Part shown: positions 1 through 25,232 of the stretch, in pieces
How the letters are laid out: each line of letters opens with the position of its first letter
Position numbering within the stretch: the stretch's first letter is position 1
Source: a virus
Length of the DNA: 25,232 nt
Virus record (IMG/VR): IMGVR_UViG_3300035209_000017
Coordinates: 1-25,232 of that record
Strand: one strand, 5' to 3'
The notes under the pieces: generated by a model
Databases searched by the model: none
What the model was told of the DNA's origin: nothing
Seen by the model: only the letters and a program-made list of their open reading frames with translations
Translations under genes and position numbers: made by a program

Positions 1-81
1 ATCAAATTCGTCAAGTTCACTCACAAGCTCTTTGCAGAACTCGGGGGTGAACTCGGGAATATCGATAACGGTTAATGTCAC
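1..81 (-). CDS. Partial CDS, possible 2OG-Fe(II) oxygenase N-terminus
   Basis: Only the first 27 codons are in the window; the gene runs off the left edge. I place the start at a GTG (79-81) that overlaps the TGA of the upstream gene as GTGA, the same coupling style seen elsewhere in this operon. The visible peptide (VTLTVIDIPEFTPEFCKEL, then an acidic helix) resembles the opening strand and helix of phage prolyl-4-hydroxylase-like 2OG-Fe(II) oxygenases, which are known near baseplate genes in marine T4-like phages. No iron or 2-oxoglutarate ligand lies in the visible part, so the family name is a guess from a short N-terminus. The coding call is more secure than the function. Confidence 0.4.
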   Translation of the reverse strand, partial: MTLTVIDIPEFTPEFCKELVSELDEFD

Positions 82-644
82 TGGTTATACAGTCCTAGAC
101 CAAGTAGGTTTTTCGGCCCCATAACTTCATGTAGACCACCATCCAGTTTGGCTTCGTGTTCGGCCATTTCCTGATCAATTGTGATGAACTGGAAATCTGG
201 GTTCGAAATATACGATTGTTTCAGGATCTTGTTAGCACGTTTCACACCATCGATATAATCGTTCATGTCTGCTAGTGCTTCGTGCAGCAACCCGGATTTG
301 TCCGCAAGTTGGGTAACAACATCCCGAATGATGTCTAGTTGAACTTCCAACTGGAATCGGGCGTAGATTTTTTCCTTACATTGGTTGTTGACCATTGTTT
401 CATAGATTTTGGTCTTCGAAGACGCGATGTCTACAACCTTGAAATTGTCTTTGATGCCTTCGACTCTTTGGGTCTGGATATCAATTTCAATTTCAACATA
501 ATCGTAATGCTCTGTATCCAACCACTCCAACGGAACTACACTAATAGTGTTGATGTAAACCCCGGAGGTAGCGTTGAACTGGGCCAACATGTGCTGTGTC
601 CCATTTGGAATTACACTGTCAAGTGCAATAGTTTTGTCAGTCAT
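78..644 (-). CDS. Unknown protein, probable virion component
   Basis: I do not recognise this 188-residue protein. The first half looks beta-rich, with alternating hydrophobic and acidic strands (for example YDYVEIEIDI near residue 50). The second half is helical, with a long amphipathic stretch at about residues 100-145 that could form a coiled coil. There is no signal peptide or membrane segment. The ATG is preceded by GGTGAATT, a good ribosome-binding site, and lies 9 bases after the upstream short-fibre gene. Its stop overlaps the next start. The position at the end of the gp25-gp12 series suggests a structural or fibre-assembly role, such as a fibre chaperone, but nothing in the sequence proves it. 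Confidence 0.6.
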   Translation of the reverse strand: MTDKTIALDSVIPNGTQHMLAQFNATSGVYINTISVVPLEWLDTEHYDYVEIEIDIQTQRVEGIKDNFKVVDIASSKTKIYETMVNNQCKEKIYARFQLEVQLDIIRDVVTQLADKSGLLHEALADMNDYIDGVKRANKILKQSYISNPDFQFITIDQEMAEHEAKLDGGLHEVMGPKNLLGLGLYNQ

Positions 645-653
645 AATTCACCA

Positions 654-1190
654 TTAAGCCGGTAGGTTCAGATAATCGGTATATTGCCACCCGGCGTTCT
701 CTGTTTTAACAATAGATCGACGGATATAAGCAGCCAATGTAGACGAACCATTACCCCATCCGTGGACATAGGTATAGTAGTCTTCAAACACAATAACCGA
801 ACCCGTTGGAACAGCAGCGTAGGTACTTGTCATTTGGCTTACTGTACCCGACCCACCATAGATCCAACGTGGTAGTACAGTTGGTGGTAAGATCGCGGGT
901 TGGATTACAGTAGTCCAGAAGTTGTTGATCTTTGCGGACAATTGGTCTGGGGTAATGAACGCCATAACCGCAGAAGCTACCAGAGATTCTGTATCGGTAG
1001 ATTTGCGCACAAGCCCCGCCACGGTCGTAGAGGCATATACGGGTACATAGATGTACTTCGCTTCTACAATCGCATCCTGCACGGTCGTAGACACGAATCC
1101 TTTGGCAACCGCAGCCCCTGTAGTCTTGTCAAAGCTAATTTCCGAACCTTTGTAAGATTCGGAAATTTCTTTAGCAAATGTATAAGTCAT
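654..1190 (-). CDS. Short tail fibre-like protein (reduced gp12-type)
   Basis: This 178-residue protein follows gp11, where T4 has gene 12. Residues about 35-45 (STTVQDAIVEA) resemble the T4 gp12 N-terminus (TDVQAAI). Residues about 53-90 (ASTTVAGLVRKSTDTESL, then an ITPDQL motif) match one copy of the gp12 shaft repeat (STxxGLxxxST...A.TP..L). The C-terminal 70 residues are beta-rich with aromatic and glycine residues. T4 gp12 has about 527 residues with several shaft repeats and a large zinc-binding receptor domain. Here there is one repeat and no His-rich head, so this is a much shortened fibre or a connector. The start has the ribosome-binding site GGTGAATT. The match rests on pattern and position. 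Confidence 0.55.
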   Translation of the reverse strand: MTYTFAKEISESYKGSEISFDKTTGAAVAKGFVSTTVQDAIVEAKYIYVPVYASTTVAGLVRKSTDTESLVASAVMAFITPDQLSAKINNFWTTVIQPAILPPTVLPRWIYGGSGTVSQMTSTYAAVPTGSVIVFEDYYTYVHGWGNGSSTLAAYIRRSIVKTENAGWQYTDYLNLPA

Positions 1191-1198
1191 AATTCACC

Positions 1199-1804
1199 TT
1201 ACGCGATGCGTAGCCATGTATAAAGGGTTCTGGAGTATTTAGTCTCGGAACCTAGAAGCTCCCACCAGCCATAACCTAGATAACCGGGCGTACCACCGAA
1301 GGTTGTTGTTGTGGTCGCGATAGTCAGACCCAGTTGAACGTTATTGTCCACCATATGGTCTTTGGTATCGACGTAAGTTACGGTCACTGTGTTTGTAGAC
1401 GCAACAACCGATGTAAACACGCCGGTATACGCAATCAATACCGCTCGGATTTTTGTGGCAATCTGTGTTGTGGTATCCGTTGACAGAATCGCAACAGGGT
1501 ATCCCATAATCGACAAGTTACCGGTGGTTGGTGTACCCGTAACGGTAACCACACTGACTTGCGAGCTACTTGAAGTAGGGGCAAGGTTCGGGTTACGGTT
1601 AGTTAGGGTTACAATCACAGTTCCGGGTTGAGCAGTTGCCCCATCCCAGATTTGATCTAATGCAGCTTGGACGTTTGGCGTATCAACCCCAACCGCTTGT
1701 TGGGCGGCGGTAGCCGACCCAACTTGCGGAAATAGAGATTGATCATAAGCCATGTCTACCGCTTTGTTAGTTGTTACACTAGCGGCTGATCTATTAATAC
1801 TCAT
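1199..1804 (-). CDS. 11: Baseplate wedge gp11-like (short tail fibre connector)
   Basis: In T4, a gp11 trimer sits at the wedge periphery with gp10 and links the short tail fibre gp12 to the baseplate. This protein has 201 residues, against 219 in T4. Its central and C-terminal parts follow the T4 pattern: a TGTP..GNLSIMGYPV strand pair corresponds to the T4 PITVLVFGLPV region. A helix with ATKIRAVL corresponds to VAKVRVAL. TVTYVDTKDHMV corresponds to EVTYLDNQKHVL, and the PGYLGYGWWELLGS end corresponds to PGYGTWNLLGA. The start ATG overlaps the gp10 stop as TAATG. Position directly after gp10 supports the call. The N-terminal 60 residues are diverged. Confidence 0.75.
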   Translation of the reverse strand: MSINRSAASVTTNKAVDMAYDQSLFPQVGSATAAQQAVGVDTPNVQAALDQIWDGATAQPGTVIVTLTNRNPNLAPTSSSSQVSVVTVTGTPTTGNLSIMGYPVAILSTDTTTQIATKIRAVLIAYTGVFTSVVASTNTVTVTYVDTKDHMVDNNVQLGLTIATTTTTFGGTPGYLGYGWWELLGSETKYSRTLYTWLRIA

Positions 1805-3573
1805 TAGGCAGTTCTCACCCAGATGTAAGTTGTAATTGCTGGTGGGATAATTGCAAAGTCAGATGCGGTTTGACCCGATGTGCCATTGACATTAACCTTC
1901 GCCAATTCATACGTTGCCAGTGGGGTTAGTTCTTCGTCTGGATCTGGTAAACAACCTGTTAGGTTGACTTCACCAGTACCGGATAGTGCTTCCCGCAGGT
2001 ACTCACGATCAGATTCCATTTGTGGAATATGTTCGAGTGTCAGTTGAACTTGACGCGAACCAATTAAGTTACCCGCGATTTTCGCCGGGTTGTTGAATTC
2101 ATCCAATACAGCCGAGTTAACACCAAACAATGGATCTGGCTGACTGGTATTATCCAATTCATCCGTAAAACCAAAAATGGTTCTACCTTTCGCATATCTA
2201 GCCCATGTACCGAAACCCATGTACAGACTTGGGTTGGCTGGGTTATTCGCATTCAAGTAAACCGAACCAACCGGGTAGATCGATTCCAGCAATTGAATTA
2301 CGTTTCCGAAGCGGATATTTGATTCAGTACCAGCTACCGGGACAGCACTTTGAGCAGTCGGAGCAGCCGTGTTTGTGTATCGGATCTTGTTCGAACGGTT
2401 GAAAACGAACGTTGTATCCAAGAAGACTTGTTGCGCTCTTGTTTTGATACCGTCTGGGCTATCCCATTCTAGGATCGAACCAATTTCGTTGTTGTAGTAA
2501 ACGATTGTAACAATGTCACCGTCGTTTAGGTCTGGGCTGATAGTCAGTTTGTTCCAACGACCTAGACCGTCTACACCAAACTTGTAATCCTCGTTAGCTG
2601 CACCGTTAAGCATTGCTTTACCGGCTTCAACCAACAGAGTACCGTTAACCATGATTTCACATGCAGCCGGGTTGATTTCTTCGTCTTCTGGACAACCAAA
2701 GTCTGTCAGGCTATATGCACCACCAGCTTTGATTCGGGTATTCTGACCAGCAACCGAAGCAGCCGGGTTACCCGGATCTAGCATCTGGCAATCATATCGA
2801 ACATACGATACTGGCGAACTTGCAACACCCTTGCTGTAACTGATTACAGTAATCGTATCACCATTGACAACGTATGGAACGTAGATATCAACACCATTCA
2901 AACGAGCGATTGCACCAGCAGTACCATACGAACCGTAGTCAGTGTTTACTAAGGTCGAATCATATGTCAGCAACGAACCGTTACGATACACTTGCACCGC
3001 AGCGGTGTTATATCCATTGGTGCTGATATTGGTGAACAACCCATACTGATATGGGCCACCGGTTACAACACGGTAAGATTGAACAACAACACCAGTACCC
3101 GGAGCTTGTGGGACCGAATCCAGTTTCATGTTGTTGATATAACGCCATGTCGCCGGGGAGGTATACACGAACGTCAAGTCCATGAAATCCGTACCGAAGG
3201 TAACCGGGTTGGTGGAACCACCAATCGAGTCGCCCGACATTGGGTGAATAATTACGTTGTTGGTTGCCCACGATGCGTGTACGTCGCGAAGTTTGATAAC
3301 GCGGCCATATTCAGCGGGGGAACCTTTTGGAAGCGTAATGGACACCACACCACTCAAGGTATTGATGTTATACGCTTCGCCTAAGTCTGGGTGAAGGGTT
3401 GAACCATTCGACCAAGACCATGTTTTAAACGCACCGGCTGGGTGGAACTCTGTTCCGTCCCCCAGAGCGGCGTATGCTTCGTCGAAGTTCGACTTGATTT
3501 TTAGACCACCTTGGCGAATGTAATCGCCAGTGGAATCATCAACAGCCGAACCTAAGATAATGTCTTGTTTCAT
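1804..3573 (-). CDS. 10: Baseplate wedge gp10 (tail pin)
   Basis: gp10 trimers form the tail pins at the wedge periphery and bind gp7, gp9, gp11 and gp12. The protein has 589 residues (T4: 602). The N-terminus MKQDIILGSAVDDSTGDY is nearly the T4 opening, followed by the GGxKIxxNFDExYxxLGDG motif shared with gp9 and then the TLPKG and RDVxAxW motifs near residues 80-105. The C-terminal 150 residues carry the IYPVGSVYLNANNPANPS..MGFGTW motif, typical of T4 gp10 and of phage collar-type domains, and end in TTYIWVRTA, close to the T4 end. A GTAGG ribosome-binding site precedes the ATG, and the stop overlaps gp11. Identification is very secure. Confidence 0.95.
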   Translation of the reverse strand: MKQDIILGSAVDDSTGDYIRQGGLKIKSNFDEAYAALGDGTEFHPAGAFKTWSWSNGSTLHPDLGEAYNINTLSGVVSITLPKGSPAEYGRVIKLRDVHASWATNNVIIHPMSGDSIGGSTNPVTFGTDFMDLTFVYTSPATWRYINNMKLDSVPQAPGTGVVVQSYRVVTGGPYQYGLFTNISTNGYNTAAVQVYRNGSLLTYDSTLVNTDYGSYGTAGAIARLNGVDIYVPYVVNGDTITVISYSKGVASSPVSYVRYDCQMLDPGNPAASVAGQNTRIKAGGAYSLTDFGCPEDEEINPAACEIMVNGTLLVEAGKAMLNGAANEDYKFGVDGLGRWNKLTISPDLNDGDIVTIVYYNNEIGSILEWDSPDGIKTRAQQVFLDTTFVFNRSNKIRYTNTAAPTAQSAVPVAGTESNIRFGNVIQLLESIYPVGSVYLNANNPANPSLYMGFGTWARYAKGRTIFGFTDELDNTSQPDPLFGVNSAVLDEFNNPAKIAGNLIGSRQVQLTLEHIPQMESDREYLREALSGTGEVNLTGCLPDPDEELTPLATYELAKVNVNGTSGQTASDFAIIPPAITTYIWVRTA

Positions 3574-3584
3574 TTAGCCTACCA

Positions 3585-4394
3585 TCACAATACAATACGG
3601 GTGAAATCAGTTGATCTAACAGCAACTTTTACTTGTGGTAAAGTTGTGGTTAATGTCATAATGACGGAACCAGACTGAATAGAAAAATCGATGTCATATA
3701 CACGAGTAGAGCCGGTGCTAAGAACTGAGGATTCATTATAAACATACGTTGTACCATCATGAGCTACGTGGATTTCCGAGGAAGTAACCGCTGTGCCGCC
3801 CGTGCGTTGTAGACCGGTAACGATCAATACTGCCGAGGTAAACGATGTGGTACTACCGATGTTGTAAACTTGTGGTGTGACCGGTGTATAAACAAACACT
3901 TTGTCGATCAGACGGATATCGCGATCCATCAGACTTCGCATAGAGTAAGTCCAGTTAACTTGGCCGGGTGTGTCGTTGACACAGACAAACACTACTTCAA
4001 TGAAATTGCTGTTCAATACAACCTGTGCCAATGCACCATCAATTTCTTCGATACCATCTGCCTTAACAGAGATAGGGTTAGTTGCCCACGAACCGAACGG
4101 ATCGCGCAGTTTAACCATTTCCCCAATTTTTCCGTTTGGAAGTTTGACCGTCAGCACACCGTTTCGGGTGTCCACATTCAGTTGACTACCGCGATCTACG
4201 GGGTAGGTGTAATATGAACGTGCTGGGGTCTGGAAGTAACCAGTTGCATGGATGTCTTGTGGATTCGCACCTTGTTGACCAAAGGCGTCGTAAATCTCAG
4301 TAAACATTCCGTTAAGCTTGGTTGCACCATTATACAAAGTGTCGCCAGTGGTGTTATCACCAGCAACACCCGTGATAAGCAGGTTTTTACTCAT
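3585..4394 (-). CDS. 9: Baseplate wedge gp9 (long tail fibre connector)
   Basis: gp9 trimers are the baseplate sockets for long tail fibres and pass on the host-binding signal. This protein has 269 residues against 288 in T4. The N-terminal motif (residues about 8-40: ITGVAGDNTTGDTLYNGA then KLNxMFxxIYDAFGQQ) and the IHATGYFQ motif near residue 48 match T4 gp9 closely. The rest is beta-rich and ends in a strand pattern like the T4 C-terminal beta-sandwich. The first ATG lies just after the gp8 stop (TAATAATG). The C-terminal domain binds the fibre, and its divergence from T4 fits a different fibre; the alanine-rich fibre at 12085-14052 is a candidate partner. Confidence 0.93.
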   Translation of the reverse strand: MSKNLLITGVAGDNTTGDTLYNGATKLNGMFTEIYDAFGQQGANPQDIHATGYFQTPARSYYTYPVDRGSQLNVDTRNGVLTVKLPNGKIGEMVKLRDPFGSWATNPISVKADGIEEIDGALAQVVLNSNFIEVVFVCVNDTPGQVNWTYSMRSLMDRDIRLIDKVFVYTPVTPQVYNIGSTTSFTSAVLIVTGLQRTGGTAVTSSEIHVAHDGTTYVYNESSVLSTGSTRVYDIDFSIQSGSVIMTLTTTLPQVKVAVRSTDFTRIVL

Positions 4395-4396
4395 TA

Positions 4397-5398
4397 TTAG
4401 AAACTCAAGATAATTCGGATTGATTCTGTTTGGTCGCTAGAGCGATAAATCGGCGGTCGGTTCTCGATATACAGAACTTCACCAGATTCCACCAGAAGTT
4501 GGTCAGGGGTATAGGAATACGCCGTGGCTTTAACGTCCGGGTCACCCTGATGCGTTTTTTTCAGCAACGGGTTCACAACGATTGAAAGTTGACGGTATCC
4601 GGTGTTACCCACACGGTTTGTGTTTGTGAAGTCTCTATCTGTCAACTGAGCAGACCCCATCAGGGAACTACAGTTGATGTCAAAGATCGTCCGGCTAATT
4701 TGGTTGATGTTTCCAAGATCCACAATCCCCCACTTGGTAGGATTTGATTGAATCTCGTCAGGCGTCGGGACCACGATATAGTCATCGTTGGTCGAGTTAA
4801 TCACTTCATCAGGCGGAATCGTGTACAGGTAAGCCCACAGATAGCCGTCGCCGGTATCAATCGCAGAGTTTTTACCCTTCGGGATATTGTCATTTTCACC
4901 AAGACTTGCGGTTGGTGTCCATGCCCCACCGGCCATCAAACATGCCGTTCTATCTCGAAGTTGGTTGACACTACAAACCCCATCCTCTTGCGGCTCTTGT
5001 ACACAGCGATAAACCATGTAACCAGCGTCGGATGTGTCATATTTATTCACGCCCGTTAGGGAGTTTACAACCACAACATCATCAATATGGAAGGTCAAAC
5101 TATCTTGATAATTCGGATTACCCCAGTCTCTACGCGGGATTACAGGAATCCAAGACATCTTGGAAACCTTGACCAACCCGAGCATATCATCCCAGAGTGC
5201 CGCAATACCGTTGTCATTGGTGACAGGGTACGGCGGCTTAAAGTATGAACTCGATTCGTAAGTGGACCACGGGGCAGCCCGCCCGAACGACATGTAATAT
5301 GTGTTCGAGTCGGCTGTATCCGCGATTCTTCCAATAAAGTTCATCATCGCAGTGGTTCTAAATTTAGGGGTTACAACCCCACGATATATAATTGTCAT
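4397..5398 (-). CDS. 8: Baseplate wedge gp8
   Basis: gp8 is a dimeric wedge subunit packed against gp7 and gp10. The length is 333 residues, almost the same as T4 (334). Clear family motifs are IYRGVVTPKFRT at the start, SFGRAAPWS near residue 40, VIPRRDWG near residue 85, CLMAGGAWTP near residue 152, the GDGYLWAYLYTIPPD block near residue 184 and the C-terminal ENRPPIYRSSDQTESI. Each has a direct T4 counterpart. The start ATG overlaps the gp7 stop (TAATG), so translation is coupled. A run of seven A residues in coding sense lies near residue 280, but the frame is intact. Confidence 0.95.
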   Translation of the reverse strand: MTIIYRGVVTPKFRTTAMMNFIGRIADTADSNTYYMSFGRAAPWSTYESSSYFKPPYPVTNDNGIAALWDDMLGLVKVSKMSWIPVIPRRDWGNPNYQDSLTFHIDDVVVVNSLTGVNKYDTSDAGYMVYRCVQEPQEDGVCSVNQLRDRTACLMAGGAWTPTASLGENDNIPKGKNSAIDTGDGYLWAYLYTIPPDEVINSTNDDYIVVPTPDEIQSNPTKWGIVDLGNINQISRTIFDINCSSLMGSAQLTDRDFTNTNRVGNTGYRQLSIVVNPLLKKTHQGDPDVKATAYSYTPDQLLVESGEVLYIENRPPIYRSSDQTESIRIILSF

Positions 5399-8300
5399 TA
5401 AGAATCTTTCCTTTGTGTCAACCCGTCCTTGAGACGTAGGTTAACCAGTTTGCGTGTGTTGATAAAACGCAGGCTTGAACTATCGAACAGGAACGAATCC
5501 TTGCGGCGTTGATCCGAATTCTGCCCATCAATCACTTGTGGGTTATCCGCCATGTACGTTGGTCGTAATGGGAAGTCCTGCCCAGCTAATGGGTGATCAA
5601 TTGTCAGTATCTCACCAAAGTCATTGATCTTGTATTTACCTTGATCATCCAAGTCAGCGATGGTCATCGGGTATTTACGCGGCAATCCCATGTCCCATTT
5701 CAGGGTCTGTAGGATATCAATCAAGGTTTCTTTGTGCGTTGTAGACACACCCGAGTTTACAAACATGGTAATCATCATGATCCCAACGAACCCGAACCCG
5801 ACTGGGTGAACAAATCTAAGCACATCATCACGATATTTCGAAACTTGCATTTGGGAGTAGATGGAAATCGCGTAGTACGTTGGTCCGCGTTTCAAATAGT
5901 CCTGACTGTCAAGTGGGGCTTCCTTACCTACCACACCGCGAATCACGGTGCCGGTGAAGGCTGGGTTTACAGTTGCTGAAAGCGTACCGCCTTCATCGAA
6001 CTCCCCGATAATGTTATTTAGTGTTACCTGCCAGTAGGCCGTACCGCTTGCATCAAAATAACGATCATAGTAGACAACATCGCCGTATCCGGTAGCGGAA
6101 GTCAGTCTGTTACCCACCAAATCCGATGTAATGTTGTCGGATGCAATCACAATGTCGTATTCATACTGCGAATCGGTTTCTGTTGTTACAGTCACTTCCT
6201 CGTTGTACAGCAGTTTGAACAGGAACTTGTAAGAATCCTTGACACCTTTGATCGAATACAGATCGGATGCACGGTTGTTCACGAACTTCAACAGCTCTTT
6301 CCACTTCGCTGTATCTAGGTAGACGTTGCGTTTCGACAAGTCGTTGTAGAACAGTTCGAGGTATTCAGTTTCGTTTACGTCGTGGTTTTGGATCAAATTG
6401 TACAACTGTCCGTAGTCCGACTTGCGGTCGCTCGACATGAACTTGAGGTATTCTTCAACAAACGACACATACAGCGGTTCGTTCTGAATGAAATGCTCAG
6501 GCAGCATATGGAAAACCAATGGATCTAGCGGCGGAACAATATCCGATTCGTTAGTAGGCGTTTCAATTTCTTCAACCACATCAATTACGTTAGATGCCAG
6601 AATCGCGGTTGCAACTTGTCGATTTGGTGTCCATGTGAAAATTGCGTTGTCTCTTGTACGGAAACCAAGGCTGTAATAGCCAATGATGTCGCCGGTCGCT
6701 TTCTTGTAGAACACCATCCCAACAACATAGCCGGGGAACCCACTGATATTGAACGAATCCGCGTAGAACGTGAACTTGCCGTTATCCAGAGTTTCGGATG
6801 TATTGGTTAGTGTGTGAACAAAATCGGTACGACGGGTAATCAGAGCCAATCGAGCTTTGTAGTTAACCCACATTCTGTGTCCAGCAAACCACAGGTATTG
6901 CGATTCGTACTTATAGTTTTCTTCGCGTGGAACCCAAACTTCACCATCACTTGAACGCATTGGCAGTCTATAGCCACGGTTATTCGTTACAAGAAGGGTT
7001 GGATCAACTTTGTATTTCACCGCGTAGTCAACACGTTCCGGGTCTACATCACCATCGTCATATCCCGGTGTCGCAGGTTCTTCCGCATCGTCATCCGCAA
7101 TTACATCATATGGACGGTTGATACCATCAATTAGAATGTGAGTTGGCGAGCGTGACAGGTTAGAAATCAACGGATCAAGGGTCACACGGGCGTCTGAGTC
7201 GTTACCGTACACGCGAGTCGAGGTTGTTAGATCAAAATCGATCTTGTAGACCCCTTCATAGCTCGAAGGAGCAACGTTGTATCCGCTTTCGAGGGTTACC
7301 CCTGTACCTGTTCTAGTTCCCGGCACATACGCATACAGCTCGTCGTTGTAGCAAACCAGATTCTTAATCAGCACATCGTTTGTTACGTCGCCTGTTACCG
7401 CGATTGTTTCGGCGTTCCACTGGCGATTACCGGAACCGTCTAAGCTCAATACCTTCAATTCCAGAGAATAGATGGTGTTGGCAGATGCGATGAACAGTTT
7501 AGAACCGTCTTCGGATATAACAATGGCTTCAACCGATCCTAACCCAAGTCCAGACGGCAGATCAATCAGCTTGGAAATACGGAATGTACCCGTGTTACCC
7601 GGACTGAATGTTTGTTCAACCGAACTTAATGTGATTTCGTTGTTCGACCACTTGATATCGGTACTGAATGTCAGGGTATAGATCCCGTCATAACCCATGA
7701 TCAACATGGCGTCATCGGAAGTTACCGCAACTTGTGTACCGACTGGGTTACCTACACGCCCTAGAATACCACGATGGAGAATCCATGATGCGGCATTGTT
7801 CTTCGAATAACGAACAAGGGATTGCAGGCGTTCAAATGAAAAGAAGAAGTCGTTGAAATATGCAGGCAGAAGTTTATATCTGTCACCACATGCTTCCGAG
7901 ACATCACCGTATAGTTTCAAAGATTCGTCTTGGAACAGAACAAAGTCCTGTAGCTCTGCGATGTTTGTTTTCTTATTATCGAAAACAAACCCTTCTTTGA
8001 TCAGAATACCATCAATTTCATCCGTGTTGAAGTTGAAGTTGTTGTTGGCTTTGGTCAATTTTTCATTAATGAAGTTCTGATAGATCGAAACCGAAGCCTG
8101 AGAAGTTACTACATACGAATTGCTTGCGAATGTAGTAAATTCCTCAGACAAACACCACTCACTTGGGGTGTATTCAGTCGATACAGCACGCACCCGATAG
8201 ATATATTTCGTATTGGGTGTGACGTGCGGGTCAAAATATTCAGATTTGTTTGTAAAATCAACGGCGAAATAGTTCCCGCCGTTTGCTGATTTTTGAATTT

Positions 8301-8400
8301 CATAGGTGAATATTCCGCCGAGGTCATCCCATGTAATCATGGCGAATGTCCCGGCGACATTCTTAATACGAACGATTTCTAATGCTGGTGATTGTGCCAT
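5398..8400 (-). CDS. 7: Baseplate wedge gp7
   Basis: gp7 is the large wedge backbone protein that holds gp6, gp53, gp8 and gp10 together. The length is 1000 residues (T4: 1032). Residues about 1-92 form a fibronectin type III-like domain (ITWDDLGG, then TKYIYRVRAVSTEYTPSEW), as in T4. The central beta-propeller-like region (residues about 180-400) has repeated LxIxxSxDG-type strands. The C-terminal third contains the family motifs YSIKGVKDSYKFLFKLLYNEE, TSATGYGDVVYYDRY and VLRFVHPVGFGFVGI, all with close T4 counterparts. The gene starts 9 bases after gp6 with a weak ribosome-binding site, so it may rely on re-initiation after gp6. It is the longest gene in the window. Confidence 0.95.
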   Translation of the reverse strand: MAQSPALEIVRIKNVAGTFAMITWDDLGGIFTYEIQKSANGGNYFAVDFTNKSEYFDPHVTPNTKYIYRVRAVSTEYTPSEWCLSEEFTTFASNSYVVTSQASVSIYQNFINEKLTKANNNFNFNTDEIDGILIKEGFVFDNKKTNIAELQDFVLFQDESLKLYGDVSEACGDRYKLLPAYFNDFFFSFERLQSLVRYSKNNAASWILHRGILGRVGNPVGTQVAVTSDDAMLIMGYDGIYTLTFSTDIKWSNNEITLSSVEQTFSPGNTGTFRISKLIDLPSGLGLGSVEAIVISEDGSKLFIASANTIYSLELKVLSLDGSGNRQWNAETIAVTGDVTNDVLIKNLVCYNDELYAYVPGTRTGTGVTLESGYNVAPSSYEGVYKIDFDLTTSTRVYGNDSDARVTLDPLISNLSRSPTHILIDGINRPYDVIADDDAEEPATPGYDDGDVDPERVDYAVKYKVDPTLLVTNNRGYRLPMRSSDGEVWVPREENYKYESQYLWFAGHRMWVNYKARLALITRRTDFVHTLTNTSETLDNGKFTFYADSFNISGFPGYVVGMVFYKKATGDIIGYYSLGFRTRDNAIFTWTPNRQVATAILASNVIDVVEEIETPTNESDIVPPLDPLVFHMLPEHFIQNEPLYVSFVEEYLKFMSSDRKSDYGQLYNLIQNHDVNETEYLELFYNDLSKRNVYLDTAKWKELLKFVNNRASDLYSIKGVKDSYKFLFKLLYNEEVTVTTETDSQYEYDIVIASDNITSDLVGNRLTSATGYGDVVYYDRYFDASGTAYWQVTLNNIIGEFDEGGTLSATVNPAFTGTVIRGVVGKEAPLDSQDYLKRGPTYYAISIYSQMQVSKYRDDVLRFVHPVGFGFVGIMMITMFVNSGVSTTHKETLIDILQTLKWDMGLPRKYPMTIADLDDQGKYKINDFGEILTIDHPLAGQDFPLRPTYMADNPQVIDGQNSDQRRKDSFLFDSSSLRFINTRKLVNLRLKDGLTQRKDS

Positions 8401-8409
8401 TTTCTATTA

Positions 8410-10257
8410 TCACAAAATTGGTTGGATAGCAACTGAAATGTATTTCGGACGCAGTAAAGGTTCGTATACAATCAGGGAACCGTCTTTGGTATAGATATCC
8501 GTCTCTTGCGGGTTTGCATACATTTGCAGGTTGGCAACAGCGAAGTTGCTACGCGGCAATCCAAGTGCCCCCAGATTGAAGTATGCGTTACCGGAGATAT
8601 GATCAATCGTACCAATCGGGTAGTATTTATTGTCAGGACTTGTGCCGACACGGTTGAAATCAGTTCCTACATACGCCGGAACAGAAATACCCGCAGCAGC
8701 TTTGAACGGGCCGATAACCAATTGACCAGAATCTGTACTAACGATGTTCACGTTATACGGAATCGCTGGGTTTTTGATGAACGAAATTGGCGAACTGATG
8801 AAACTTCTGACAATCAACGGATTCAGGAAGTTAATCCCGGTGGTTGGGGTCAGGTAGTTATCCTCAAGCTCCTTAACCAATCGAATGCTGCAACGAGAAC
8901 CCAGTACCGCAGTAGCTGTGTTGTCGATATAGCTTAGCAATTTGGAAACGTGGAAGCTTGCAGCGAATGTCGTGATGTTCTCGTTGTAGTATTTCTCAAT
9001 CGATTGCATCAAACTACTGATCAGTTGGTCTTCCGATACCGCCAATTCAACAACCTTGTAGTCAACCGAGACTGTCTTTTCAATGAAAATGTAGTCTGGG
9101 GTAACGATTCGAGGTGCAATCGTAACGATATTGTAGTCTTTCAGGTATTGTTCAATCGCTTGACGCTGGGCACTGTTCATAACCAGCTCATTAACCGGTT
9201 TGATCGCAATGAAAGCGTAACCCGGCTTGGTGTTGTCACCAAAGCAGCGAATCGCTTCAACAATTGATCCAAACTCTTTAAGCACGAATGCTTCATAGTC
9301 CTGAGCCGTTACACATCGACCTTGAGCCTCAAACACTTTCGGGGCTACCGATCTGATACGTTCGATGTCTTCCTTATCCCCACCGCCGTCGCTGATCGCG
9401 TCAGCTTCGAGTGTGATTGTAAAATCAAATCCCGGAACGCCGTCTACAGCTTTGAATGTGGTGATACCGTTACCACTTTGACCTTTAACAGACAGGTATT
9501 CGATAATTACGGTCTGACCAACCGCTGGTCGTAAACCACCAACGTATTTTCGTAGATCAGGCTGACCCGGAATCAGTTCAAGTTCGCCAGTACCGAAATA
9601 GATTTCGGTCCAACCATCTTGAGTTTCACGGAAGTAGTAAACAGAATCTGTCGAACCCATACGAGCGGCGTTGCCTGCCAGTGAGTATTCAACACCGTTT
9701 ACCGTAATTCGAATGTATCTACGGTCGATTGTTGTGTCACGAATAAAGATTCGAGCCGTGTTAGACCAAACATATTGCTGACGGATGATCTTACCTTGGA
9801 CAACATTCAAGTTCCCAGTGTAAGTACCCGCTGTGTTTTTTGAAAGAATGGTGTCTTTGAAAGTCACAAATTCGTATTTCGCACTACCCATTGTACCAAA
9901 GAATTTGAATCCAAATGGTATTTTAGCAGAATTTGGTTTTGTTCCGGGTTGGTTGTAAGTCAGTGTTACACCCATATCAATCGAAGAACCACGGATAGAT
10001 GCCGGGATATAGCCGATGTTTTGGGCGTTCATCACAACAGATCCACGATTACGGGCAGATTGCAGGAACGATTCGAACAGTGCGGCGTTAGCAAATGTAC
10101 CCTGATACAGTGCAGCGTATGCTAAACCATCGATCAGAGTGTTCATCCGAGAACCTTCGAAATCATAGTCCGCAAAACTGGCACTGTTTTTAAAATGATC
10201 GATTAAGCGGTTCTTAACATCTGCGAACGCTAAAGCAGAGAAGTCAGTATTAATCAT
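8410..10257 (-). CDS. 6: Baseplate wedge gp6 (J-like)
   Basis: gp6 dimers build the inner ring of the baseplate that opens during sheath contraction, and homologues (P2 J family) exist in all contractile systems. The length is 615 residues (T4: 660). Diagnostic motifs are DYDFEGSRMNTLIDGLAY near residue 30, YYFRETQDGWTEIYFGTGE near residue 208, GGGDKEDIERIR near residue 292, RCVTAQDYEAFVLKEFGSI near residue 316 and TKPGYAFIAIKP near residue 346. The C-terminal DGSLIVYEPLLRPKYI also matches T4. The start ATG overlaps the gp25 stop (TAATG). gp6 partners with gp25 and gp7, which flank it here as expected. Confidence 0.96.
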   Translation of the reverse strand: MINTDFSALAFADVKNRLIDHFKNSASFADYDFEGSRMNTLIDGLAYAALYQGTFANAALFESFLQSARNRGSVVMNAQNIGYIPASIRGSSIDMGVTLTYNQPGTKPNSAKIPFGFKFFGTMGSAKYEFVTFKDTILSKNTAGTYTGNLNVVQGKIIRQQYVWSNTARIFIRDTTIDRRYIRITVNGVEYSLAGNAARMGSTDSVYYFRETQDGWTEIYFGTGELELIPGQPDLRKYVGGLRPAVGQTVIIEYLSVKGQSGNGITTFKAVDGVPGFDFTITLEADAISDGGGDKEDIERIRSVAPKVFEAQGRCVTAQDYEAFVLKEFGSIVEAIRCFGDNTKPGYAFIAIKPVNELVMNSAQRQAIEQYLKDYNIVTIAPRIVTPDYIFIEKTVSVDYKVVELAVSEDQLISSLMQSIEKYYNENITTFAASFHVSKLLSYIDNTATAVLGSRCSIRLVKELEDNYLTPTTGINFLNPLIVRSFISSPISFIKNPAIPYNVNIVSTDSGQLVIGPFKAAAGISVPAYVGTDFNRVGTSPDNKYYPIGTIDHISGNAYFNLGALGLPRSNFAVANLQMYANPQETDIYTKDGSLIVYEPLLRPKYISVAIQPIL

Positions 10258-10649
10258 TAGATGACCTTAGAATTGAGGTTTAGAGACGCAACTTGCAGCA
10301 GCTCTAAGTTGTAAATTGTATAGAATCGAACGGTAATGTAATATGCGTTGTTGTCATAGTCAGCGATTACATCAACCTGTTGCAGAACCGCTCTTGGTTC
10401 CCAGTTGGTGATTACTTCCTGAATTTCCCGTTTGATCATATAAGTCGTTTCATCGGACATCAGTTCGAATAAAAGCCCGGAAATATTCCCACCAACTTCT
10501 GGTTGATACAGGCGTTCGCCTTTCTCAGTTAAAACCAGATTCATAACAGAATCGATAATCGCCCGGTCGTTGACAGCGGTAGATAAATCGTGGGTTATTG
10601 GGTCCATCAACATATTCTTACGAATGTCGGAATAAATTACAGTAGTCAT
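10257..10649 (-). CDS. 25: Baseplate wedge gp25
   Basis: gp25 is the small wedge protein that joins the gp6-gp7 core bundle to the first sheath ring. It is conserved in all contractile injection systems and carries the EPR motif, seen here as NWEPRA near residue 85. The length is 130 residues (T4: 132). I chose the second ATG (start at 10649) because GGGAA lies 5 bases before it. The upstream in-frame ATG at 10661 has no ribosome-binding site and lies close to the likely transcript start. A late-type promoter (TATAAATA) precedes the gene, so gp25 probably opens a new transcription unit covering gp25 to gp12 and beyond. Confidence 0.95.
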   Translation of the reverse strand: MTTVIYSDIRKNMLMDPITHDLSTAVNDRAIIDSVMNLVLTEKGERLYQPEVGGNISGLLFELMSDETTYMIKREIQEVITNWEPRAVLQQVDVIADYDNNAYYITVRFYTIYNLELLQVASLNLNSKVI

Positions 10650-10654
10650 ATGTA

Positions 10655-10659
10655 TTCCC
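10655..10659 (-). promoter_or_regulatory. Ribosome-binding site of gp25
   Basis: In coding sense the sequence GGGAA lies 5 bases before the ATG at 10649. It decides between two in-frame ATG codons four codons apart, because the first (10661) has only an AT-rich stretch before it. Confidence 0.6.
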
Positions 10660-10673
10660 ATTTGTATATTGTG

Positions 10674-10681
10674 TATTTATA
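10674..10681 (-). promoter_or_regulatory. T4-type late promoter for gp25 unit
   Basis: The minus strand reads TATAAATA, an exact copy of the T4 late promoter -10 element, which is read by a gp55-type sigma factor. It sits 25 bases before the chosen gp25 start and directly downstream of the terminator of the previous unit, with no -35 element. Transcription would begin about 5-7 bases past the element, giving a leader of roughly 20 bases. Confidence 0.75.
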
Positions 10682-10690
10682 AGCAAATAA

Positions 10691-10714
10691 AAAGGGGCCA
10701 AAAATGGCCCCTTT
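10691..10714 (-). terminator. Rho-independent terminator after SGNH gene
   Basis: A perfect 10-bp stem (10691-10700 with 10705-10714, core GGGGCCA/TGGCCCC) has a 4-base loop. On the minus strand it is followed by a T-rich tail (TTTTTATTT when the stem end is included). It lies 13 bases past the stop of the SGNH hydrolase gene and just before the late promoter of gp25. The plus-strand side lacks a clean T tract, so I assign it to the minus strand. Confidence 0.88.
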
Positions 10715-10726
10715 CATTATTACCAA

Positions 10727-12088
10727 TTAAAGCCCTAGTGACGCATATTTGGCATATGCATAACCAGCAAGTGTCACATAACCAGCAGCAGTTGGGTGAA
10801 CACCATCAATTGTTTCATAACCAGTCCAAGTAGATGTATCTATCCAGATCAGTTTAGGGTTGGCTTTAGCATCCATTACGGATTTGAGTGTGGCGTTGGC
10901 CGCAATCGCGATATTATTTGTATTGGTGTCCGCAATCGGGAATATGCCTCGACATAGAACTTTCCCGTAGCCTTTAGCCAACAGTTTATCAATACATGCG
11001 CCGTAGTCGGCCTGTTCTGTAGAGTCAATACCGCTCTCTGCACTGTTACCGCCAAGTGAGAGAATAGCTACGTCATTTGGTCCTACTACACGCCCAGCCA
11101 AGCAACTGTCGATCATGGCTTTACCACCACCAACAGTTTGTCCGCTGATACCGTTTGTACTACCTACAAACCCAAGCTTGGCGGCTACGCTCATAAGCTC
11201 AGAGTCAACCGGTGTTGCACCCGGACCAGATCCGTATGTTACCGAATCACCGTATTGTTCTATGCGGCGACGGGTTCCGATATCTAGGAACGTTGAATCC
11301 CCTGCAACTGCGAATACACCACCGGAGTTGACACTGTTACCACTATCCCAGATGTTATAAGTTGAAGTTGACCCATCGCATGGGATAACTATCGCACGGC
11401 TTGGGTTATTTGATTCTTCCGCTATGCTGTAGAACGTAGGTGGTCCACCGTTCTGGCATACCCCAATTTTACGGGCACCGTTGAGGGTGACAACTAGTTT
11501 GGTGAACGCACCTTTAATTTTAACCGAACCAATGTTCGAACCATATGTCTGACCCGATGGAGCTTGCAACAGGGGAGTAAAGTTTGCAGTATTAGCAACC
11601 ATAGAACCACTGTACAATCCGGTAGCTGAATCCCCACCAACTTGAATCTTGTTGGTTAGAAGTAACAGTGATGGTGGAATCCCGGTTACCGATAATATAT
11701 TACCAGTCGCAGGTATATAAGCCGCATCACCCAAGCCGGGTGCAACACGAAATTCAACAAAGTGACCAGCTTGTGGAAGCCCGGTAAACAATGTGTGTAC
11801 CTGCCCTGTCCGTGCGGCACTACCGAACGCACCACCGTCAACAGCAACTTGCACGGCACCGTCATAGTCCCCGTAGTCACTGGTCATTGTAAGTTTGGCC
11901 TCAGTACCGTAAATCCACCCAGACCACAACGTAATTTCCGTGCGGCAATAAACCCGTGCGGCGTTCTGAATGGTGTCGATTGGTCCTGTAAATCCGCCTA
12001 ATATCTGTGTGGCAGTGTAGTTAACTGTCGTCGGGGTAGATGGCAGCGCCGGAACCATCATCAGTAATCTAGCTAGGCTACTACTCAT
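10727..12088 (-). CDS. SGNH/GDSL hydrolase, tail-fibre associated
   Basis: The C-terminal half (residues about 275-453) is an SGNH-fold hydrolase. Block I is QYGDSVTYG with nucleophile Ser282, block II holds a glycine near 316, block III is LGGN with Asn348, and block V is DGVH with Asp428 and His431. The full catalytic set is present, so an active esterase is likely. Phage proteins of this type often remove acetyl groups from capsule or O-antigen. The N-terminal 270 residues are beta-rich and probably attach to the fibre or bind sugar. The start overlaps the tail fibre stop (ATGA) and a terminator follows, so the two genes form a fibre-enzyme pair. The true substrate is unknown. It has no counterpart at this place in T4. 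Confidence 0.85.
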   Translation of the reverse strand: MSSSLARLLMMVPALPSTPTTVNYTATQILGGFTGPIDTIQNAARVYCRTEITLWSGWIYGTEAKLTMTSDYGDYDGAVQVAVDGGAFGSAARTGQVHTLFTGLPQAGHFVEFRVAPGLGDAAYIPATGNILSVTGIPPSLLLLTNKIQVGGDSATGLYSGSMVANTANFTPLLQAPSGQTYGSNIGSVKIKGAFTKLVVTLNGARKIGVCQNGGPPTFYSIAEESNNPSRAIVIPCDGSTSTYNIWDSGNSVNSGGVFAVAGDSTFLDIGTRRRIEQYGDSVTYGSGPGATPVDSELMSVAAKLGFVGSTNGISGQTVGGGKAMIDSCLAGRVVGPNDVAILSLGGNSAESGIDSTEQADYGACIDKLLAKGYGKVLCRGIFPIADTNTNNIAIAANATLKSVMDAKANPKLIWIDTSTWTGYETIDGVHPTAAGYVTLAGYAYAKYASLGL

Positions 12089-14052
12089 GTCGATGGCCCT
12101 ACACGCCCGACAATGGTTGTACCGTTAGTAGTGCTGAAAATCAATTCAACAGTTTTACCAACAGCAGGCGCAGTTGGAGCTACACCACCAGCCGTATACC
12201 AAGTAACAGTTGGGAACGTCCATGTTCTAAGCGTACCACCCATTGTAACCTTAACTACCCAAGAGAAAATCTGGTTAACTGGGGTTGGAACGTTCGAGAA
12301 TGCCAGTGTTGTGTTACCAGTCAACGTCAAATCGAAGTAAGTGGCAGTAGACAGGTTCATTGTAACTGTACCGGTAGCTGTCGCATTGACGAAGTAATCA
12401 TCAAAGCCAGCAGCACGGGTTGTGCCTAACTTGGTCTTTTCAACGGTGGTGTAATCGTTAGTTGACAGACCCTTACCAGCAACTACATCAACTTTGGCAG
12501 TACCTAAGCGAGTCAGTTCATCCCAAGTAGCGTTAGTCGAAATCCCAATGTTTTCAGTAAGATCAGCAAATGCTCTGCTAATTTCGGTACTTGAGAACGT
12601 CGTAGTTAATGACGCATCACCATCACTGATTACAGCCTTACTATCAAGAGCGGTTTGCAACCCAGTGACAGTCGAAATTGCCTGAGTACCGGTTTGGTTT
12701 GCACGGTCCAGTAAAAAAGCATCTGTTTGGTTTGCGGTAGCCGCTGTAGCAATACCGGTTAACTTGGTTTTTTCGACGGTTGTGTAATCATTGGTAGAAA
12801 GACCTTTACCAATGATCTTGTCAACTTTGCGAGTATCCAAATCATTGAAGTTGGTTGTGTCGGTATTTTGAAGCACTACAATTTGGTTACTGACGTTAGT
12901 TAACGCAGTGTCCAACCCAGTGATTGTAGATTGTGCTTGTGTACCAGTGTGGTTAGCACGGTTTTTCAAGTTTGCGTCTGTATCGTTAACCGTCGCACCC
13001 GCCGTAATCCCGGCTAATTTAGCCTTTTCAGGATCGGTGTATGCGTTGGTGTTTGCGTTTGTTTCATACAATGCTTTGATTGCTGGGGCGGTTAATGGTG
13101 CAGCGTTTGCCCCACTGTCAACCCACTTACTATCGTTGACATCCCAGATGTATCGTTTGATATCAAGACCAGTACCCGCATCCACATCAGCATAGTTACC
13201 AGCAATCATAGAGCTAGTTCCGGCTACCAGATTGGAGTAGCTGGTAAACAACCCTTTGTAATATGAAACCGAGTTGGCTATCGCAGCAGCGGCACTTGCA
13301 GCAGCGGAGATTGCAGATGTATTTGCAGCAGTTGCAGATCCACCAGCGGCAATCGCAGAAGTTGATGCATCAGATGCACTACCAGCCGCAGATGTTGCAG
13401 AGCTAGCAGCGTTAGTCGCGGATGTCGCAGCGGCGGTTTTGCTGGTGTTTGCAGCAGTTGCAGACGACGATGATGCCGCAGCACTTGCAGCAGAAGCAGT
13501 TGCACTCGTAGCAGAAGCATCTTTACTACCAGATGCATTAGTTGCGGAAATTGCAGCAGCATCTTTACTTGCAGAAGCGGCGGTTGCACTTGTAGCGGCA
13601 GCGGTTGCGTAGGTCTGTGCAGCGGCAGCAGTGGTTGCACTTGCAGCGGCAGCAGTAGCACTTGCAGCGGCAGCAGCGGCACTTACACCGGCATTCGAAG
13701 CTTGGGTTGCGGCAGCTTGAGCTGATGTAGCAGCATCACCGGCAAGAATAACTACACTAGCTGTAATTGACGCAACAATTGGTTCAAGAATATCAAGACG
13801 ATGTGCAGCAGTTGCGATATTGGAATTCGCAGATGCCATCGCGACATTCAGAGCTGTAATAGCACTGGTAGCTGTATCGGCGCGGTTTCGCAGATAGTTT
13901 GTACGGTTAGTTAGTTGCTGTGACGCAATGTTGGCAACACCTTCGATAACAAGACCGTCTTCGATAATTGGAGAACCACCTAAAACTAGGTCTTCTTTCG
14001 AAATTCGGTAAATGCTACTTTCCCATGTGCTACTTTCGAGTATTTCACTCAT
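12085..14052 (-). CDS. Tail fibre with Ala/Ser/Thr-rich repeat shaft
   Basis: This 655-residue protein looks like a trimeric tail fibre. Residues 1-100 contain an attachment-type N-terminus (GVANIASQQLTNRTNYL), common in phage fibres. Residues about 105-261 are nearly all Ala, Ser and Thr in a short-period pattern (ATSATNA-type units) like the lambda Stf shaft. Residues about 330-560 hold related repeats: GLSTNDYTTVEKTKL occurs twice and a looser copy precedes them, each linked to RANxTGTQAxST. The last 100 residues are beta-rich (TATYFDLTLTGNTTLAFSN). The ribosome-binding site is AAGGAATC before the ATG. It may attach to gp9 as the long fibre. No T4 gp34-37 homologue is seen in the window. 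Confidence 0.85.
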   Translation of the reverse strand: MSEILESSTWESSIYRISKEDLVLGGSPIIEDGLVIEGVANIASQQLTNRTNYLRNRADTATSAITALNVAMASANSNIATAAHRLDILEPIVASITASVVILAGDAATSAQAAATQASNAGVSAAAAAASATAAAASATTAAAAQTYATAAATSATAASASKDAAAISATNASGSKDASATSATASAASAAASSSSATAANTSKTAAATSATNAASSATSAAGSASDASTSAIAAGGSATAANTSAISAAASAAAAIANSVSYYKGLFTSYSNLVAGTSSMIAGNYADVDAGTGLDIKRYIWDVNDSKWVDSGANAAPLTAPAIKALYETNANTNAYTDPEKAKLAGITAGATVNDTDANLKNRANHTGTQAQSTITGLDTALTNVSNQIVVLQNTDTTNFNDLDTRKVDKIIGKGLSTNDYTTVEKTKLTGIATAATANQTDAFLLDRANQTGTQAISTVTGLQTALDSKAVISDGDASLTTTFSSTEISRAFADLTENIGISTNATWDELTRLGTAKVDVVAGKGLSTNDYTTVEKTKLGTTRAAGFDDYFVNATATGTVTMNLSTATYFDLTLTGNTTLAFSNVPTPVNQIFSWVVKVTMGGTLRTWTFPTVTWYTAGGVAPTAPAVGKTVELIFSTTNGTTIVGRVGPST

Positions 14053-14061
14053 GATGATTCC

Positions 14062-15069
14062 TTATGTGTAACTGGCAATTTTTTTCAAACCCGGTGAATA
14101 ATGATTTTGATACATTGTCATCACAGAATTTGATGCATTTTTAGGACGATTACCGGCCCGATTGAATGAAATATGAATCCACGGGGCATTTCCATGTTCC
14201 CAAAGCAATTGATCGTAGTTCAAATGGTCTTTACACCATTGTGCAATAGCGAACATTTGATCATACGACTTGCCGGGGAATTGAATATCCACAGCTTGAC
14301 CCTTCTCATGTTGCGATTTACCATTCTGCATTGTTCGGAATCCGCTATTGATACGGAAACTTCCGTGCGCAGCTCTGAATGGTTCGAGAATATTTTCAGC
14401 CAATGCTTTCAAGTTACATGCAATCTGAGCTTGTGACAGTCCATTTTGTGCTTTGATACTATGCGGAAACAATGCGTTAATACTTAAATGACGAAGTTTG
14501 AAGTTCGCACTTAACTGGAAATCGTAATCAATTGGTGATGTAATCATGCTGCAATCCGAAGCTGGGGGTGCTGGTGGTTCTGGCGGTTTTACATCATCAA
14601 CAATAGCAATCGGCACTTCTACCGGAATCGGGGTTGGTGGTGTAACTTGTGGCAGCGGCGGATATACCGGCGAGCCTGAATTTACTTCGAATTCATCATC
14701 GATACCCGAATGCCCTACGTTATCGATCAGGGGTTCGGCATTCTTGTATGAATTCTGGTTTGATGGCATTGTGACGCCAAACACTGTTACAAACGATTCG
14801 TTTGCATAAACCGTAGGTGAACCCACGTTGATAATAGAGCCAATATTGGTTTCATCAAATACCCGAGCCACTGGCTTCTGATTCACAAACACTGTAGGTG
14901 AACCTGTCGAAGTTTTATGGTTTGGGTTTGGCAATACCCACGAATCATCTACCCGGTGAACGGGCAATAGGTTGGCATTGACGGTTGGTGAACCGGTTAG
15001 AGCGACGGTAGGAATACCACCGTTCGGCCCCGGAACACATGTGTCGCCAATTCTGGCTATATTAGTCAT
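14062..15069 (-). CDS. PAAR spike tip fused to M15-type peptidase
   Basis: Residues 1-100 form a PAAR domain with three GSPTV repeats (near residues 26, 56 and 83). Such domains make the sharp tip on the spike (T4 gp5.4, 97 residues). A proline-rich linker follows at about 133-172. Residues about 180-335 are an M15-family zinc peptidase, the D-Ala-D-Ala or L-Ala-D-Glu cutting type. SGFRT is near 242, the zinc motif SxHxxGxAxD gives His254 and Asp261, WIHISF gives His299, and Glu291 is the likely catalytic acid. All key residues are present. The protein would cut peptidoglycan as the spike enters the cell. The start overlaps the upstream stop (TAATG). It lies two genes after the gp5 spike. Confidence 0.9.
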   Translation of the reverse strand: MTNIARIGDTCVPGPNGGIPTVALTGSPTVNANLLPVHRVDDSWVLPNPNHKTSTGSPTVFVNQKPVARVFDETNIGSIINVGSPTVYANESFVTVFGVTMPSNQNSYKNAEPLIDNVGHSGIDDEFEVNSGSPVYPPLPQVTPPTPIPVEVPIAIVDDVKPPEPPAPPASDCSMITSPIDYDFQLSANFKLRHLSINALFPHSIKAQNGLSQAQIACNLKALAENILEPFRAAHGSFRINSGFRTMQNGKSQHEKGQAVDIQFPGKSYDQMFAIAQWCKDHLNYDQLLWEHGNAPWIHISFNRAGNRPKNASNSVMTMYQNHYSPGLKKIASYT

Positions 15070-15662
15070 TAAGGAGTTACACCTGTTTCTGGATCAACTA
15101 CGATTGGGTTTGTGTTAATAGGCGGTTTGGCCGGGGCAGCAAAGGTTTCAACAGGACTCGGACCCGGATTTGTAGCCGGTGCCGCAGCGGGTTGTATCTT
15201 TTTAGCCGTCCCTTCTTCTGGAACAACCATTCCATCAACATCGGGGTCACATATCCCACTGATTACATCTTGCAGCAATTCTTCTGGGGATTTGTGCATC
15301 CATGCTGGAATTTTTGATTCAATCTCAGCCTTAATTCCATCAATTTGTGCTTGCAGTTGTGCAATCACTTCTTGTGTCTTACCGATCATCTGTTGTTGAA
15401 GGTCTGCGATTTGTGCCTGAGCTTCTTCGGCAAATTCCATCAGAGTCTTTTCAAAATTAGCCACGGCACCTTTAGCGGCGGCAATGGCTTCTTCTGCTTC
15501 GGCTTTAACGGTATTTATAGCAGAACTAATTTTGGCCCCAATCCCAGCCGCTGTTCCCGCTGTAGGAGAGTTGGTAATCGAACCAACAATTCCGTCTACC
15601 GCTTTACTAGCCGCCGATTCAACCGATTCAAGTAAGTTGTCTAAATTTTTACAAGCTGACAT
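15069..15662 (-). CDS. Unknown coiled-coil protein of the spike operon
   Basis: I do not recognise this 197-residue protein. Residues about 10-125 are helical, rich in Ala, Glu and Gln, and show heptad-like spacing that predicts a long coiled coil (for example AEEAQAQIADLQQQ near residue 79). Residues about 150-197 are Pro- and Ala-rich and probably disordered. There is no clear signal peptide or membrane segment, although an Ala/Gly stretch near residue 30-45 is mildly hydrophobic. The ribosome-binding site AAGGTGA is well placed. The location between gp5 and the PAAR-peptidase suggests a spike, hub or peptidase accessory protein, possibly a chaperone for the PAAR tip. This is inferred only from position. 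Confidence 0.6.
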   Translation of the reverse strand: MSACKNLDNLLESVESAASKAVDGIVGSITNSPTAGTAAGIGAKISSAINTVKAEAEEAIAAAKGAVANFEKTLMEFAEEAQAQIADLQQQMIGKTQEVIAQLQAQIDGIKAEIESKIPAWMHKSPEELLQDVISGICDPDVDGMVVPEEGTAKKIQPAAAPATNPGPSPVETFAAPAKPPINTNPIVVDPETGVTP

Positions 15663-15670
15663 AAATCACC

Positions 15671-16942
15671 TTAGTTTAAATCGATCCGGGAACCGAGAAT
15701 CGCGGTTGGACCAGTTGCATCAATTGTTGCAGCTCCAGAAACACCGACACTGAATGTCGCACAGGCTAGGCCGTATGCAGACGAAACGTTGATGCCGTAG
15801 TTACCACCAACCATATCGGTTCTTTTACCACCGGTAATCATGGTTAGATCAGTTGCTACGGTTTGTGTCCAGTCACCCAAACATTGAACCGAATTCTTTG
15901 CACCGATTTGAAGCGAGTTGTTCGCACCAATCGATTCGGTTTTGTTTAGGGCAACAACTTCTGTTCGGTTAGAGCCGTCCCTTTGTGTTACGTTTCCTTG
16001 GCTGTTTGTAAACGATTCACCGAGAACATCGCGAGCATAGTTACCTTCAATCTTTTCAGACAGGTTACCCTTGATCAATCTGGTTACGTTTCCATTAACC
16101 TGTTCCTGCAAGTTTCCTTGAACCAGAAGCTTTGCATTACCAATAATAGTGATTTGCTGGTTTGCACCAACTAGAATCTTGCGATCACCCACGACAATAA
16201 CGGTTGAATCGCCGGTAACCTTCTGGGAAACAGATCCATCCGGTTGCCATTCTTCATAAGTGCCGGTAGTGCCGTGCAGCCAATGCATTCTTTCTGCACC
16301 GGGAGTATCATCATATTCTTCAACATGACCAGATTCGGTTTCTCGAACGTGGTTGTATGGGTACTTGGTGTTGTTCGCCGGGGCAGGTTCATCCCACTTC
16401 GGACCAAGGGTGTTTGCAGACCCCGGAACCCCTGTACCAGCCACGTTATCCACGGCGGTGGGGATACCCGTAATTCGGCCAGCGGTTTTTGATGCAAGCC
16501 CCGCGTGGGATCTGAATGCAGATCGTGCCAGACGGTTTAGATCAGGTTCGTTCAAATACTTTGGATACAATCCCTTTGGATCGTTAAACCCTTGGGTCTT
16601 GTCAGCAGATGCTACCGGGATTCCATCAATTGTCCCCAAGATATAAGGGAGCTGACACATATGGCCGTCCAGAAAGAACCCAAACACCATAGAACCCTCT
16701 ACAGGGCCGTTTGGCGATAGTCCTACACCACTAACAGAAGCCGACTGCACGCTGTTGATGGTTTGTGCCCATAACAGTTCGTCGGTCGGAATTCCTTTGA
16801 ATTGGTCTTTTACTTTGTCGGCGGTATGGCGTCCATATACACGAACCCGCAGACGACCGGCTTCCAGTGGGTCGTTTCTTCCTTCGACCACACCGAAAAA
16901 CCAATTTAGATCGAATTTTGTATTAGCCTTCAATTTTCTCAC
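15671..16942 (-). CDS. 5: Baseplate hub and tail spike gp5, lysozyme-less
   Basis: gp5 trimers form the cell-puncturing spike below the gp27 hub. Residues about 12-115 are the OB-fold (NWFFGVVEGRNDPLEAGRLR; GPVEGSMVFGFFLDG). Residues about 193-240 match the T4 start of the C-terminal part (YPYNHVRETESGHVEEYDDT). Residues about 245-423 are triple beta-helix repeats (VQGNLQEQVNGNVTRLIKGN pattern) ending in SRIDLN, like the T4 SRIDIG. The length is 423 against 575 in T4. The whole lysozyme domain is missing and only about 75 linker residues remain. The first possible start is GTG at 16942, overlapping gp27 by 20 bases. A TTG at 16933 fits the AAAGGTGAG ribosome-binding site better and may be the real start. 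Confidence 0.93.
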   Translation of the reverse strand: MRKLKANTKFDLNWFFGVVEGRNDPLEAGRLRVRVYGRHTADKVKDQFKGIPTDELLWAQTINSVQSASVSGVGLSPNGPVEGSMVFGFFLDGHMCQLPYILGTIDGIPVASADKTQGFNDPKGLYPKYLNEPDLNRLARSAFRSHAGLASKTAGRITGIPTAVDNVAGTGVPGSANTLGPKWDEPAPANNTKYPYNHVRETESGHVEEYDDTPGAERMHWLHGTTGTYEEWQPDGSVSQKVTGDSTVIVVGDRKILVGANQQITIIGNAKLLVQGNLQEQVNGNVTRLIKGNLSEKIEGNYARDVLGESFTNSQGNVTQRDGSNRTEVVALNKTESIGANNSLQIGAKNSVQCLGDWTQTVATDLTMITGGKRTDMVGGNYGINVSSAYGLACATFSVGVSGAATIDATGPTAILGSRIDLN

Positions 16943-18155
16943 CTTTAATATTCGATTCTTTTCTGATACCCAGTGTCATGGTGTATTCTTCGGTAGTCAT
17001 TTCATGTTTGATCTGACATATCAAATATTTACCAGCAGCGGTATAGTCTATCGTTCCATGATATTGAAAATCGAAATACGCAGTATCACCAAGTTGCAGG
17101 TCAATGTTGCCGGGGATTTTCAACGTCATTTGAGTTGAATTGTGTAGCGCCCGAGCCATAATTCGTTTCAATCTCTGGTTAACCTCAGAGTTGCGGTTTG
17201 AACTATATACCGAGCTACCCGGTAACACACGGTAGTGCATGTCCTTCGGATATTCCGGGGCGATTTTCCCGACATACACTTTTTCAGGGTTCATCGTTGG
17301 GAACGCGGTAACATAATCGTCATACCCAATCTGGGATGTGATGGCCCGCTTTTCCATTGTATCAATTTCATCGATTGTAATCTGATATCCACCGGCAATC
17401 TTATCGGATAAGTCGAAGTGAATATCTTTTGATGCAATATCAGCCTTCAATCGATCATATTCCGAGACATTATCGATGTTGGCATTCAGACGTTGTTTGA
17501 ACGCGGCCTGACCCAATGTGTACATCGACTTGAAATGCCACCCAGTCAGGTTTTCATAGAATCTGAAATCGCTTGACATGTTGTCTTTGCTGGTCGATTC
17601 ATTAGCTAACGCTTGAATGAAATCAACTGCCGTGGTGTTAGGAACAATCCAATCGCGTGGATACAGTGTCGGTTCAACTTCAACGTCAATACCAAGACCC
17701 TCTTTCATAATATCTGTCACGATATCCGAGGTAACGGCTTGTTTGTACGACTTGGAAAACAGGTTGGACTCTGATAACCAGAATCCTTCCGATACAAAGT
17801 GCATCACCATAACATGGTTGTTGTTTTCTTTTTGTTTTTGTAGGTTGAGAACTTGTGTAATCTTGTATCTCTTTACAAATTCGGTTTCCCCAAGGGCACC
17901 GCCGTCCAATCTGGTTTTGAATGAAACTTCTAACCATTCCTGACCGACAATCGGTAGGTTAATATGCAATCCGTTATCATCAATCATAGAAATCATACCA
18001 TGTTGGTATGGTCGCTGATCTACCATGCTTTCAAATATGGTCAATTTCATCATGATTCGTGAAATGTCATATTTGTTGTCTTGGAAGTTGGTCAGACCGA
18101 TATATTTGATAACATGTGAATTTTTTGGTTGGTTTAAACCATTAGGTACGCCCAT
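16923..18155 (-). CDS. 27: Baseplate hub gp27-like
   Basis: The gp27 trimer forms the hub torus that joins the tube to the gp5 spike. This 410-residue protein (T4: 391) sits directly before gp5, as hub proteins do. It has the hub fold pattern: an opening beta domain (MKLTIFESMVDQRPYQHG near residue 36, INLPIVGQEWLEVSF near residue 69), a middle helical domain (DFIQALANES) and a C-terminal beta domain (MTLKIPGNIDLQLGDTAYF then YLICQIKHEMTTEEYTM). The last part matches the T4 hub order of strand, GD turn and a final IxHxxxxxxYxM strand. Sequence identity to T4 looks low, so the call rests on motif order and position. The start overlaps the gp53 end by 14 bases. Confidence 0.85.
   Translation of the reverse strand: MGVPNGLNQPKNSHVIKYIGLTNFQDNKYDISRIMMKLTIFESMVDQRPYQHGMISMIDDNGLHINLPIVGQEWLEVSFKTRLDGGALGETEFVKRYKITQVLNLQKQKENNNHVMVMHFVSEGFWLSESNLFSKSYKQAVTSDIVTDIMKEGLGIDVEVEPTLYPRDWIVPNTTAVDFIQALANESTSKDNMSSDFRFYENLTGWHFKSMYTLGQAAFKQRLNANIDNVSEYDRLKADIASKDIHFDLSDKIAGGYQITIDEIDTMEKRAITSQIGYDDYVTAFPTMNPEKVYVGKIAPEYPKDMHYRVLPGSSVYSSNRNSEVNQRLKRIMARALHNSTQMTLKIPGNIDLQLGDTAYFDFQYHGTIDYTAAGKYLICQIKHEMTTEEYTMTLGIRKESNIKGEKIEG
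16938..16946 (-). promoter_or_regulatory. Ribosome-binding site inside gp27 for gp5
   Basis: In coding sense AAAGGTGAG lies inside the end of gp27. Its AGG core is 8 bases before a TTG codon at 16933 but overlaps the GTG at 16942. The spacing therefore supports a TTG start for gp5. Confidence 0.5.
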
Positions 18156-18765
18156 TCTGCTTACTCACAAATGCGTCAACAAACACCCGGACATCCTCCG
18201 GTCGGATAATAAGAATTTTTCGTAGTGATTCATTCTTATCAATTTCATATTCAACGTTAGTTACCGGAATCAAATCACCGATAAACTGGATATGATCTAA
18301 GTTGGTATCGTACTTGTTGAACCACTTGATGTTATGCGGGTCAACACTGTTGTATTTGATTCTACCGTTGTGGGTTTCAGAACCATCGTAATAGAACGTA
18401 ACACCAGTTTCCGGGATCACATTGTAATACTGTTCCCCAGTTTCCGGGTCAAGATGGTGGTGAACGCCGTTGGCCCCACCGAAATCTTTGTATTTCTTCT
18501 CCGCGTATGCCCGTACAGTATCATCAGGACGCAGCCAGCCATGCCAAGGATCGATGATCCCGTTAACCAGTAAGATAACCCACTCCAAATTTGGATCGCC
18601 GTACAGAGCGTATGCGAGCTGTTCTGGTCGAGGGGAACCCGTGATTGTGTATTGGCGATGGATGAATAGGTGTTTGATTTGACTATAGGTCAACCCCAAA
18701 TCCACGAATAGATTTGGGAGTAGGTAGTCACCGTATTGCACAGAGCCAAATTTGTTTAAAATCAT
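18142..18765 (-). CDS. 53: Baseplate wedge gp53
   Basis: gp53 is a wedge subunit that clamps neighbouring wedges around the hub through gp6, gp7 and gp25. The length is 207 residues (T4: 196). The family signature is clear: ITGSPRPEQLAYALYGDPNLEWV near residues 42-64 (T4: IKGSPRPEELANAIYGNPQLYWV), then DPWHGWLRP, KKYKDFGG and GEQYYNVI. The C-terminal part ENDKNESLRKI-like segment (read here as DKNESLRKILII) matches the T4 NEKLRQIKII. The start overlaps the gp48 stop as ATGA and the end overlaps gp27, so the three genes are tightly coupled. Identification is secure. Confidence 0.95.
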   Translation of the reverse strand: MILNKFGSVQYGDYLLPNLFVDLGLTYSQIKHLFIHRQYTITGSPRPEQLAYALYGDPNLEWVILLVNGIIDPWHGWLRPDDTVRAYAEKKYKDFGGANGVHHHLDPETGEQYYNVIPETGVTFYYDGSETHNGRIKYNSVDPHNIKWFNKYDTNLDHIQFIGDLIPVTNVEYEIDKNESLRKILIIRPEDVRVFVDAFVSKQNGRT

Positions 18766-19673
18766 AGATCAAAATTCCTAATGTCTTCACGGGTCACGAT
18801 AGTGTTTTCCATGAATTCAAGTGTCAGTTTCATTGCAATCGGATCGCCATTCTCAAATGTTTTCCATGAGCCATCCGGGGTATAGTCAACTTCAACGTTT
18901 GTCAGAAATGCAGGTCCAAACTTGAATAGTGGAACTACCCGCGAAGCATTCTGGTTCGAGATTTCTTCGATGTACCAGCGACTCGGAACGCGAAGCCATG
19001 TATCACCCTGTAAACTTGTCGCGGAATTTTCCTTGAAGAATTTGATCATACCTGCAATTTGAGCCAATTCGGCTGGGTTGCGTGGGCGTAGATCAAATTG
19101 GAACTTCTGTCTGCGAAGTTGTGTCCCGGTGAAGTTTGCCGAGTTGTGTTGGTTCCACACTTGACGGTAGAAGTCTTTCATTACGTTTGGTGCGTGCTTA
19201 TTCAGCTCATATGCCCCAACGTCTTTCAATGCGGCTACACCAGCCTTACCGAAGAAGTTGTCATACCCACCGTTGTTTTGAACCGCGTTATTCAGTACCC
19301 ATAGTAAACCACGACCATCATCGTTGTAGTTCTGAGCGAATGACGTTTCCAGTTCTGGCATATACAAGAAGACAGACCCAATATTCTTGGACATCATTTT
19401 CTTGTAGTTACCGAAAATTTCAGATCGCATAGACGTGCCCTCATTACCCTGAATGAAATCAGTTGCATTGAATGCCAGTCGCGATGTGTGGTTCTGTCCT
19501 TCCAAGGTTAGCGGGTATTTAAACACTGGCTTTGCCTTAGATAGCTGATTGTTGCCAGAACTGACCAGAATGTTTTTTTCACCGGCTACTGTGCCAATGG
19601 CTTTCTTTGCCGCGCCGATAGTGCTTTTTACTGCACTGTTCCCCATACTGGCGGCTGAATCCAATATGCCCAT
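18762..19673 (-). CDS. 48: Tail tube cap/baseplate gp48
   Basis: gp48 sits on the hub and, with gp54, starts tail tube assembly. I chose the ATG at 19673 because GGTGA lies just before it; longer readings run through the promoter region. The length is 303 residues (T4: 364). Motifs shared with T4 gp48 are FDLRPRNPAELAQI with a following FF/YF helix (T4: WDLTPRSTEDL), then FGPAFLTNVEVDYTPDGSW (T4: FGPCQIQSIRFDKTPNGNF) and a final KLTLEFMEN strand. The N-terminal 45 residues are Ala-, Lys- and Gly-rich and low in complexity. It is the first gene of the minus-strand unit, behind a late-type promoter. Confidence 0.82.
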   Translation of the reverse strand: MGILDSAASMGNSAVKSTIGAAKKAIGTVAGEKNILVSSGNNQLSKAKPVFKYPLTLEGQNHTSRLAFNATDFIQGNEGTSMRSEIFGNYKKMMSKNIGSVFLYMPELETSFAQNYNDDGRGLLWVLNNAVQNNGGYDNFFGKAGVAALKDVGAYELNKHAPNVMKDFYRQVWNQHNSANFTGTQLRRQKFQFDLRPRNPAELAQIAGMIKFFKENSATSLQGDTWLRVPSRWYIEEISNQNASRVVPLFKFGPAFLTNVEVDYTPDGSWKTFENGDPIAMKLTLEFMENTIVTREDIRNFDL

Positions 19674-19686
19674 AATTTCACCATAG

Positions 19687-19694
19687 TATAAATA
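19687..19694 (+). promoter_or_regulatory. T4-type late promoter for gp4 unit
   Basis: The plus strand reads TATAAATA exactly. It is 31 bases before the gp4 ATG at 19725 and points into the gp4-gp28 gene series. Its predicted start point near 19700 coincides with that of the opposing promoter at 19708-19715. Confidence 0.75.
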
Positions 19695-19707
19695 AGTAAT
19701 AATATAG

Positions 19708-19715
19708 TATTTATG
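19708..19715 (-). promoter_or_regulatory. Late-type promoter for gp48 unit
   Basis: The minus strand reads CATAAATA, one base from the T4 late consensus. It lies 35 bases before the gp48 ATG at 19673. The element faces the plus-strand late promoter with 13 bases between them, so the two promoters cannot easily be used together. Confidence 0.55.
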
Positions 19716-19718
19716 AGG
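19715..19718 (+). promoter_or_regulatory. Ribosome-binding site of gp4
   Basis: GAGG lies 6 bases before the ATG at 19725. It also overlaps the first in-frame ATG (19713), which would leave that codon without a ribosome-binding site. The later ATG is therefore the start. Confidence 0.6.
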
Positions 19719-19724
19719 TTGTAT

Positions 19725-20195
19725 ATGGCGGGTTCGCAATCCGGTACTTATCGGGGAAGATATGCACCGACTAATAGAAACAAATACAAGGGCAATATCG
19801 AGAAAGTTCATTACCGCAGTTCTTGGGAATTAGCCGTAATGAAGTGGCTCGACTTTTCCCCATTGGTCAAGAAATGGAATTCTGAGGATGTTGTAATCCA
19901 ATACAAAGATACCTTTGATCAGAAAAATCACCGTTACTTCATCGACTTCTGGGTTGAATTTGAAAACGGAATTGTCTATTTGTGGGAGGTTAAACCTTAT
20001 GCACAAACACAAGTTCCGATCCCTCCTAAACGAATTACCCCAGCGTCCAAGGCGCGACATCTAGAAGAAGTGTTCACTTACCAGAAAAACAAGGCCAAGT
20101 GGATCGCCGCGAAGAAGTTCGCAGATGAACGCAGTTGGATATTCAAAGTGCTGACTGAAAAAGCACTCCGCAAATATGGGATTCTGACAACATAA
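19725..20195 (+). CDS. 4: Head completion protein gp4 (nuclease-like)
   Basis: T4 gp4 (also called gp50/65, 150 residues) completes the packaged head so that tails can join. This protein has 156 residues. The pattern YRGRYAPTNRNKYKGN, then HYRSSWELAVMKWLD and HRYFIDFWVEFENG, matches T4 gp4 closely. The residues Glu35 (in SSWE), Asp74 (in IDFW) and Glu88-x-Lys90 (in WEVKPY) fit the PD-(D/E)xK-like nuclease arrangement predicted for this family, so a DNA-trimming role at the portal is possible. The ribosome-binding site GAGG selects the ATG at 19725. The stop overlaps the next start (TAATG). It is the first gene of the plus-strand late unit. Confidence 0.92.
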   Translation: MAGSQSGTYRGRYAPTNRNKYKGNIEKVHYRSSWELAVMKWLDFSPLVKKWNSEDVVIQYKDTFDQKNHRYFIDFWVEFENGIVYLWEVKPYAQTQVPIPPKRITPASKARHLEEVFTYQKNKAKWIAAKKFADERSWIFKVLTEKALRKYGILTT

Positions 20196-20788
20196 TGGCA
20201 GAGACAAGAACACGGGTTCGTAAAGAACCGGACAGGGTAGCCCAGTTTAGAGCCTCATTGGCTGCAATGGATGCCCTACCTAACGCGAAGAAGAACAACA
20301 AAAGCATCAAATGGTTCAAGGACACTGTAGAAGGTATCCCGAAGTCCAAGATTGCCCCGAAACTGCAAGCGGGCAAGATGTACACCTATGTATATGATGC
20401 AAAGTACAAAAAGACACTCCCATATTGGGATCGATTCCCGCTTATCATCATGTTGGATGTAACCCCAACCCACCAATTGGGTTTGAACTTACACTACCTC
20501 CCACCGAAGGCCAGACAGGCTTTCATGGAGAAAATCCTAAAGATGTTAAGCCAAAAGAACCTTGGACCTAAAGCATATTTCAAAATCAACTGGGATGCGG
20601 TTAAACGTTATCCGGGTGCCGAGAAAATGATCAAGTGTTATATCCGTTCGCGGATCAAGGGTCATATGGTTGAAATCAATCCGATGTATTGGGCCAACGC
20701 AATTTATCTACCGACACAACAATTCTTGGACAAAGACGGCAAACGTTTCTCTGCACGAAAAGTTTGGGCGGATGGGAAGACACACTAA
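20195..20788 (+). CDS. Conserved T4-superfamily protein of unknown role
   Basis: I do not recognise a T4 numbered gene here. The protein has 197 residues. Residues about 62-112 hold the most family-like part: KMYTYVYDAKYKKTLPYWDRFPL, an aliphatic strand and GLNLHYLPPKARQAFMEKIL. I recall similar segments in proteins of marine T4-like and other large myophages, where they are usually annotated only as structural or hypothetical. The N-terminus is basic and the C-terminus is lysine- and arginine-rich, which would fit contact with DNA. It sits between head completion gp4 and tube initiator gp54, and overlaps both as TAATG. A role in head-tail finishing is possible but not shown. Confidence 0.65.
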   Translation: MAETRTRVRKEPDRVAQFRASLAAMDALPNAKKNNKSIKWFKDTVEGIPKSKIAPKLQAGKMYTYVYDAKYKKTLPYWDRFPLIIMLDVTPTHQLGLNLHYLPPKARQAFMEKILKMLSQKNLGPKAYFKINWDAVKRYPGAEKMIKCYIRSRIKGHMVEINPMYWANAIYLPTQQFLDKDGKRFSARKVWADGKTH

Positions 20789-21561
20789 TGGCAACAATCG
20801 ATATCGACAAATTCAGATCCGCAATTATGAAAGACGACCTTGGACGAGCAAACTTGTTCAAGGTCGAGTTTCCGCAAAAAATTGGTGTTGACATCAAAAA
20901 CAGTTTTGCGAATGGCGGTGGCAGTCTATTCAGATCCATCACCGATGTGGTGACCAAAGAAGTATTATCCCGAGCCGAACCAATCAGACACCTTACCGGT
21001 TTCTTTAGCCCTGAGATTATCAGGGCGGTTGGCCTTGGTGACATGCTTGATAAATACCTACAGTATCCATACGACCTTGGGATGTACGTCCGGGATGTCG
21101 CGATTCCGGGGCGAACACTCCAAACCGCTGATGTCAAATCGGACCAAGTTCCATTCAGCATGGTTAACGGCAGCGAATTTGATCTATTGTCCATGACCTT
21201 CCTTGTAACCCCGTCACAGAAAGAACGTCAGTTCTTTTTAGACTGGATGAACAAAGCTTGTAACATGGATCGACACAAATATGGATTCTACGATAGTTAT
21301 GTAGCAAACCAGATTGTTATCAAATTCTGCGACCGTCAAGGAAACATGGCGTCCATCACAGAAGTAGCGGAAGCATTTCCCGTTCATGTGTCGGATATGC
21401 AACTGTCGTATGACAGCAATAACCAACTTGCGACCTTCGACGTTCAATTCAAATTCAAGAAGTGTGTAACCAGAGCCGCGACTGATTCCGGTGATGGCAA
21501 CATCTTTACAGACGCTAAACATTGGTACGATTCCATCAAACGTATCACCAAGATCATTTAA
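20788..21561 (+). CDS. 54: Baseplate tail tube initiator gp54
   Basis: gp54 forms the ring on top of gp48 from which gp19 tube subunits polymerise. I start at 20788, where the ATG overlaps the previous stop (TAATG) and GGGAAG gives a ribosome-binding site; an upstream in-frame ATG lies inside the previous gene. The length is 257 residues (T4: 320). Residues about 90-160 (MYVRDVAIPGRTLQTADV, then EFDLLSMTFLVTPSQKERQFFLDWMN) show the tail-tube fold pattern. Residues about 215-240 (SDMQLSYDSNNQLATFDVQF) match the T4 gp54 ELSYDGDNQITTFDVTF segment. gp54 and gp19 are related, but the N-terminal extension and the hub location favour gp54. Confidence 0.82.
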   Translation: MATIDIDKFRSAIMKDDLGRANLFKVEFPQKIGVDIKNSFANGGGSLFRSITDVVTKEVLSRAEPIRHLTGFFSPEIIRAVGLGDMLDKYLQYPYDLGMYVRDVAIPGRTLQTADVKSDQVPFSMVNGSEFDLLSMTFLVTPSQKERQFFLDWMNKACNMDRHKYGFYDSYVANQIVIKFCDRQGNMASITEVAEAFPVHVSDMQLSYDSNNQLATFDVQFKFKKCVTRAATDSGDGNIFTDAKHWYDSIKRITKII

Positions 21562-21573
21562 GAGTATTTTATT

Positions 21574-22377
21574 ATGGGCAAGCTTGCCAGCTTAGCATTG
21601 GATTCACTTCCTACATTCAAATGTTTAGTTCCAAGCCTAGGGAAGACCGTCACCATGCGGTCTTTCGTAGTTAAAGAACAGAAACTATTGCTAATTGCAA
21701 AGCAATCCGAAAGTGACAAACTTGAGGGTGTTGTAAACGCGGTTAGCCAATTGATCCAAAACTGTGTGACCATCGGTGACATCAACGTCAGCGAACTTCC
21801 TAGTTTTGACATCGAATATATGTTTGTGCAGCTTTACATGCACTCTACCGGTGCATCACTAAACAAAACCTTCTATCTGTGCAAGAACCCTGTTCTAGAT
21901 GCAGAAGGCAAACCGACATTCAACGAAGCAAATGAAGAAATCACTTGCGATCAGGCGAATGGTGTAGTTGTTAACCTGAAAGAAGCCAAAGTTGCTACCA
22001 GCGAAATTCAAACCGGCATCATCGAGGTTAAATCCCAGACTATCGACCGACTGATTTTCAAGTATCCAAACTTTGAACAAATCACCCGTCACGATATCGC
22101 GATTGCAGATGAAGACGTTCAAACGACCTTGACCGTTTATGCTGAATGTATGACGTATGTTTACAAGGCCGATGATACTGTATTGAAGTTTGGCGAAGAC
22201 TATGAAACGGAAGACGCTGCCGAAATGCTTGAATTGCTTTCGAAGCCGATCTTTGATCAGGTTATGGGGTTCTTCATGAACATTCCAGCCATCACAGGTC
22301 ATTCCGACTTTACATGCCGTAAGTGTGGACACAACGCAAAAATCGAGTTGCGGGGTCTAAACGATTTTTTCTCGTAA
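21574..22377 (+). CDS. 26: Baseplate hub assembly protein gp26-like
   Basis: In T4, gp26 is needed to assemble the baseplate hub. This 267-residue protein resembles the gp26-type proteins of marine T4-like phages, with an opening beta strand, TVTMRSFVVKEQKLLLIAKQSES near residues 25-47, LPSFDIEYMFVQLYMHS near residue 73 and a final CxxC segment ending in RGLNDFF. T4 gp26 is shorter (208). The stop comes two codons after the heptamer T_TTT_TTC (22365-22371), and a -1 slip there continues into the gp51-like frame. The gene directly precedes the tape measure, exactly where frameshifted tail assembly chaperones sit in lambda- and P2-like phages. The start ATG has a weak AAGAG ribosome-binding site. 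Confidence 0.8.
   Translation: MGKLASLALDSLPTFKCLVPSLGKTVTMRSFVVKEQKLLLIAKQSESDKLEGVVNAVSQLIQNCVTIGDINVSELPSFDIEYMFVQLYMHSTGASLNKTFYLCKNPVLDAEGKPTFNEANEEITCDQANGVVVNLKEAKVATSEIQTGIIEVKSQTIDRLIFKYPNFEQITRHDIAIADEDVQTTLTVYAECMTYVYKADDTVLKFGEDYETEDAAEMLELLSKPIFDQVMGFFMNIPAITGHSDFTCRKCGHNAKIELRGLNDFFS
22365..22371 (+). promoter_or_regulatory. Probable -1 programmed frameshift site
   Basis: The heptamer T TTT TTC, in the zero frame of gp26, is a canonical X_XXY_YYZ slippery site. The zero-frame stop follows at 22375-22377. The -1 frame is open to 22562 and encodes the gp51-like segment. A small hairpin (22384-22399, six pairs with one bulged G and a 3-base loop) starts 12 bases later and could act as a weak stimulator. 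Confidence 0.7.
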
Positions 22378-22406
22378 CTCAGGCCGAAGACAGTCTTGGT
22401 AGTTAC

Positions 22407-22562
22407 ATGAAAACCAACTTTAGCCTGCAAAAATACCACAACTATTCTCTGACCGAACTAGAAGCAATGATGCCTTGGGAAAGAAAGATTCTAATTACCC
22501 AAGTTACAATGTGGCTGGAAGAAGAAAAGAGAAAACTGGAAAGAAAGAAACATGGCGGATAA
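22407..22562 (+). CDS. 51: gp51-like small hub assembly protein
   Basis: Read from its own ATG at 22407, this is a 51-residue helical protein (NFSLQKYHNYSLTELEAMMPWER, then a charged tail). The pattern resembles short proteins found after gp26 in other T4-like phages and usually called gp51 or baseplate hub assembly. T4 gp51 itself is far longer (249), so the symbol is tentative. The same frame is open upstream to 22323, inside gp26, so the segment is probably also made as a C-terminal extension of gp26 by -1 frameshifting (about 64 extra residues). The ribosome-binding site before the ATG is only GGTAG. The end overlaps the tape measure start by 11 bases. Confidence 0.65.
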   Translation: MKTNFSLQKYHNYSLTELEAMMPWERKILITQVTMWLEEEKRKLERKKHGG

Positions 22563-24297
22563 TACAGAAGACTTGACGAGGGCGCTAGAAGATATAGCGC
22601 GCTCGTTACAAGAAAATAAGTTATCACAGCGAACTTCCGAGAAAGCCGACAAGGCTATCTTGGAAGAATTGCGCAGAAAACGAAAGTTCGATCAAAGCGA
22701 TAGCCGCACTAAGCGAGTTGTGAAACGTACTGCATCTGGTGCGTGGGGTGGTGTAAAGGGTGCAGCCGGGGCAGTAGGTAAGGCAGCCGGGGGATTTGTT
22801 GGGAGAGAAATCGGCGGTATTCCTATTGCCGGGGCGATCTTTAGAATCCTTGGGAAGAAATTCGCTAACGCCAGTCTTGAACGGAAACAATATAAAAAGA
22901 CCTTGATTATTCGAAGAAAACTCGAACTCAAGGAAATGGCAAGGATGGAAAAGATCCGCGCCAAACTCGACGCACGACGCGACGATGCAGCAGCCAAGGC
23001 AGATGCTGCCCGTAAGCTCGAAGACGCCCAGAAGGACGCTGGGGACGCTCCAGAGAAGACCAAAGGCGGTAAGGGTGGGATGGCCGCAGCGGTTGAGAAA
23101 ATGGCAGATGCAGCAATGCACATGCAGGCAACCGTTATATCAATGACCCCGGCGATTCAGACTTTCCATGAGACTGTTGAAAAGATGTCGGAAGTTGTTG
23201 ATGCAATGCACGACAACAAGAACAACGATCCGGGGAAAGTTCGTGATGCACAACTACTTGAATATCTACATGGTATCGAATACCTAACCCAAGAGAGTGC
23301 AGCTATTGCAGAGAATGGGCAGGAAGTTCTTAAAACTATGGGTAAAGATATCGGAACTATCAAGTGGCATACTGCTAGACAGAATGGCACCGTAGGTAGA
23401 ATCGAGAAACTTATCAAAGATCGAGAAGACAATAGCATTGACGGCAAGACCCTCGAAACTATTAGCAAGGACGTTGGAACTATCAAGTGGCATACTGCTA
23501 GACAGAATGGCTCAGTTGGTAGAATGGAGAAACTGCTAGTTACCGCAGCCGCTGATCGGATTGCCGAACTGAAAAACCAAGATACCCAAATCAAGTTGCA
23601 GAAAAAGGCTTTGGGTGCTCAGGAAGAACAAACCGGTATTGCCGTACTTAACTTGGCAGCTAACGTTGCTGGGACTGCTATGAGTGCCATCGGAAGTGTT
23701 GGTAGTGCAATTGGCGGGGCTGTTGCTGGTGTAGGTGGTGCTGTTGCCGCGACCGCAGTTGGTGGTGCTGTAATTGCCGCGTTGCCAGAGATTCTTGCAG
23801 CCGGTGTAGTTGTTGCCGCAATTGGTGGATTAGCATACGCCGTATATAAGATGCTCCCGAATAGTTGGACCGGTGGTTCAACCGCCAATGGTGTTACTCC
23901 CGAGGATAACTTAAAACGTGCCAATGATCTTGCCACCGCAAATGGTAAATCTGGTAATGAAGAATATCAAACCCCAGAACAACAAGCATACGCAAAACAG
24001 AATGGACGTTATGCGGACAAGTCGATGTATATGTCATCGGACCCAGCTAAACCCGGCACATTCAAAGCCTCGGCTGAAATGTATCCGTGGGAGCATGATC
24101 GTTTGATGCAACAACAAGAACAGGATCATGGGATTGGAACTAACTCGGCGGCTGTTGAAGAAGCTAGGAAGAACAACGTTCAAGGTGCTGCGACACAAAC
24201 CAACGTCAACAATACCAACGTAAGTAACAGTACAACCAATGAAGCTGGCGGTGCATCACCCGTGTACAGCGGTACGATCCAACGAACCACTAATTGA
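22552..24297 (+). CDS. 29: Tape measure/baseplate hub gp29
   Basis: gp29 sets tail tube length and is part of the hub. The length, 581 residues, is close to T4 gp29 (590), so a tail of about T4 length is expected. Residues 1-50 are charged and helical. Residues 60-105 are Gly/Ala-rich and mildly hydrophobic. Residues 110-215 are strongly helical with high Lys, Glu and Ala. Residues 363-434 form a long Gly/Ala hydrophobic region with two likely membrane-active segments, as in many tape measures. Residues 265-287 and 306-328 are a near-exact internal repeat (GTIKWHTARQNG). The C-terminus is Asn/Gln-rich. It follows the frameshifted gp26/gp51 pair. Its start overlaps gp51 by 11 bases. Confidence 0.85.
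   Translation: MADNTEDLTRALEDIARSLQENKLSQRTSEKADKAILEELRRKRKFDQSDSRTKRVVKRTASGAWGGVKGAAGAVGKAAGGFVGREIGGIPIAGAIFRILGKKFANASLERKQYKKTLIIRRKLELKEMARMEKIRAKLDARRDDAAAKADAARKLEDAQKDAGDAPEKTKGGKGGMAAAVEKMADAAMHMQATVISMTPAIQTFHETVEKMSEVVDAMHDNKNNDPGKVRDAQLLEYLHGIEYLTQESAAIAENGQEVLKTMGKDIGTIKWHTARQNGTVGRIEKLIKDREDNSIDGKTLETISKDVGTIKWHTARQNGSVGRMEKLLVTAAADRIAELKNQDTQIKLQKKALGAQEEQTGIAVLNLAANVAGTAMSAIGSVGSAIGGAVAGVGGAVAATAVGGAVIAALPEILAAGVVVAAIGGLAYAVYKMLPNSWTGGSTANGVTPEDNLKRANDLATANGKSGNEEYQTPEQQAYAKQNGRYADKSMYMSSDPAKPGTFKASAEMYPWEHDRLMQQQEQDHGIGTNSAAVEEARKNNVQGAATQTNVNNTNVSNSTTNEAGGASPVYSGTIQRTTN
23353..23388 (+). repeat. Direct repeat copy 1 in gp29
   Basis: This 36-base stretch is identical to 23476-23511. 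It codes for the GTIKWHTARQNG segment. The copies start 123 bases apart, exactly 41 codons, so the repeat keeps frame. Confidence 0.95.
23476..23511 (+). repeat. Direct repeat copy 2 in gp29
   Basis: This is the second copy of the 36-base repeat at 23353-23388. Flanking protein sequence is also similar (KDIGTIK against KDVGTIK, VGRIEKL against VGRMEKL), which points to a 41-codon duplication that has since diverged outside the core. Confidence 0.95.
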
Positions 24298-24305
24298 GGT
24301 GAATG

Positions 24306-24827
24306 ATGACAACTCGCTCTAGCATGATTCAGAACACCATGTCAAGCACAAACCACAAATTTGTGCTTCACAAGGCCAACACAAAAATATTTAACTGGCA
24401 AGTCCAAAAATTCGATGTGCCCGATATAAATATCAGTACCGCCAAGGCGACATCGAGCCCGAAAGTGGGTTCGTGGGAAATTGCTGGTACTGCTATCAGT
24501 TACGATAGACTCGTAGTACAATTCCTTTTGGATGAAGACCTTGAGGCGTGGATTGAGATTAAGGAATGGATCAAAGAAATCGTTGCTCCCTACGACAATC
24601 AACCCACGAACCTATACGGTCAGGCCGAAAGCACGGCAGCGATTCACATCATGACGAACAACCATAGCCCTACTGGGAAGGTGTTCACGTTCAACAGGCT
24701 GTACCCTGTACGCCTGAAAGGCCCATCATATGATGTAACTGTCACAGACCCCACACCGTTGACGTGTGAGGTGGTGTTCGCCTACGATACCTTCGATCTT
24801 GAAATCGCGGTAGGTTCTGCAATCTAA
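24306..24827 (+). CDS. 28: Hub protein gp28-like (tube-fold)
   Basis: This 173-residue protein has the size of T4 gp28 (177), a distal hub subunit, and follows gp29 in the hub-assembly unit. Its order of features is an N-terminal NHKFVLHKANTKIFNWQVQ segment, DVPDINISTAKA, a ISYDRLVVQFLLDEDLEAWIEI helix, a strand with HIMTNNHSPTGKVFTF and a final LTCEVVFAYDTFDLEI strand. This is the tail-tube fold pattern seen in small virion proteins of T4-like phages. I therefore trust the hub/tube class more than the gp28 name. Two ATG codons stand in a row; the second (24306) is better spaced from GAGGTGA. A perfect TATAAATA occurs inside it at 24425-24432. Confidence 0.6.
   Translation: MTTRSSMIQNTMSSTNHKFVLHKANTKIFNWQVQKFDVPDINISTAKATSSPKVGSWEIAGTAISYDRLVVQFLLDEDLEAWIEIKEWIKEIVAPYDNQPTNLYGQAESTAAIHIMTNNHSPTGKVFTFNRLYPVRLKGPSYDVTVTDPTPLTCEVVFAYDTFDLEIAVGSAI
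24425..24432 (+). promoter_or_regulatory. Late promoter motif inside gp28-like gene
   Basis: The plus strand reads TATAAATA exactly, in frame as part of PDINIST codons. It points to the gene-free region 24828-25232, about 400 bases ahead. It may drive the candidate RNA or genes beyond the window, or be a chance match. Confidence 0.3.
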
Positions 24828-24831
24828 ATTT

Positions 24832-24889
24832 ATCAATTCTGTTTAGAAATGGGTCAGGTTCGTGGTATAACTGACCCATATGAATTGAT
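24832..24889 (+). other. Two-part hairpin after gp28-like gene
   Basis: An outer 8-bp perfect stem (24832-24839 with 24882-24889) encloses an inner 9-bp perfect stem (24849-24857 with 24871-24879, ATGGGTCAG/CTGACCCAT) with a 13-base loop. It begins 4 bases after the stop. No T tract follows, so it is not a standard terminator. It could protect the mRNA 3' end or begin the structured RNA that follows. Confidence 0.7.
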
Positions 24890-25232
24890 TCCCTTTCGAG
24901 GGACGTGTCCGGGGCGGTAACCCGGTTCACGTACTACCGACCACAAATGACTAAAATTACCCTTTACCGGGCAGTCCATCCACTTTCGACCTGTAGTGAA
25001 TGCAAACTGTAGAAAAACACGGCAACAGCGGGATGTGTGATACCGCTGACAATTCCTGCATCGAAGTCCAAGAGGCGATTATTAAGCGCTGGTTGTGGAT
25101 GATGCAAGCTACTGCTGTGTAAAAGGTCATTCCGATAAAATTGGAGTTGGGTGATCATCAGCCTCTAGCTGGAAGCCTAAACAATTTCATTCTCCTTTAG
25201 GATGACGGCTCTGTGAAACAGATACAACCGTC
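24890..25232 (+). ncRNA. Candidate large structured non-coding RNA (partial)
   Basis: No credible gene lies here, but the plus strand folds by eye into consecutive helices. These are: 24890-24903 (5 bp, TTCG loop); 24903-24932 (5+5 bp); 25026-25048 (6 bp, 11-base loop); 25057-25106 (6+5 bp around a GAA bulge); 25107-25170 (5+4+5+6 bp nested, AAA loop); 25176-25201 (6 bp); 25204-25232 (5+5 bp, GAA loop). The arm ending at 25106 directly abuts the next, so the two could stack. A 6-bp loop pairing, 24915-24920 with 24964-24969, could form a pseudoknot. The strand is assumed from the upstream genes and the G-U pairs. The RNA probably continues past the window. I cannot assign a known class. Confidence 0.5.

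Follow-up and report, generated by a model that had tools for sequence, protein, structure and literature searches.

The window, that is, the whole stretch of 25,232 nucleotides analysed here, comes from an IMG/VR virus record of an uncultured phage whose relatives include the Pseudomonas phages Milchi and Astolliot, and it contains a gp26-like gene with a second open frame running past its stop codon. The question raised by this locus is whether the two frames are separate genes or a single gene from which some ribosomes obtain a longer protein by slipping back one base. We conclude, with a probability of roughly 0.93, that the locus encodes a tail assembly chaperone and uses a programmed -1 frameshift, in the lambda G/GT arrangement; the slippage itself, its efficiency, and the chaperone role are what we infer from the evidence presented below.

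The gp26 Gene and the -1 Frame

By similarity to PF12322 T4_baseplate (E=4.3e-40, residues 14-266 of 267) and to phrog_150 baseplate hub (E=1.7e-40), the gene at 21574-22377 of the plus strand was assigned as gp26-like. Read from the sequence, it runs from an ATG at 21574 to a TAA at 22375-22377, and its zero-frame product of 267 aa would be the short form of the chaperone (TAC-N). The 3' end of the gene is AAC GAT TTT TTC TCG TAA, where the slippery heptamer T_TTT_TTC occupies positions 22365-22371 (plus strand) and the stop stands one codon past it. After a -1 slip the first codon would be CTC (22371-22373), the frame continuing as CTC GTA ACT CAG; its translation begins LVTQAEDSLGSYMKTNFSLQKYHNYSLTELEAMMPWERK and closes at a TAA at 22560-22562. 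This -1 segment (22371-22562, plus strand; 63 codons and the stop) would constitute the C-terminal extension of the long form (TAC-NC), with a predicted fusion length of 266+63 = 329 aa. An earlier sequence-only reading had proposed the heptamer near the end of gp26 and an open, helical -1 frame of about 64 residues; the heptamer was borne out in coordinates and frame, and the -1 frame proved to have 63 residues up to 22562, modelled as helical by AlphaFold2 (mean pLDDT 81).

The heptamer TTTTTTC was observed 6 times in the window against 7.0 expected. The other five copies lie on the plus strand inside minus-strand genes, so that only the copy at 22365 is found within a gene in the sense direction. 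Since the 7-mer by itself is no more frequent in the window than expected, it is its conservation that carries the frameshift claim.

Directly upstream there is a tail-tube-like gene (20689-21561, plus strand; phrog_45 tail tube, E=5e-35), which is listed from a TTG and whose true start is probably later. Downstream, the ATG of the next ORF is located at 22552 and gives an 11-nt overlap with the -1 frame. This ORF (22552-24297, plus strand) encodes 581 aa, and in database profile searches it matched neither tape measure nor any other family; for this reason the label of probable tape measure protein rests on its position and size, which are like those of T4 gp29 (590 aa). As to the previous statement that the tape measure gene follows immediately, the next ORF in fact overlaps the -1 frame, and its identity as a tape measure lacks a database match. 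Within the same probable tape measure gene, at 23333-23534, there are two 79-nt copies, 86% identical and 123 nt apart, which might relate to tail length. On the minus strand of the window we also noted a PAAR motif fused to a peptidase M15 domain (14062-15069), adjoining the gp5-like spike gene at 15671-16942, and a GDSL-like lipase/acylhydrolase domain protein (10727-12088) located between the baseplate and the fibre genes.

Conservation of the Slip Site

Relatives were gathered from IMG/VR with peptide patterns that exclude the FF site, and named phages were added. The 3' end was complete in 242 loci, which were reduced to 156 non-redundant representatives at 80% protein identity. At the slip point, 153 of these 156 relatives (<80% identity) have TTTTTTN: TTTTTTC in 102, TTTTTTT in 48, and TTTTTTA or TTTTTTG in 3, the remaining 3 having AATTTTC, ACTTTTC, or GGTTTTC. 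The first codon of the FF or FL pair at this point was TTT in 153/153, whereas control FF pairs began with TTT in 57/142 (40%) elsewhere in gp26 and in 94/239 in the flanking ORFs. The codon that precedes the pair ends in T in 153/156, and the zero-frame stop is found 0 or 1 codon after the pair in 237 of the 242 loci. In all the untruncated representatives (153/153) the -1 frame stays open for at least 149 nt beyond that stop. The +1 frame reaches at most 82 nt among the relatives, and +1 frameshifting was rejected because of this early closure.

The heptamer and the -1 frame are kept in phages of Aeromonas, Vibrio, Pseudomonas, Rhizobium, Desulfovibrio, Delftia, and Stenotrophomonas as well as in cyanophages, and the heptamer was also present in the named phages phiN3, Bakedbeans, D482, and Astolliot, which were fetched later. 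The expectation that homologous genes would keep both the slippery heptamer and a homologous open -1 frame was therefore confirmed by this comparison.

A different slip region (A_ATT_TTC, G_ATT_TTC, G_GTT_TTC, or A_CTT_TTC) was observed in four Ackermannviridae loci (L054, L258, L259, and L060) and in Vibrio phage D503 (L056), all of them with an open and homologous -1 frame. Since re-pairing in the P site would be poor on these variants, a different mode of slippage may be used there. In Ag3 and P46FS4 a -1 frame stop lies immediately 5' of the variant slip region.

Coding and Start Codons of the -1 Segment

A profile search matched the -1 segment to phrog_634 (baseplate hub assembly catalyst, E=1.3e-19), and it can be aligned as protein from cyanophage-like through Pseudomonas-phage-like contigs. 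Its dN/dS was about 0.09 against the near relative L001 (dN 0.036, dS 0.39) and about 0.06 against L002, which indicates that purifying selection acts on it at the protein level. Synonymous change was lower in the -1 segment than in gp26 (dS 0.39-0.50 versus 1.4-1.75, against L001 and L002).

The -1 segment could be a gene of its own, started independently (e.g., at the ATG of 22407) or reached by ribosomes that re-initiate past the gp26 stop, as it is annotated in databases for Milchi and P-SSM2; in some relatives an ATG of the -1 frame does stand 4-8 codons past the slip. Nevertheless, the positions of these starts are not conserved, and 8/153 representatives lack one altogether, even counting the 20 codons that follow the slip. 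In 140/153 no start codon is present at the slip or 5' of it, and in 26 representatives a stop codon of the -1 frame lies directly 5' of the heptamer. A nearby start with a Shine-Dalgarno (SD) energy of -5 or lower was found in the -1 frame of only 9/153, compared with 62% for the gp26 genes' own starts, and for the window ATG at 22407 this energy is only -2.8. Moreover, a downstream start leaves without explanation the conserved TTTTTTN and the residues that precede that start. The -1 segment has no credible independent start, and we consider two separate genes very unlikely.

Candidate Stimulators of the Proposed Frameshift

Programmed -1 frameshifting by the ribosome may be assisted in this family by elements on both sides of the heptamer. 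The candidate 5' stimulator is an SD-like GCGGGG (22350-22355, plus strand), 9 nt before the heptamer. Across the family, the region upstream of the slip pairs more strongly with the anti-SD than its synonymous recodings do (mean difference -1.28 kcal/mol, t=-8.5), and the control gave 0.02 (t=0.2); these t-values for the stimulators are optimistic, since the representatives share ancestry. Taken alone, the window is unremarkable in this respect (-5.7 versus -4.8 +/- 2.2 in synonymous recodings).

The candidate 3' stimulator is a stem-loop at 22380-22427 (plus strand), with arms at 22380-22389 and 22418-22427 and a spacer of 8 nt after the heptamer. Family-wide, the downstream region folds into a more stable structure than its synonymous recodings (mean z -1.54 versus -0.59 in the control region), and its folding also exceeded that of dinucleotide shuffles, while in the window alone the fold was no stronger than the synonymous expectation. 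No downstream stem common to the whole family was found, and the predicted structures vary by clade. Within the clade of the window itself (L001-L003, L222, L223, Milchi, and Astolliot) the stem is kept in 8 sequences with two compensated pairs (GC to AU and CG to UA); the covariation comes from 6 distinct sequences, and 23/500 shuffles scored as high. In the 18-61 pair, one arm changes from CAG to CAA and the other from CTG to TTG; since neither change alters the amino acid read in the -1 frame, selection on the protein does not explain this paired change.

These signals also bear on transcriptional slippage, in which the RNA polymerase would drop or add a U on the T run and produce some mRNAs with fused frames. 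The run does exist, and in some relatives it has 7 or 8 T. Against this, 102/156 representatives have exactly T6 and then C, short for polymerase slippage, for which a review (PMC5009743) names stretches of 9 A or T, and the SD-like and stem signals enriched at the locus act on ribosomes. Slippage by the polymerase is thus even less probable than two separate genes.

Fold and Proposed Role of the Products

The AlphaFold2 model of gp26 had a mean pLDDT of 93.8. Among solved structures, the best match to residues 1-92 was the HK97 tail assembly chaperone 2OB9, with Z 7.6 over 86 residues, although this Z falls slightly short of 8 and the Foldseek E of 0.35 is weak. In the ranking for this N-terminal domain, 2OB9 was followed by 3FGX (7.4) and the third row dropped to 3.2. 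Searching solved structures by sequence, with either the gp26 profile or T4 gp51 as the query, gave no match. The window locus is likened to lambda gpG/gpGT and P2 E/E' by anatomy and fold and not by sequence similarity, and the slip sequence and the extension of lambda and P2 differ from those of the window. In these terms the analogy with lambda G/GT drawn from the sequence holds in its anatomy, and the fold search supports it.

According to the proposed mechanism, most ribosomes would read gp26 to its stop and yield the 267-aa short form. Some of them would slip back one base, with the two Phe tRNAs on T_TTT_TTC, and would yield the 329-aa long form with its helical C-terminal extension. 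The slip would probably be aided by the upstream SD-like element and the downstream stem-loop. In lambda, the short form coats the tape measure and the extension binds the tube protein, in a proportion of about 30:1 (PMC5009743). By analogy to gpG/gpGT, the tape measure protein of the window phage would be coated by many copies of the short form and a few of the long one, and the C-terminal extension would recruit the tail tube protein. A chaperone role is thus the one that we propose for the gp26 products of the window.

Relation to T4 gp26 and gp51

The same profile matched by the -1 segment, phrog_634, is matched by T4 gp51 (E=1.2e-23), and the PF12322 domain is present in both T4 gp26 (208 aa) and T4 gp51 (249 aa). 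T4 gp51 by itself is then a gp26-like domain plus, in frame, the extension that the -1 frame encodes in the window. The description of the segment as gp51-like was right in that it is homologous to T4 gp51, but only the C-terminal part of that protein is matched. Instead of the one gene with a slip site seen in the window, T4 has two divergent genes, 26 and 51, without frameshift, which judging from these matches encode the short and the long forms separately. The T4-type phages examined that have no slip site do not refute the frameshift, because their long form comes from gp51, in one continuous frame.

In the gp26 of T4, DK-13, Kpn6N, and Q7622 the FF codons are TTC TTT, and ZZ1, 44RR, and an RB49-like phage no longer have the FF pair. 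The proposal that the slip site constrains the DFF end is therefore sustained for the codons TTT TTY and not for the residues: since FF persists in T4-type gp26 without a slip site, the residues are partly constrained by the protein. A coincidence, with FF conserved for reasons of the protein and an untranslated -1 frame, could draw on this persistence and on a TTTTTTC that is not rare in the window, yet it is hardly credible, given that T4-type genes use TTC TTT while all 153 FF/FL pairs of the relatives put TTT first and that the -1 frame is conserved as protein across distant relatives.

In the tree, which is unrooted and has long branches, all the frameshifted genes split from T4-type gp26 and gp51 at a branch with 100/99 support. 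The frameshift is kept in Aeh1, nt-1, and Ci1, although they are Straboviridae. In Enterobacter phage EC-F2 (L252:1201-2888), a long gp51-like and a short gp26-like gene stand in tandem, followed by gp25; the short form ends ALRGLEAFLKVVG, and the tandem order is unlike the divergent order of T4. In the record of Acinetobacter phage ZZ1 (L248:1201-1955) the gp51 frame is broken, with tblastn matching in two pieces and stops on translation, which may be a sequencing error or a real feature.

We lean slightly towards the view that the SD-like element, T_TTT_TTY, and the stem are an ancestral two-form device across the T4 superfamily. T4 genes 26 and 51 would then be its fossil, left by a single duplication through which gp51 came to carry the long form in frame and gp26 lost its slip site.

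Comparison with Known Systems

Like the signal proposed for the window, that of E. coli dnaX has an upstream SD, a slippery heptamer, and a downstream stem-loop, and the spacing of its elements is similar. It differs in its heptamer, A_AAA_AAG, and in that the shift yields a shorter product.

In the sequence-only reading the frameshift was taken as a novelty in a T4-type setting, and this could not be maintained, because Vladimirov, Gautam, and Davidson (2022, Virology 566:9-15) are cited for the identification of the tail assembly chaperones of T4-like phages (PMC10885494, PMC12846349). As cited in the PRFect paper (PMC10885494), that work describes T4-like phages with one short and one fused long chaperone gene, and, as cited in the Adele paper (PMC12846349), poly-T slip signals in T4-like short-form genes. 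Insofar as these citations describe them, those chaperones share with the window the short and long forms, which are proposed for the window, and the poly-T slip signal, and the kind of system is therefore already known. The Vandenendeviridae and Andersonviridae (PMC12846349) also resemble the window in the -1 frame open beside the tape measure gene, a probable one in the window, and in the T-rich site that ends the short form, but their invariant sequence is GTTTTT and that of the window family is T_TTT_TTY. What is added here is a new locus, together with evidence on the SD and stem signals and on the relation between T4 gp26 and gp51.

Annotations routinely either miss the -1 segment or list it as a gene of its own, a "baseplate hub assembly catalyst". 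In hundreds of records of T4-like phages it ought to appear as one part of a frameshifted tail chaperone. T4 gp26 and gp51, hub proteins whose role has long been regarded as unclear, become readable as the short and long forms of such a chaperone, a proposal that can be tested.

Follow-up and report, generated by a model that had tools for sequence, protein, structure and literature searches.

Organization of the right end of the contig

The window, by which we mean the whole 25,232-nt stretch of viral DNA analysed here, ends on its right side with genes for a gp26-like protein, a gp51-like protein, a 581-aa protein and a gp3-like protein, in that order, followed by 405 nt that are free of genes. 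The features discussed below are as follows:

21574..22377, + strand, gp26-like baseplate hub gene (phrog_150, E 1.7e-40)
22410..22562, + strand, gp51-like baseplate hub assembly catalyst gene (phrog_634, E 6e-16)
24303..24827, + strand, gp3-like tail tube/completion protein gene, preceding the RNA (phrog_45, E 1.9e-23)
24840..24871, + strand, putative dedicated promoter recognized by inspection: TGTTTA (24840-24845) and the extended -10 element TGGTATAAC (24863-24871)
24878..25197, + strand, branch-specific 5ʹ domain, holding the helices of the initial annotation; conserved in L002-L005
25057..25106, + strand, long arm of the 5ʹ domain (TGCATC...GATGCA); one pair changed on both sides among five sequences
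25107..25170, + strand, 20-pair hairpin of the initial annotation; pairs can be drawn
25198..25232, + strand, P4, hallmark of the core, reaching the contig end; matched by covariance model R1

The initial annotation had called the segment behind the hub genes gene-free, and our comparison agrees: no gene lies in 24828-25232, and no conserved reading frame runs through the region among the relatives, whose frames are discordant because of 1-nt indels and shifting stops. Two short ORFs (24905-25012 and 25000-25122) were considered as genes and discarded, since indels in the relatives break both frames, and Aragorn detects neither tRNA nor tmRNA in the gene-free region. The segment 24828-25232 carries the 5ʹ part of a non-coding phage RNA, roughly 600 nt long, that is cut by the contig end. 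In the relatives this RNA locus is flanked by the gp3-like tail gene before it and by a dNMP kinase gene after it. The contig stops at the exact end of stem P4 (25232), so that the greater part of the conserved core is not contained in the window.

The P4 element

The outer stem of P4 pairs 25204-25208 with 25228-25232 (GACGG/CCGTC), and its inner helix pairs TGT (25212-25214) with ACA (25224-25226) around the loop GAAACAGAT. The stem covaries, appearing as GACGG/CCGTC, GACAG/CTGTC or GGTAG/CTACC, and the inner helix is found in other loci as UGU/ACA, CGU/ACG or UGC/GCA. A CUGU/ACAG hairpin within P4, assumed from its invariance in the first set of sequences, was abandoned, because loci found through the pseudoknot carry CUGUGAAAAAG, which leaves UGU/ACA as the inner helix. 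A 23-mer taken from the last bases of the type A region (see below) matched 15 contigs, mostly otherwise unrelated, and the 17-mer CTGTGAAACAGATACAA matched at least 119 contigs of IMG/VR, in nearly all of which it lies within a stem whose two strands change together. Most matches to a GAACAGTATGACCCTC pattern (L010-L012, L014, L015 and L017) lie in other sequence and were rejected as chance matches.

The conserved core and its covariation

An alignment of diverse loci gives the core in the order P4, P5, UUCCG, PK1, P7, PK2, a small hairpin, AAU and the 3ʹ strand of P7; two direct repeats of 7-8 nt follow, one on each side of another hairpin. P5 is a stem-loop that forms in most loci despite differing sequence. 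PK1 crosses both P7 and PK2 to give an interlocked double pseudoknot with the strand order PK1-5ʹ, P7-5ʹ, PK2-5ʹ, PK1-3ʹ, PK2-3ʹ, hairpin, P7-3ʹ. Strong covariation is seen in all three core helices (PK1, P7 and PK2), and P7 came from an unbiased mutual-information scan, not from a pre-drawn structure. In the main group 97.4% of the core cells are paired, 71 of them are double-change cells and the covariation score is 0.434, as against 0.138 for shuffled and at most 0.087 for slid alignments; PK1 and P7 together reach 98.0% paired cells and a score of 0.828 (0.312 shuffled). Covariation, which the initial annotation had named as a check on its candidate RNA, is strong in the core across distant phages.

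Independent evidence comes from R1, a covariance model for which 23 main-group sequences were used and from which the window and its near relatives were left out. R1 matches the window at 25198-25232 (39.9 bits, E 4.7e-7 to 1.6e-6) in a 3ʹ-truncated alignment, and L002-L005 over the full model length (47.9-48.8 bits, E 2-3e-8). Held-out loci are recovered at E 1e-16 to 1e-24 (L018, L020, L026, L028, L029, L032, L036, L045, L092 and L128) or about 1e-10 (L019 and L060). The PK1/P7/PK2 double pseudoknot is also present 3ʹ of P5 at the matching place in L002-L005 (L003 aligned). A pattern describing the pseudoknot only was found in at least 120 IMG/VR loci, of which 97 were new and had sufficient flanking sequence. 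The exact P4 17-mer is missing from all 97, yet in 95 the sequence most similar to P4 is located 76-90 nt upstream, and 88 of these positions fall into a single 5-nt bin; roughly half of the matches are close (1-4 mismatches of 21) and the rest weak. By the P4 and pseudoknot patterns, which are unrelated to each other, more than 200 IMG/VR loci contain the core. Neither the P4 20-mer nor the pseudoknot pattern occurs in any of 84,980 bacterial and archaeal genomes (GTDB), indicating that the element is viral. We have hardly any doubt that the core represents a genuine conserved RNA structure, the first part of which is contained in the window. The initial annotation had offered helices picked by eye as its main evidence and had missed the element that proved decisive, 25198-25232.

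The branch-specific 5ʹ domain and the putative promoter

By comparison, the RNA consists of a conserved 3ʹ core and a branch-specific 5ʹ domain; compensatory changes have preserved the core among very distant phages, whereas the genes around it differ. Other branches have different folds at the position of the 5ʹ domain, for example RF01718 in L020 and L029. In the window, double-sided change affects only 2 of the 106 predicted pairs of this domain, whose internal helices are putative. The hairpin at 25107-25170, presented earlier as the strongest helix, can indeed be drawn with 20 pairs, but its energy is ordinary (z -1.46, 12 of 200 shuffles as good), and its pairs are invariant in the relatives, so that covariation speaks neither for nor against it. 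In five sequences the adjoining arm at 25057-25106 has one pair changed on both sides, a few changed consistently on one side only, and none broken.

The folding energy of 24890-25232 is ordinary as well (-100.4 against -93.4 kcal/mol for shuffled sequence, z -1.31, 14 of 100 shuffles as good); being near that of shuffled sequence it is uninformative as evidence, and alone it would have meant dismissal of the finding. It is what an unconstrained spacer with chance helices would give, a reading that we consider barely credible, since the covariation and the independent model matches refute it for the core, although single helices of the 5ʹ domain may still be chance.

From its sequence, the putative promoter predicts an RNA start near 24878. 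The TGGTATAAC element is common to all five relatives in the alignment, TGTTTA-N19/20-TAnAnT precedes the RNA in L006-L009 and also precedes the dNMP kinase gene, and TGnTATAAT stands directly before the RNA in most PBECO4-type phages. No general sigma-70 enrichment was found upstream of the main-group RNAs, many of which lie close behind a resolvase gene and, given this closeness, could be co-transcribed with it. A palindrome at 24852-24880 of the window (ATGGGTCAG...CTGACCCAT) overlaps the putative -10 element, is largely retained in the relatives and could be an operator.

Type A and type B relatives

Six IMG/VR contigs share the gp3-like gene, as do the cultured Pseudomonas phages Milchi and Astolliot, and about 690-850 nt without an obvious gene separate it from the dNMP kinase gene in L003, L004, L006, L007, Milchi and Astolliot. 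Type A (L002-L005) aligns with the window across the whole region, at 95% mean column identity over five phages. Type B (Milchi, Astolliot, L006 and L007) has the position in common with the window and little of the sequence, and its region may be a strongly diverged member. R1 gives one weak match here, of 8.6 bits, in L006 only, and model R2 does not find the core in Milchi, Astolliot, L006 or L007; type B may belong to the family on the basis of its position and the L006 match. In L006-L009, of type B, a region that resembles an RNA, is conserved and contains AGGATGGTG...CACC and GAACAGTATGACCCTC is seen at the matching locus. When the window type and L040 were compared with cultured phages by blastn, no match was obtained.

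Cultured jumbo phages

The closest cultured homologues of gp26 belong to jumbo phages. PBECO4 and GAP32 have about 800 nt of unannotated sequence between the gp51 position and the endonuclease VII gene, and in PBECO4 the RNA region corresponds to L142 7043-7880 on the minus strand. This PBECO4 stretch is found in 41 phage records (30 of them over at least 80% of its length) whose hosts are Escherichia, Salmonella, Klebsiella, Erwinia, Serratia, Cronobacter, Pectobacterium and Xanthomonas, with 60-80% identity outside the PBECO4 group. PK1, P7, PK2 and the hairpin occur in the PBECO4 type in matching order and spacing, and the core architecture is present in about 30-40 cultured jumbo phages of the PBECO4, 121Q, GAP32 and RaK2 types. 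Within the enterobacterial jumbo phages 100% of the cells are paired, 18 are double-change cells and none is broken (score 0.366, 0.180 shuffled). PK1 and PK2 are kept in a joint alignment of the main group, the PBECO4 type and type A, with 94.9% paired cells and a score of 0.599 against 0.272. R1 does not match the PBECO4-type jumbo phages, and P4 differs between these types, so that the kinship rests on the core architecture and the position near gp51 and not on a sequence score.

Larger gaps, of about 1-1.5 kb and with hairpins, lie at the equivalent place near gp26 and a Holliday-junction resolvase gene in PA5oct (L139 7537-9051), where only small hypothetical ORFs occur, and in Phosso (L138 8229-9244); these gaps may hold diverged copies. 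R1 and R2 find no core in PA5oct, Phosso or Atu_ph07.

Genomic neighbours

The RNA lies behind a resolvase gene in the main group, with gp51 and gp26 convergent to it, and beside a dNMP kinase gene in types A and B. A DNA methyltransferase gene stands one gene further on in RaK2 and XaC1, and the neighbour encodes an ADP-ribosylglycohydrolase in XbC2 and Kaldavass. A gp26 homologue is likewise found near the RNA in other branches.

A cis element of the neighbouring genes, whether a leader, a 3ʹ-UTR structure or an array of terminators, would accord with the place of the window type before the dNMP kinase gene, with the many jumbo-phage copies that face gp51/gp26 and with the terminator-like hairpins that come after the RNA. 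However, neighbours and orientation vary between branches while the core persists, the RNA is much larger than a terminator, and in Milchi and L006 the dNMP kinase gene appears to have its own promoter downstream of the RNA; we therefore regard a cis element as quite improbable.

A GIY-YIG protein (phrog_447, labelled NAD synthetase and also matching homing endonuclease families) is encoded upstream in L041, L044, L020, L040 and L042, in the slot that a RusA-like resolvase or endonuclease VII occupies elsewhere, and it is possibly a replacement of the Holliday-junction resolvase. A homing endonuclease beside an intron was considered and rejected, since the neighbouring gene encodes a nuclease, RusA-like or GIY-YIG, whose syntenic place is fixed. 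The flanking genes appear intact, and no interrupted gene was seen.

Comparison with known RNA families

The window has no Rfam match at the gathering score, and its RNA region has none up to E 10. No Rfam family matches the cores at the gathering score (for L041 none even at E 10), and the OLE model gives no match. As the initial annotation had supposed, the RNA is not assignable to GOLLD or ROOL, whose covariance models match neither the window nor the tested relatives. One family, RF01718 (Polynucleobacter-1), is matched only in six freshwater-type phage loci (L020, at 2867-3008, L023, L026, L028, L029 and L032), where it sits about 25-40 nt before P4; it has no match in the window type, the tested main groups or the enterobacterial types. 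RF01718 was described as a 141-nt motif of Burkholderiales and of fresh water and estuary samples (PMC2864571). It is in fact the 5ʹ domain that one branch of the phage RNA (that of L020) carries; Polynucleobacter-1 comprises this 141-nt piece only, whereas the RNA described here is larger and includes the core. An orphan Rfam family is thereby explained as part of a phage RNA.

GOLLD is a large phage RNA of unknown function with a conserved 3ʹ region, a variable 5ʹ region and pseudoknots, and ROOL is a large phage RNA with several pseudoknots that often lies near tRNA islands (PMC12286853). The present RNA resembles GOLLD in being large and phage-encoded, in its pseudoknots and in its conserved 3ʹ and variable 5ʹ plan, one core being combined with different 5ʹ domains in the window, L020 and PBECO4 types; it resembles ROOL in its size and its several pseudoknots. 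It differs from GOLLD in occurring in T4-like and jumbo phages, with another core, no match in bacterial genomes and no model match, and from ROOL in matching no model and in having its variable part at the 5ʹ end, as opposed to an internal linker. On the strength of the shared plan, above all that of GOLLD (PMC12286853), one might picture an ornate RNA of the GOLLD/ROOL kind, many copies of which build a cage or ring in which the variable 5ʹ region is specially placed. This is unlikely in our judgement: the GOLLD, ROOL and OLE models do not match, self-complementary loops are not evident, the twin repeats are not palindromic, and most main-group loci scanned have no tRNA. A tRNA-Met lies about 2.5 kb downstream in L003/L025, and eight other loci have no tRNA.

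HDV-like ribozymes contain a nested double pseudoknot, the strand order of which is similar to that found here, and this likeness, together with the adjoining GIY-YIG proteins, would suit a self-cleaving RNA of HDV type or a self-splicing intron with a homing endonuclease. The RNA has no P3 hairpin, no conserved catalytic C (the joint before the 3ʹ strand of P7 is AAU, with no invariant C) and no Rfam match to a ribozyme or to a group I or II intron; the nucleases, RusA-like or GIY-YIG, stand at a fixed place, and no gene is interrupted. A self-cleaving or self-splicing RNA is accordingly very improbable.

The twin direct repeats

Twin 7-nt direct repeats flank the last hairpin. They read AGATGAT, GGATGAT, ACATGAT, GAATAAT, GGATAAT and others in the main group, and CGTCAAG, CGTCAG or CTTCAAG in the PBECO4 type; in the window type they are matched only loosely (GACGAATAG and ACGTCAATAC in L003, by eye). 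The two copies within each RNA are 97% identical, as against 71% when shuffled (0/2000), and they agree again in a second, independent set of loci. The repeats cannot pair with each other and change in step, and no complement was found at a consistent place in or near the RNA. This co-change without an internal complementary partner suggests that the repeats are a binding site in duplicate, recognized by a phage-specific partner; we put this mechanism forward tentatively. A terminator-like hairpin with T6 stands between the repeats in the PBECO4 type (L142; L140 and L143-L153), so that the second repeat may fall outside the transcript there, which does not fit simply with the binding-site reading.

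The same two identical short sites around a hairpin, co-changing between phages and lacking an internal partner, would also suit a regulatory RNA that acts in trans through base-pairing of its repeats with a transcript of the phage or the host. We think this rather doubtful, since antisense RNAs do not usually contain a double pseudoknot as elaborate as this one and the repeats differ among phages of related enterobacterial hosts.

Proposed nature of the RNA

It is proposed that the element is most probably a stand-alone, trans-acting structured RNA confined to viruses. It would be made from its own promoter during infection and would work in trans, as a folded RNA or an RNA-protein particle. 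The double pseudoknot would provide a rigid body, the exchangeable 5ʹ domain may be a module specific to the phage or its host, and the twin repeats would be two copies of one site for a phage-specific partner, either protein or nucleic acid.

The suggestion in the initial annotation of a new phage RNA class gains support from the covariation, the lack of a conserved frame and the absence of an Rfam match for the window type. We lean towards a categorically new class that occurs in large T4-like phages worldwide and in no cellular genomes. Such an RNA, alone or together with protein, would be a machine in which a double pseudoknot forms the rigid body, the 5ʹ domain can be exchanged and one recognition site is present as two co-evolving copies. 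We rank the RNA as categorically new at the level of class; if all large cryptic phage RNAs are lumped together, it is one more of them. The literature searched, which excludes subscription papers and preprints, holds no prior description of it. We know of no described RNA class with two copies of one co-evolving recognition site and, to our knowledge, widespread structured RNA classes of this size are rare finds, mostly without a tractable host. The identical co-evolving repeats offer a handle on the partner of the RNA.

The RNA is unannotated, or over-annotated with tiny ORFs, in sequenced E. coli phages such as Sharanji, which grows on K-12 MG1655, and its presence in phages of culturable E. 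coli makes its expression, structure and role testable. Small hypothetical proteins are annotated within the RNA region in fENko-Kae01 (L144 1166-1318), Hallingskeid (L145 859-1363) and Milchi (L008 4520-5174), and these are probably over-annotation.
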